DNA from: Meiothermus sp.
GTDB lineage: Bacteria; Deinococcota; Deinococci; Deinococcales; Thermaceae
Length of the DNA stretch: 51,440 nt
Reading direction: 5' to 3'
NCBI RefSeq assembly: GCF_025060375.1
Contig: NZ_JANXCG010000001.1
Location: 1-51,440, forward strand
How positions within the stretch are numbered: the stretch's first letter is position 1; each line of letters begins with the position of its first letter. Position numbers and translations under genes: made by a program. The notes beneath the pieces are model-generated. The model was not told the origin of the DNA. It did no database searches and saw only the letters and a list, made by a program, of their open reading frames with translations. This document shows positions 1 through 51,440 of this stretch, one piece after another.

Positions 1-144
<144 letters not shown>

Positions 145-237
145 AAATCAACGTGGCTTAGACCACGTGGGACTCGGTGTGTTTGCCCAACCTGCGCTTT
201 CAAGGTTCCCGCCCCGCCTTTCGGCGACGCAAAGAAA
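145..237 (-). other. 16S rRNA leader with processing-type hairpins
   Basis: This is the transcribed stretch between the 16S promoter and the mature 5' end. On the minus strand it contains a perfect hairpin with a GAAA tetraloop (CGCCGAAAGGCG at 215-226). Near the gene it also has a small stem, ACGTGG/CCACGT, around 151-168. Such leader structures usually act in antitermination and RNase III maturation; that role is inferred here. No coding potential is evident. Confidence 0.6.
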
Positions 238-266
238 AGGCTATCAAAAGCTTCTTACTCTGTCAA
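238..266 (-). promoter_or_regulatory. 16S rRNA promoter overlapping the end of trmI
   Basis: On the minus strand a perfect -35 box TTGACA (261-266) is followed after exactly 17 nt by TAGCCT (238-243). Transcription should start near 231, about 87 nt before mature 16S. The -35 box is read as the Leu-Thr codons of the last residues of trmI (Gly-Leu-Thr-Glu-stop). Confidence 0.85.
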
Positions 267-1040
267 GCCCTCGTGATGGGTGCGCCGAAGCTGCACCAAG
301 AATGCGGTGTGCCCTACCTGCTGGAACTTGGGATGGGCGACTGGAGGTCGCACATCCCACTCCCGGTGGAGGACCTCGAGGGTGCGCTCGTGCAGATAGG
401 GGAGCCCCTGGCTTTCGATGGCTTGCAGGAGGGCGATTACCTGGGTGAGGTTGGGCAGGTAGCAGGCCAGGAAGCGGTCCGGCTTGAGGGCGGGGGTGAC
501 AGCGGGCAGAACCTTCCAGGGCTCCATCATGTCAAGGGCCACGGCGTCGAAGAAGGCGGGGGGGAGTTCGCTTTGGGCCAGGTCGGCCAGGACCCACACC
601 ACATTCCCCCAGTGCTCATAGGCCTCGAGGTTGCGCTGGGCTTGGGTTTGGTGTTTGGGCCGTACCTCGTAGCTGTAGACCTGCCCCGTGGGCCCTACCG
701 CCCGGGCCAGGAAAAGGGTCAGCCCTCCGGAGCCCGAACCCGCCTCCAGTACCCGCATTCCTGGGGCCAGGTCAAGCAGCAAGCAGAGGGTAATGGCGTC
801 CTTAGGATAGGTGGGGGTGGTGGCGCGGGGCATCTTGAGTACGTATTCTTCCAGGCTGGGCCGGTGCACGGTGAAGACCTCCCCGTGGGGGGTAACCACC
901 CTTCCCCCAGGTCCTGCGGCCCGTAGGTCTTCGTGGCGAATAAGCCCGCGGTGGTAGTGGAAGGCCCCCCCCTCCTGAAGGCGGAACAGATAGGTGCGGC
1001 CTTGCCGGTCTTGCAGCAGGGCCAGGTCGCCAAAGTCCAT
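255..1040 (-). CDS. trmI: tRNA (adenine-58-N1)-methyltransferase TrmI
   Basis: A 261-residue SAM-dependent enzyme that methylates N1 of A58 in the T loop of tRNAs, a modification that supports growth at high temperature in Thermus. It has an N-terminal beta domain (residues 1 to about 75) and a Rossmann domain with the SAM loop EAGSGSGGLT near residue 100. The DMMEPW motif near 170 carries the catalytic-type Asp of the family. The length matches Thermus TrmI (about 255). The ATG at 1040 lies 7 nt after a TAGCCT -10 box, so the mRNA is probably leaderless. Its 3' end carries the -35 box of the 16S promoter, and it is divergent from the histidine kinase with only 26 bp between starts. Confidence 0.93.
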   Translation of the reverse strand: MDFGDLALLQDRQGRTYLFRLQEGGAFHYHRGLIRHEDLRAAGPGGRVVTPHGEVFTVHRPSLEEYVLKMPRATTPTYPKDAITLCLLLDLAPGMRVLEAGSGSGGLTLFLARAVGPTGQVYSYEVRPKHQTQAQRNLEAYEHWGNVVWVLADLAQSELPPAFFDAVALDMMEPWKVLPAVTPALKPDRFLACYLPNLTQVIALLQAIESQGLPYLHERTLEVLHREWDVRPPVAHPKFQQVGHTAFLVQLRRTHHEGLTE

Positions 1041-1047
1041 GGGCCAC

Positions 1048-1060
1048 AGGCTAATAGACT
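1048..1060. promoter_or_regulatory. Back-to-back -10 boxes of divergent trmI and histidine kinase
   Basis: On the minus strand TAGCCT (1048-1053) sits 7 nt before the trmI ATG. On the plus strand TAGACT (1055-1060) sits 6 nt before the kinase ATG at 1067. The boxes are 1 nt apart, so each -35 region must fall inside the other gene and the two polymerases should exclude each other. Confidence 0.6.
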
Positions 1061-1066
1061 TAGACC

Positions 1067-2077
1067 ATGCCGCTCAAGCGTCAGCTGGCCTGGGTCATCG
1101 GCCTGTTGGCCTTTGTCCCCAACCTGGTGGTGGTCCTGCCCTTTTTGTTCTCCCCAGAGGAGCCGTTTGGGTCGCGGCGGGTTTTCCTGGTGTTCTGGCT
1201 ATTGGTGTTGGCGGGGCTTGCCGCCTTGGCCGGTTATGGGCTGGCCAGCGCCCTGTTGCGTTCGGTGGACGAGCTCACCCGCAGCCTGCGCTACCTAAGG
1301 GGCAGCGGCCGGACCCTCCCTGAGCTGAGCCTGCCTACCCCGAAAGAGCCCCTGCCCGCTGAGATCGCCCAGCTCAGGGAGGGTTTTGAGGAGCTGTTGG
1401 CGTACCTGCGGGAGCTTCTGGAGGCCCGTGAGGCCACCTACGCAGCCCTAACCCACGACCTTAAGACCCCTCTGCTGGCTGCTTTGCGGAGCCTGGAGTA
1501 CCTGGAGGAGGCTGACCGGATAGGCCCCGTCAAGCGTAAGGAGCTGCTGAGGACCTTGCGGGATGAGCTTTACCGAAGCTATTTGTTGGTGGAGAACCTG
1601 CTGGTAGCCAGCCGCTTGGAGACCCGCCGGATCCAGCCAGAAGCCCTTGGTCTGCGCGCCCTTTTGGAGGATTTTCGGCTGCGCTACGCACAGCAGGCCG
1701 TCCAGCGCGGGCTACGGCTCGAGATAGAAGGGGCGGGCCAGGCTCGAGGGGAGCGGCTTCTGCTCGAGCGAGCCCTGGCCAACCTCGTGGAAAACGCGCT
1801 GCGCCATGCCAGGAGCCGGGTAGTGCTCAGGGCTGGAGAGGGATGGCTCGAGGTGGAGGACGATGGGCCGGGGCTTCCCGACAGCCTTGAGGTACTCTCT
1901 CAGCCCTTCCGGAGCCAGCGCTTGCGGGGGGTGCGGGCTGGAAGTGCCGGGCTTGGCCTCTATGTGGCCCGAAGGGTAGCCGAAGCGCACGGTGGGCGGC
2001 TGGAAAACCTGGCAGCCCCCGGCCAGGGTAGCCGGTTGCGCATCTGGATAGAGCCGGAAAGTGCGGCTAAACCCTAG
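1067..2077 (+). CDS. Membrane sensor histidine kinase with a very short extracytoplasmic loop
   Basis: A 336-residue kinase. Two membrane segments (about 8-28 and 39-65) are separated by only about 10 residues, so there is no periplasmic sensor domain. A HAMP-like linker follows, then the HisKA H-box THDLKTPL with phospho-acceptor His130, an N-box (NLVENALRHA, about residue 240), a G1 box (DDGPGLP) and a G2 box (AGLGLYVARRVAEAHGG). It should autophosphorylate and signal from or within the membrane. No response regulator is adjacent; the nearest (5962-6540) is of NarL type, which usually pairs with HisKA_3 kinases, so that pairing is uncertain. The ATG is 6 nt after TAGACT, giving a probable leaderless mRNA. 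The neighbouring pilin genes suggest a link to pilus control, which is inference. Confidence 0.88.
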   Translation: MPLKRQLAWVIGLLAFVPNLVVVLPFLFSPEEPFGSRRVFLVFWLLVLAGLAALAGYGLASALLRSVDELTRSLRYLRGSGRTLPELSLPTPKEPLPAEIAQLREGFEELLAYLRELLEAREATYAALTHDLKTPLLAALRSLEYLEEADRIGPVKRKELLRTLRDELYRSYLLVENLLVASRLETRRIQPEALGLRALLEDFRLRYAQQAVQRGLRLEIEGAGQARGERLLLERALANLVENALRHARSRVVLRAGEGWLEVEDDGPGLPDSLEVLSQPFRSQRLRGVRAGSAGLGLYVARRVAEAHGGRLENLAAPGQGSRLRIWIEPESAAKP

Positions 2078-2140
2078 GCGCTTAGGGGGAGTGATGCTGG
2101 TGCGGGTCTGTTCTCCCTTTCTCCTCCATGTAACGGGATA

Positions 2141-2192
2141 CCCCCCATTCGGGGGTTCCGCTTCCCCCAGCAGACCCCCCAAACTTAGGGGG
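2141..2192 (+). promoter_or_regulatory. Alternating C-run/G-run leader covering the first prepilin's ribosome site
   Basis: Five homopolymer blocks alternate before the prepilin start at 2195: C6 (2141-2146), G5 (2151-2155), C5 (2164-2168), C6 (2175-2180) and G5 (2188-2192). The last G-run is the likely Shine-Dalgarno sequence and can pair with the C-run at 2175. The G-run at 2151 can pair with any C-run, so mutually exclusive hairpins are possible. It may alternatively serve as the kinase gene's terminator. Function is inferred only. Confidence 0.4.
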
Positions 2193-2194
2193 CT

Positions 2195-2659
2195 ATGTGG
2201 GGACCTATTCACCGACCGTTGCGCTCTGCGGGGGGGTTTACCCTGCTCGAGCTGATCGTGGTCATGGCCATCCTCGGGGTGGCCATAGGCGTTGGATTTG
2301 CCCAGGTGCGCAACCTTTCCCAACGCCAGCAGGCCCTGGCTACGGTAGAACAGATTCGCCAGCTTTTCTGGCATGGGGCCACAGCGGCGGCCAGTCGTGG
2401 GGGGACCAACTTTTTGCTGGTTCGTAGTGGCAACGTGCTTAGGGTGCAGTCCCAAGCCGATGGCAGTGTGCTGCGCAGCGTAACTCTTCCCTCAGGGGTG
2501 AGCTGCAGCTTGAGCGAGGGTACCCTGGCCACCTTCACCTCTCCGGGCAAGGTGGTCTTCTCCAGCAATTTCCCTGCCAACCGCCAGTTTACCGTTTCGG
2601 CCAATGGACAGACTTTTACCCTTACCGCCACCCTGATCGGAGAGGTGCGCCGTCAATGA
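2195..2659 (+). CDS. GspH/FimT-type minor prepilin (PilA1-like)
   Basis: A 154-residue type IV pilin-like protein. The leader of about 14 residues ends in Gly-Gly and is followed by FTLLELIVVMAILGV: Phe+1, Glu+5 and a hydrophobic helix, the classic PilD cleavage signature. The remaining part is a small globular domain expected outside the membrane. Position, size and the following genes match Thermus pilA1-pilA2-pilA3-comZ, a set required for natural transformation and piliation. In GspH-I-J-K terms it fills the GspH place at the pilus tip (inference). The next gene overlaps it by 4 bp (ATGA). The start is the ATG preceded by the G-run at 2188-2192. Confidence 0.85.
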   Translation: MWGPIHRPLRSAGGFTLLELIVVMAILGVAIGVGFAQVRNLSQRQQALATVEQIRQLFWHGATAAASRGGTNFLLVRSGNVLRVQSQADGSVLRSVTLPSGVSCSLSEGTLATFTSPGKVVFSSNFPANRQFTVSANGQTFTLTATLIGEVRRQ

Positions 2660-3132
2660 GAAACCAAGGGCTTACCTTCATAGAGGTGATTGTGGCTGCG
2701 GGAGCGCTGGCAGTGGTGCTGGGGTTTTTCACCACTTTGCTGGTGGGCAACATGCGCCAGACCACCATTGTGGGTGGGCGGGCCCAGGCCAACCAAATTG
2801 GCATCTTTCTCGGGCGACAGATACTCGAGGCCGACGATCGGGCCCTGCCTGCGGCGGGTCAGAGCCTCAGGTGGAACTACGGCCAGCTCAACGATGCCAG
2901 CATCGGCTTCGCTACCCTGACCCAGGAGCAGCAGTTTGGCAACATTGCCCTTTACCGGGCCAGCATAACCAACCAAGGAACCCCCTCTTGGGCGGGAAGC
3001 GGCTGGCAGGTTAGCCAGTACAGCATTGAGGTTTGCTGGCAGAGCCCTGAGGGAGAGCGGTGTGTGCAGCAGAGCATTATCGGGCCCGCCCCGGCCCTAG
3101 CAGGCAATGAAGTGGTGACCAACGTCAACTGA
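2656..3132 (+). CDS. GspI/PilV-type minor prepilin (PilA2-like)
   Basis: A 158-residue prepilin with the minimal leader MRNQG followed by LTFIEVIVAAGALAVVLGFF: Glu+5 then a hydrophobic helix of about 20 residues. The C-terminal domain has a Cys pair (CWQSPEGERC) that could form a disulfide loop. It overlaps the upstream prepilin by 4 bp, so translation is coupled. By order and size it matches Thermus PilA2 and the GspI/PilV position of a tip complex. The exact binding partner cannot be read from the sequence. Confidence 0.83.
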   Translation: MRNQGLTFIEVIVAAGALAVVLGFFTTLLVGNMRQTTIVGGRAQANQIGIFLGRQILEADDRALPAAGQSLRWNYGQLNDASIGFATLTQEQQFGNIALYRASITNQGTPSWAGSGWQVSQYSIEVCWQSPEGERCVQQSIIGPAPALAGNEVVTNVN

Positions 3133-3143
3133 AGGAGGAAACC

Positions 3144-4010
3144 TTGCGAACCCATGCATTTACCGTGCTTGAGCTTCTGCTGGCCCTGTTGGTGCTGGTG
3201 GTGGTCATGGCCATGGCTTTCAGCACCAGCGTCCAGGGCCTCCAGCTCAACCAGTCCAACGAGGCCATTAGCGCTGCTCAGAACAAAGCCCGCCGGGTGT
3301 TGGAGGTGCTGAGCCAGGATTTGCGCACCTCCGCTTTTGCGGTGATTACCAACGCCCCTTTCAACAGCAACACCACCGGCATCTCCTTTGCTCAGGTGGC
3401 GGGGGGGGCTGGCTACACTGTCAGCGCGGTTTCCGGGGCCAGCTTTACCTTGGTGAGCGGCTCTCCCACGCTAACCGCGGAAATTCCAGTGGGCAGCCGT
3501 TTGCTGCTCATAGATGGTGATGGAAACGCGGTGGTGACCCGTGTGGGCAGCGCTCCGGTGGCTAGCGGCCTTAACCTGTACACCGTCACCACCACCTGCA
3601 ACAACCTGCCCATCAGCTTGACCACCCAGACCCTGGCTTCGGTGGTCAGCCTTCTGGGCTACAGCTACGATGCCGCAAACCGCAAGCTGGTGTACCAGGC
3701 CCAGGGGGATGCCGCTCCTACCGATGTCGCCTACGATATAAGCGACTTTCGCATTGACTACGTTTACCGAAAGCGCACCGGTTCTACCCTAAGCGAGGAA
3801 CGCAACCCAAGTGGGTACTTGGTCAATAACCAAGTGCGGACCTACTTCACCAGCGGAGGCTCGCAGTACTCCTTGCGGCGGGTTCAGTTCACCCTAGGGG
3901 TTCAGGTGCCCCTGCGGAACCGTACCATTGAGCGCACCTACACCGGTCAGGTGGACATGATCAATGCCCTTTACTACGAGGCTAAGGTGGTGAGCCTATG
4001 CAACCCATGA
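3144..4010 (+). CDS. GspJ/PilW-type minor prepilin (PilA3-like)
   Basis: A 288-residue prepilin starting at a TTG preceded by a strong GGAGG 5 nt upstream. The leader is MRTHA and the mature part starts FTVLELLLALLVLVVVM, with Glu+5 present. The residue before the cleavage point is Ala rather than the usual Gly; some prepilin peptidases accept this, but it is worth noting. Length and position match PilA3 and the GspJ/PilW role. Its last codons overlap the following comZ-like gene by 13 bp. Confidence 0.82.
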   Translation: MRTHAFTVLELLLALLVLVVVMAMAFSTSVQGLQLNQSNEAISAAQNKARRVLEVLSQDLRTSAFAVITNAPFNSNTTGISFAQVAGGAGYTVSAVSGASFTLVSGSPTLTAEIPVGSRLLLIDGDGNAVVTRVGSAPVASGLNLYTVTTTCNNLPISLTTQTLASVVSLLGYSYDAANRKLVYQAQGDAAPTDVAYDISDFRIDYVYRKRTGSTLSEERNPSGYLVNNQVRTYFTSGGSQYSLRRVQFTLGVQVPLRNRTIERTYTGQVDMINALYYEAKVVSLCNP

Positions 4011-5908
4011 GACGACCCCAGGGTATTGCAATGGTGGTGGCCCTGACCATCATCCTGATACTGAGCGTGGTGAGCGGCCTGATCTTTACGCGTACTATCA
4101 ATGATCTGCGTGCTAGCCGGGACAACACCGCTCTAGCCCAAGCGGTCAACCTGGCTCGAGGGGGCGCGGTGGCTGCGTCGGCCCTGCTTTCCAACGAGGT
4201 CCGGGCCAGCTTGGAGACCCTGGTGCGCTCGGCCAACCCAAGCCTGGGGGGGATCAGCACCAGCGACATCTGGTACTATGGGGGCAACGATGTGTTGCCC
4301 AACCCAGCTACGGTGGCCTCCCGCCTCTCCCTGCTGGCTGCTAGCCTCCAGACTGAAGTCAACAGCCTGATTTGCAACCGGAACTTCGCGCCGGACGGTT
4401 CGGGGGCTACCGTGCAGGTGCGCATCTACTTTGTGAGGTCCTCGGTGTGCGGCCAGCCCTTCCCTGCAGGGGCTGAGCTGCCCTCGGGTTACGTGGTGGA
4501 CAACGACAACAACCCCGCTACCCCTCTGACCCGCCAGACCCAAGGGTATGCCCTGCCCTACGTGATGGTGGTGACCGCCTCTCCCGGTACCCCCTACCAG
4601 CGCAATGTGGTGGTGCAGGGGGAGTACCGCTTTTTGCTTACCAACGGTAGTTTCGCCCGTTACGCGCTCTTCACCAACCGCCACCGCACCAAGTCCAACA
4701 CCGCAGTGTGGTTTACTAGTGGAACCCTCTTCGACGGGCCCGTGCACACCAACGAGCGCCTGCGCTTTTCCTTCAACCCGTGGTTTGGGGGTTATGTGAC
4801 CAGCGCGGGGTGTACCGATGCGGGGGTGAGCAACTGCAACGGGAGTACCAACCCGGGGGCATTTTTTGGTTCAGGCAGCACCACCACCTTCCTCTCGCCC
4901 TCCCAGATGACCAACCCCAACGCTCCCTCCTGGACCAGTGGGGGTGTGACCCACGCGCCGACCTTTGAGGGCAACCCCAGGGTGAACTGGCAGGAACCCT
5001 TCATTCCCATGCCGGCCAACGCCCAGAATCAGCGCAACGCTGCTATAGCGGGGGGGCTGTACCTCAACTTCGATGTGGCCCGCCTCACCCTGTACGCGGG
5101 GGATGCCAACGGCACCACCCCCACCTGCGACAGCTCGGGGGTCTGTACCCCGGCTACCTCCCCTTACCAGTACATTGAGGTCTGCCGCACCTCGAGCTGC
5201 ACCGGTACCAACCGCGAACTCTACCGCTATGGCTCGGATGGAGCGCTGTACCGCCAGGTGGGTAGCTCGTGGGTTTTGGTCCGGGCCAGTTTCAACGGGG
5301 TGATTTTTGCCGACGGGAGCATCAACAACCTCACCGGCCCAGCCCGTGCCAGCAGCAGCAACCCCAACACCGCTCCCCCAGCGCTGGCCTCCTTTGCCCA
5401 GATCACCGTGGCCAACGCCGGGGACGGGAAGAACATCCAGATACGGGGCGACCTCAAGTACCAGAGCCCGGCTTGCAGCGGCACCCCTACGCGCAGCGGG
5501 AACACGGTCGTCCGGCCCACCTGCAACAACCTCTCTGCCGACAACATTCTGGGGGTCTACAGCCAGGATGGCGACATCCTGCTTGGGGACGGTACCAATA
5601 ACTCTTTGCAAGACCTCACCATCCATGGGGTTTTGATGGCCTCCAGGGGCGAGGTGACCGTTCAGAACTATGACAGCATTAGCCCCAGGGGTGCGATTCG
5701 CCTGCAGGGCGGCATCATCCAGTACACCTACGGGGCCTTTGGGCAGTTCAACAGCTCGACCGGCCAGATGACGAGCGGTTACGCCCGCCAGTTTGCCTAC
5801 GACCCCCGGATGCAGGACCGCGCGCCCCCCTTCTTCCCCACCACTGGGGTGGTGCAGGTGAGCGTGGCTACCCCCTTGAGCTTTGGGCAACGGGAACAGG
5901 TGTACTAG
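3998..5908 (+). CDS. comZ: ComZ/PilX-like large minor pilin (DUF4900 type)
   Basis: A 636-residue protein. It has a short basic leader, a hydrophobic helix after Gly9 (IAMVVALTIILILSVVSGLI) and a large extracellular part rich in Asn, Thr, Ser and Gly, as expected for a beta-rich fold. It lacks Glu at +5, as GspK/PilX proteins do. Context after pilA1-A2-A3 points to ComZ, the Thermus competence protein associated with pili and DNA uptake. A YALFTNRH segment followed by FDGPVHTNE around residues 220-250 is shared in outline with the 6603-8663 protein. The ATG at 3998 has GGTGAG 3 nt upstream; an ATG at 4007 overlapping the previous stop is an alternative. A terminator hairpin follows at 5922-5953. 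Confidence 0.82.
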   Translation: MQPMRRPQGIAMVVALTIILILSVVSGLIFTRTINDLRASRDNTALAQAVNLARGGAVAASALLSNEVRASLETLVRSANPSLGGISTSDIWYYGGNDVLPNPATVASRLSLLAASLQTEVNSLICNRNFAPDGSGATVQVRIYFVRSSVCGQPFPAGAELPSGYVVDNDNNPATPLTRQTQGYALPYVMVVTASPGTPYQRNVVVQGEYRFLLTNGSFARYALFTNRHRTKSNTAVWFTSGTLFDGPVHTNERLRFSFNPWFGGYVTSAGCTDAGVSNCNGSTNPGAFFGSGSTTTFLSPSQMTNPNAPSWTSGGVTHAPTFEGNPRVNWQEPFIPMPANAQNQRNAAIAGGLYLNFDVARLTLYAGDANGTTPTCDSSGVCTPATSPYQYIEVCRTSSCTGTNRELYRYGSDGALYRQVGSSWVLVRASFNGVIFADGSINNLTGPARASSSNPNTAPPALASFAQITVANAGDGKNIQIRGDLKYQSPACSGTPTRSGNTVVRPTCNNLSADNILGVYSQDGDILLGDGTNNSLQDLTIHGVLMASRGEVTVQNYDSISPRGAIRLQGGIIQYTYGAFGQFNSSTGQMTSGYARQFAYDPRMQDRAPPFFPTTGVVQVSVATPLSFGQREQVY

Positions 5909-5921
5909 GGCCCTTCTCCGC

Positions 5922-5953
5922 GGCTACCCCAGGCCTTCTGGTTTGGGGTAGCC
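5922..5953 (+). terminator. Terminator of the first pilin operon, doubling as -10 region of the next gene
   Basis: A perfect 10-bp inverted repeat, GGCTACCCCA (5922-5931) and TGGGGTAGCC (5944-5953), has a 12-nt loop and is followed by a short T-rich tail. The TAGCC of its 3' arm plus the next T forms TAGCCT (5949-5954), exactly 7 nt before the response regulator ATG. Confidence 0.75.
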
Positions 5954-5961
5954 TGTCTTTG

Positions 5962-6540
5962 ATGCGCCTTTTGGTTGCCGACGACCACCCCCTTTTCCGC
6001 ATGGGCCTGCGGGTTGCCTTGGAGCGGGAGGGGTTTAGCGTGGTAGGAGAGGCTGCCGATGGGCAAGAGGCAGTGGAGCAGGGCTTGGCGCTGTTGCCCG
6101 ATGGGGTGCTACTGGATGTGCGGATGCCCAGGATGGACGGGATAGCCGCTACCAAGGCTCTACGGGAGGGGCGCTACCGGGGCCTCATTGCCCTTCTCAC
6201 TACCTTTAGCGAGCCGGTGCTGGTTCAGCAGGCCGCCTACGCTGGGGCAGATGCGTACTGGTCCAAGGAGCTACCGCCGGAGGTGCTGGCCGAGCGGTTG
6301 CGCCGGCTCGAGCGGGGCCTAGAACCCCGCCTTAGGGCCCCTGAGCTGCCCCGGCTCTCCCCCCGGGAGCAGCAGGTGCTGGCCTGGGTGGCCCAGGGGC
6401 TTTCCACCAAGGAGATGGCCCGCCTCATGGGGATTTCCCCAGAGACGGTCAAGGACCACCTAGTAGGCCTTTACGACAAGCTGGGGGCACGCAACCGGGT
6501 GGAGGCCTTGGAGCGGGCCCGGGCGCTGGGCCTGCTCTAA
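5962..6540 (+). CDS. NarL/FixJ-family response regulator
   Basis: A 192-residue two-domain regulator. The receiver domain (about 1-115) has the acidic pair in VADDHPLF, the phospho-acceptor Asp in LLDVRMPRMDG (near residue 52), Thr in LLTTFSE and Lys in SKELPPEV. A LuxR-type helix-turn-helix follows (LSPREQQVLAWVAQGLSTKE..., about 130-190). It should bind DNA when phosphorylated. The ATG at 5962 is preferred over a TTG at 5959 because it lies 7 nt after TAGCCT. It sits between the two minor-pilin operons, so control of one or both is a natural guess. The partner kinase is not obvious. Confidence 0.9.
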   Translation: MRLLVADDHPLFRMGLRVALEREGFSVVGEAADGQEAVEQGLALLPDGVLLDVRMPRMDGIAATKALREGRYRGLIALLTTFSEPVLVQQAAYAGADAYWSKELPPEVLAERLRRLERGLEPRLRAPELPRLSPREQQVLAWVAQGLSTKEMARLMGISPETVKDHLVGLYDKLGARNRVEALERARALGLL

Positions 6541-6602
6541 ACTGGGATGGGCAGGACTGCTATATTAGGGATGGCGTTACGTGTTTATTCTGGAGGCTTC
6601 CC

Positions 6603-8663
6603 ATGCGCATCCCCCGAGGAATCACCTTGGTTTCCACATTGGTTTTTCTTTTCATTGTGGTGATTGTGGTGAGCGTAGCCGCCCTCACCTCCCTTAGCAA
6701 CCGCCGCAACGCCCAGTACGCCCTGCGCACCTCCCAGGCCCAGTTTGCTGCCGAGGCCGGTCTCGAGCGGGCGGTGGTCTGGCTTTGGTACCAGGCCCTG
6801 GAGAGGGCTGCCGCGCCAAGTGTGGTTGCCTACCGCCAGGCCCTGGACGGGATGGGCTTGACCGATGGGGCTACGCTCAGGATGGAGGGAACCCTAGGGG
6901 ACGGTGGCCGCTTTGAGGTGCGGGCCTCCCGGCGGGACACCACCCGTTTGGGTGAGCCCCAGGTTGAGCTTGTGGTGGTCTCTACCGGCACCCTTTCCGA
7001 CGGCACGACCCGGCGGCTGCGCCAGGTCCTTCGCGTAGCTCGCGCGCCTTTTCCCTTTGAGTACGCCCTTCTGACCAACAAGGCCGACTGCGTTTTCTGC
7101 CACCTGGAAGTGCGCAGCATGGATGCCTTCCGGGGCGAGCCTAACCCAAACGACCCGAGCACCTGGTGGCGCCGGGTGAAGGTGGGGGTGCTGGAGGACC
7201 TGGTCACGCGGGATGATCAGGAGGTGGGGGGGGTGCATGGGGCCCTCCTTGTTCGGGGGGAGGTGCGCCAGCAGTACGGCGGCCAGCCCGGGCTCTCCAG
7301 CCGGTACTACACCACCCTTCAGCCTGGGCAGACCCAAATCCGCTCCACTGCCCGCCGGTCGCCCACTCCTGCCGACTGTGCGGTTCCCAGCAACTGCGCT
7401 ACGCCCCAGAACCTCTACCTCAACTACCCCACCAGCCGCGACCTGGCCCGCTTTGGAGGGCGCTTTCCCGACGGCGAGCTGCCCGACTCGTTCCCCCTGC
7501 CCGTGCCCGATGCCAACGGCAACCGCCTCATCGACGATCAGGAGTGGCTCGAGGAGGTGCAGTCGAGCCTGCAAAACCGAAACGAAACCTACGCTGCTGG
7601 CTGGATTGAGGCGGCGGTGGTGGTTAACCCCAGCTCCATCGCCTGGCCGAGAGGGGCCGGGGTGCAGACCCTTAGCTCTGAAGACCTGGGCCTCTCTCCC
7701 AGCAACGTGATCCTGGATGGCACGGTTACGCCGATTACCCTGAGCGGCACGGTTTTCATCAATGGGGATGTGGTCATCCGGGGCCGGGTGCGGGGCAACG
7801 GTACCATCCTGGCTCGGGGCAATGTCTACGTGCTGGGCGACCTAGTTTACGACTGCGGTCAGGGCGAGGCTCTGCGGGACTGCGACTACCGTGACCCCAG
7901 CCGCCTCCCTCAGCTCAGCCTGATTGCTGGGGGAAATATCCTGATGGGGGACTTCCTGAGCGTGGACACCTTCCGGGCCCCTAACCTCAATCTGCTGGGG
8001 GCCAACCGCTTGCAGAGGCCCATGAGCGAGTGCCGGGCCAACCCCAGCCAGGAGGGGTGCGGGAGCGGCGCTGAGGGCGTGGGGTACCGCCCCAACCTGA
8101 CCCTTACCGAGGTGGCCAACTTTAACCGCAGCGAGCTACAGCGCTGGCTGCGGGACAACAGCTACCGCCCGCGCTTCTATACCTACAGGGAGGACACCGT
8201 GTACTTCGCTACCGGTTGCGAGCACGATCCCCAGGCCTACGGGGGTTACAGGGCCTTGCGGGTTGCGGAGGAAGAGGTGTCCCTCTGCGGTCAGAGGCTG
8301 AACCTGGCCATCGCGGAGGCCATCCTAAGTCGGGCGGCCCGCTACGAGATCATCTCGCCGGCATTCGGTGAGGCCGGCTTGAAGGGGCTTTGGGATGAGA
8401 GCGCGAGGGGTCGGCCGGCTGGGGCCTTCCGTACGGACGGCCTTCTGTATTCGGCCAACGCCGTCTTCAGCGTTATCCAGAATGGGCGGGGCTACAACCT
8501 AGGGGGCCGATGGGACCTGCGGGGGGCGTTGGTGGCCGCGGATGTGGGGGTGCTGGCCCCGGTGGGGTTGGACATCTACCACGACAACCGTTTGCGCCCC
8601 CGCGTCCTTGGAGGCCAGCGGCCCCAGCTTGTCCGGGGGGTCTGGGAGGTGGTGGGGCAGTGA
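6603..8663 (+). CDS. Second ComZ/PilX-like minor pilin with a CxxCH motif
   Basis: A 686-residue protein. Leader MRIPRG is followed by a hydrophobic helix (ITLVSTLVFLFIVVIVVSVA) with Ser rather than Glu at +5, as in GspK/PilX. The large exported part carries a heme-c-type motif, Cys163-Val-Phe-Cys166-His167, right after YALLTNKAD, the site equivalent to YALFTNRH in the first ComZ-like protein. Several other cysteines occur in close pairs (near 259/265, 418/425, 478/486), suggesting disulfides outside the membrane. A good GGAGG lies 6 nt before the ATG, and a TATATT box at 6561-6566 is a possible -10. Its stop overlaps the GTG of the next gene. Heme binding is a hypothesis; disulfide or metal binding are alternatives. 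Confidence 0.8.
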   Translation: MRIPRGITLVSTLVFLFIVVIVVSVAALTSLSNRRNAQYALRTSQAQFAAEAGLERAVVWLWYQALERAAAPSVVAYRQALDGMGLTDGATLRMEGTLGDGGRFEVRASRRDTTRLGEPQVELVVVSTGTLSDGTTRRLRQVLRVARAPFPFEYALLTNKADCVFCHLEVRSMDAFRGEPNPNDPSTWWRRVKVGVLEDLVTRDDQEVGGVHGALLVRGEVRQQYGGQPGLSSRYYTTLQPGQTQIRSTARRSPTPADCAVPSNCATPQNLYLNYPTSRDLARFGGRFPDGELPDSFPLPVPDANGNRLIDDQEWLEEVQSSLQNRNETYAAGWIEAAVVVNPSSIAWPRGAGVQTLSSEDLGLSPSNVILDGTVTPITLSGTVFINGDVVIRGRVRGNGTILARGNVYVLGDLVYDCGQGEALRDCDYRDPSRLPQLSLIAGGNILMGDFLSVDTFRAPNLNLLGANRLQRPMSECRANPSQEGCGSGAEGVGYRPNLTLTEVANFNRSELQRWLRDNSYRPRFYTYREDTVYFATGCEHDPQAYGGYRALRVAEEEVSLCGQRLNLAIAEAILSRAARYEIISPAFGEAGLKGLWDESARGRPAGAFRTDGLLYSANAVFSVIQNGRGYNLGGRWDLRGALVAADVGVLAPVGLDIYHDNRLRPRVLGGQRPQLVRGVWEVVGQ

Positions 8664-9094
8664 GGGGTAGAGGCCTCAGCCTCCTGGAGCTGGTGGTGGT
8701 GGTGGCGGTGCTGGGGGTTCTCCTGGGGGTGGGGTTTGTTGCCCTCCAGGCCTACCGCCAGAACCTGGTTGTCCGCGAGGCTGCGCTTCAGGTGGCTACC
8801 GAGCTGGTGGGCATCCGCCAGCAGGCCCGCCGCTTCTCCCGCGACCATGCTTTTGTGGCGGCCCCTGGTGGGCCCACCTACCGGGTGGGTCCTGTCGGTG
8901 CGCTGGTGGAGCGGTCCCTCCCCGCGGGGGTGGTCTTCCAAAGGGTGCCTGGAAACGGGAGCGTGACCTTCTATGCACCCTACGGCCGGGTTAGCGCTGT
9001 CAACAGCACCTATGAGCTGCGGGGGCCAGGAGGGCGGGTGTTGCAGGTCAACATCGTGGGGAGCACGGGGAAGGTGGTGGTTCGTGCGCCGTAG
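8660..9094 (+). CDS. GspH/FimT-type minor prepilin, second cassette
   Basis: A 144-residue prepilin starting at a GTG that overlaps the TGA of the preceding gene. Leader MRGRG is followed by LSLLELVVVVAVLGVLLGVGF: Glu+5 and a hydrophobic helix. The body (RQQARRFSRDHAF, then a Gly/Val-rich beta region) resembles the FimT/GspH type, as does the 2195-2659 protein. It is the second gene of the permuted cassette K-H-I-J. Longer upstream readings in this frame are shadows of the ComZ-like gene. Confidence 0.83.
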   Translation: MRGRGLSLLELVVVVAVLGVLLGVGFVALQAYRQNLVVREAALQVATELVGIRQQARRFSRDHAFVAAPGGPTYRVGPVGALVERSLPAGVVFQRVPGNGSVTFYAPYGRVSAVNSTYELRGPGGRVLQVNIVGSTGKVVVRAP

Positions 9095-9458
9095 GGGTTT
9101 TTCCTTTGTGGAGGTGATGGTGGCCCTGGCCATCCTCTCCATCGCCATCCTGATGCTGACCTACCTTGGCTCGAGCTTCACCCTCACCCGCAACGCCCAG
9201 ATAGACACCCAGGCCCAGGCCTATGCCCGGAGCTACTTTGACAGCCTGCGGGCGGCTTGGGGGAACGAAGCCGCCTTTGAGCGGGGAGAGCTGCCCAGCC
9301 TGCCCCTGCCCAGCGGCTTTGCCAGCCTCGAGGTGGACGTGGAAGACGTGGAGACCCTGGGCCAGCGGGTGGTGCTGCGCCGGGTAACCCTAGGCTTCCT
9401 CGGCCCTCAGGGCCACGCCTACCGCTTCACCACCGAGGTGGTGCGGCCGCCGCTGTAG
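9084..9458 (+). CDS. GspI/PilV-type minor prepilin, second cassette
   Basis: A 124-residue prepilin starting at a GTG 11 nt inside the preceding gene. Leader MRRRG and mature start FSFVEVMVALAILSIAILML give Glu+5 and a good helix. The small C-terminal domain ends with a beta-rich segment (VVLRRVTLGFLGPQGHAYRF). Size and order match the PilV/GspI type. Tight overlaps on both sides imply coupled translation with the rest of the cassette. Confidence 0.83.
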   Translation: MRRRGFSFVEVMVALAILSIAILMLTYLGSSFTLTRNAQIDTQAQAYARSYFDSLRAAWGNEAAFERGELPSLPLPSGFASLEVDVEDVETLGQRVVLRRVTLGFLGPQGHAYRFTTEVVRPPL

Positions 9459-9466
9459 GGGGGTTT

Positions 9467-10288
9467 ATGCGCGCCAAGGGCCTTACCCTCATTGAGATGA
9501 TCATCGCCGCTGTGGTTGGGGTGGCCATCCTCGCCCTGGTCGCGGCTGGGCTCCGCAGCGGGAGCGAGAGCCTGCGCTTCGTGCAGAACGCCCAGCTCCT
9601 GACGGAGGACCTTCGCAACGCCGGAAACCTGGTGAGCGACCTGGTGGCCACCGCAGCCTTCGTCTATCCGCCTGGGGTTACCCTGTCCATCGGCACCCCG
9701 GGCGGTTACACGGTGCGCAACCCGAGCCGCAGCGACAACCTGTGGCGGATTGGCCGGGACCCGGCCATCGCCCTGCTCCAGCCGCCTACCGTGGTGGACG
9801 GGCAGGAGGTGGTGAGGTTTGTGATGGTCTACCCCCTAAACCGCGGCTGGGTGGTGCGGAGGGCCTCAGGGGCCGAGAACCCCGGCCCCGACCCGGCCAA
9901 CGACGGCAAGTGGCTCCTCTACATCTACGAGCGGAACCTCCCGGTAGGAGCCAGTCGCCTCCCCAACGGCTTGCCCACGACCATTCCCACCGAGATTCCG
10001 GGCAGCAGCGGTAACCTCTTGGCCGACTACCTCCAGCCCGGCGGTTTTGTGGTGGCCTACTCGGACTGCCTAGCCTTTGACGAGGCGGGCTGGGCGGTTC
10101 AAGCTCCCTGTCCCCAGTCCCCACCCACCCCCCTTCGGGCCGAGCACAGCGCGGTGCGGGTGAGCTTTTCCCTGCAGGGCGAGGTTCACCAGGGGGGGCG
10201 CGACACCCGTATTCCCGGCCAGCCCCTGCGCTTTGAGGCTGCGCCGCGGAACCTGCCCAAGCGGCAGGCTGAGGTGAGCCCCAACTAG
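9467..10288 (+). CDS. GspJ/PilW-type minor prepilin, second cassette
   Basis: A 273-residue prepilin: leader MRAKG, then LTLIEMIIAAVVGVAILALVAA with Glu+5. The exported domain is larger than in the two preceding prepilins, as for GspJ/PilW. One Cys pair (DCLAF and APCPQ) lies near residues 201 and 217. The ATG is 8 nt after the previous stop and follows GGGGG. The P450 gene begins 15 nt downstream but seems to have its own leaderless promoter. Confidence 0.83.
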   Translation: MRAKGLTLIEMIIAAVVGVAILALVAAGLRSGSESLRFVQNAQLLTEDLRNAGNLVSDLVATAAFVYPPGVTLSIGTPGGYTVRNPSRSDNLWRIGRDPAIALLQPPTVVDGQEVVRFVMVYPLNRGWVVRRASGAENPGPDPANDGKWLLYIYERNLPVGASRLPNGLPTTIPTEIPGSSGNLLADYLQPGGFVVAYSDCLAFDEAGWAVQAPCPQSPPTPLRAEHSAVRVSFSLQGEVHQGGRDTRIPGQPLRFEAAPRNLPKRQAEVSPN

Positions 10289-10303
10289 GGGTATCCTTAC
10301 GGT

Positions 10304-11611
10304 ATGATCCTTGACCCCGCTGAGCTCGAGCTGCGCCAGGACCCGCTGGCCTTCTTCCTTCACCTCTCCCGTACCAGTCCCGACATCACCACCTTTCGCT
10401 TTGCCTCGGGAAGGGAGATCGTCCTACTCAACCACCCCGACCTGATCCGCGAGGTGCTGGTTGAGCGGGCGGATGAGTTCCACAAGTCCGACCTGACCCG
10501 GGCCTTCGCCGGGGGAATGGGCAACGGGATTCTGGTGTCTGAGGGCGAGTTCTGGAAGCAGCAGGTGCGCATCATGCGGCCGGCCTTCCACTACAAGCGC
10601 CTGCAGGGCTATGCCGAGGTGATGCGGCGGTTCACCCTGGAGATGCTCGCCCACTGGCAAAACGGCGAGATTCGGCACCTCGAGGAGGACATGAACGCCC
10701 TTACCCTGCGGGTGGTGGCCAAGTGCATGTTCGATGTGGAAGCGGGGGAGGATCGGGAGATCATGCACCGGGCCATCATGCTGGGGCAGAAGGTGGTGGG
10801 TCAGATGGTCTACGGCTGGCTCAACCTTCCCGACTGGCACCCGGGCCTAAACCGCGACGGCATCCGGGTGGTGCGGGCCCTGAACGAGATGGTGAGCCGC
10901 CACATCGCTTACCGACGGGCCCGGGGCGACCTGGGGGACGACCTCCTCTCCATGCTGCTGGAGGCGCAGCAGCAGCCCGGTATACAGCTTTCCGACCGGC
11001 AGGTGCGCGACGAGGTGCTCACGGTCATTACGGCCGGCCTCGAGACCACCGCCAACGCCCTGGTCTGGACCTGGTACCTGCTCGATCGGCATCCCGAGGT
11101 GCGCGACCGGCTCGAGGCCGAGGTGGACGCCCTGGAAGGTCCCCCAGGCTTTGAGGAGGTGCAGCGCCTGCCCTACCTGGACCAGGTTTTCAAGGAGAGC
11201 CTGCGGCTGTACCCGCCGGTCTGGATTATTGGCCGGGAGAACATCCGCGAGCTGGAGCTGGGCGGGATGCGCCTGCCCCCCAAGACCCAGATTGTGATGT
11301 GCCAGTGGGCCACCCACCGCGATCCCCGCTTCTTTGAGCATCCCGATGCCTTCATCCCTGAGCGCTGGACACCGGAGTTTGAGAAAAGCCTGCCCAGAGG
11401 AGCTTACTTTCCCTTCAGCCTGGGGCCCCGGGTCTGCACCGGTCAGGGGTTCGCCACCATCGAGTACAAGATCATCGTGGCCACGGTGCTCCAGCGTTTC
11501 CGGCTCGAGCTGGCCCGGCCGGCCCCGGTACGCCCTGAGCCCAACTTTACCCTCTGCGCCCACGGCGGGATGCCCATGCGGGTCAAGGCGCGCCGGCCCT
11601 GCTCCCAATGA
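10304..11611 (+). CDS. Cytochrome P450
   Basis: A 435-residue P450 with all hallmark motifs: I-helix AGLETT (near 247-252), K-helix ESLR, the RLYPP segment, and the heme loop FSLGPRVCTGQG with heme-ligand Cys378. There is no membrane anchor, so it is likely soluble and needs a ferredoxin/reductase pair. The RLYPPVWII region resembles CYP175A1 of Thermus, a beta-carotene hydroxylase, but the substrate cannot be fixed from the sequence, and no carotenoid genes are adjacent. The ATG is 6 nt after TATCCT (leaderless). Its 3' end overlaps the convergent folC by 29 bp. Confidence 0.92.
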   Translation: MILDPAELELRQDPLAFFLHLSRTSPDITTFRFASGREIVLLNHPDLIREVLVERADEFHKSDLTRAFAGGMGNGILVSEGEFWKQQVRIMRPAFHYKRLQGYAEVMRRFTLEMLAHWQNGEIRHLEEDMNALTLRVVAKCMFDVEAGEDREIMHRAIMLGQKVVGQMVYGWLNLPDWHPGLNRDGIRVVRALNEMVSRHIAYRRARGDLGDDLLSMLLEAQQQPGIQLSDRQVRDEVLTVITAGLETTANALVWTWYLLDRHPEVRDRLEAEVDALEGPPGFEEVQRLPYLDQVFKESLRLYPPVWIIGRENIRELELGGMRLPPKTQIVMCQWATHRDPRFFEHPDAFIPERWTPEFEKSLPRGAYFPFSLGPRVCTGQGFATIEYKIIVATVLQRFRLELARPAPVRPEPNFTLCAHGGMPMRVKARRPCSQ

Positions 11612-12797
11612 GCGGTTGGTCTTCGGAAGCCGGTTGTAGCTGTTTGAGCACCTCTCCTACCAGATACAAAGAGCCGGTGACCAGAACCGGAGCCTCCTCT
11701 GCCTGGGCGGCCCTGACCGCGTCCTCCAAAGCGGCCAGCGGCAGTTCAAAGTAGGGGGCGGAAAAGAGCCCCTGTAGGGCCTGGGCTTGCAACGCCCCCC
11801 GCCCAGCGCAGGTATAGCGCAGGCTCAGGGCCTTGGGGAGGAGGATTTGCAGGATGGTGGGGTAGTCCTTGCGCGGAAAGGCCCCAAAGACCAGGTGGAA
11901 CCTCTGGAACTCCTCCGCCAGGGCCCGGGCGGCTGGGGGGTTGTGGGCGCCGTCCAGCACCACCGGCACCCCTTGGTGGCGCAGGAGCTGCATCCGCCCT
12001 GGGTGGTGCGCGTTGGCGATTCCCGCAGAGACCACCTCCTCGCTGTACCCCAGCAGCCGCAGGGCCGCTGCCGCCAGCCGGGCGTTCTTCCGCTGGAAGC
12101 GCCCCCGAAGGGAGGGTTCGGCGGGTAGGGCGAAGAGGGGGTCCTCCTCCTCAAGCACATATAGGGGGGCACCCCGCTCGGCAGCCACAGCCCGGATGAC
12201 CTCCAGGCCCACCCCCTCGGCCCCAGTCACCACCGGCACGCCGGGGCGGATGGCCCCTGCCTTGTCCTGGGCCACCCCCACCAGCGAACCCCCCAAGGTC
12301 TCCAAGTGGTCCTCGCCAATGTTGGTGATGACAGTGGCCTCCACCCGGGGGAGCACATTGGTCGCGTCCAGTGCCCCGCCCACCCCTGCCTCCACCGCGG
12401 CGATGCGCACCCCGAGTGAGGAGAAGTGCTGGAAGGCCAGGGCCGTGGTTAGGTCGAAAAAGGCCACCGGCTCCCGAAAGCGCTGGGCGCGTGCCCAGCG
12501 CACAAAGGCGCATACCTCGGCCTCCCCAATGGGCCCCAGATGGCTGCGGATGCGTTCCCGAAAGTCCACCAGATGGGGGCTGGTGGTTGCCCCGAAGGCC
12601 CCTCCTGCGGCCTTGAAGGCCGCCTCGAGGTAGGCCACCACACTGCCCTTGCCGTTGGTACCCACCACGTGCACCGCTGGGAAGGCCCCCTCGGGGTGGC
12701 CCAAGCGCTCCATCAGTTCCCGAATTCGGGAAAGTCCCCGGGGTGCGCCCGCGCGGGTCTGGGAAAAGAGCCACTCTACGGCCTCGGAGTAGGTCAC
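11583..12797 (-). CDS. folC: Folylpolyglutamate synthase / dihydrofolate synthase
   Basis: A 404-residue Mur-ligase-type enzyme that adds glutamate to dihydropteroate and/or folates using ATP. Key features are the P-loop VVGTNGKGS, the region TTSPHLVDFRERI, the Mg-binding NIGEDHLETLGG, and the C-terminal DGAHNPPAARAL motif. The GTG at 12797 (protein start VTYSEAVEWLF) is chosen because the frame further upstream overlaps the VWA gene and reads as low-complexity non-homologous sequence. A 16-bp tandem duplication lies directly over this start. It is downstream of the VWA gene by 29 bp and probably cotranscribed. Confidence 0.92.
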   Translation of the reverse strand: MTYSEAVEWLFSQTRAGAPRGLSRIRELMERLGHPEGAFPAVHVVGTNGKGSVVAYLEAAFKAAGGAFGATTSPHLVDFRERIRSHLGPIGEAEVCAFVRWARAQRFREPVAFFDLTTALAFQHFSSLGVRIAAVEAGVGGALDATNVLPRVEATVITNIGEDHLETLGGSLVGVAQDKAGAIRPGVPVVTGAEGVGLEVIRAVAAERGAPLYVLEEEDPLFALPAEPSLRGRFQRKNARLAAAALRLLGYSEEVVSAGIANAHHPGRMQLLRHQGVPVVLDGAHNPPAARALAEEFQRFHLVFGAFPRKDYPTILQILLPKALSLRYTCAGRGALQAQALQGLFSAPYFELPLAALEDAVRAAQAEEAPVLVTGSLYLVGEVLKQLQPASEDQPLIGSRAGAP

Positions 12798-12826
12798 GGG
12801 TTCCAGTCTACACGGGTTCCAGTCTA
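12795..12826. repeat. 16-bp perfect tandem duplication at the folC start
   Basis: The unit CACGGGTTCCAGTCTA occurs twice head to tail (12795-12810 and 12811-12826). On the minus strand each copy ends in a GTG: the upstream one is followed at once by TAG, the downstream one is the folC start. The repeat fills the whole gap between the VWA stop and folC. Confidence 0.95.
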
Positions 12827-13777
12827 TTAGATTGGCCCTCGGCGCCACTGGGCTACCAGGAGGCTCGAGGCCAGAAGCAGGCCCGCGGCCAGGCCAAAAA
12901 GCCCACTCACCTCGGTGCGCTGGGGCCGCCAGCCCACCACCCGGCTCAGGCTGCGGTAGGCTCGGCGGAGCGCTTCGGTTGACTCCGCTGCGTGGTACTG
13001 GCCTCCTGTGGCCTGGGCAATGGCCCGTAGGGTTTCCTCGTCGAACTGCATCCAGTATCCGCCCCACCACTCGTTGCTGTTTGGGGGTGGGCCGGACTCA
13101 CCCCGCCGCCCCAGCCCAATGGTGTGCACCACTACCCCCATTTCCTTGGCGAAGGCGGCGGCTTCCAGGGGTTCTATGCCGGTGTTGTTGCGGCCGTCGG
13201 AGAGAAGGACCACCGTGGAGGGTCCCAGGGGCTTTCCGCTTTCGTCTTTGGGAATGGCTCTCAGGCTCTCCAAAATCCCCTCCCCGATGGCGGTGCGCCG
13301 GGCCAGCTGCAGGAGTTCAATCTGCTCGATGACCCGCTCGTGCTCGGTGGTGGGTTCGACCTCGGTGGTGGCGTACCCAGCGAAGCTCACCAGCCCCACC
13401 TTGATGCCTTTAGGAAGGTTTCGCACGAAGTTTTGGGCCTCTTGCTTGGCCGCGGTGATGCGGTCGGGGTTGATGTCCTGGGCCCGCATGGAGAGGCTTA
13501 CGTCTATGGTGACAATCACCGTGGCCAGGCTATCGGGGGCTGGGATCACCGCTTGCGGTCGGGCCAGGGCCAGAAGGGCTAGTAGCAGAGCCAGGCCGTA
13601 TAGCCCTGCTCCCAGGTGGCGTTTCCAGCGGGGTTCAGCGGTTCGAACCAGCTCGCCCAGGCCGGGGTAAAGGGCGTAGGCGCTACTGCGCCCTCCTTTT
13701 ACCCTGCGCCAGTAGACCCAGGCCAACGCGGGTACGACCAGCAGCACCCAAAGCATCCAGGGTAGTTCAAAGGTCAA
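12827..13777 (-). CDS. BatA-like von Willebrand factor A domain membrane protein
   Basis: A 316-residue protein. N-terminal hydrophobic segments (about 5-22 and 55-75) are followed by a VWA domain (about 85-280) with the metal-ion-dependent adhesion site DVSLSM and a later LLSDGRNNTG loop. A C-terminal membrane helix (VSGLFGLAAGLLLASSLLVA) ends in a basic tail. This layout is that of BatA/aerotolerance proteins, which usually work with a MoxR AAA+ ATPase; no MoxR is nearby. The start is a TTG with GGGAGGGGG a few bases upstream. Function in this organism is unknown. Confidence 0.85.
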   Translation of the reverse strand: MTFELPWMLWVLLVVPALAWVYWRRVKGGRSSAYALYPGLGELVRTAEPRWKRHLGAGLYGLALLLALLALARPQAVIPAPDSLATVIVTIDVSLSMRAQDINPDRITAAKQEAQNFVRNLPKGIKVGLVSFAGYATTEVEPTTEHERVIEQIELLQLARRTAIGEGILESLRAIPKDESGKPLGPSTVVLLSDGRNNTGIEPLEAAAFAKEMGVVVHTIGLGRRGESGPPPNSNEWWGGYWMQFDEETLRAIAQATGGQYHAAESTEALRRAYRSLSRVVGWRPQRTEVSGLFGLAAGLLLASSLLVAQWRRGPI

Positions 13778-13861
13778 AGCACACCCCCTCCCTGCCGAGG
13801 TGAAACAATTTGAGTTTGACCTCTAACCCCACGGCCGATGGTAGGCTCATTTACGGTTGGG

Positions 13862-14524
13862 ATGGACCCAAAGGTTTTCTACAGCCAGCTCATTTCCTGC
13901 CGGCGCTGCCCCCGGTTGGTGGCCTGGCGGGAGGAAGTAGGCCGGAAGAAACGCGCCGCCTACCGCGACTGGGCCTATTGGGCCCGGCCCGTGCCCGGCT
14001 TTGGCGACCTTGGGGCGCGGATTCTCATCTTTGGACTGGCCCCTGGTGCACACGGTTCCAACCGCACCGGCCGCCCCTTCACGGGCGATGCTTCAGGGGA
14101 TTTCCTCTACCCCGCGCTCTACCGGGCAGGCCTGGCCAGCCAGCCCAGCGCCACCCACCTAGGCGACGGTCTCAGGCTAAAGGGGGTCTACATCACTGCG
14201 GCGGTGCGCTGCGTCCCACCGGGCAACAAGCCCACCCCGGCCGAGGTCGCGGCTTGTGCGGAGTGGACGCAGGGGGAGCTGGCCCTCCTGCCTCACCTGC
14301 GCGTGTACCTAGCCTTGGGCCGGGTGGCCCACCAGGCGCTGTTGGACCTTTTTGGCCTGCGCCGTTCGGCACACCCATTTGCCCATGGGGCCGAGTACCC
14401 CCTGCCGGGTGGCGTGCTCCTAGACTCTTACCACGTAAGCCGCCAAAACACCCAGACGGGTAGGCTCACCGCAGCGATGCTGGACGCTGTGCTGTCCCGG
14501 GCCAAGGCCCTGGCAGGCCTGTAG
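13862..14524 (+). CDS. Family 5 uracil-DNA glycosylase (UDGb)
   Basis: A 220-residue base-excision repair enzyme removing uracil, and in this family also hypoxanthine or other deaminated bases. Motif A is GLAPGAHGSNRTGRPFTGD (58-76) and the second motif is SYHVSRQNTQTGRLT near the end. Cys13, Cys16, Cys117 and Cys132 are the expected 4Fe-4S ligands. It is very close to Thermus thermophilus UDGb. The ATG at 13862 fits the family start (MD...); an in-frame ATG at 13838 would add eight residues. It converges on the aquaporin gene with only 3 bp between stops. Confidence 0.93.
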   Translation: MDPKVFYSQLISCRRCPRLVAWREEVGRKKRAAYRDWAYWARPVPGFGDLGARILIFGLAPGAHGSNRTGRPFTGDASGDFLYPALYRAGLASQPSATHLGDGLRLKGVYITAAVRCVPPGNKPTPAEVAACAEWTQGELALLPHLRVYLALGRVAHQALLDLFGLRRSAHPFAHGAEYPLPGGVLLDSYHVSRQNTQTGRLTAAMLDAVLSRAKALAGL

Positions 14525-14527
14525 TCC

Positions 14528-15199
14528 CTACTCCTCAGCCGGGGCGGGCTGAGGGTGGCCTGGGGCTTGGCCGTAAAGGTAGTCGTAGATCAGTGCGGCC
14601 AGCCCGGCCCCCACCAAGGGGCCCACCCAGTACACCCAGTGGGCCGCCCACTCGCCTCCGATCAGCGCTGGGCCTAGCACCCGGGCAGGGTTCATGGCTG
14701 CGCCGGAGACCGGCCCTCCGATCAGGATGCCCATGGCCACTGCCAGGCCGATGACCAGCCCGGCGAAGCTATAGCGGTTGTGGACTGCTGAGCCGAAAAT
14801 TACAGCGACCAGGAAGAAGGTCAGGAACACCTCCATCATCAGGGCTTGCACCGCGCTGTGGTTGCTTCCCGGAGCTGGGGTGCCCTCGGCTACGGCGCTT
14901 CCCCCGTAGAGTGCCCCGATGAAGAACGCGGCCGCCAGCCCCCCCAGGAGCTGGGCCACTGCGTAGCCGGTGGCCCCCAGAGGGGAGATGCGCCCGGTGA
15001 TGAGCATGGCGAAGGTTACCGCAGGGTTGAAGTGGGCCCCCGAGATGGCCCCCACGGCCACCACCAGAAGGCCCACCGCCAGCCCCGGGGCGAGGGCCAC
15101 CGCTATCCCCTCGTCCCGGTTGGCCGCAATGGAGCCGATAGCCGCAAAGCACATGGTGAAGACGCCTAGGAACTCCGCCAGAAGCGCTCTTGGGTTCAT
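14528..15199 (-). CDS. Aquaporin / MIP-family channel
   Basis: A 223-residue inner-membrane channel with six predicted helices and both half-helix NPA motifs: HFNPAVT (NPA 58-60) and AMNPARVLGP (NPA 170-172, with the selectivity Arg173). It should pass water and possibly other small neutral solutes; glycerol selectivity cannot be decided from sequence. GGAGGG 5 nt before the ATG is a clear ribosome site. A TATGTT box at 15264-15269 may be its -10 and overlaps the -10 of the divergent HD gene. Confidence 0.92.
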   Translation of the reverse strand: MNPRALLAEFLGVFTMCFAAIGSIAANRDEGIAVALAPGLAVGLLVVAVGAISGAHFNPAVTFAMLITGRISPLGATGYAVAQLLGGLAAAFFIGALYGGSAVAEGTPAPGSNHSAVQALMMEVFLTFFLVAVIFGSAVHNRYSFAGLVIGLAVAMGILIGGPVSGAAMNPARVLGPALIGGEWAAHWVYWVGPLVGAGLAALIYDYLYGQAPGHPQPAPAEE

Positions 15200-15274
15200 T
15201 TTTCCCTCCAGCCCTTACCTTACCTCAGGCCTTCAGGCCAAGACCAGGCTGGCCTGGGCGGGTAACATAAAGGC

Positions 15275-15736
15275 GTGTGGCGGCGCCTGAGGCGGCTTTG
15301 GAGGGCCTTTTTTCCGGCTCGAGCCAACCCCGACGACGCTTGGGCCCTAAGCGAGCTGCGGCTCGAGGAGGCCCACCTCTACAGGGCTATGGACCCCCGC
15401 GACCGGGAGCACGCCGTGTGGGTAGCCCGGCGCTTGCTGGAGCGCTACCCAGAGGCCCCTGGGTTTGCGGTGCGGGCGGCCTTGCTTCACGACTGCGGCA
15501 AGGCCCTTAGACCCTACCATCCCCTGGAGCGCGTTCTGACCAGTCTGCTCAGGCTAGATGTGCCTATTGAGCCGTTGCGGAAGGGACTTTTGGGTGCCTG
15601 GCAGATTCGCCAGCACCACCCAGAGTATGGTGCAGCCCGCATCCTGGACCCCCAGGTGGCCCAGATCGTGCGGGAACACCACCGCCCAGAGAGCCTTTGG
15701 GCAAGGCGGCTTTACGAGGTGGACGAGGAGTTTTAG
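15275..15736 (+). CDS. HD-domain metal-dependent hydrolase
   Basis: A 153-residue cytosolic protein with a compact HD domain: His46 in REHAVWVA, the His72-Asp73 pair in LLHDCGKA, then QHHPEYGA and REHH near 110-130. Such domains are metal-dependent phosphohydrolases; the substrate is unknown. The first 17 residues are Arg-rich. The GTG start at 15275 lies 6 nt after TAACAT, giving a probable leaderless mRNA. It converges with the 47-codon gene at 15740. Confidence 0.85.
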   Translation: MWRRLRRLWRAFFPARANPDDAWALSELRLEEAHLYRAMDPRDREHAVWVARRLLERYPEAPGFAVRAALLHDCGKALRPYHPLERVLTSLLRLDVPIEPLRKGLLGAWQIRQHHPEYGAARILDPQVAQIVREHHRPESLWARRLYEVDEEF

Positions 15737-15739
15737 GGC

Positions 15740-15883
15740 TCAGCCCAGCCAATCCAGCAGCCGCTTCAGCCCGCTCTTCCTCGGCCTGCGGTAGAGCGGA
15801 AGCCGCCGGAAGGGGCGGCCCAAGCGCTTCGCCAGAAGCCTATGCAGCGCCCAAAGTGCCAGCTTGAAAAGGAGCCTTTTCAT
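15740..15883 (-). CDS. Small basic protein (47 residues), function unknown
   Basis: This encodes MKRLLFKLALWALHRLLAKR followed by an Arg/Lys-rich stretch and a short C-terminal helix (SGLKRLLDWLG). The ATG is preceded by GGAG at good spacing. The gene fits exactly between the HD gene stop (3 bp away) and dxs (28 bp upstream, same strand). The hydrophobic, then basic, then amphipathic pattern suggests a membrane-surface or nucleic-acid-binding peptide. A longer reading of the frame overlaps dxs and is not credible. It is not a recognised family. Confidence 0.5.
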   Translation of the reverse strand: MKRLLFKLALWALHRLLAKRLGRPFRRLPLYRRPRKSGLKRLLDWLG

Positions 15884-15911
15884 CTCCGCAGAGCGAACCT
15901 TCAGCCCTAGA

Positions 15912-17792
15912 CTAGCAGGTTTGGGCTTTGGGATGGTGAGGCTCAGCCGGGGCAGGGATTTCCACCCCCATCTCGGCAAGGGCAGCCCGGATGGCCTCGG
16001 CGTCAATGCCTGCCTCGCGGTGCATGCGGGGAATGGAGCCGTGTTCAAAGAAGCGGTCGGGTAGCCCAAGTACCCGGATCTCCGGCTTTAGCCCCATCTC
16101 GTTTAGGGCCTCCAGCACCGCGCTGCCAAAGCCGCCCATCTTCTGGTGGTCTTCAGTGGTCACCAGCTTGTAGCCCCCCAGGGCCAGCCGCTCCAGCATT
16201 TCCCGGTCCAGCGGCTTGAGGAAGCGGGCGTTGACCACCCCCACCTGGGGGCTGCTTCCAGCGGCCTCGAGGGCATACCTGAGGGTTTTGCCAAAGGCTA
16301 GGATGTAGGCCTGCTGGCCTTCCTTGAGGACCTCCCAGCGGCCCCACTCAATCTCGGGCCAGGCCCCTTCGGGGGCCTTCTCCACGTTGTCGCGGGGGTA
16401 GCGGATGGCGATGGGCCCTCCGAGTTCCAGGGCCTTTTTGAGCATGGCGCGTAGCTCCAGCGCATCCTTGGGGGCGGCAATTTGCACGTTGGGAATGGTG
16501 CGAAGGTAGGCGATGTCAAAAACCCCGTTGTGGGTGGCCCCATCGCCCCCCACAATCCCGGCCCGGTCCACCGCAAAGACCACCGGCAGGTTCTCGATGG
16601 CGATGTCGTGGATGATTTGGTCGTAAGCCCGTTGCATGAAGGTGGAGTAGATGGCCAGCACCGGTTTCAGGCCCCGCAGGGCCATGCCAGCAGCGGTGGT
16701 GGCCGCCACATCCTCGCAGATGCCGGTGTCCAGGTAGCGCTCGGGGTGGGTCTGGGAGTAGCGTACCAGGCCAGAGCCTTCCCGCATGGCCGGGGTAATC
16801 ACGAAAAGCCTGGGCTCGAGGTAGGCCAGCTCGGTCACGGCGTCGCCAAAGGCCGCTGACCAGGTATAGCCCTTGCTCACCTTGGTGGGGTTCTCGGGGT
16901 TGAAGCCGGGGGGGCCGTGCCAGTAGATGGGGTCCTCCTCAGCCACCCCGTAGCCCTTGCCCTTGCGGGTAACGGCGTGCAGCAGGGTAGGGCCGTCCAG
17001 CTCCTTGATCTGCTCTAGGATGTGAATCAGCCCTGGCAGGTCGTGGCCGTCCACCGGGCCCACGTAGCGGATGCCCCAGGCGTAGAAGGGGTTCTCCTGG
17101 TGCAGCATCAGCTTGGCCGCTTCCTTGGCCCGGTCTACCAGGTTAAAAAGCCGCGGCGAGATGCCTTCCAACACCTGGCGGCCCCACTTTTGGGTTTCCT
17201 GCACCCACTTTTTGGTCTGGTACTCGCGGAAATAGCGGTTGAGTGCCCCTACGTTCTCGGAGATGCTCATCTCGTTGTCGTTGAGGATGATGATGAGCCT
17301 TGGCTTGCGCTCTCCAATCACGTTCAGGGCTGCTAGGGCCATTCCGCCGGTCAGGGCCCCATCGCCGATGAGGGCCACGATGTGGTAGTCCTCCCCTAGG
17401 GTATCCCGAGCAATGGCCATGCCCAGGGCGTTGGCCAGGGAGGTGGAGGCGTGGCCCACGGTGATGGCGTCGTGCTCGCTTTCTGAAACCTTGGTGAAGC
17501 CTGAGATACCCCCCTCCTGCCGGATGGTGTGGAAGACCTCCTTCCGTCCGGTGAGGATTTTGTGGGCGTAGGCTTGGTGGCCCACGTCAAAGAGCAGCCG
17601 GTCACGGGGTGAGTTGAAGACCCGGTGCAGGGCCACGATCAGCTCTACTGCGCCCAACGAGGAGGCCAGGTGTCCGCCGTTTTGGGCGCATACCCGGATG
17701 ATCTCGCTGCGCAGCTCCTCTGCGAGCTGCAGGAGCTCGCTCATGGAGAGGGGTTTTAGGTCTTGGGGTTGGTTGACCTTGTGTAAGACCAC
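15912..17792 (-). CDS. dxs: 1-deoxy-D-xylulose-5-phosphate synthase
   Basis: A 626-residue thiamine-diphosphate enzyme that joins pyruvate and glyceraldehyde-3-phosphate, the first step of the MEP isoprenoid pathway. It shows [30 protein letters not shown], the TPP/Mg loop GDGALTGG (143-150) with the later NDNEMSIS, and a transketolase-like pyrimidine domain ([15 protein letters not shown]). The GTG at 17792 is chosen because GGGAGG precedes it and the protein then starts VVLHKVNQP, matching Thermus Dxs. It may feed the polyprenyl synthase at 19867. Confidence 0.95.
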
Positions 17793-17943
17793 GAGAAGCC
17801 TCCCAACGCTTTGGCCTAGCATGGGGGAACCCAAGCTGGGGCGCAGTGCTCTAGGCAACAAAGCCATGACCTGTGTTTTGGGCAAGACCTCCTGCCAGGG
17901 TGCGGCTTTGCGCTCCCCGCAGGGAACCTGGGGGCGGGAGCGC

Positions 17944-18621
17944 TCAGCGGAAGTTTCGGCCCACCAAGGCGAGACCGCCTTGCTCGGTGAAGTTCATGGA
18001 GGTAAAGACCTCCCCCACCCCAGGGAAGAACCAGACCTCAAAGTTCTCCCGCAGGCTCGGGTTTCTGGGGTCGCGGTACTCCACCCCAATCCGGTAGACC
18101 TCAAAGTTTCCCGCCGGCACGCTCACGTTGGACCTGCCCAGCACCGTGTAGGTGTATTCCAGCACCCGGTCGCTCACCCGGGTGGTTTGGTTGTTGACCC
18201 GCAGTTCTATGACCTCCCGGGTCTGGCCACCCCAGCGAGCCCCCACGGCGAAGCTGGTCTCGGGGGGGTACTCCTGGATGGGGGGGGTGTAGCGGGCCAC
18301 CTGAATCCTATCGTAGTCCTCAATGCCCAAAAGCCGCACCCCCCCAGCGTCCACCTGTCGGTAGTAGGAGCGCTCGAGCCCCCGCCCGCTCAGCCGGTAG
18401 CGGATTGCCGGCTGGCCCTCAAAGCTAGCCGGTCCAATAACCGAAAGGCGGAGGGGGGGGTCGCTGGTGGAGGCCCGCAGGGGTAGGTAGACCCAGTCCA
18501 GCCCCGGCTGGGAGGGATAGAAGTCCACTGGCCCTTGGATGATCGCGGTGTTGAGCGGGGGGCTGCTGCTGCGCGGGGCGCAGGCGGTGAGGAGAAGGAG
18601 AGGTATGAGCAGGTACCGCAT
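17944..18621 (-). CDS. Exported lipoprotein of unknown function
   Basis: A 225-residue protein. [14 protein letters not shown] is a lipoprotein signal with lipobox Leu-Thr-Ala-Cys14. The mature part is predicted beta-rich ([49 protein letters not shown]), suggesting a periplasmic or surface domain. The ATG follows GGGGGG immediately. It is the third gene of an apparent pspA operon, 10 bp after the preceding gene, so a role in envelope maintenance is a reasonable inference. Longer upstream readings overlap that gene. Confidence 0.8.
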
Positions 18622-18631
18622 CCCCCCAAGT

Positions 18632-19102
18632 TTACCCCTGGTGGATGGAGGGTGGGTGTAGGGCCTCCCGCAGGGCGATGAGGTAACGGGGTAGCTCAGC
18701 CAGGCCGGGGGGTTCACCCTTTCCCTCGGTCAGGGCCAGTTCAGCCCCCAGCCGTTCAATGTAGGCGATGCCCTGGTCTAGGGTTCTATCCAGGTTGGTG
18801 TGGCGCGCGAAGACCTCGGTGCGGGTGTGGTAGTCCAAGCCTGGGGTGGCGCAGAGGCGTTCAAGCTCGGTGAGCTTGGGGAAGAGCTTGTACAGGTTGC
18901 GCCCGTACGCCTGCACCTGCCGGAGAGGTTCGCGCAGGTGGGGGTGTCTGCGGCCTTGGCGGCGGAGTTCGGCTAGGGCCCGACCTAGACGCTCGTGTTG
19001 CTCCCGCAGGGGCAGCGAAAGCGGGCGGCTTGCTCCAACGGCCCATATTACGAACCCCGCCACCCCCAACAGCAAGAGCACCTCGAGCAAGGCAACTCCC
19101 AT
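18632..19102 (-). CDS. Single-pass membrane protein downstream of pspA, pilin-like N-terminus
   Basis: From the ATG at 19102 this is 156 residues: a membrane helix (about 5-25, ALLEVLLLLGVAGFVIWAV) and a long charged, mostly helical cytoplasmic or periplasmic part. A TTG at 19138, overlapping the pspA end by 8 nt, would add MLRGSRRGALKQ. With it the N-terminus reads as a basic leader, Gly, then VALLE, which is the type IV prepilin pattern with Glu+5. Which start is used is unclear. It sits between pspA and the lipoprotein and may act with PspA at the membrane. No known family is recognised. Confidence 0.65.
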   Translation of the reverse strand: MGVALLEVLLLLGVAGFVIWAVGASRPLSLPLREQHERLGRALAELRRQGRRHPHLREPLRQVQAYGRNLYKLFPKLTELERLCATPGLDYHTRTEVFARHTNLDRTLDQGIAYIERLGAELALTEGKGEPPGLAELPRYLIALREALHPPSIHQG

Positions 19103-19130
19103 CTGCTTGAGTGCCCCCCTTCTTGAGCCC

Positions 19131-19793
19131 CTAAGCAATGCCCAGCTCGCGCTTCAGCCGGGCTAGGTCCTCCTCTACCTGGCGGTTGCTGCCTAGGCGC
19201 TCGAGCTCCCTTTCAATCTCGCTTTTGTCCATTTCCAGCAGGGCAGCGTGCTTGTCCTCCATAGCCTGGATGCGCTGTTCCATATCCTCAAAGGCCTCCA
19301 CGGCGCTGTGCGCGTCTATCTTGGACTCAAATCGGCGCACCGCCTCGGCGGCCTCCAATCCTTTCTTTCGGGCGATGAGCAGGGCCTTCTTGGCCTCGGA
19401 TTCCTGGATTTTGCTCTCCAGCGCCTTGAGCTGGGTGGTGAGCCGTTGGACCAGGTCTTGCTGCTGAGCCACCTGCTGGGCAAACCCTTCGGCCAGGGCC
19501 TGGGCCTGCTGCTTGCGCTTGAGGGCTTCCCGGGCCAGGTCTTCCCGCTCGGCCTTCAGGGCCTCGGCGGCTTTGCGCTCCCAGGCGGCCGCCTGCTCAG
19601 CGTAGCTTTGCTGCTCGCGCTCGAGCTTCTTGAGCTCGGCCATGGCCTCGGCTACCTCCATGCGGGCCTCGCGCAGGGTGGCCCGCATGTCTTCCAGGGC
19701 TTGCTCAATGATTTTTTCGGGGTTTTCGGCCCGGCGGATCAGATCGTTAATGTTGGCCCGGATCAAGCGGGAGAGCCGTTCTAGAATACCCAT
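19131..19793 (-). CDS. pspA: PspA/IM30 (Vipp1) family membrane-stress protein
   Basis: A 220-residue, almost wholly coiled-coil protein beginning MGILERLSRLIRANINDLI, with an N-terminal amphipathic helix for membrane binding. It then has the family pattern IIEQALEDMRATLREARMEVA and long heptad helices (about 30-200). PspA proteins oligomerise on inner-membrane lesions and are ESCRT-III-like. A strong GGAGGGGG precedes the ATG. A promoter with TTGGTG and TAGACT spaced by 17 nt lies upstream. It heads a three-gene operon. Confidence 0.93.
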   Translation of the reverse strand: MGILERLSRLIRANINDLIRRAENPEKIIEQALEDMRATLREARMEVAEAMAELKKLEREQQSYAEQAAAWERKAAEALKAEREDLAREALKRKQQAQALAEGFAQQVAQQQDLVQRLTTQLKALESKIQESEAKKALLIARKKGLEAAEAVRRFESKIDAHSAVEAFEDMEQRIQAMEDKHAALLEMDKSEIERELERLGSNRQVEEDLARLKRELGIA

Positions 19794-19812
19794 TTCCCCC
19801 TCCTTCGGCTCC

Positions 19813-19841
19813 AGTCTAACCTACCCCTGGGTGTACACCAA
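19813..19841 (-). promoter_or_regulatory. pspA promoter
   Basis: On the minus strand the -35 TTGGTG (19836-19841) and -10 TAGACT (19813-19818) are 17 nt apart. Transcription would begin about 13 nt before the pspA ATG, leaving room for its ribosome site. It lies back to back with the leaderless promoter of the polyprenyl synthase. Confidence 0.65.
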
Positions 19842-19866
19842 GGCCCGATGGCTTAGTATCTACAAC

Positions 19867-20877
19867 ATGACCGCCCTTCCCACCGCAGCGGAGGTGCGCC
19901 AGGCCATCCGAGACTTCCTGCTTTCGGCTCTGCCCAGGCCCGAGGCGGCTTCCCGCCCCGAGCTTGCCGAGTACGCTCGGATGCTGCGGGACTACCCCGA
20001 GCGAGGGGGGAAGATGCTGCGGGGGGCCCTTCTGGTCTACACCGGGCTGGCCTACGGCGCAGCCTTCGAGCGGCTGTTGCCGGTGGCGGCTGCCCTCGAG
20101 CTTTTCCAGAACTGGGCCCTCATCCACGACGACATCGAGGACGGCTCCGATGAGCGGCGGGGAAGACCGGCTCTGCACAGGCTTTACGGGGTTCCGCTGG
20201 CCCTGAATGTAGGGGATGCCCTGCACGCCATGCAGTGGGGCCTCCTGGTCCGGGCTGGGGTATCCCCAGAGGTGCTTTTGGAGTTTGTCCGCGTGGTGGA
20301 ACGCACCGCTCAGGGGCAGCACCTGGAGATTGCCTGGACGGAAGCCCAGCGCTTCGACCTGACCGAGGCTGACTACCTGGAGATGGTGGGCTTGAAGGCG
20401 GCCTACTACACCGCGGTAGCCCCTTTGCGGCTGGGGGTTCTGGTGGCCGGGGGGGAGCCGCCCGAGGCCTTTGAGGAGGCTGGGATGAGGCTGGGCACGG
20501 GGTTTCAAATCGTAGATGACGTCCTCAACCTGAAGGGCGACCCCGTCAGGTACGGCAAGGAGATAGGGGGCGACCTTTGGGAGGGCAAGCGCACCTTGGT
20601 CTTGCTCCACTTCCTGCAGAACGCGAGCCCAGAGGAGCGGAGGCGGGCTGAGCGGCTGCTTTGCCTCCCTCGAACCCAAAAACCTGCGGACGAGGTGGCC
20701 TGGTTGCACCACCAGCTGCTTTCCTCGGGGGCCTTGGCCTATGCAGAGCGGATGGCTGAGGGATTGCTGGAAGAGGGGCTGGCCCGGCTGAAGCCTCTTC
20801 TGCAAGAGGTGCCCCAGAGGGCCTTTGGCGCTCAGGTGGTGGAGCTGCTGGAGGGGTTGGTGCACCGGGAAGCCTAG
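19867..20877 (+). CDS. Polyprenyl (geranylgeranyl-type) diphosphate synthase
   Basis: A 336-residue trans-isoprenyl diphosphate synthase condensing isopentenyl diphosphate with allylic diphosphates. It has the first Asp-rich motif DDIED (88-92) followed by RRGRPALH, a GQHLEIAW segment, and the second motif DDVLN (217-221), where Asn replaces the last Asp as in several GGPP synthases. Chain length cannot be fixed from motifs alone. The ATG at 19867 lies 7 nt after TAGTAT (leaderless); longer frames overlap pspA. Products may serve carotenoids or quinones. Confidence 0.92.
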   Translation: MTALPTAAEVRQAIRDFLLSALPRPEAASRPELAEYARMLRDYPERGGKMLRGALLVYTGLAYGAAFERLLPVAAALELFQNWALIHDDIEDGSDERRGRPALHRLYGVPLALNVGDALHAMQWGLLVRAGVSPEVLLEFVRVVERTAQGQHLEIAWTEAQRFDLTEADYLEMVGLKAAYYTAVAPLRLGVLVAGGEPPEAFEEAGMRLGTGFQIVDDVLNLKGDPVRYGKEIGGDLWEGKRTLVLLHFLQNASPEERRRAERLLCLPRTQKPADEVAWLHHQLLSSGALAYAERMAEGLLEEGLARLKPLLQEVPQRAFGAQVVELLEGLVHREA

Positions 20878-20888
20878 GCGCACTGCCC

Positions 20889-22133
20889 TCAGACCAGAGC
20901 CCTGCGCCCGATGTCCCGCCGGTACACCGCGTGTTCAAACTGCACTGCCTCCACCCCCATGTAGGCCCGTCCCAGGGCTTCCCGAAGGTCTTTGCCGAGG
21001 CCCACCACGTTGAGCACCCGACCCCCCTGGGTTACCAGCCCGTGCGGGGTGCGGCGGGTTCCAGCCTGGAAGTAGAGCACCCCCTGGGGGGGGTGGGGGG
21101 GCAGGCGGACGGGCAACCCCCGGTGAGGGGCTTCGGGATAGCCAGGGGCGGCCATCACCACGCAGGCCGAGGCCATGGGGCGCCAGGTGGGCTCGAGCTC
21201 GTGCAGCCACCCTTCCACCACCGCCAGCGCCAGCTCCACCAGGTCGGTTTGGAGCAGGGGTAGGATGGCCTGGCACTCGGGGTCGCCGAAGCGGGCGTTG
21301 AATTCCAGCACCTTGGGACCGTCGTCGGTGAGCATCAGTCCGGCGTAAACGACCCCCTTGTAGACGACCCCCTCGGCCCGCAGCCCATCCACCAGCGGTC
21401 TGAGTATCCGCTCTTCCACCTCCCTCAAGACGCCGGGGGCTAGGGGATAGGGGCAGATGGCCCCCATGCCCCCCGTCATGGGGCCCAGGTCGCCATCCAG
21501 CAGCCGTTTGTGGTCCTGCAGGGGGAGCAGCGGCTTTACGCTGAAGCCGTCGGTCAGGGCCAGCACCGTCACCTCGGGGCCTTCCAGGTACTCCTCAATG
21601 ACCACCTCGCCCCGCTCCGCACCCGAGAGGATGTTCAGCACCGCTTGCCGAGCCTGGGAGAGCTCGCTGGCCACGGTGACCCCCTTGCCCGCAGCCAGGC
21701 TCGAGTCCTTGACCACGATGGGGGCCCCCACCTGCTCCAGGTAGGACAGAGCCTGTAGGGTGTCGCTGAAGCTCCGGTACCGGGCGGTAGGGATGCCCAG
21801 GCGCTCCATCAGTCCTTTGGCATAGGCTTTGGAGCCCTCAATCATGGCTGCTTTCTGGGTGGGCCCAAAAATTCGCAACCCCCGGGCTTGGAATGCGTCG
21901 GCGATGCCCTCCACCAGGGGCGCTTCTGGTCCGACCAAGGTGAGCTCGATCTCTTCGGCTGCAGCCCACTCGGCCAGCCGTTCCACATCGCCATCCCAGG
22001 GGATGCACTCGGCCAGCTCGGCGATGCCGGGATTTCCCGGGGCGGCGTAAAGCTGCGTGGTCAGGGGTGACTGGGCTACCTTCCAGCAAAGGGCGTGCTC
22101 CCGCCCTCCGGAACCTACCACCAGGATTTTCAC
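20889..22133 (-). CDS. purD: Phosphoribosylamine-glycine ligase
   Basis: A 414-residue ATP-grasp enzyme of de novo purine synthesis (GAR synthetase). It begins VKILVVGSGGREHALCWK, with the family PGNPGIAELA segment, the ATP-grasp core (SLAAGKGVTVA), EEYLEGPEVTVLAL, and the Mg site FNARFGDPECQAILPLL. The GTG start at 22133 lies 7 nt after TATCCT, so it seems to have its own leaderless promoter although it follows gatB-purM-phosphatase on the same strand. It converges with the polyprenyl synthase, with 11 bp between stops. Confidence 0.96.
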   Translation of the reverse strand: MKILVVGSGGREHALCWKVAQSPLTTQLYAAPGNPGIAELAECIPWDGDVERLAEWAAAEEIELTLVGPEAPLVEGIADAFQARGLRIFGPTQKAAMIEGSKAYAKGLMERLGIPTARYRSFSDTLQALSYLEQVGAPIVVKDSSLAAGKGVTVASELSQARQAVLNILSGAERGEVVIEEYLEGPEVTVLALTDGFSVKPLLPLQDHKRLLDGDLGPMTGGMGAICPYPLAPGVLREVEERILRPLVDGLRAEGVVYKGVVYAGLMLTDDGPKVLEFNARFGDPECQAILPLLQTDLVELALAVVEGWLHELEPTWRPMASACVVMAAPGYPEAPHRGLPVRLPPHPPQGVLYFQAGTRRTPHGLVTQGGRVLNVVGLGKDLREALGRAYMGVEAVQFEHAVYRRDIGRRALV

Positions 22134-22179
22134 GCAGCTAAGGATAACAGATGGCCGGCCAGGTGGGGGATTTCACCCC

Positions 22180-22812
22180 TCAGGAGAGCACCACCTCGTC
22201 GGTGAGGCCCTCCGCCCAGGCCTCCAGGTGGCCCACGTCCCCCACCGAGAGGGCCATGCCCTCAGGGTAGAGGAGGCGGGTGATGGAGGTGTTTTGTATC
22301 TGGAACCTGCGCCAGGCCCCGTTGTCCAGGTGGAGCACCAGCTTGAGCGCAGCCCGGATGACCCCCCCGTGGGTCACCACGATGAGGCGCCCCTCTGGCA
22401 GGTCGTCCAGGAATTCCTGCACCCGCGCGGCCAGGTCGGCCATGCTCTCCCCACCGGGCCGCTTGGTATTCCAAGGGTCGAGCTGCACCGCCCGGTGAAA
22501 CTCGGGGTAGCGTAGCTCGCTCTCGCTGCGCAGAAGCCCCTGGAGCTCACCAGCGTAAATCTCGCGGATGCGGCGGTCGTAGACCGGCGTGAGCCCAAGG
22601 GCCTCGGCGATCGGCCGAGCGGTGAGAACCGCCCGCTGCAGGTCGGAGCTGTAGAGGCCGTCAAAGCTGTGGCGGCAGGCCGCCAGCCGCTCGGCCAGCC
22701 GGTAGGCTTGGCGCAGACCTTCTGGGGAGAGCCCCACGTCGTAGTGCCCCTGGAAGCGCCCCTCGGCGTTCCAGGGGGTTTCACCATGGCGCAACAGCCA
22801 GAGTTCTTTCAT
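22180..22812 (-). CDS. Histidine phosphatase (phosphoglycerate mutase-like) family protein
   Basis: A 210-residue enzyme with the catalytic LLRHGETPWN motif (His9 phosphorylated in the family), the FQGHYDVGLSPEGLRQA loop, SSDLQRAVLTARP, and the second His in VVTHGGVIRAAL. The class covers PGM-like enzymes, alpha-ribazole phosphatase (CobC) and broad phosphatases. A CobC-like role is conceivable given a cobalamin adenosyltransferase 2.5 kb away, but this is only inference. It starts 19 bp after purM and is likely cotranscribed with it. Confidence 0.88.
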   Translation of the reverse strand: MKELWLLRHGETPWNAEGRFQGHYDVGLSPEGLRQAYRLAERLAACRHSFDGLYSSDLQRAVLTARPIAEALGLTPVYDRRIREIYAGELQGLLRSESELRYPEFHRAVQLDPWNTKRPGGESMADLAARVQEFLDDLPEGRLIVVTHGGVIRAALKLVLHLDNGAWRRFQIQNTSITRLLYPEGMALSVGDVGHLEAWAEGLTDEVVLS

Positions 22813-22831
22813 ACGGTAGGAGGGCAGGGTT

Positions 22832-23839
22832 TCAGACCAGATGAACCCCTGGCCCTTCTATAATACGGCCCACCGGGCAGCTTTGGGGCAGCAGCCCCCC
22901 AACCTCGTCAACCTTGTCCGGGCTGACCACCAGAATGTAGCCCAGGCCCATGTTAAAGACCCGGTACATCTCCTGCTCCTCCACCTGGGCGGCCCGCTGG
23001 ATGAGGCGGAAAATGGGCGGGATGGGGAAACTGCCCTGCCAAATCTCAGCCCCCAGACCCTGGGGCAGCACCCGGGGCAGGTTCTCGTAAACCCCCCCGC
23101 CGGTGATGTGGGCCATCGCCTTTACCTCAACCCCTGCTTGCCAGAGCCGCTCCACGTCTTCCAGGTAGCAGCGGTGGGGTTCCAGCAGGGCCTCGGCCAG
23201 GGTGCGCCCGGCCAGCTCCTCCCGCGGCTCCGCCAGGTTCCACCCTTCAAAGGCCTTGCGCGCCAGGCTGTAGCCGTTGGTGTGCAGGCCCGAGGACGGG
23301 AGGGCCAGCAGGGCGTCGCCGGGCCTTACCCTGCTTCCGTCCACGACCTTTGCCCGTTCCACCACCCCTACGATGGTGCCGGCCAGCTCGAGAGCCCCCT
23401 CTTGGTAGACCCCGGGCATTTCGGCGGTCTCGCCTCCCAGCAGAGGGATCCCCACGGCCTTGCAGGCTTCGGCTAAGGAGGCCAGCACTGCCCCTAGGAC
23501 AGCCTCCTCCAGCCTGGCGCTGGCGATGTAGTCCATGAAGAAGAGGGGTTTGGCCCCCTGCACCAGGATGTCGTTGACCGAGTGGTTGACCAGGTCGAAC
23601 CCCAGGCCTCCGTAGCGGCCGGTCTGCGCGGCCAGAAGGGTTTTGGTGCCCACCCCGTCGGTGGAGGCCACCAGCACCGGCTCGCGCATTTCCTTGAGCC
23701 TCGAGGCGAGCATCATCCCGCCGAAAGCCCCCATCCCCCGCAGCACCTCGGGGGTATAGGTTTCCCCGATTTTTGCCGTTGCTGCTCTGAGGGCGCTGGC
23801 CTTTCGCCCGATGTCCACACCGGCTTCTCGGTAGTTCAC
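22832..23839 (-). CDS. purM: Phosphoribosylformylglycinamidine cyclo-ligase (AIR synthetase)
   Basis: A 335-residue enzyme closing the imidazole ring in purine synthesis. Motifs are [50 protein letters not shown] and [14 protein letters not shown]. The GTG start at 23839 overlaps the gatB stop (GTGA), so translation is coupled. It pairs in the pathway with purD just downstream. Confidence 0.96.
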
Positions 23840-25260
23840 AGCTCTACCCCCAACAGCTCACCCAGCATTCGCTTGACCACGTCGGCCTTGGCGGTGCCCC
23901 GGGTGGCCTTCATGATGGGCCCCACCAGGGCGTTGGCCGCCTTGAGGTTGCCGGCCCGCACCTGCTCCACCACCTTCGGGTTCTCGGCCACCACCCGCTC
24001 CACCAGGGGTCGCAGGGCCTCCTCGTCGGCCACCGCTCGCAGGCCCCGTTCCTCTACCAGTCGGACTGGGTCGGCCCCCGACATCACCTCGGGCAGGATT
24101 TCGTCCAGCACCCGATTGGTGATCTCCCGGCGCTCAAAAAGCCCAGCCAGCCGGGCGAGGTTCAGGGGGGTGAGGGCGGTCTCCTGAACCTCCAGCCCCC
24201 GCTCGTTCAGGTATTCGGCCACCCCGGTGTTAAGCAGGTTGGCTAGGGTCTGGGGATTTCCCTCGTACGCCTGCAGGGCCTGGTCAAAAAAGCGCGCCAG
24301 CGAGGCGTTGTAGGCCAGAATTTCGGCGTCGTAGGGCCGCACCCCAGCCTCCACATAGCGGGCGTACTTCTGGGCGGGCAGCTCCGGCATCGCCGCTTTG
24401 AGCCGGTTGAGCCAGGCCTCGTCCACCACGATGGGGGGCAGGTCGGGGTCGGGGAAGTAGCGGTAGTCGGCCTCCTCCTCCTTGAGGCGCATCACGTAGG
24501 TTTTGCCGGCCGCCTCGTCCCAGCCCAGGGTGGCCTGGGCCACCCCCCGACCGCTGCGCAGGAGTTCTTGCTGGCGCCTGATCTCGTACTCGAGCGCTCG
24601 AGCCACGCTTCTGAAGGAGTTAAGGTTCTTTATCTCCACCTTGGTGCCCAAGGGCTCGCCTACCCGCCGCACCGAGACATTCACGTCGGCCCGCATCTTC
24701 CCCTCCTCGGGGTTGGCGTCGGAGACCCCCAGGGTCTGGGCGATGGCCCGGATGTGGGAGAGGAAGGTCCGGGCCTGTTCAGGGCTGCGGATGTCCGGCT
24801 CGGTGACCATCTCGATGAGGGGGGCGCCAGCCCGGTTGAGGTCTATGAGGGAGTAGGGGGCCCCTTCGGGGTGGGTGGATTTGGCCGCGTCCTCCTCCAG
24901 GTGGATGCGGCGGATGCGGACCCGCTGGCCCTCTACCTCGAGGTAACCCCCAGTGGCGATGGGCAGGTCGTACTGGGAGATTTGGTAGTTCTTGGGCATG
25001 TCTGGGTAGTAGTAGCTCTTGCGGTGGAACTGCGTCCAGGGGGCAATCTGGCAGTGCAGGGCCAGTCCCAGGAGGATGCCGTACTCTACCGCTTGGGCGT
25101 TCACCACCGGTAGCACCCCCGGCAGCCCCAGGCAGACCGGGCAGGTGTGGGTGTTGGGCGGTGCGCCAAAGTAGTCGGCTGCGCAGCCGCAGAACATCTT
25201 GCTCCGGGTCTTGAGGTGCAGGTGAATCTCCAGCCCCACCACGGCTTCGAAGGCAGACAT
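23836..25260 (-). CDS. gatB: Asp-tRNA(Asn)/Glu-tRNA(Gln) amidotransferase subunit B
   Basis: A 474-residue subunit of GatCAB, which recognises misacylated Glu-tRNA(Gln) or Asp-tRNA(Asn) and activates it for amidation. It begins [21 protein letters not shown] Cys set (FCGCAADYF and [11 protein letters not shown]) binds zinc; [21 protein letters not shown] and [10 protein letters not shown] follow, and the C-terminal GatB/YqeY tail ends about residue 474. The ATG at 25260 is chosen over longer frames that overlap the divergent gene. A TATAAT box lies 9 nt upstream. gatA and gatC are not in the window. Confidence 0.95.
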
Positions 25261-25269
25261 ACCCCGAAC

Positions 25270-25317
25270 ATTATAGGCGGGGCCCTTTCCGCTGATGGCG
25301 GGGGATGGGGGTAGAGT
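25270..25317. promoter_or_regulatory. Divergent -10 boxes of gatB and the PduO-type gene
   Basis: The minus strand has TATAAT (25270-25275), 9 nt before the gatB ATG. The plus strand has TAGAGT (25312-25317), 6 nt before the ATG at 25324. No convincing -35 box was found for either. The region between the two starts is 63 bp. Confidence 0.5.
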
Positions 25318-25323
25318 AGGGGC

Positions 25324-25887
25324 ATGAAGATTTACACCAAGACCGGCGACGGAGGGGAGACGGGGCTGTACGGGGCGGAGCGGGTAGGCAAGGACCACCC
25401 TCGGGTGGAGGCCTACGGCACCGTGGATGAGGCCAACAGCGCGATTGGTCTGGCCCGCGCCCTGCTGCCCGGGGCGCACAAGGACATCCACGCCGACCTG
25501 GAGTACCTGCAGAACGCCCTCTTTGACCTGGGGGCCGACCTGGCTACCCGTACGGGAAGCCCCTACGAGCGCAACCTGAGCCGGATTGCGGGGGAGGACG
25601 TGGAGCGGCTCGAGGCCCTCATAGACCGCTACCAGGAGGAAGCGCCGCAGTTTAGGGGTTTTGTCCACCCAGGGGGGCATCCTGCGGCTGCGGCCCTGCA
25701 CCTGGCCCGCACCATCGTCCGTCGGGCCGAGCGGCAGGTGGTGGGGCTCATGCGCCGTGAGGAGGTCAACCCGGAGGTGCTGCGCTACCTCAACCGGCTC
25801 TCCGACCTGCTCTTTACCCTGGCCCGGGTGCTCAACAGGCGCGAGGGCTTTGTTGAGGAGGGGTGGTTGGTGAAGGGCCGCCGCTGA
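25324..25887 (+). CDS. PduO-type cob(I)alamin adenosyltransferase
   Basis: A 187-residue enzyme that transfers the 5'-deoxyadenosyl group of ATP to cob(I)alamin to give adenosylcobalamin. The N-terminal ATP motif is [15 protein letters not shown], followed by [34 protein letters not shown]-type sequence near 135-140 ([12 protein letters not shown]) and [13 protein letters not shown]. It is all-helical and forms trimers in the family. It has a leaderless start (TAGAGT, 6 nt, ATG). No other B12 genes are adjacent. Confidence 0.94.
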
Positions 25888-25917
25888 GGGGGAGGTGGCT
25901 TTGCCTATACTGGGCTC

Positions 25918-28611
25918 ATGGCCCGCTTCCTGCCGCTTTTTTTATGGCTCTTCTCCCTGGCGTGGGCCCAGTTTGACCCCACTCGGTCGTGGTTCACGCT
26001 GCGCACCGAGCATTTTGACATCCACTACCACACGGGGCTCGAGCGGGTAGCCGCCGAGGTCGCCCTCCACGCAGAGGAGGCCTACGCCCTGCTGAGCCAG
26101 GACTTCGAGCCTCCCCCCAACCGGCTGAACCTGGTGGTGGCCGATGTGGGGGATGTGCGCAACGGCTTTGCCGACCCCACCCAGAACCGAATAGGCGTCT
26201 ATACCGCCCAGTTTCGCAGCGCCGACCTCCTCAACCCCCGGCTTTCCTCCTGGTGGCAGACCGTGGTCTTCCACGAGGTGGCCCACCTCTTTGACCTGAC
26301 CCAGGTGCGGGGGCCCTTGAAGGAGGCCACCCGCATCTTCGGCCAGCTCCCGGCCCAAAGCGCCGTAAAACCCTTCCCGTTTGTGGAGGGAACCGTGCTC
26401 TACCTCAAGTACAAGAAGCTGGGGGAGTCGCGCTTAAACGACGCCACCACCCGCATGATGCTGCGGCAGATGGTCCTCTCAGGCCGCTTCCCCAGCCTGG
26501 ACGAGATTCGCCAGGCCTACACCAGGGCCGCCTGGCCGCCTCTGGGCCTTTTGGTCTACAACTACAGCGCCTGGCTGGTGCGCTACCTCGAGGAGCGCTT
26601 TGGGCAGGACGCCTACCGTCGCCTGACCGAGGCCAACGCGGGGATGCTGGCCTTGAAGGACTTCAACCAGCCATTTCGGCAGGCTTTCGGCCTCTCGTTG
26701 GATGAGCTTTACGCCGATTTTGTGCGCTGGCTCCCCGGTCAGTTTGAGGGCGAAATCGCCGAGATTCGCGCCCGGGGCCTTACCCCAACGGAGCAGCTGA
26801 GCCGCCTGGGGTTCTACAGCCAGGGAGCCACGGACTCGGCCAGCGGGCTGGTTTACGCCCACACCTCGCCCTTGCGCCAGGGGTTGCGCATCCTCGCAGG
26901 GGGGGGGGAGCGGGAGCTTTTGAACGGGCCGGCCCAGCACCCCCAGTGGTCCCCCGATGGGCGCTACCTGATCTTTGTGCGGGAGAGCGAGGGGCCCTAC
27001 TTTGTGGGCAGCGACCTCTACCGCTACGATCGGCTGGAGGGGCGGCTCGAGCGGCTCACCCAGGGGGAGCGGGTCTACTACGCCCGCTACGCCCCCGACG
27101 GACGGAGCATCTTCCTGGCCAAGAACACCCCCGACGGCTCCAGTGAGCTGGCCCGCTACTTTGTGGACCTGAAGCGGGTACAGCCCTTGCGGAGCTTTCC
27201 CCACCAGGATGGGGTGGTCCACTCCTTCGCGGTGGCCCCGGATGGGAACTCGCTGGTGCTGGCCCTGCTGCGGCGGGGTGGCTTCCAGGACCTCTACCGC
27301 TACACCCTGGCGAGCGGCGGGTTGGAGGCCCTGACTCAGGACAGGAACGTAGAGGCCGACCCGGTTTTCAGCCCAGATGGGCAGTATGTGCTCTACAGCA
27401 GCGATGTGAACCGGGTCTACAACCTCTACGCCTACCGCCTGAGCGATGGGGCGGTCCTTCAGGTGACGAACCTGCTCACCGGGGCTTACCAGCCCACCTT
27501 TTCCCACACGGGGGAGCACATCGTCTTCAGCGGCTACGACGAGTCGGGTTACAACCTCTACCGGGTACCCTACGACCCCGCGGCCTGGCGGCGGGTGGGG
27601 CTTCATCGGGAGACCCTCCCCGCTTTCCGGCCGCCCGAGCCCGCCCAAGGGGAGCCCTACAACCCCTTCTCCTACCTGCGCCCCCTCTACTGGCTGCCCC
27701 TGGCGGGGCCAAGCGGCCTCGGCTTGGGGGCCTCCTTTTCCGCTTCCGACCCGGTGGGCTTGCACGCCTACGCCCTGAGCGTAGGCCTGGATGGTTCCCG
27801 GGGGGCCTTCTACGACCTCACCTACCGGTACGCAGGGCTGGGCTTCCCCCTGGGGGTGCGCCTGGTGGGGATAGGTGAGCAGAACGCCCAGGGGGTGGGG
27901 GTCCTCCTTCCCCTCCTGCAGGGTAGCCTGGGTCTTCAGTACCTGCGCACCGACCTCTTCGAGCCCGCCCTGAACCCCAACCGGAACACCGTGACCCACG
28001 CCGTTGGCCTGGATGTTTTCCGACAGAGCAGCCTTGCTGACGACCTCTTCCGCAGCAGCGCCAGCTTGCGCCTGCAGGGGAGCGCCTTCTTGAGGGAAGG
28101 TAGCTCCGCTTGGCGCTTCAGCCTGCAGGGGGCTTTGGGGATAAGCTTGAGGCTGCCCCTGGAGGCCGCCCACGTCTTTGGGCTGCGTCTGGCTGGTGGT
28201 TTGACCACCTCGCCCTTGGCCTACGATGCCTTCGACCTGGGGGTTCTTCCCCTGACGGTAGGGGGGTGGCCAGCGCTTGCGGTGCGGGGGTATGCGCCAG
28301 GCCAGCTCAGGGGGGGCCAGGCCCTGGCGGGCTCCCTGGAGTACCGCCTGCCTCCCTGGCCCATCGAGCGGGGGGTGGGCAACTGGCCAGTTTTTCTGGA
28401 CGACTTGAGCCTTGCGCTGTTCGCCGATGGGGGGGTGGCCGGATCGCCGCTCGAGCTCTCCCGGGCCCGCTTTTCCCTGGGGGCCGAGCTGCGCCTCAGC
28501 CTCACCCTTTTCTACCTTGCGCCGGGCTCGAGCCTGGCCCTGGGGGGGGCCCAGGGGATTGGGGAGCCGGCGCCTCGGTTCTACCTCAGCCTGGTGCTGC
28601 CCGGACTCTAG
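25918..28611 (+). CDS. Secreted metallopeptidase, TolB-like propeller and probable outer-membrane barrel fusion
   Basis: An 897-residue exported protein. Residues 1-17 are a signal peptide (cleavage after AWA). A gluzincin-type peptidase domain (about 20-280) has the zinc motif HEVAH (His119, Glu120, His123) and a likely third ligand, Glu157, in PFVEGTV. Residues about 295-560 hold WD40/TolB-like propeller blades ([43 protein letters not shown]). From about 590 the sequence alternates hydrophobic and polar residues with many Gly and Tyr to the end ([10 protein letters not shown]), as in a beta-barrel. The start is leaderless (TATACT, 6 nt, ATG). Substrate and location are unknown; surface exposure is likely. 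Confidence 0.8.
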
Positions 28612-28637
28612 GCGGTTGTGGCCTACCCCAACGCCTT

Positions 28638-28660
28638 GCCCCCTCCGGCAGCTTGGGGGC
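28638..28660. terminator. Possible terminator between convergent peptidase and galE genes
   Basis: GCCCCC (28638-28643) and GGGGGC (28655-28660) can form a 6-bp stem with an 11-nt loop in the 142-bp gap between convergent genes. There is no clear T tract. The rest of the gap (28612-28753) shows no convincing gene. Confidence 0.3.
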
Positions 28661-28753
28661 TGGGGCTTGCGGGTTCTGGGCTGGAGCCTGCGGTGGAACT
28701 GGCCTCGGAAGGGGGTTCTTGTGGTGGGCCAAGGGGGCAGGGCCCCGTCCGGC

Positions 28754-29743
28754 TCAGACCGAGGGGGCTGCCTGCGGATGGCGTGTGGCGAAATTCCAGG
28801 CGGTGGCGACGATCTCCACGATGTCGCGGTAGCGGGCCTCCCACCCCAAAACCTCTCGGGCCCGGCTGGGGTCGGCCACCAGAGCGGGGGGGTCGCCGGG
28901 GCGGCGGGGGGCTGTCTCTGCGGGAACCGGGCGGCCGGCCACCTTCTCCACCGCCCGGACGACCTCCAGCACGCTGGTGCCCTGGCCGGTACCCAGGTTC
29001 AGCGCTGTGGGGCTTCCACCTCTGAGCAGGTGCTCTAGGGCCCGCACGTGGGCCTCGGCCAGGTCGGTGACGTGGATGTAGTCGCGGATGGCGGTACCGT
29101 CGGGGGTGGGGTAGTCGGTGCCGAAGATGCGGACCGGGGGGCGCCGGCCCAGCACGGCGTCGATCACCAGGGGGATGAGGTGGGTCTCAGGGTCGTGCAC
29201 CTCGCCCAGCTCGCCCTCGGGGTCGGCCCCGCTGGCGTTGAAGTAGCGCAGGGCCATCCAGCCCAGCCCGTAGGCATTCCCGAACCACTTGAGCATCCTC
29301 TCGCCCACCAGCTTGGTCTCCCCATAGGGGTTGATGGGGTTTTGGGGGAAATCCTCGCGGATGGGCACCGTTTGAGGAATCCCGTAGGTGGCGCAGGAGG
29401 AGGAGAAGACAATGTGGCGGACCCCGGTTTCCACCATGGCCTCGAGCAGGTTGAGCATGTTGGCTACGTTGTTGCGGAAGTATTTGGCCGGGTTTTCCAT
29501 GGACTCGCCCACGTAGGCGTTGGCAGCAAAGTGGATGACCGCCCCGATGCGGTAGCCGCGCAGGGCTTCCAGGATGGCGGCCTTGTCCGCCAGGTCGGCC
29601 TCAACCAGCGGCCCCCACCGCACCGCCCAGCGGTGGCCGTAGCTCAGGTTGTCGAAGACCACCGGGGTAAACCCGGCCCGGTATAGGGCCTTTGCCGTGT
29701 GGCTGCCGATGTAACCCGCACCTCCAACAACTAGTATGTTCAT
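28754..29743 (-). CDS. galE: UDP-glucose 4-epimerase
   Basis: A 329-residue short-chain dehydrogenase fold enzyme interconverting UDP-glucose and UDP-galactose. It has the NAD loop [23 protein letters not shown], the SSSCATYG catalytic Ser/Thr region, YGETK with catalytic Tyr and Lys, and [17 protein letters not shown], which is typical of GalE. Its ATG overlaps the preceding decarboxylase stop by 4 bp. It is the last gene of a ugd-uxs-galE operon for nucleotide sugars. Confidence 0.94.
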
Positions 29744-30690
29744 AACGAACCTCGCTCAGCAGGGAGAAGTTCGCGGAAGTAGGCGATGGTGCGGGCCAAG
29801 CCTTCCCGCACCGGCACCCTGGGTTGCCAGCCCAGTAGATTCTGGGCCCGGGTGATGTCCGGGCGGCGCTGCTTGGGGTCGTCCTGGGGCAGGGGCTCGT
29901 AGACCAGGGGGGAGGAGCTGCCGGTCAGCTCCAGCACCAGCCGGGCCAGCTCGAGCATGGTGTACTCCTCGGGATTGCCCAGGTTGACGGGCTCTGGGTA
30001 GTCCACCTCCATCAGGCGGCGGATGCCCTCGATGAGGTCATCCACGTACTGGAAGCTCCGGGTCTGCTGCCCCTGGCCGTAGATGGTGAGGGGCCTGCCC
30101 TGCAGGGCCTGGGTGATGAAGTTGGTGACCACCCGGCCGTCCTCGGGGTCCATTCGGGGGCCGTAGGTGTTGAAGATGCGGACAATCCGGACCGGTACCC
30201 CCTTGGTCCGGTGGTAGGCCAGGGTCAGGGCTTCAGCGTAGCGCTTGGACTCGTCGTAGATGGAGCGGGGGCCAATGGGGTTGACGTGGCCCCAGTAGCC
30301 CTCCGGTTGGGGGTGCACCTGGGGGTCACCGTAGACCTCGCTGGTGGAAGCCAAGAAGAATCGGGCCCCTTTGACCAGGGCCAGGTCCAGGAGGTGTCGG
30401 GTCCCCTCAGCGTTGACCAGGAGGGTTTCGAGGGGGAGCTTCAGGTAGCGGGGCGGGGAAGCTGGGGAGGCGAAGTGCATCACCCAGTCCAGCGGTCCTT
30501 CCACCTCCAGGGGCCGCGCTGCGTCGGCCTCCAGGAACTGGAACCCCGAAAACGCCGAGAGATGGGCGATGTTGCGCCGCTGCCCGCTTGCGAAGTTGTC
30601 CACCCCCACCACCTGGTGTCCCTCGCGCAGGAGCCGCTCGGCCAGATGGCTGCCCAAGAACCCGGCCGCCCCGGTCAGGAGGATGCGCAT
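29740..30690 (-). CDS. UDP-glucuronate decarboxylase (UDP-xylose synthase) type SDR
   Basis: A 316-residue enzyme with NAD loop [14 protein letters not shown], the UXS signature [44 protein letters not shown] with catalytic Tyr and Lys, and [17 protein letters not shown]. It should convert UDP-glucuronate to UDP-xylose. It starts directly after the ugd stop (TGAATG), so the two consecutive pathway steps are coupled. A dTDP-glucose dehydratase-like activity is a less likely alternative. Confidence 0.88.
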
Positions 30691-32106
30691 TCAACCCTCC
30701 GCTACCGGCTGTACCTCCGGCCTCTCCTGCTCGCTGACCCCCACCCCCACATAGTGGAAGCCAGCCTGCAGGAGGGCGCGGCGGTCTAGGAAGTTGCGGC
30801 CGTCCACCAGCAAGGGGCGGCGCATTGCCTGGGCCATCGCCTTCCAGTCCAGCTTGCGGTACTCGCTCCACTCGGTCACAAGCACCAGCGCGTCCGCCTC
30901 TTGGGCTAGGGCCAGAGGGTCTTCATGGTAGGCGATGGGCAGGTTGGGGTAACTACGGCGGGCGTTCTCCAAGGCCACCGGGTCGTGGGCCCGCACCCAG
31001 GCCCCCCGTTCTATGAGGCGGCGGGCTATGTCCAGAGCCGGCGCATCGCGCAGGTCGTCGGTGTTCGGCTTGAAGGCTAGCCCCAGCAGGCCGATGGTCC
31101 GGCCCTTCAGGATTTTGAGCTCGCGCTGGAGTTTCTCCACCATCCGCTCCCGCTGCCGGTAGTTAACCTCCCGCGCGGCCTGCACGATGGGCATGGTAAG
31201 GCCATACTCCTGCCCAGTGGCGATGAGGGCTGCGGTGTCCTTGCCAAAGCAGCTTCCTCCCCACCCTACCCCAGCCTGCAGAAAGCGGGTGCCGATGCGG
31301 CTGTCCAGTCCGATGCCTTTGGCCACTTGGGTGATGTCGGCTCCGACCCGCTCCGCTAGGTTGGCAATTTCGTTGATGAAGCTGATTTTTACCGAGAGGA
31401 AGGCGTTGGCCGCGTACTTGATGAGTTCTGCAGAGGCCAGGTCAGCGGTGATAAGCGGTACCGCCTCCATCCGCTCGGGCCGCGGGGCAAAGGTGGGGGC
31501 GGGAAAGCTCTGTTCGATGATGGGCCGGTAGAGGTTGTAGAGCACCTCCAGAGCCCTGGGGTCTTCCGCCCCTACCACGATGCGATCGGGGTAAAGCGAG
31601 TCGTGGATGGCCGAGCCCTCCCGCAGGAACTCCGGGTTAGAGGCCACCGCGAAGCTGCCACGGCACCTCCTGCCGTGCTGTTTCTCGCAAGCCTCGCGCA
31701 CCAGCGACTCCACCCAGTTGCCACTTCCGATGGGTACGGTGGACTTGTTCACTATGACGCAAAAGCTGCTTTCCAGGTGCTCCCCAATGCTCCGCGCTGC
31801 TGCGCGCACGTACTGCAGGTCGGGGCTGCCGTCCGGCAGCGAGGGGGTGCCCACGGCGATAAAGACCACCTCGGCACCGGGAACCGCCTCGGCATAGCGG
31901 TCGGTGTAGTGGAGGTTGGCTCGAGCCAGACCCATAAGCTCCTCCAGACCGGGCTCGTAGATGGGGGCCTTGCCCCGGCGCAAAAGCTCCAGCTTGGCCG
32001 GGTCTACGTCCACACAGGTAACCTGGTGGCCCAGGTAGGCCAGGGTGACCCCGGTGGTGAGGCCCACGTAGCCTGTGCCTATCACGGCAACCCTCATGGA
32101 TTTCAT
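30691..32106 (-). CDS. ugd: UDP-glucose 6-dehydrogenase
   Basis: A 471-residue enzyme oxidising UDP-glucose twice to UDP-glucuronate. It has the NAD loop VAVIGTGYVGLTTGVTLA, the KSTVPIGSG region, NPEFLREGSAI, KYAANAFLSVKISFINEI, and the catalytic Cys loop GVGWGGSCFGKDT. The C-terminal domain contains LGLAFKPNTDDLRDAPAL. The ATG at 32106 has GGAGGG 7 nt upstream and is preferred to one 7 codons earlier. A TACACT box near 32162-32167 may be its -10. It heads the UDP-sugar operon. Confidence 0.95.
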   Translation of the reverse strand: MKSMRVAVIGTGYVGLTTGVTLAYLGHQVTCVDVDPAKLELLRRGKAPIYEPGLEELMGLARANLHYTDRYAEAVPGAEVVFIAVGTPSLPDGSPDLQYVRAAARSIGEHLESSFCVIVNKSTVPIGSGNWVESLVREACEKQHGRRCRGSFAVASNPEFLREGSAIHDSLYPDRIVVGAEDPRALEVLYNLYRPIIEQSFPAPTFAPRPERMEAVPLITADLASAELIKYAANAFLSVKISFINEIANLAERVGADITQVAKGIGLDSRIGTRFLQAGVGWGGSCFGKDTAALIATGQEYGLTMPIVQAAREVNYRQRERMVEKLQRELKILKGRTIGLLGLAFKPNTDDLRDAPALDIARRLIERGAWVRAHDPVALENARRSYPNLPIAYHEDPLALAQEADALVLVTEWSEYRKLDWKAMAQAMRRPLLVDGRNFLDRRALLQAGFHYVGVGVSEQERPEVQPVAEG

Positions 32107-32307
32107 GCAGATTCCCTCCAAAAGCACCCTTGGGCAGGCGCGCTTTCCAACCGCCCCCTAGTGTACAATCCCCTCCTTCTTCCAGCAGCCCAAACTGCAC
32201 AGCCGACGAACGGACGGCCCGCCCTGTCCGCCTCTTTCACGCCCTGGCGTTAAGGGTGCCGGCGGCCGTGACCCCCTTGAGCTACGCCCGGCCGAAGGGT
32301 GTCGCGG

Positions 32308-32324
32308 CGGCGCTCCCAGCGCCG
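32308..32324 (-). terminator. Hairpin just after the proA stop
   Basis: CGGCGCT (32308-32314) and AGCGCCG (32318-32324) form a perfect 7-bp stem with a 3-nt loop, 3 nt beyond the proA stop. No T tract follows on the minus strand. It is probably a 3'-end or terminator structure separating proBA from ugd. The rest of 32128-32307 shows no gene. Confidence 0.45.
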
Positions 32325-32327
32325 GGC

Positions 32328-33584
32328 CTACCCCTCCCGCACCTGCCCCTGGCCCAGGGCCACGAACTTGGTGGTGGTGAGCTCCCTAACCCCCATCGGG
32401 CCGTAGGCGTGCAGCTTGCTGGTGGAGATGCCGATCTCCGCGCCCAGACCGAGCTGGAAGCCGTCGTTGAACCGGGGTGAGGCGTTGACCAGCACCAGCG
32501 AAGCGTCCACCTCGCGCAAGAAACGCAGGGCGTGGGCGTGGTGCTCTGTGCAGATGACCTCGGTGTGGCGGGAGCCGTAGCGGGCGATGTGCTCCAGGGC
32601 TTCCTCGAGGGAGTCCACCACCTTCACGCTGAGGATTAGGTCCAGGTACTCCGCACGCCAGTCCTCCTCCTGGGCGGGCTTGGCCGGGACAATGGCTCGG
32701 GTGCGCTCGTCGCCGCGGAGCTCCACCCCGGCTTCTGCCATAGCCTGGGCCAGCATGGGTAGAAAACTGGGGGCGATGGCCCGGTGGACCAGCACCTTTT
32801 CCAGGCTGTTGCAGGTGCTGGGGCGTTGGGCCTTGCCGTTTACAGCTATGCGGACCGCCATCTCAAGGTCAGCGCTCTCGTCCACGAAAAGGTGGTTCAC
32901 GCCTTCGGCGTGGGCCAGCACCGGCATACGAGCCTCGCGCTGCACCAGCTCAATGAGCTCCTTGCCGCCTCGCGGGATGATGAGGTCCAGCAGGCCTGAG
33001 AGGTGACACATCTCCAGAATGGCCCTGCGGTCGGTGGTGGGCACGAGCTGGACGGCTTGCTGGGGAAGTTGGGCCTCCTGCAGGGCCTCCTGCATGAGCC
33101 TCACCAGGGCCTGGTTGGAGCGGAAGGCCTCCTTGCCCCCCCTGAGCAGGATGGCGTTTCCGGCCTTGAGGGAGAGGGCGCTGGCCTCTACGGTGGCGTT
33201 GGGGCGTGACTCGTAGATGAAACCGATGACCCCCAGGGGAATGCGCATCCGACCTACCTGAAGGCCGTTGGGGCGCACCTGCAGCCCCTCAATCTCCCCC
33301 ACCGGGTCGGGCATGGCGGCGATTTGCCGAAGGCCTTCCACCAGGTCACCCAAGATGCGCTCGTCCAGGCGCAGCCGGTCTAGCTTGGCTGGGGGGAGGC
33401 CCGCGGCCCGGGCCGCTTCCAGGTCTTTTTGGTTGGCTGAGAGGAGGGCTTCCCCTTGCGACTGCAGCCGCTCGGCGATGCCCAAAAGGGCCTGATTTTT
33501 CGCTGCGGGTGAGGCGGAGGCCAAGCGCCGGGCTGCCTCCCGGGCGGCCCGGGCCAGGGAGTGTAGCTCGGAGGTGGAGGTCAT
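32328..33584 (-). CDS. proA: Gamma-glutamyl phosphate reductase
   Basis: A 418-residue aldehyde-dehydrogenase-fold enzyme, the second step of proline synthesis: it reduces gamma-glutamyl phosphate to glutamate semialdehyde with NADPH. Motifs are PLGVIGFIYESRPNATVEASALSLK (shown only in part), NAILLRGGKEAFRSN, LIIPRGGKELIELV, and PSTCNSLEKVLVH with the active-site Cys. It starts 3 bp after the proB stop in a clear proBA operon. Confidence 0.96.
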   Translation of the reverse strand: MTSTSELHSLARAAREAARRLASASPAAKNQALLGIAERLQSQGEALLSANQKDLEAARAAGLPPAKLDRLRLDERILGDLVEGLRQIAAMPDPVGEIEGLQVRPNGLQVGRMRIPLGVIGFIYESRPNATVEASALSLKAGNAILLRGGKEAFRSNQALVRLMQEALQEAQLPQQAVQLVPTTDRRAILEMCHLSGLLDLIIPRGGKELIELVQREARMPVLAHAEGVNHLFVDESADLEMAVRIAVNGKAQRPSTCNSLEKVLVHRAIAPSFLPMLAQAMAEAGVELRGDERTRAIVPAKPAQEEDWRAEYLDLILSVKVVDSLEEALEHIARYGSRHTEVICTEHHAHALRFLREVDASLVLVNASPRFNDGFQLGLGAEIGISTSKLHAYGPMGVRELTTTKFVALGQGQVREG

Positions 33585-33587
33585 GCC

Positions 33588-34733
33588 CTAGAGTTTACCT
33601 TCCCCCAGCTCCGATACCAAGGCGAAGTAGTCTCGGTGGATGGCCTCGTCGGTGTTCTTGTAGCCGAGAAGGGCCTCAATGTCCTTGGTTTTTCTCCCCT
33701 TGATGCGCCGCAGCTCCGCCGCGCTGTAGTTGACCAGGCCTATCCCGATCAGGCTGCCCTCCGCGTCCAAGCAGCGCACCGGTTCGCCCACGCCGAACTG
33801 GCCTCGCACCTCGAGGATGCCCGCTGGCAGGAGGGAGGCCCCCCCTTGCTGCAGGGCCCGCGCCGCCCCCGCGTCCACCACCACCTCACCCTGCGGCTTG
33901 GGGAGCTGGTAGAGCCAGAGTTTGCGCCCGCTGTAGCGCCGCTGCCCCCCGGCGAAGAAAGTACCCACCACCTCGCCCCTAAGAGCCTGGGGAATGCTCT
34001 CTGGACGTGTGCCCGGCAGGAGCAGGGTGGGAATCCCTGCGGCCTGGGCTTTTTGCGCGGCCAGGAGCTTGCTCCTCATACCCCCGGTGCCCATCTGGTT
34101 GGGGCTTTCCCCCGCCATCCGCAGCACTGCCGGGTCCACCCGCTCCACGTAGGGGATGGGGCGGGCCTCCGGGTGCTGGCGAGGGTCGGCCTCGTAGAGG
34201 GCCTCGATATCCGAGAGCAGAACGAGGAGGTCGGCGCCTACCAGGGTAGCGATGAGGGCGGAGAGCTGGTCGTTGTCGCCAAACTTGATCTCCTCCACCA
34301 TCACCGTGTCGTTCTCGTTGATGATGGGCACGATGCCCCAGGAAAGCAGGGTTTCCAAGGTTTGCCGGGCGTTCAGGTAGCGGTGGCGGTGGCCCAGGTC
34401 TTCCGCGGTCAGGAGCACCTGGGCTACCCTAAGGCCGTACCAGCTAAAGGCCTGTTCCCAAAGCTGCATCAGGATGGGCTGGCCCACCGCGGCCAGGGCC
34501 TGCTTCCCAGGCATGGTCCTGGGTTTTTCCTGTAGCCCCAGCCTCTCCATCCCAAGGGCCTGGGCCCCAGAGGAGACCAGCACCACCTCCCGGCCCTCGG
34601 CCCTTAGGGAGGAGACCTGGGCGGCGATTTCAAGCTGGTGCTTCCGGCCTTCTGGCCCGCTCAGCACCGCGCTGCCCACCTTGACCACCAGCCGGCGGTA
34701 CTGGGAGGAGGGTAGGGGGATACGGCAGCCCAT
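33588..34733 (-). CDS. proB: Glutamate 5-kinase with PUA domain
   Basis: A 381-residue enzyme phosphorylating glutamate in the first step of proline synthesis. The amino-acid kinase domain (about 10-255) shows VVKVGSAVLSG, LVSSGAQALG, PIINENDTV, KFGDNDQLSALIA and MGTGGMRSKL. The C-terminal PUA domain (about 280-360) is present, as in full-length ProB. The ATG at 34733 lies 7 nt after TAGGAT, which is inside the last codons of pepF; a TTG at 34736 is also in frame. Feedback inhibition by proline is usual for the family. Confidence 0.95.
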   Translation of the reverse strand: MGCRIPLPSSQYRRLVVKVGSAVLSGPEGRKHQLEIAAQVSSLRAEGREVVLVSSGAQALGMERLGLQEKPRTMPGKQALAAVGQPILMQLWEQAFSWYGLRVAQVLLTAEDLGHRHRYLNARQTLETLLSWGIVPIINENDTVMVEEIKFGDNDQLSALIATLVGADLLVLLSDIEALYEADPRQHPEARPIPYVERVDPAVLRMAGESPNQMGTGGMRSKLLAAQKAQAAGIPTLLLPGTRPESIPQALRGEVVGTFFAGGQRRYSGRKLWLYQLPKPQGEVVVDAGAARALQQGGASLLPAGILEVRGQFGVGEPVRCLDAEGSLIGIGLVNYSAAELRRIKGRKTKDIEALLGYKNTDEAIHRDYFALVSELGEGKL

Positions 34734-34738
34734 CAAGG

Positions 34739-36559
34739 CTATCCTACTAGGCCCTCCAGCTCGTCCACCATGGCCTTTAGAGCTGCAAAGCCCTCCTCTA
34801 TGGGCTCGGGGCGGGTCATGTCTATACCGGCAATCTGCAGCGCCTCGAGGGGGTAGACCGAGTCGCCGACCTTGAGGAATTGGAGGTAGCGCCTCGCCGC
34901 CGGCTCGCCCTCCCGCAGCACTTTGCGGGCCAGGGCGTTGGCCGCGGCAATGCCGGTAGCGTACTGGTAGACGTAGAAGGGGGTGTACAGGTGGGCGAAG
35001 TGCATCCAGCCAGCGCCGAACCGCTCCTTGTCCAGCTCTACCTCTCCGCCGTAGCCCTCGGCGAAGAGTTCGGTCAGGCGCTCGCTCAGGAAAGGCGCGG
35101 TGAGGGCACCGCCCTGCTCGATGCGCTCGTAGAGTTGGAGTTCAAAGCGGGCCAGGGTGGGCATCACGAAGAGGTAGCGGTGAAAGTTGGCGAAGGCTTC
35201 CTCCAGCACGGCCAGCCTTTCCTCCCGGGTTTTGGCCTCCTCCAGCAGCTTGGCCCGCACCAGGGCTTGGTTGAAGTTGGAGGCCACCTCGGCGATGAAG
35301 AGGCTGTAGTTGGCGTAGACAATGGGCTGGCTTTGGCGAGCGAAGTAGCTGTGCATGGAGTGGCCCAGCTCATGGGCCAGGGTGCTCAGGGAGAAGAGGT
35401 CGTCCGACCAGCTCATCAGGATGTAGGGGTAGGTGCCCTTGAGTCCCGAGGAGAAAGCCCCCGGCCGCTTGCCCTGGTTCTGGCCCCAGTCCACCCAGCG
35501 CTCCTCAAACAGCCCCCGGCGCATGGGCTCCACGTACTCCGGGCCCAGCGGGGCCATACCCCGGCAGATGGCCTCAGCGGCCTCCCAGAAAGTGATTCTC
35601 GGGCTCGGTACCAGGGGGGCGGGTGCGTCGTAGATGGGCACATCGTGGCTGTAGAGCCGGCCCCCCAGGGCCCTCCTGCGGATGCGCCAGAAGCGGTGCC
35701 AGGTGGGCAGGTTTTCCTGAAAGATGGCCAGCAGGTTGTCGTAGACCACCTTTGGGATGTGCTCCCCAGAGGTGCGCCCTTCCGCCAGGGCCATCTCGAG
35801 GCTGCTCCCGTAGCCTCGGGTGCGGGCCAGGAAGGCGTAGCTTTTGATGCTGCCCTGCAGGGTCTGGGCCAGGGTGTTTTTGAAGGCCAGGTGCCCGTCG
35901 GCATACGAGGCCCAGGCAGCCTTGCGCACCTCGGGGTCCTCGTGGACCAGGAGCTCGCCGATGGTGCTGTGGGAGACCGGAAGGCTTTGGCCCCGGTACT
36001 CCACCGGCCTGAACCGCATATCGGCGTTGGTGGCGGCGTAGGCGGTGGCGCTGTGGCCCCTGAGGGGGTCGGAGGCTGCAGCAAGCACCGCCTCCACCTC
36101 GCGGTTCAGCACGTGGGGTCTGCGCCGCTCCAGAGCCTCAAAGTAGTGGCGGTAAACCTCCAGGGCTGGCTCCTCGCGGATGAACGCCTCCAGCCTCTCC
36201 GGGCCCAAGGCAAGCAGCTCGGGCTCGAGGTAGGCCCCCGCTGTAGCCAGCCGGGCCAGCATGCTCTGGGCTTCGCCTACCATCCGGCTGAAGGCGGGGT
36301 TGGTGCCGTCGGTGGCCCGCTGCAGCGAGGCGTACTGGAATACCTTCATGGATAGGAGCATCCGTTCGTGGTAGGTTTCCAGCGCCTCCAGCAGGGTCTT
36401 GGCCGATTCCCCCAGCCGCCCGGCGAAGCGGCCTACTTCCTCCGGGTAGCCCATGGCCTCTTCCAAGGCTTTTTGCCACTCGACTTCTGAGGGGAAGAGG
36501 GCCTCGAGGTTCCAGGTCTGCTCTTTAGGCAGTTCTGAGCGCTTGGGTAAAGGCTTCAC
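34739..36559 (-). CDS. pepF: Oligoendopeptidase F (M3 family)
   Basis: A 606-residue cytosolic zinc peptidase cutting short peptides. The zinc motif HELGH (His396, Glu397, His400) is in LAHELGHSMHSYFA, with the third ligand Glu in the following helix (SLFIAEVASNFNQAL). The N-terminal helical domain is the PepF type. No signal peptide is seen. The GTG start is 6 nt after TAGAAT (leaderless). The proB gene begins just 5 bp after its stop. Confidence 0.94.
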   Translation of the reverse strand: MKPLPKRSELPKEQTWNLEALFPSEVEWQKALEEAMGYPEEVGRFAGRLGESAKTLLEALETYHERMLLSMKVFQYASLQRATDGTNPAFSRMVGEAQSMLARLATAGAYLEPELLALGPERLEAFIREEPALEVYRHYFEALERRRPHVLNREVEAVLAAASDPLRGHSATAYAATNADMRFRPVEYRGQSLPVSHSTIGELLVHEDPEVRKAAWASYADGHLAFKNTLAQTLQGSIKSYAFLARTRGYGSSLEMALAEGRTSGEHIPKVVYDNLLAIFQENLPTWHRFWRIRRRALGGRLYSHDVPIYDAPAPLVPSPRITFWEAAEAICRGMAPLGPEYVEPMRRGLFEERWVDWGQNQGKRPGAFSSGLKGTYPYILMSWSDDLFSLSTLAHELGHSMHSYFARQSQPIVYANYSLFIAEVASNFNQALVRAKLLEEAKTREERLAVLEEAFANFHRYLFVMPTLARFELQLYERIEQGGALTAPFLSERLTELFAEGYGGEVELDKERFGAGWMHFAHLYTPFYVYQYATGIAAANALARKVLREGEPAARRYLQFLKVGDSVYPLEALQIAGIDMTRPEPIEEGFAALKAMVDELEGLVG

Positions 36560-36591
36560 CCGCCCATTCTACCGCCAGACTGACCTTTGGG

Positions 36592-37926
36592 TCAGCCGAG
36601 AAACTCCCGGAACCACAGGGCTGAATCCTTCAGGATGCGCTTTTGGGTGGCGTAGTCCACATAGACCAGACCGAAGCGGGGCCGGTACCCCTCGGCCCAC
36701 TCAAAGTTGTCCATCAGGCTCCAGTAAAAGTAGCCCTCTACCGGAACCCCCTCCTGTTGGGCCCGCCTCACCTGGAGCAGGTGGGCCTGGATGAAGGCGA
36801 TGCGCTTGGGGTCGTGCACCCGTCCGCCCTCCGGGGTGTCCAGATAGGCCACCCCGTTTTCGGTGATGATGATGCGCCTCACCCCAGGGTAGGCGGCGAA
36901 CTGCTTGAGCAGGTGGTAGAGGTTCTCGGGCCAGACCTCCCAGCCCATCGCGGTCAGCTCACCCCCCCGCTCCTCGTGGGGCACCTCACGCGCCCAGGTG
37001 GCCGGCATGAGGGGGTCAAAGCGCACGAGCTGGCGGAAGTAGGTTTGCAGCCCGATGAAGTCAAAGTCAAAGGCCAGCCGCTCCAGGTCGCCAGGCCTTA
37101 TGTAGGGGCGCAGGAGGTGGAGGAAGGGGGCTCTTTTCCACGGATAGCCCAGCCCCAAGGCTGGCTCGAGGAAGAGCCGGTTGGCGATGGCGTCGTACTG
37201 GGTGGCAGCCATCTGGCTGAGCCAGGTGGGGCCCGCGGCCTGCACGTAGGAGGCCGAGAAGGTGGTGCCAATCTGGGCGTTCGGCAGGCTGGCCCGCAGG
37301 GCACGGCCTCCTTCGGCCTGGGCCAGGGCGGCGTGGTGCACGGCGGGCAGGAAGCTGGATAGGCCCCTGCGCCCCGGGGCGTGCCGGCCTTGGAGGTAGC
37401 CCAGTACGGTGAAGACAGCGGGCTCGTTGAGCACCATCCAGTGTCTGACCCGGTCGCCGAAGGCCCGGGCGCAGACCGCTGCGTACTCGGCGAACCAACC
37501 GACCACATCCCGGTTGGTCCAGCCCCCCTGGTCCTCCAGGGCCTGGGGCAGGTCCCAGTGGTAGAGCGTGACCCAGGGCTCCAGGCCCAGCTCGAGGGTT
37601 CGGTCGATCACCCGCTGGTAGAAGTCCAGGCCTTTGGGGTTCAGTCGCCCCCGCCCCTCGGGTAGGATGCGGGGCCAGGCCAGGGAGAAGCGGTGAGCCT
37701 GGAAGTTCATCTCCCGGATGAGGGCGGTGTCCTCGCGGTAGCGGTGGTAGAAATCGCAGGCCACATCGGCGTTCTCGCCGGTCTTAATCCGGCCAGGGGT
37801 GTGGGCGAAGGTGTCCCAGATGGAAGGCCCACGCCCGTCCTCCTTCACCGCGCCCTCTATCTGGTAGGCCGCGGTGGCCACCCCCCAGCGGAACTGGGGG
37901 CCAAAATCGGCCTTTCGGAGCTCCAC
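36592..37926 (-). CDS. GH1 family beta-glucosidase
   Basis: A 444-residue retaining glycosidase with (beta/alpha)8 fold. The N-terminal signature is FRWGVATAAYQIEGA, acid/base Glu168 is in VLNEPAVF, and nucleophile Glu356 is in IIITENGVAYLD. Other conserved parts are TLYHWDLPQALED and the sugar-binding SLMDNFEWAEGY. It lacks a signal peptide, so it is cytosolic. Thermus relatives act on beta-glucosides, galactosides and fucosides; specificity here is unknown. The GTG start is 6 nt after TAGATT (leaderless). No sugar transporter is adjacent. Confidence 0.94.
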   Translation of the reverse strand: MELRKADFGPQFRWGVATAAYQIEGAVKEDGRGPSIWDTFAHTPGRIKTGENADVACDFYHRYREDTALIREMNFQAHRFSLAWPRILPEGRGRLNPKGLDFYQRVIDRTLELGLEPWVTLYHWDLPQALEDQGGWTNRDVVGWFAEYAAVCARAFGDRVRHWMVLNEPAVFTVLGYLQGRHAPGRRGLSSFLPAVHHAALAQAEGGRALRASLPNAQIGTTFSASYVQAAGPTWLSQMAATQYDAIANRLFLEPALGLGYPWKRAPFLHLLRPYIRPGDLERLAFDFDFIGLQTYFRQLVRFDPLMPATWAREVPHEERGGELTAMGWEVWPENLYHLLKQFAAYPGVRRIIITENGVAYLDTPEGGRVHDPKRIAFIQAHLLQVRRAQQEGVPVEGYFYWSLMDNFEWAEGYRPRFGLVYVDYATQKRILKDSALWFREFLG

Positions 37927-37959
37927 AGACCCAATCTAAAGCCGGGTCGGGTGGGGCTG

Positions 37960-38736
37960 TCAAAGGGGCTCGAGCCACACCCAGGCGCCGTTAGGGTCCC
38001 GCAGGGTTTCAGGCCCCCGGCCCAGGAGGGCGATGCGGTAGCCCAACAGCCCGGTGGCGTCGGCCGGGGCCAGGCGGTTTTGGGCCCAAAGGTTGACCCC
38101 CACGTGGTGGTGGTATCCGTCGGCCGCGAAGAAGCGGGCGCCGGGGAAGTCGCGCTGGGTTACCTCCATCCCCAGGCCGGTGAAGAAGGCCTCTGCCTCG
38201 TCCAGGTCGGCGACATGCAGGTGGATATGGCCCAGCCGGGTGGCGGGGTCGAGGGGGCCTGGGGTCTTTACCTCAGAGAGGAGGCCGAAGTAATCCAGGG
38301 GCTGGTTGCCCATGCTCAGGCGATTGTTCCGCTGAGGCCACTCGGCTTTTGGCCGGTCGCGGTAAAGCTCGATGCCGTTGCCCTCCGGGTCGGATAGGTA
38401 GAGCGCTTCCGATACGCCGTGGTCGGAGGCGCCTTCAAAGGTGGGGTATCGGGCGTCCAGCAAGTGCTGCACTACCTCTCCCAAAGCCCGGCGGTTGGGC
38501 AGGAGCAGGGCGAAGTGGTAGAGGCCCAGGGTGGGGCGGGGGCGAAGGGGGGCCCTGGGCTCGTGCACCAGCTCGAGGCTGAACTGCCCGCCTGCCGGGG
38601 CCAGCTTCAGCCGGTTGCCCTCCCGCCGCACCACCTCCAGGCCCAGAAGGCCCTGGTAGAACCGAAGCTGTCGTTCCAGGTTTTGCACCCGGAGGGTGAG
38701 ACCCCTTAGCACAAGGGTGGGCCTTGGGTCTGGCAT
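37960..38736 (-). CDS. VOC-superfamily dioxygenase-like protein (CatE/glyoxalase type)
   Basis: A 258-residue protein with two tandem vicinal-oxygen-chelate halves (about 8-125 and 165-258). Candidate metal ligands are His in LYHFALLLP, His in GHIHLHVADLD, His in GYHHHVGVN and Glu residues in DPEGNGIELY. It resembles CatE-type catechol 2,3-dioxygenases, but true substrate and activity cannot be read from sequence. The ATG is 6 nt after TAACCT (leaderless). It is divergent from the RmlD-like gene. Confidence 0.82.
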   Translation of the reverse strand: MPDPRPTLVLRGLTLRVQNLERQLRFYQGLLGLEVVRREGNRLKLAPAGGQFSLELVHEPRAPLRPRPTLGLYHFALLLPNRRALGEVVQHLLDARYPTFEGASDHGVSEALYLSDPEGNGIELYRDRPKAEWPQRNNRLSMGNQPLDYFGLLSEVKTPGPLDPATRLGHIHLHVADLDEAEAFFTGLGMEVTQRDFPGARFFAADGYHHHVGVNLWAQNRLAPADATGLLGYRIALLGRGPETLRDPNGAWVWLEPL

Positions 38737-38794
38737 GCCATCAGGTTAGGCCTTCTACTTTGGGGCGTAAAGTGCCGGGCTTATCCTATTGGAC

Positions 38795-39628
38795 GTGCGG
38801 GTCTTCATCACTGGAGGAACGGGCTACCTCGGCCAGGCCTTGTTACGGCAGGCTCCGGGGTGGGTTACGGCGCTTGGGGCCAGCCACCTTAGCCAAGCCC
38901 CGAGGATGGCCGGCGTGGGCTGGGTGCAGTTGGACATTCGCGACGAGGATGCGGTTCTGTCGGTGCTGCGGGCCTTCAGGCCTCAGGTGGTGCTTCACAC
39001 CGCCTACAGCAAGGCAGACCTGGAGGGGGTTGTGGTCCGGGGAACCGCCCACGTGGCCCGGGCCTGCGCGGACCTGGGGGCTCGGTTGATCCATCTCTCC
39101 ACCGATCAGGTATTTGATGGGCGGGAGGCCCCCTACGCCGAGCCCGCCAGACCCAACCCCCTTACCTCCTACGGCCGGGCCAAGCTGGAGGCCGAGAGGG
39201 TGGTTGGAGGGATGCTTTCCCAGGCTGTGGTGGTGCGTTCCTCGCTGATATGGGGCCTGGACCCTCCAGACCCCACCAGCTGGATGGTCTTGGAGCTGGC
39301 CGACGGGAGGCGGCAGGGGGGGCTTTTTGAGGACGAGTACCGCTCCTTTGTCTTTGTGGAGGACCTGGCCCGGGCCCTGTGGGAGCTGGTCCGGTTGGAT
39401 TACCGGGGGATTTTGCACCTGGGGGGGGCTGAGGTGCTGAGCCGGCTTGAGTTCGGCCGGCTGATCGCCCCCATTTACGGCCGCGACCCTGCCCGCTTGC
39501 CTGCCCTGCGGCTGGCCGATTTTCCAGAACCCCGGCCTCAAAACTGCGCGCTGGACAGCTCGAGGGCCCGGGGTTTGCTCAAAACCCGGCTGCGCGGGGT
39601 AAGGGAGGTGCTCGCCTCGCGGGTTTGA
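38795..39628 (+). CDS. SDR-family sugar-nucleotide reductase (RmlD-like)
   Basis: A 277-residue enzyme with N-terminal NAD(P) loop VFITGGTGYLGQALL, HTAYSKADLEG, STDQVFDG (typical of RmlD/dTDP-4-dehydrorhamnose reductase and MAT2B-like proteins), and the catalytic YGRAK motif. No other dTDP-rhamnose genes are nearby, so the substrate is uncertain. The GTG at 38795 is chosen because it lies 7 nt after TATCCT; a TTG at 38789 is only 1 nt from that box and could not be on the transcript. Confidence 0.85.
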   Translation: MRVFITGGTGYLGQALLRQAPGWVTALGASHLSQAPRMAGVGWVQLDIRDEDAVLSVLRAFRPQVVLHTAYSKADLEGVVVRGTAHVARACADLGARLIHLSTDQVFDGREAPYAEPARPNPLTSYGRAKLEAERVVGGMLSQAVVVRSSLIWGLDPPDPTSWMVLELADGRRQGGLFEDEYRSFVFVEDLARALWELVRLDYRGILHLGGAEVLSRLEFGRLIAPIYGRDPARLPALRLADFPEPRPQNCALDSSRARGLLKTRLRGVREVLASRV

Positions 39629-39657
39629 ACCGGCCCCCCGCGGGCGAGGGGCCGGTT
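39628..39657. terminator. Bidirectional terminator spanning both convergent stop codons
   Basis: AACCGGCCCC (39628-39637) and GGGGCCGGTT (39648-39657) form a perfect 10-bp stem with a 10-nt loop. The left arm starts in the TGA of the reductase, and the right arm enters the TAA of the minus-strand gene. Confidence 0.75.
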
Positions 39658-39985
39658 ACCTGAACAGGGCCAGCCACAACCATACCCCAAGCGCCAAGAG
39701 CGCTGCCAGGGCCACGGCCCAGCGCGCCAGCGCTGCCAGGTAGCCCGCCCCGAAAAACAGCACCGCGCCTACCCCCGCTGCCCAGGCCCCCGCGGTGGCC
39801 ATTCGGAGGGCTAGGGTATCCAAAAGCCCGGCCAGGTCTATCCGAACCCGCAGGAGGTTTCTCTCCAGGCTGGGGTCCACGGTTTGGGTGGCCAGGAGGT
39901 AGGAGAGGGCGGCCAGGAAAGCTCCCAGCACCACCAGAAGACCCCCTAGGAGCTCGAGCCAGAGCGCCGCACCGCTAGTCCTCAT
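39656..39985 (-). CDS. Small three-helix membrane protein, function unknown
   Basis: A 109-residue protein with about three hydrophobic segments (about 7-30, 48-72 with MATAGAWAAGVGAVLFF, and 80-107). The charged stretch DPSLERNLLRVRIDL joins the first two. It is not a recognised family. The ATG at 39985 lies 6 nt after TATTCT (leaderless). A longer frame would run through the two tRNA genes and is not real. Confidence 0.72.
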   Translation of the reverse strand: MRTSGAALWLELLGGLLVVLGAFLAALSYLLATQTVDPSLERNLLRVRIDLAGLLDTLALRMATAGAWAAGVGAVLFFGAGYLAALARWAVALAALLALGVWLWLALFR

Positions 39986-40015
39986 TGGCTGAGAATACCC
40001 TGCTGGGGGTAGAGC

Positions 40016-40040
40016 GTAAAACCCCAGGCCGGCCTGGGGT
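40016..40040 (-). terminator. Rho-independent terminator of the tRNA transcript
   Basis: A perfect 20-bp palindrome (40021-40040, ACCCCAGGCC then its complement) is followed on the minus strand by TTTTAC. It lies 3 nt after the tRNA-Leu 3' end, so it should end the tRNA-His/tRNA-Leu transcript. Confidence 0.85.
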
Positions 40041-40043
40041 TGC

Positions 40044-40128
40044 TGGTGCGCGGAGGGGGACTTGAACCCCCACACCTTTCGGCACGAGATCCTAAGTCTC
40101 GCGTGTCTACCAGTTCCACCATCCGCGC
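40044..40128 (-). tRNA. tRNA-Leu, anticodon UAG
   Basis: An 85-nt class II tRNA with encoded CCA. The acceptor stem is GCGCGGA/TCCGCGC. The anticodon stem-loop has loop CTTAGGA, giving anticodon UAG for CUA. The short variable arm (CGTGCCGAAAGGTGTG region) and the GGGGGTTCAAGTCCCCC T-arm are intact. Confidence 0.95.
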
Positions 40129-40152
40129 GGGTGAGGCCTTTAGGCCCCGTCT

Positions 40153-40230
40153 TGGGGTGAGCGATGGGACTTGAACCCACGACCCCCGGTTCCACAGACC
40201 GGTGCTCTAACCGGCTGAGCTACGCTCACC
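40153..40230 (-). tRNA. tRNA-His, anticodon GUG
   Basis: A 78-nt tRNA including the extra G-1 and the encoded CCA. The acceptor is GTGAGCG/CGCTCAC, with G-1 (40230) facing C73, the mark of tRNA-His. The anticodon loop CTGTGGA gives GUG, and the T-arm reads GTGGGTTCAAGTCCCAT. It is cotranscribed with tRNA-Leu 24 nt downstream. Confidence 0.95.
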
Positions 40231-40253
40231 GCGCCGCAAGAGCAGCACAGTGT

Positions 40254-40282
40254 ATTCTAGGCTCGAGCCCGCCGGGCGTCAA
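40254..40282 (-). promoter_or_regulatory. tRNA-His/tRNA-Leu promoter
   Basis: On the minus strand TTGACG (40277-40282) and TAGAAT (40254-40259) are 17 nt apart. The start would lie near 40247, about 17 nt before tRNA-His. The -35 overlaps the upstream region of the divergent rlmB, whose own -10 TAAACT is at 40301-40306. Confidence 0.8.
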
Positions 40283-40312
40283 GAAGAGCGGGGCCTCGGC
40301 TAAACTGGGCCT

Positions 40313-41038
40313 ATGCTTATCTACGGCCGCAATCCGGTGCTGGAGGCTATACGCGAGGGCCAGGTGGGCCAGGTCTGGGTGGCTAGGGGTGTGGAGCGCT
40401 GGCTTTTGCAGGAGCTGGAGAGGCTGGGGGCGGCCTACAGGGTGGTGCCCCGCGTGGAGCTGGACCAGATGGTCAGGACTACCCAGCACCAGGGCCTGGT
40501 GGCCGAGCTGGAAAGCCTAGCCTACGCCGATGCGGAGGCTCCCTTCCGCCGGGCCGAGGAGCGGGGGGAGCTCCCTTTGCTGGTGCTGCTCGACGGCATT
40601 ACCGACCCCCGCAACTATGGGGCCCTCATCCGCAGCGCCTTTGCCCTGGGGGCCCACGGGGTGGTTACCGAAGCCCGCCGCAGCGCCCCACTTACGGCGC
40701 TGGTACTCAAGGCTTCTGCAGGGGCTGCGCGGCGGATACCCCTGGTGCAGGTCAAAAACCTGCCTCGCTACCTGGAGGAGCTTAAGGGGCGGGGCCTTTG
40801 GATTTACGGCACCAGCGGTAGGGCGTCCCGGACCCTTGGCGAGCTTGACTACCGCCGGCCGCTGGCGGTGGTGGTGGGCTCCGAGGGGGAGGGGATGCGC
40901 CGCTTGGTGGCGGAGCGCTGCGACGAACTCCTGCGCATCCCCTTGGTAGAGGGGGCCGAGAGCCTGAATGCGGCGGTGGCCCTGGGGGTGGTGCTGTACC
41001 AGGTGGGCTTGGCCCGGGGAGCGCCGGACCTGCGGTAG
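40313..41038 (+). CDS. rlmB: 23S rRNA (guanosine-2251-2'-O)-methyltransferase-type SPOUT enzyme
   Basis: A 241-residue TrmH/SpoU-family 2'-O-methyltransferase. The N-terminal substrate-binding domain (1-80, MLIYGRNPVLEAI) is typical of RlmB. The SPOUT knot motifs are DPRNYGALIRSAFALGAHG, VVVGSEGEGM and IPLVEGAESLNAAVALG. The N-terminus and length favour RlmB over TrmH. The ATG is 6 nt after TAAACT (leaderless). It ends directly against the rhodanese gene, which is on the opposite strand. Confidence 0.92.
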   Translation: MLIYGRNPVLEAIREGQVGQVWVARGVERWLLQELERLGAAYRVVPRVELDQMVRTTQHQGLVAELESLAYADAEAPFRRAEERGELPLLVLLDGITDPRNYGALIRSAFALGAHGVVTEARRSAPLTALVLKASAGAARRIPLVQVKNLPRYLEELKGRGLWIYGTSGRASRTLGELDYRRPLAVVVGSEGEGMRRLVAERCDELLRIPLVEGAESLNAAVALGVVLYQVGLARGAPDLR

Positions 41039-41899
41039 CTACTGCTCGGGCCCTTTCTCGATGGGCAGGCCCACCGCGTTGCCCCACTCCGTCCAGCTTC
41101 CATCGTAGTTCTTGACGTTGGGGAAGCCCAGCAGGTGCTTGAGCACGAACCAGGTGTGTGAGGAACGCTCGGCGATGCGGCAGTAGGTGATGACCTCCTT
41201 GTCGGGGGTGATGCCCTTAGCCTCGTAGAGCGCCCGCAGTTCCTCGGCGCTTTTGAAGGTGCCGTCGGGGTTTACCGTGGTGGCCCAGGGGATGCTCTTG
41301 GCCCCCGGAATATGCCCCCCACGGAGCACCCCCTCTTGGGGGTACTCGGGCATGTGGGTCTTCTCGCCGGTGAACTCAGCAGGGCTGCGCACGTCCACCA
41401 GGGCTCCTTTTCCAGCCTTGACCTTCTCCAGATGGGCCAGCACCTCGTCGCGGAAGGCCCGCAGGTTGGGGTCGCGCTGGCCGGGGGTGTAGGTGCCCCG
41501 GGGGTAGCTGGGCACCTCGGTGGTGAGGGGTTTGTTCTCCTGCACCCACTTAATCCGCCCCCCGTTCATGAGCTTGAGGTGTTTGTGCCCGTTGTAGCTG
41601 AAGAACCAGAAGGCATAGGCCGCCCACCAGTTGTTTTTGTCCCCGTAGAGCACGATGGTGGTGTCGTTGGAGATGCCCAGCCGTTCAAAAAGGGCGGCCA
41701 GCTCGTGAGGTTGGATGAACTCACGGATGACCGGGTCCCAGAGGTCAGCCTGCCAGTCAATCTTTTGGGCGCCGGGAATGTGGCCGGTGTCGTACAGCAG
41801 GATGTCTTCGTTGACCTCCAGGATGCGGATGTTGGGGTTGTTCAGGTTTTCCAGCACCCAGTCGGTGGATACCAGCACATCGGGGTTGGCGTAGCTCAT
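41039..41899 (-). CDS. Thiosulfate sulfurtransferase (two-domain rhodanese)
   Basis: A 286-residue protein with two rhodanese domains (about 8-135 and 150-278). The C-terminal active-site loop is [12 protein letters not shown] with catalytic Cys240. CRIAER differs from the classic CRxGxT loop but suits the CysA2-like group. It has no signal peptide, so it is cytosolic. GAGGAGGGAGA is a strong ribosome site just before the ATG. A separate promoter with a dyad lies upstream. It probably moves sulfane sulfur from thiosulfate to acceptors such as cyanide or thiols. Confidence 0.93.
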
Positions 41900-41950
41900 G
41901 TCTCCCTCCTCGCTCTACGAAAACACAGCATACGCAAAAACCGCCCGGTT

Positions 41951-41979
41951 AGCCTAACATAGATTACAAAAGATGTAAA
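41951..41979 (-). promoter_or_regulatory. Promoter and possible operator of the sulfurtransferase
   Basis: On the minus strand TTTACA (41974-41979) and TAGGCT (41951-41956) are 17 nt apart, giving a leader of about 45 nt. A dyad, TTACA-N5-TGTAA (41964-41978), overlaps the -35 box and could bind a dimeric regulator. The surrounding 41900-41984 is AT-rich compared with the rest of the window. Confidence 0.65.
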
Positions 41980-41984
41980 TTTCT

Positions 41985-44162
41985 CTAGTCCTCCAGGAGC
42001 CCCACAAAGCTCTGGGGGTCGGGGTCTACGCGTAGCCGCGCCCCGTGCACGGGGGGTAGGTTTTCCATCAGGGCCCGGACGCGGGCCTCGCTGCTTTTGA
42101 GCAGGAGGTGAAACACGTACTGGCCCCGCAGGCGGGCCACAGGGGCTGGGGCCGGGCCCAGCATCTCGCCAGGTTCAGATTGGGGTTTGAGGGCCGCGGC
42201 GAGCTGCAAGATGGCGTCGCGGGCCACGGGCTCCTTGGGGTGGGCGACCTCGAGCTTCACCATCCGGCTGGCAGGAGGGTAGCCCAAGGCGCGCCGCAGG
42301 GCCAGCTCCTTCTCCATGAAACCCTTGGGGTCAGCGGTCTGGAGCGCTTTGTGGGCTGGGTGGGTGGGCTCGAAGGTCTGCAAGACCAGCAGAGGGCGGC
42401 GGCGGGGGTGCAGGTCGGCAAGCTGCCACAGGAGCCGGTGGTAGCGCTCGGCAGCCCGGAAGTCGGACTCGAGGACGAACCCGTCGGCGTAGGGGAGGAG
42501 CACCAGGGCCAGCTCGGGCAGGACCGGGGCCCGCAGGATGGCCGTAGTGCCTACCAGCACGCCGGGTTCGCCTGCCAGCAGCGGGTCCAGGCTGTCCTTG
42601 GCCCCGGCGGTGTAGCGGTAGCGGGGCAGGGTTGGTAGATACCGGGCCAGGGCCTCCAGCAGCCAGTCCACCCCGGGTCCCCGGGGGTCGAAGACGTCGG
42701 AACGGCAGTTTGGGCAGAGGAGGGGGGCCTTCTCCTCGTGGCCGCACTGGTGGCACTGCAGCCAGCCCAACCGCTCGCCCTTGTGGTAGCGCAGCGGCAG
42801 TGCGCAGTGGGGGCACATGGCCTTCCAGTCGCACTCCTTGCAGCGGAGCACCGCGCTGTAGCCTCGCCGGGCGGAAAGCACGATAGCCTGCCGTCTTTTC
42901 TCCTGCACCTGTTGCAGTACGGCGATGGCCGCTCCCGAAAAGGGCCAGCCCCGTTCCCTGCGCATGTCCAGCAGGTGTAGCCGGGGAACAGGGGGCGGCA
43001 GGTGGTGGGCAGGCTCGGTCCAGACCTCGGCGCTGTTCACGCCAGAAAGGTAGTGGATGGGCACCCCCAGCCCCTGGGCGCGCAGTCGGGCCAGCCGGGG
43101 TACAAAGGCCCTCGAGCCCCCCGGCAACTTGTAGGCCTCTGCACCTTCCTCCACCACCACGATGCGCCGCACCTCCACCGGCAGGAGCAGACCCTGGTAG
43201 GTGGCGAGCACCGAGGTCCCCTTCATCCCGGCTTTGCGTACCCCTGCCCACACCTTGCGGCGTTCCTCGGCCCTCATCTCCCCGTGAAAGGCGATGGCCC
43301 CGGGGAGGAACGGCTGGAATCTCCTGAGCAACGAGACTTCAGGGAAGAGCACCAGCGCGGGTCCTTGCCCCAATAAGGTGGTCAGGGCGCGGATGCGTTC
43401 GAGGAGCCTGCCCCCCTCCAGCCGCACCGGTATGGTGGGCAGTTGTAGGGGCTCGAGGGTTTGCGCTGCCAGGGCTTCGGGGGCCGGTTCTGCCTCTGAA
43501 AAGCCGATGTAACCCCTGTCCAGGAGGCCCTTCACCACCCCTACCCCCACGCCTGCTGCTCGGGCCAGCGCCGCCATGCTCTCGGCCTGACCCAGGTCGC
43601 GCAGGGTGTACCAGGCCGCTTTGGCCCTTTCACTAAGCCCCTCCGGAGGCTCCTGCAGGGCCACCAGCACCCGCCGTGGAGGGCGTTTTTCGGCCACCTC
43701 CTCCTGCAGAACTCCCCCCTCGCGCAGGTGGTCCAGCAGCCTGGGGTCGAGGCCCTGCGCGTCTTGCCAGCCCTCAGCCAGGGCCTCCAGGCCTCTGGGC
43801 AGCACCGCCGGGTCGGCCCCCGGCACGAGCCGCACGCGGTGTTGCAGGGGTGGCTCGAGGAAGGGCAGCAGGTCAGCCAGAAGGGTGCCCAGGGGGCAGA
43901 AGCTGTCCTGTGCAGCAGCCTGGAGAAAGGCCAGCTCCTCCCGGCGCAGCCAGGGGAAGTCGTCTAGGTAGGCCACGGCCTCGCGCAGGGTAAAGCTTTT
44001 TTGGAGGCCCTCCTCGTACCCCACCACCAGGCCTACCCGCAGCTCCCCGCGCCAGGGCACCACCACCCGGTGCCCTAGGCCCTCCCCTTCCTGCACGCCA
44101 TGGGGCGGAAGGTAGGACATGGGCTCGAGGGGCAAAGGCAGGGCTACCCGCAATAGCCGCAT
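41985..44162 (-). CDS. priA: Primosomal protein N' (PriA) lacking helicase ATPase motifs
   Basis: A 725-residue replication-restart protein that binds forked DNA and helps reload DnaB. The N-terminal DNA-binding part (about 1-110) and the zinc-binding block (CKECDWKAMCPHCALPLRYH, then CHQCGHEEKAPLLCPNC) are present. The usual Walker A GxxGSGKT and the DEEH box are absent: the matching positions read LTTLLGQGPALVLFPE and VVVEEGAEAYK. This fits the pseudohelicase state described for Deinococcus PriA. It starts 9 bp after uvrA and is likely cotranscribed with it. Confidence 0.92.
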   Translation of the reverse strand: MRLLRVALPLPLEPMSYLPPHGVQEGEGLGHRVVVPWRGELRVGLVVGYEEGLQKSFTLREAVAYLDDFPWLRREELAFLQAAAQDSFCPLGTLLADLLPFLEPPLQHRVRLVPGADPAVLPRGLEALAEGWQDAQGLDPRLLDHLREGGVLQEEVAEKRPPRRVLVALQEPPEGLSERAKAAWYTLRDLGQAESMAALARAAGVGVGVVKGLLDRGYIGFSEAEPAPEALAAQTLEPLQLPTIPVRLEGGRLLERIRALTTLLGQGPALVLFPEVSLLRRFQPFLPGAIAFHGEMRAEERRKVWAGVRKAGMKGTSVLATYQGLLLPVEVRRIVVVEEGAEAYKLPGGSRAFVPRLARLRAQGLGVPIHYLSGVNSAEVWTEPAHHLPPPVPRLHLLDMRRERGWPFSGAAIAVLQQVQEKRRQAIVLSARRGYSAVLRCKECDWKAMCPHCALPLRYHKGERLGWLQCHQCGHEEKAPLLCPNCRSDVFDPRGPGVDWLLEALARYLPTLPRYRYTAGAKDSLDPLLAGEPGVLVGTTAILRAPVLPELALVLLPYADGFVLESDFRAAERYHRLLWQLADLHPRRRPLLVLQTFEPTHPAHKALQTADPKGFMEKELALRRALGYPPASRMVKLEVAHPKEPVARDAILQLAAALKPQSEPGEMLGPAPAPVARLRGQYVFHLLLKSSEARVRALMENLPPVHGARLRVDPDPQSFVGLLED

Positions 44163-44171
44163 CTTTCTCTG

Positions 44172-47111
44172 TCAGTCGGCGGCAACCTCTAGCCGCTGCC
44201 CAATCTCGGGGATGCGGGCCAGGAAAGCTCCAGTGGGGCTGCCGGAGCGGGCCACTTCCTCCGGGGTGCCCTCGGCCACAATCTCCCCACCCCGGGCCCC
44301 CCCCTCCGGGCCCAGGTCAATCACCCAGTCGGCGGTTTTGACCACGTCCATGTTGTGCTCGATCACCACCACGGTGTTGCCCCCGTCCACCAACCGGTGC
44401 AGGACATCCAAGAGCTTGGCGGTGTCCTCGAAGTGCAGACCGGTGGTGGGCTCATCCAGGATGTAGAGGGTACGCCCGGTGGAGCGGCGCCCGAGCTCGG
44501 TGGAGAGCTTAACCCGCTGGGCCTCACCGCCCGAGAGGGTGGGCGAGGGCTGGCCCAGCTTCATGTAGCCCAGCCCCACATCCACCATCAGCTGTAGCTT
44601 GCGGGCAATGGTGGGGATGTTCTCGAAGAAGACCAGGGCCTCCTCTACGGTCATGTCCAGCACATCGGCGATGTTCTTGCCCCGCAGCTTCACTTCCAGG
44701 GTTTCCTTGTTGTAGCGCTTACCCTTGCAGACCTCACAGGGCACGTAGAGGTCGGGGAGGAAGAGCATCTCGATTTTCACCGTACCATCCCCGCCGCAGG
44801 CCTCGCAGCGCCCGCCCTTGACGTTGAAGCTAAAACGCCCGGCCTCATAACCCCGTTTGCGGGCCTCAGGGGTTTTGGCAAAGAGGTCCCTTATCTCATC
44901 GAAAATTCCGGTGTAGGTCGCAGGGTTCGAGCGGGGGGTGCGGCCGATGGGGGACTGGTCAATTTCGATGACCTTGTCCAGGTGCTCCGCCCCCTCAATG
45001 CCGTCAAAACGGCCGGGGATGGTCTTGGCCCGCATCAGGTCGCGGGCCAGGGCCGCGTAGAGGATGTCGTGCACCAGCGTAGACTTGCCTGAGCCCGAAG
45101 GGCCGGTGATGGCCACAAACTTGCCCAGGGGAATCCGCAGGTTTACCCCCTTCAGGTTGTGCTCGCGGGCCCCCTTGAGCACCAGCCACTTGCCGTTGCC
45201 CTTGCGGCGCGTTTTGGGTACCGGAATGCGCTTGCTGCCCCGTAGGTAGGCCCCGGTCAGGCTTTTGGGGTGGGCCAGGATGTCCTCGAGCCGCCCCTGG
45301 GCCACCACCTCCCCCCCGTGCACCCCCTCCCCCGGCCCCATGTCCACGATCCAGTCGGCCTCGCGCATGGTTTCCTCGTCGTGCTCCACCACCAAAAGGG
45401 TGTTGCCCAGGTCGCGCAGCTTCTTGAGGGTGGCCAAGAGGCGCTGGTTGTCGCGGGGGTGCAGCCCGATGGAAGGCTCGTCCAGCACGTAGAGCACCCC
45501 GGTCAGCCCCGAGCCCACCTGGGTGGCCAGCCGGATGCGCTGGGCCTCGCCGCCCGAGAGGGTGTTGGCGGAGCGGTCTAGGGTCAGGTAGTCCAGGCCC
45601 ACGTCCTCCAGGAAACCCAGCCGGCTTTGGATCTCCCGCCAGATGGGGGCCGCCACCTGCATCTGGAACTCGTTCAGGTTGCGCTTTTCGCGCGGCTCGG
45701 CCAGGCCCTCTAGCCGGATGCGGTAGGCGCTGAGCTGGGCCTCAGCCTCCACCACCCGGTTCTCGGCCAGGGCCTCGAAGAACCGCTTGGCCTCCCGCAC
45801 CGGCATGGCCGAAACTTCGGCGATGTTGAAGGGCCCTACCCGCACGGAGAGCACCTCCCGCTTGTAGCGGGTACCCGCACAGCTTGGACAAGGCTTCAGG
45901 GTCATGTAGGCCTCGTAGGCCTCACGCAGCCCCTCGGACTCGGTCTCGCGGTAGCGGTGTTGCAACCAGGGAATTACCCCCTCGTAGCTCACCGAGACCC
46001 GCAGGGTCTCGCGCCCGCCCCGACGGTAGACCACCTCAAAGGGTTCGGGCAGGCCGTACAGCACTGCCCACTGGGCCTCTTTGGGGAGTTGCTTGAAGGG
46101 GGTTCGCATGTCGAAGCCCAGGTGTTCCGAAAGCGCCCGAAGCCGGTCCCACAGGTAGCCCTTGCCGTTGTCGCGCCCCCGGCTCCAGGGGAGGATGGCC
46201 CCTTCGGCCAGCGAGAGCTCGGGGTTCACGATCAGCTCGGGGTCGAAGACCTGGTTGTAGCCCAGACCCGAGCAGTCCGGGCAGGCCCCGTAGGGGGCGT
46301 TGAAGGAGAAGATGCGGGGCTCGAGCTCCTCCAGCACGCTCCCGTGCTCCGGGCAGGCGAACTTCTCTGAGAAGAGCTCTTCGTGGCCCGTATCGGGCCA
46401 CAGAACGCGCATCAACCCCTCGCCGCGCAGGAGGGCCAGCTCCACCGACTCGGCGATGCGCGCGCGCTCTTCCGGCTTCAAGACCACCCGGTCCACCACC
46501 AGGTCGATGTCGTGCTTCTCGTACCTCTCCAGCTTGAGCCCTAGGGCTTCCTCCAGCGTGTAGATGACCCCGTCCACCCGCACCCGGGCGTAGCCCTCCT
46601 TTTGAAGCTGTTGGAATTCCTTGCGGTACTCGCCCTTGCGCCCCCGCACCAGAGGGGCCATCAAGATAGCCCGGGTGCCCTCGGGCTTCTGGAAGAGCCG
46701 GTCGGTAATCTCCGAGGCCGACTGCCGCTCGATGGGCCGCCCGCAGTGGGGGCAGTAGGCGGTGCCCACCCGGGCGAACAAGAGGCGCAGGTAGTCGTGG
46801 ATTTCGGTAACGGTGCCCACGGTGGAGCGGGGGTTGTGTGAGGTGGTCTTTTGGTCAATGGAAATGGCTGGGGAAAGCCCCTCGATGCTCTCCACATCGG
46901 GCTTTTCCATCACCCCCAGGAACTGCCGAGCATACGAGGAGAGGCTCTCCACGTACCGGCGTTGCCCCTCGGCGTAAATGGTGTCAAAGGCCAGGGTGCT
47001 TTTGCCCGAGCCCGAGACCCCGGTAATGACGATGAACTGCCCTCGGGGCAGTTCAACGGTGATGTTCTTCAGGTTGTGCTCCTTGGCACCCCGGACGATG
47101 ATCTTGTCCAT
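44172..47111 (-). CDS. uvrA: Excinuclease ABC subunit A
   Basis: A 979-residue damage-recognition ATPase of nucleotide excision repair. Both ABC modules are complete: Walker [10 protein letters not shown] (near 33) and GPSGSGKST (near 665), ABC signatures [11 protein letters not shown] and [11 protein letters not shown], and zinc modules including CPHCGRP, CPDCSG, CPSCAG and CEACGGDG...CEVCKGKRY. The ATG at 47111 lies 6 nt after TATAGT (leaderless) and is preferred over a frame starting 15 codons earlier. It leads priA. Confidence 0.97.
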
Positions 47112-47117
47112 CGGAGC

Positions 47118-47146
47118 ACTATAACACCCCTCTTGGGTTATGTAAA
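47118..47146 (-). promoter_or_regulatory. uvrA promoter
   Basis: On the minus strand TTTACA (47141-47146) and TATAGT (47118-47123) are 17 nt apart. The ATG follows 6 nt after the -10, so the mRNA should be leaderless. A dyad, TATGT-N5-ACATA (47140-47154), overlaps the -35. A second imperfect dyad with arms GGTG..GATA and TATC..CACC lies at 47171-47196 in the same AT-rich island. Confidence 0.75.
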
Positions 47147-47238
47147 TAACATACAATGCTCGGGAGAAATGGTGTATGATACTTATTTATCGCACCATCA
47201 GCGGTCGCCCAGACGATTTGGCGGGTCCCTGCAGCGGC

Positions 47239-47623
47239 TTACCGGGTGGTGGGGGTGCGCCAGTGGGGGCTGTCGGGGCGGCTCACCTTCACCGGGAACT
47301 CCCTCGATTCGGACCAGCTGACCGGATTTGAGGCGCTTTGGGCGGTGGGCCGGGGCTTCAGATGCCCTTCCCCAGGCCAGTGCCAGGTTTACTGGTGAAA
47401 GGGCTGAGGCGGTAGAGCTGTCCTGGAGAGTGCCCAGGCCCCGAGCAGAAGGCAGGCTACTGGCTCGAGGCAATAGCCGGCTTTTTCAACCACGCCACGC
47501 CTTGGGGGCCGAGCTGGACCTGCGAAAGCTCTGGTTACCGGTACCCCCAGTGGATGGGCGGCGGGCTGGGGTGAAAGCGGCGCTGGACCCCGCAAGCAGG
47601 AGCAGCCAGGCCAGAAGCCCCAT
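47239..47623 (-). pseudogene. Decayed coding remnant downstream of dnaB
   Basis: The 548-bp gap between uvrA and dnaB has no intact gene, yet reads as former coding DNA. On the minus strand, 36 bp after dnaB, an ATG at 47623 opens MGLLAWLLLLAGSSAAFTP, a good signal peptide. The frame hits TGA about 45 codons on, then stays open to about 47198. Another minus frame reads plausible protein (NPVSWSESREFPVKVSRPD) up to a TAA at 47239. The plus strand also has an open stretch at 47180-47399 without a good start. Strand and identity are uncertain. Confidence 0.3.
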
Positions 47624-47659
47624 CCCCGCGGTTTGGCGAGCAGGGGCGGGAGGGCCTGC

Positions 47660-49012
47660 TCAGATTTCATCCTTGGCTAGGTCGTTGAAGCGCACGTGCT
47701 GGGCGTGGAACTGCAGCTCCACCACTCCGGTAGGGCCGTTGCGTTGCTTGCCGATGATAATCTCGGCGGTGCCGGCTTTTTCCGAGTGGGGGTGGTAGTA
47801 GTCGTCGCGGTAGATGAACATCACCAGGTCCGCATCTTGTTCGATGGAACCGCTTTCCCGTAGATCGGAAAGCATGGGTCTCTTGTTGGGGCGCGACTCC
47901 ACTGCCCGCGAAAGCTGGGAAAGAGCGATAACCGGGATGCCCAGCTCACGGGCTAGCCCCTTTAGGCCGCGGGAGATCTGGGCAATCTCTTGCTGGCGGT
48001 TTTCGCCGGCGTTTTTGCCCCCGCCCGGGCCCGACATGAGCTGGAGGTAGTCGATTACAATCAGGCCCAGCCGATAATGAGCGTGCAGTCGGCGGGCCCG
48101 GGCCCGGAGTTCCATCAGGGTTAGGTCGGAGGTATCGTCAATCAGAATGGGGGCCTCGGCGATACGGCCCGCCACGTCCACGAGCTTGGAAAAGTCGCGG
48201 TCGGTGAGCTGGCCCTGCCGCAGGCGGTTCATGTCTATGCGGGCTTCTGAGCAAAGCATGCGAGTGACAAGCTGCACGGCGGGCATCTCTAGGGAGAAGA
48301 TGGCTACCCCAACGCCCTCCCTGAGGGCCACGTTCTGGGCGATGGTGAGGGCAAAGGCGGTTTTGCCCATGCTGGGGCGGGCGGCGATGATGTTGAGGGA
48401 GCCAGGGGTGAGGCTGCCGATTATAGCGTCCAGGTCACGAAAACCGCTTCGCACCCCGTCCATCTGGCCCTTGTGTTCGTAGAGCCTCTGGATGTGTTCA
48501 AAGGTTTGGTGGACCAGCTCCCGCATGCTCTGGAACTCCGAGCGGCTGCCCTGAGTGGCGACCTCCAGCACCTTTCGCCCTGCCGCGTCAAGGATGTCCT
48601 CCAGGCTCCCTTCTTCCTCGTAGGCCATGCGCAGGGCCTCGCCCGCCGCGGCTATGAGCTTGCGCAATGTCCACTTCTCGGCCACGATGCGCCCGTAAAA
48701 CTCAGCGTAAGCCGCAGTAGGGGTGTTTTCGGAAAGCCCCACCAGGTAGGAGAGGCCACCCACGCTTTCCAGCTCCCCAGCCTGGCGCAGGGCCTCGGAG
48801 ACCGTGACCAGGTCAATGGGTTCACGCCGGGCCCTGAGCCCCACCATAGCCTCCCAGATCTTGCGGTGGGCCTCTTTGTAGAAGGCCTCAGCGGTGATGT
48901 AGCCCTCGAGCCTGTCCAGCACCTCGCTATCTAGGAGCACCGCGCCCAGCAGGCTGGCCTCCGCATCTAGGTTGTGGGGGGGCACGCGGCCCTCTGTAGG
49001 GGTGGAGGTCAT
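47660..49012 (-). CDS. dnaB: Replicative DNA helicase DnaB
   Basis: A 450-residue hexameric helicase. The N-terminal domain begins RVPPHNLDAEASLLGAVLLDSEVL. After a linker the RecA-like domain shows ARPSMGKTAFAL (Walker A), FSLEMPAVQL, VIDYLQLMSG (Walker B), and SQLSRAVESRPNKRPMLSDL with the arginine finger region. No intein is present. The ATG at 49012 is preferred; an in-frame GTG at 49021 lies too close to a TAAAGT box (49024-49029). It may be expressed alone or with the methyltransferase 52 bp upstream. Confidence 0.96.
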   Translation of the reverse strand: MTSTPTEGRVPPHNLDAEASLLGAVLLDSEVLDRLEGYITAEAFYKEAHRKIWEAMVGLRARREPIDLVTVSEALRQAGELESVGGLSYLVGLSENTPTAAYAEFYGRIVAEKWTLRKLIAAAGEALRMAYEEEGSLEDILDAAGRKVLEVATQGSRSEFQSMRELVHQTFEHIQRLYEHKGQMDGVRSGFRDLDAIIGSLTPGSLNIIAARPSMGKTAFALTIAQNVALREGVGVAIFSLEMPAVQLVTRMLCSEARIDMNRLRQGQLTDRDFSKLVDVAGRIAEAPILIDDTSDLTLMELRARARRLHAHYRLGLIVIDYLQLMSGPGGGKNAGENRQQEIAQISRGLKGLARELGIPVIALSQLSRAVESRPNKRPMLSDLRESGSIEQDADLVMFIYRDDYYHPHSEKAGTAEIIIGKQRNGPTGVVELQFHAQHVRFNDLAKDEI

Positions 49013-49064
49013 GGCAGACACCCACTTTAGCCCAGGCGGGTGGGTTTGGAAAGCGGCACGGGCG

Positions 49065-50138
49065 TCAGCGGCCTGGGGCCAGCTTGGCCGTGGGTTCTTC
49101 CTCGGCCAGGGCCGAGGCGACGGCCCGTTTCTGCGAGGCCACGAACAGGAACTCGCGGTTTTGGGTGTGGGAGACCCGGCCTACCTTTACCCCCTGGGGG
49201 TTGTAGATGCCGATCCGGGCTCCCACGTATCGGCGGTGGGTGCGGCAGAGGCGCACCACAAATCCCCACCCTCCAAGCAGGGCCTCTATCTCTTCGGGCC
49301 GGAAGAAGCCCTCGTCGCTGAAGGACAGCACCAGGTGCGGAGCCTTTATCCTCGCAAGAAGCCGCTCCAGGGCGAACCTAGCCTCCTTTTTGGAGTTAAA
49401 GGGGCTTTTGCGCTCCCGCACGTCGGACCGCTTTTGGGCCACCCCGTAGGTGGTGGGGCTGTCAAAGCGCACCAGGGTTTCCCAGACGTGGTAGTTGCCC
49501 AGGTAGGAGTGGCTGTTGTAGGGAGGGTCCAGGTAGAACAGGTCTCCCTCCAGTGCCCCTGCTGCTTCCAGTGCATCGCTCAGGTGGGCCTCGCCCGGTC
49601 CGGGCAGGAGGGGTGGGTAGGCCAACTGGAGTTCGTTCCAGGCCCTGGGCGCCCAACGCTTGAGGTAGGCCATCTGGACCCCGGTGGTGGAGTCCACCTT
49701 GTCGGCAGCCAGGAGCAGGCTGGTGAGGAGGATGGCCCTTAGGGTGGGGTCAGCCCGGTATTCCTCTATGGCTTCCCGTATGGCCTCTATGCGGGCGCCG
49801 TTTCTGGGCTGGAAGTAGCGGGCCTTCACGCAGTAGGTTTGGGTGAACCAGCCGGCTTTGGGCTTGAGGGCAGCCAGCCTCTCCAGCACGGGCTGGATTT
49901 TGCTTCGCGGGTACGCCCGCGCATCAGCCCCTATCAGGGCCTGGGCCAGGACATGGGCGTAGGCGTTGTGGTCGTTGGCGATCACGTAGAACCCTTGGGC
50001 CTTCAGCGCGTGGCCTACCCGGGCGCTGCCCGAGAACAGGTCCACCACCCTGCGCAGGGGGGTGACTTGGTCTATCCTGCTCACCGTCTTCACGATCCAG
50101 GGGATGAGGGCCCGTTTGGAACCGATGTATTTGATCAT
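49065..50138 (-). CDS. DNA adenine methyltransferase (D12/Dam class), orphan
   Basis: A 357-residue N6-adenine methyltransferase of alpha-type motif order: an N-terminal MIKYIGSKRALIPWIV start, SAM motif VVDLFSGSARVGHALK (31-46), a target-recognition region (about 60-190), then the catalytic DPPY (204-207) in FYLDPPYNSH. No restriction endonuclease gene is next to it, so it may be a solitary epigenetic methylase or part of a split system. Target site unknown. GGAG lies just before the ATG, and TAATAT/TATAGC around 50158-50166 may be its -10 region. Adjacency to dnaB is notable. Confidence 0.86.
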   Translation of the reverse strand: MIKYIGSKRALIPWIVKTVSRIDQVTPLRRVVDLFSGSARVGHALKAQGFYVIANDHNAYAHVLAQALIGADARAYPRSKIQPVLERLAALKPKAGWFTQTYCVKARYFQPRNGARIEAIREAIEEYRADPTLRAILLTSLLLAADKVDSTTGVQMAYLKRWAPRAWNELQLAYPPLLPGPGEAHLSDALEAAGALEGDLFYLDPPYNSHSYLGNYHVWETLVRFDSPTTYGVAQKRSDVRERKSPFNSKKEARFALERLLARIKAPHLVLSFSDEGFFRPEEIEALLGGWGFVVRLCRTHRRYVGARIGIYNPQGVKVGRVSHTQNREFLFVASQKRAVASALAEEEPTAKLAPGR

Positions 50139-50217
50139 GGCGCTCCAAAAGGCTCAGGCTATATTATTTGTACCCCTGCTCACTTGAACCGGGCGCTCTA
50201 GGGGTTAGGTTGAGGGT

Positions 50218-50838
50218 ATGTTTGGTCGTTTTTACAGGCCCGAGGGCCCGAACCATCGGGTTCCACCGGGGCAGGTGCTCACCGAGAAGTTCCCCGTGCT
50301 CACCTACGGCCCCACCCCCAGCCTGCGCCCCGAGGAGGTGCGGCTCGAGGTCGGCGGGCTGGTTGAGAACCCCTTGAGCCTGGGCTGGGAGGAGTTCATG
50401 GCCCTGCCCCAGACCGCGCTGAAGGCCGACTTCCACTGCGTGACCCGCTGGAGCCGGCTGGATGTGGAGTGGCGGGGGGTGCGGGTGCTCGAGCTGCTGA
50501 GCCGGGCCCGCCCCAGGCCGGAGGCCCGGTATGTGCTGGTCTACTGCTACGGCGGTTACACCACCAGCCTGCCCCTGGAGGACTTTGCCCGCGAGGAAAA
50601 CCTCCTGGCCCATACCCTCTTCGGCCAGCCCCTGCCCCGCGAGCACGGAGGGCCGCTGCGCCTGGTGGTGCCCCACCTCTACGCCTGGAAGAGCGCCAAA
50701 TGGGTGCGGGGTTTTCGTCTGTTGGAGCGGGAGGAGCTGGGTTTTTGGGAACTCAACGGGTACCACCGAAGGGGCGACCCCTGGAGGGAGGAGCGCTTCG
50801 GCGGCCCTGACCAAAGCCCTCTAGGGGGGACGCCGTAG
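50218..50838 (+). CDS. Sulfite-oxidase-like molybdopterin oxidoreductase
   Basis: A 206-residue protein of the sulfite oxidase/YedY molybdopterin-binding fold. The molybdenum-ligand Cys74 is in DFHCVTRWSRLDVEWRGV, followed by VYCYGGYTTSLPLEDF and EHGGPLRLVVPHLYAWKSAKWV, all typical. There is no Tat or Sec signal, so it is cytosolic, unlike YedY/MsrP. No heme or dimerisation domain is attached. Physiological substrate unknown. The ATG is 6 nt after TAGGTT (leaderless). Confidence 0.9.
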   Translation: MFGRFYRPEGPNHRVPPGQVLTEKFPVLTYGPTPSLRPEEVRLEVGGLVENPLSLGWEEFMALPQTALKADFHCVTRWSRLDVEWRGVRVLELLSRARPRPEARYVLVYCYGGYTTSLPLEDFAREENLLAHTLFGQPLPREHGGPLRLVVPHLYAWKSAKWVRGFRLLEREELGFWELNGYHRRGDPWREERFGGPDQSPLGGTP

Positions 50839-50874
50839 CTGGTCCGTGCTCGTGGGCTGCTATACTATGCCTGC

Positions 50875-51440
50875 GTGGAACTGGCGGCCTTGCTCTTAGC
50901 CTACCTGTTCGGGGCTATCCCCGCGGGGGCCTGGCTGGCCCGGGGCTATGGGGTGGACATCCAGAAGGTGGGCTCAGGCAACATAGGGGCAACCAATGTG
51001 CTGCGCACCCTGGGGGTGGGGCCAGCCCTGCTGGTGGCGGCCTTTGATGTGCTCAAAGGGGGTATTGCGGTGCTGGTGGCCCGGTGGGCAGGCCTCGAGG
51101 GGCCCCTTCTGGGGGGGGTGGCGGTGGCCGCGGTGCTCGGGCACAACTACTCGGTCTTCCTGCGCTTTACAGGGGGTAAGGGGGTGGCCACCAGCTTCGG
51201 TACGCTCCTCTTCCTGGACCCAGGGGTGGCCCTGCTGACCTTTCCGGTGGGGGTGCTGACCATGCTCCTGACCCGCTTTGTCTCGGCGGGCAGCATGGTA
51301 GGGGGGGTGACCGCGGTGGTCCTGGCCTTCGCCATGGGGCGTCCGCTTTGGTTTGTGGGAACCTTGATCCTATTGGTGGGGCTCATCTTCTGGACCCACC
51401 GGGAAAATATTCGCCGCCTTCAGCAGGGCAGCGAGCGCCG
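50875..51440 (+). CDS. plsY: Glycerol-3-phosphate acyltransferase PlsY, 3' end cut by window
   Basis: The first 188 residues of a membrane acyltransferase that moves acyl groups from acyl-phosphate to glycerol-3-phosphate, the first step of phospholipid synthesis. It has several membrane helices and the three family motifs: [36 protein letters not shown], and a later THRENIRRL near the end. The GTG start at 50875 follows TATACT (50861-50866) by 8 nt. The family is about 200 residues long, so only a few codons are missing. Confidence 0.93.

Follow-up and report, generated by a model that had tools for sequence, protein, structure and literature searches.

How one type IV pilus machine performs several jobs is a standing question, to which exchangeable sets of tip proteins are the suspected answer, and it is raised by a locus of the hot-spring bacterium Meiothermus sp. 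(genome G000), to which M. luteus is the nearest named species. The window, a stretch of 51,440 nucleotides, harbors set 1, in the order H-I-J-K at 2195-5908, and set 2, in the order K-H-I-J at 6603-10288. A sequence-only reading of this DNA had proposed two full tip sets in different gene order with a response regulator between them, and this layout is borne out by the gene calls, the Glu+5 pattern, the coupling of the genes and the NarL-type domains of the regulator. Alternative tips are well supported, and one type IV pilus machine is probably supplied by the two operons with alternative priming or tip complexes, each made up of H, I, J and, as its cap, a large K. The features on which the argument rests are as follows.

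1067-2077, forward strand: HK, histidine kinase (Pfam HisKA and HATPase_c), at the same position in congeners; left border of the exchange slot.
2130-2155, forward strand: putative operator of set 1, GTAACG followed by the palindrome CCCCCATTCGGGGG (2142-2155), about 40 nt before H1.
2195-2659, forward strand: H1, GspH/FimU-like minor prepilin; cleavage motif AGG/FTLLE, Glu5, clear family match.
2656-3132, forward strand: I1, GspI/PilV-like minor prepilin; NQG/LTFIE, Glu5, weak family match, assigned by position and motif.
3144-4010, forward strand: J1, GspJ/PilW-like minor prepilin; THA/FTVLE, Glu5, TTG start with AAGGAGG upstream.
3998-5908, forward strand: K1, large protein in the GspK/ComZ position; G/IAMVV, DUF4900, without Glu5 and without CxxCH.
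5959-6540, forward strand: RR, NarL/LuxR-type response regulator (Pfam and NCBIfam domains); right border of the slot.
6558-6566, forward strand: extended -10 candidate for set 2, TGCTATATT; this genome lacks the strict palindrome upstream of set 2.
6603-8663, forward strand: K2, large GspK/PilX-like tip protein; G/ITLVS, without Glu5.
7089-7103, forward strand: CxxCH haem-c motif of K2 (CVFCH, residues 163-167), just past the predicted pilin beta-sheet.
8660-9094, forward strand: H2, GspH/FimU-like minor prepilin; best start GTG, GTGA 4-nt overlap with the K2 stop, G/LSLLE.
9084-9458, forward strand: I2, PilV/GspI-like minor prepilin; GTG start, 11-nt overlap with H2, G/FSFVE.
9467-10288, forward strand: J2, GspJ/PilW-like minor prepilin; 8-nt gap after I2, G/LTLIE.

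In the window sequence, all six small prepilins (H1, I1, J1, H2, I2 and J2) carry Glu+5 and neither K does, position 5 being occupied by Val in K1 and Ser in K2. The K-H and H-I overlaps and the 8-nt gap before J2, which had been read in set 2, were recovered with the refined starts, and set 1 is coupled in the same manner because H1 and I1 overlap as ATGA; an alternative start of K1, the ATG at 4007 that overlaps the J1 stop as ATGA, is equally possible. Against the Pfam N_methyl or NCBIfam GspH/PilV-type models, H1, I2 and H2 gave clear matches and I1, J1 and J2 weak ones. K1 matched DUF4900 of Pfam (8e-29), and K2 reached 23.4 bits with PilX_N, just under the curated cut-off of 25.5. Sequence homology between K1 and K2 was rejected, their alignment being limited to the 50 residues of the N-terminal helix. 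Both sets are intact and syntenic in many congeners, so that the two-cassette arrangement is not due to chance. A third K-H-I-J set, with the large protein K3, is located elsewhere in the same genome on contig C40, and another pseudopilin-like gene group was observed on contig C81. The sequence-only reading had overlooked the histidine kinase ahead of set 1, this third set and the CxxCH of K2.

The proposed equivalence of set 1 with the Thermus pilA1-A2-A3-comZ genes holds in part. In some members of genus g4 (27 genomes), whose identity as Thermus was inferred, the H-I-J-K order is also found, with K at the end after pilA1-A2-A3-type genes, and in eight of the 27 genomes the K encoded at the comZ-type locus shares about 50% identity with K1 (split in two of the eight); on the other side, a profile search of PDB sequences with K1 gave no match to the solved ComZ of HB27 (6QVI). 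Sequence comparison of K1, two K proteins of g4 comZ loci, I1 and the K2 family with solved structures returned nothing useful. The claim that the second set does not belong to the Thermus locus was confirmed, since K2 was found in 0/27 g4 genomes, and set 2 is therefore excluded as the usual ComZ set of all Thermaceae. Of 18 congeners, 17 possess set 2, as does Calidithermus; it is missing in G006.

What distinguishes set 2 is the CxxCH motif of its large subunit, which is retained in 19/19 K2 orthologs and in 39 of 40 members of the wider family across the phylum, C, C and H all being lost together in the single exception. K3 of the C40 cassette also carries it, and in both proteins it is placed at the transition from the pilin to the head domain, while the comZ-type K proteins, including K1, are devoid of it. 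It is the only CxxCH in any window ORF of at least 120 aa, and no separate TfcP-like cytochrome gene was found in the cassettes. CcmF was detected in G000 and in 20/20 relatives searched, and exported CxxCH proteins are as a rule loaded with haem when the cell has a Ccm system. The binding of haem by K2 is likely but unproven, and the suggestion that one tip might serve electron contact receives indirect support from the same conserved motif. We give about even chances to the broader proposal that the Deinococcota possess a family of haem-c tip proteins, in which a covalent haem at the shaft-head joint of the capping pilin, in at least two divergent cassettes of one genome (K2 and K3), would provide a redox-active, redox-sensing or haem-stabilised contact on interchangeable cassettes chosen by a shared operator.

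A tentative competing explanation, which we regard as possible and clearly the less probable, is that the CxxCH of K2 and K3 forms a redox-active or structural dithiol, or a metal site, that holds the head on the pilin domain. It would agree with the lack of any cytochrome domain in K2 by Pfam or NCBIfam, with the presence of other conserved cysteine pairs in these proteins (e.g. C418/C427), and with the fact that no distal ligand is conserved across both proteins: H212, H541 and H660 are conserved in K2 orthologs (0.95) and not in K3, while M156 occurs in K3 only. The structure model of K2, which attained pLDDT 82.9 from 33 diverse sequences and pLDDT 57 from 13 close ones, points in the same direction, as no cytochrome fold was among the Foldseek matches listed. 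Beyond the pilin sheet this model displays a series of long strands, and the one fit among the matches listed was to a minor pilin domain, that of Streptococcus PilA (7o5y, E 0.45, TM 0.57 on the target); ComZ (6QVI), with its beta-solenoid head in a pilin fold, was not among the matches listed. Matches of K2 to a PPR design and to MinC were set aside as artefacts of composition or repeats. A dithiol or metal site is, however, less easily reconciled with a His that is as invariant as both Cys and is lost only together with them, with the haem loading that is normal for an exported CxxCH beside Ccm, and with comZ-type K proteins that manage without the motif.

The evidence for exchange comes from the surroundings of set 1, which occupies a slot between the histidine kinase and the response regulator, the latter having one ortholog in 48/50 Thermaceae genomes. 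Across the genus Meiothermus, this slot holds one of three unrelated cassette types, namely the K1-type set (10 genomes), the K3-type (3) or the K4-type (3), and K1 is wholly missing from the genomes with K3 or K4 in the slot. The slot is empty, with kinase and regulator as neighbours, in G012, G006, Calidithermus and genus g2, and the kinase directly adjoins RR in G006, G012, G003, G004, G001 and G002. Each slot type is rejected as a single clade (AU p 7e-4 to 9e-10) by two trees, one built from HK, RR and K2 and the other from uvrA; both place G013 (K4) as sister to G020 (K3) with support of at least 99. The cassette flanks of these two genomes are 86-95% identical, homology being lost about 200 nt beyond the kinase gene and regained at the start of the regulator; the sister species differ by a clean swap of the whole cassette. 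By these comparisons of trees and flanks, whole cassettes are shown to have been repeatedly replaced in the slot during Meiothermus evolution. The earlier description of the tips as exchangeable is hence upheld as evolutionary replacement at one slot, while we infer that one machine uses them simultaneously or according to conditions.

A shared upstream element might connect the cassettes. Of 45 cassettes, 31 have the palindrome CCCCCAnnnGGGGG no more than 110 nt upstream, where 0.07 would be expected from the remainder of the same 580 kb; cassettes of different genera mostly have it shortly before their first gene, and it is present at Thermus comZ-type loci and at 16/16 slots, whatever cassette is inside. 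With a fixed 6-nt spacer from GTAAC, the slot was the sole evident match of the search. The regulator ortholog of the Thermus-type genomes lies apart from their comZ-type locus, so that the regulator may not be the protein that binds the palindrome. It is unlikely that the element acts as an RNA hairpin, either a leader or a terminator of the upstream gene, rather than as a DNA operator: it does form a G+C-rich stem and comes after the kinase gene at the slot, but no T-run follows it, it also precedes cassettes with unrelated upstream genes, and upstream of K2 it directly adjoins an extended -10, TGTTACAAT, in several congeners, whereby it would fall outside the transcript. A role as terminator of the kinase was rejected on account of the missing T-run and of the other upstream genes.

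That set 2 (and set 3) constitutes the pseudopilin tip of a T2SS-like secretion system, the two sets serving two machines, appears decidedly improbable. The small subunits match GspH/XpsH/XpsI models as well as PilV, the minor pilins of Thermus resemble T2SS pseudopilins (PMC6561018), and the gene group on contig C81 would offer further pseudopilins; nevertheless, the window has no secretion genes next to set 2, the comZ-like set and set 2 belong to one kinase-regulator locus and in several congeners also have the palindrome in common, and both kinds of set replace each other in one slot. There is very little chance that one set is a redundant or decaying, lineage-specific duplicate without a separate job, for although set 2 is missing in G006, set types come and go, and G020 has a broken or fragmentary K3 and G011 a mere 37-residue remnant of it, set 2 is intact, stop-free and strongly conserved in all K2-bearing genomes examined, and in G000 all genes of the two sets are open and coupled.

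For alternative tips on one machine, the following course can be envisaged. Each H-I-J-K set would start pilus assembly in the inner membrane and remain at the tip, as do GspHIJK of the T2SS and the Myxococcus sets, and the regulator, or another factor, would bind the palindrome and decide which tip is made. Set 1 would supply a comZ-like tip, perhaps for DNA, and set 2 a tip whose large subunit bears a single haem c, put in place by the Ccm system; this haem might stabilise the tip, or sense or exchange electrons at the surface. Sister species with the same slot and the same upstream element carry different tip cassettes, which amounts to a natural swap experiment, so that exchanging cassettes in culturable thermophiles would allow the function of the tips to be tested. 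Should haem be bound at the CxxCH, these proteins would, to the extent of the literature searched, be the first tip pilins with built-in haem, and pilus tips would be linked to redox sensing or electron contact.

Among known systems, GspH-I-J-K of the T2SS likewise comprises three small Glu5 subunits and one large fibre-capping subunit without Glu5, whereas K1 and K2 touch the GspK model by their N-terminal part only and far below the cut-off, no GspK structure is among the Foldseek matches listed for the K2 model, and no secretion operon stands beside the Meiothermus sets. With pilA1-pilA2-pilA3-comZ of Thermus thermophilus (PMC6561018), in which ComZ is the pilus-tip DNA receptor, set 1 shares the gene order, a K of about 50% identity and the palindrome upstream, but it sits between kinase and regulator; set 2 departs from that locus in its K-H-I-J order, its unrelated head, its CxxCH and its absence from the genus. 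The PilA-ComZ islet of Thermus, which is thought to be horizontally acquired (PMC5529391), is likewise variable between species, while in Meiothermus unrelated cassettes are exchanged at one bordered site beside a constant second set.

Two tip sets in differing gene order are not unusual in themselves, since Myxococcus has three minor-pilin/PilY1 sets per genome (PMC7541494, PMC8833165). In Myxococcus xanthus, too, a single pilus machine is served by more than one complete tip set (clusters 1-3); cluster 1 is dependent on a cytochrome c, and some PilY1 types were horizontally acquired (PMC7541494, PMC8833165, PMC13190605). In the Meiothermus sets, a search for PilY1 gave no hit, its control being silent as well; GspK/ComZ-position proteins are the caps, the CxxCH of K2 and K3 lies inside the capping pilin itself, and cassettes replace each other in one fixed kinase-regulator slot. 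TfcP, the non-canonical cytochrome c of cluster 1, likewise has a CxxCH and is associated with a single tip set out of several, and was reported as unlikely to serve electron transport; it is a separate soluble periplasmic protein that is not in pili (PMC8833165), whereas the motif of K2 and K3 lies within the pilin-like subunit.

The eight genes that the sequence-only reading had placed in two minor-pilin tip cassettes, H1-I1-J1-K1 (set 1, 2195-5908) and K2-H2-I2-J2 (set 2, 6603-10288), were borne out on re-reading of the window sequence. All six small subunits carry a prepilin motif in which position +5 is Glu (H1 FTLLE, I1 LTFIE, J1 FTVLE; H2 LSLLE, I2 FSFVE, J2 LTLIE), and the large subunits lack this residue, as had likewise been proposed (K1 IAMVV, K2 ITLVS). 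The start of H2 was corrected to a GTG at 8660 (GTGA overlap) and that of I2 to a GTG at 9084 (11-nt overlap), and K1 may start at 4007, giving an ATGA overlap; with these revisions, set 1 is as tightly coupled as set 2, the start codons of some cassettes being assigned by eye. In Pfam, K1 matched DUF4900 (8e-29) and K2 matched PilX_N slightly below the cut-off. Set 1 lies between the following two genes:

1067-2077, histidine kinase (HisKA, Pfam)
5959-6540, NarL-type response regulator (Pfam)

Directly after set 2, a cytochrome P450-like gene (10304-11611) was recognised by eye.

Oriented maps of about 20 genomes revealed a constant frame composed of the kinase, an exchange slot, the regulator and K2-H2-I2-J2. 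The slot is occupied by the K1 set in 10 genomes, by a K3 set in the order K-H-I-J in G007, G018 and G020, and by a K4 set in the order H-I-J-K in G013, G015 and G019 (K3 and K4 being the large subunits of other cassette types). It is empty, with the kinase adjoining the regulator, in G012 (a distance of three bases), G006, Calidithermus and genus g2. K1 was found nowhere in the whole genomes whose slot has K3 or K4. No slot type forms a clade (AU p 7e-4 to 9e-10) in the tree of kinase, regulator and K2 or in the separate uvrA tree, two trees that are not wholly independent because some genomes have uvrA at a distance of about 10 kb. In both, G013 (K4) pairs with G020 (K3) as its sister (support at least 99); the two share 86-95% identity on both flanks of the slot, ending about 200 nt past the kinase stop and returning at the regulator start. 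The whole cassette was replaced, with its upstream control region left in place.

Since several lineages have the kinase right next to the regulator, this adjacency is likely the ancestral state, later broken by an insertion. One ortholog of the regulator occurs in 48 of 50 genomes of the family; in the three g4/g5 genomes examined, it is unlinked and has no kinase beside it (the genus names of g2, g4, presumably Thermus, and g5 being provisional). The window forms contig C28 of a 2.39-Mb genome. K2 was detected in 17 of 18 genomes of its genus, in both Calidithermus genomes and in none of 27 g4 genomes, its named relatives being Meiothermus luteus (87%), M. rufus, M. taiwanensis, M. hypogaeus, Calidithermus chliarophilus and C. 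roseus. Ten of the 18 have K1 in full length, and 8 of the 27 g4 genomes have a version of about 50% identity (split in two of the eight), with the order H-I-J-K kept.

Further pilin genes were encountered. The window's genome holds a third complete set (K3, H3, I3, J3; contig C40, L079, 2021-6150, minus strand), not linked to the window in this assembly, whose K3 has 733 aa with CMYCH and, about 40-50 nt upstream, the palindrome described below for the slot. It also has a cluster of about four pseudopilin-type genes (contig C81, L081, 297-1926) and two major-pilin-like genes of GFTLIELLIVIAIIGILAA type (contig C90, L080, 1859-2643). Relics of K3 are a 37-residue C-terminal piece in G011 (G011:C8:106388-106498) and, in G020, a K3 split over two contigs with an internal TAG (L078/L083). 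In several Meiothermus, a further pilin set of small prepilins and a K-like protein (about 557 aa) lies between trmI and the kinase (L077 767-3561; also L065, L066, L078, L082, L084), making up to three sets in tandem. This set is absent from the window's genome and from G018, although in G018 the palindrome is still present just upstream of the kinase.

When the kinase-slot gaps were aligned, a palindrome, CCCCCAnnnGGGGG, with (T)TAACGTAACG ahead of it, proved invariant whichever cassette fills the slot (16 of 16 slots). Copies also stand upstream, at a distance of about 40-80 nt, of the comZ-type locus (g4 and g5 genomes), the large cassettes of g2 and G006, the K3 set on contig C40 of the window's genome, and K2 in G013, G014, G015, G018, G019 and G020. 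Of 45 cassettes, 31 have the strict form within the 110 nt upstream (0.07 expected) and 39 a looser form (2.1 expected); the expectation is calculated from how densely the form occurs in the rest of these loci, and the cassettes, from four or five genera, are not independent. In several congeners, the palindrome upstream of K2 runs straight into an extended -10 (TGTTACAAT), the arrangement expected of a DNA operator, for which the regulator is the obvious candidate binder. The window's set-2 promoter has kept the extended -10 (TGCTATATT, 6558-6566) and lost the palindrome, so regulation may differ between the two sets in this genome. When window positions 6541-6602 were compared with congeners, the strict palindrome was lost from the set-2 promoter in the M. 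luteus and M. taiwanensis groups (K1 in slot) and kept in readable genomes with K3 or K4; this pattern, confounded by kinship, may reflect different regulation. Calidithermus K2 promoters (L068 9928-9991; L071) carry tandem GTTAC boxes (CGTTACnTTTGTTACAAC) beside a degenerate palindrome, possibly a second part of the operator.

K2 contains CVFCH at residues 163-167, the sole CxxCH haem-c attachment motif among window ORFs of at least 120 aa. The motif is invariant in 19 of 19 K2 orthologs, down to about 41% identity, and in 12 of 12 K3-type proteins examined, this genome's included; with distant K proteins, it occurs in 39 of 40 sequences across Deinococcota. In the lone exception, the K2-like protein of L121 (G073), GVFSN replaces both Cys and the His together. 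CxxCH is absent from K1, K4 and comZ-locus K proteins. A K-H-I-J cassette with CVMCH on a Deinococcus sp. KNUC1210 plasmid (L146 5950-9923), additional to the 40, has transposase and recombinase genes nearby and is possibly a mobile tip cassette. The predicted K2 structure (33 sequences, pLDDT 82.9) places CxxCH directly after the pilin beta-sheet, at the head entry, and CcmF, part of the Ccm haem c maturation system, is encoded in the window's genome and 20 of 20 relatives searched. Several results speak against a classical cytochrome: Pfam and NCBIfam models gave no cytochrome domain for K2, no cytochrome was among the Foldseek matches listed, and K2 and K3 share no distal ligand. The motif probably holds a single, non-canonical haem c, with a structural or sensory role more likely than that of a conductor.

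GspHIJK, the Myxococcus priming complexes (PMC7541494) and ComZ, a tip DNA receptor (PMC6561018), offer analogies by which each set would build a short initiating filament with its own K as the cap, and this filament would stay at the pilus tip. There the expressed set, presumably chosen by the kinase-regulator pair, would decide what the pilus touches, perhaps DNA for set 1, with redox or adhesion as a possible job of set 2.

Myxococcus is already known to carry several tip sets within a genome and to have acquired tips by horizontal transfer (PMC13190605), and variation of the Thermus PilA-ComZ islet is on record (PMC5529391). The literature searched held no report of cassette exchange in a kinase-regulator slot, of a palindrome common to cassettes or of CxxCH within a capping pilin. 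The haem reading is the more novel case; its nearest precedent is TfcP of Myxococcus, a non-canonical cytochrome, which stabilises one tip set, apparently without carrying electrons (PMC8833165).
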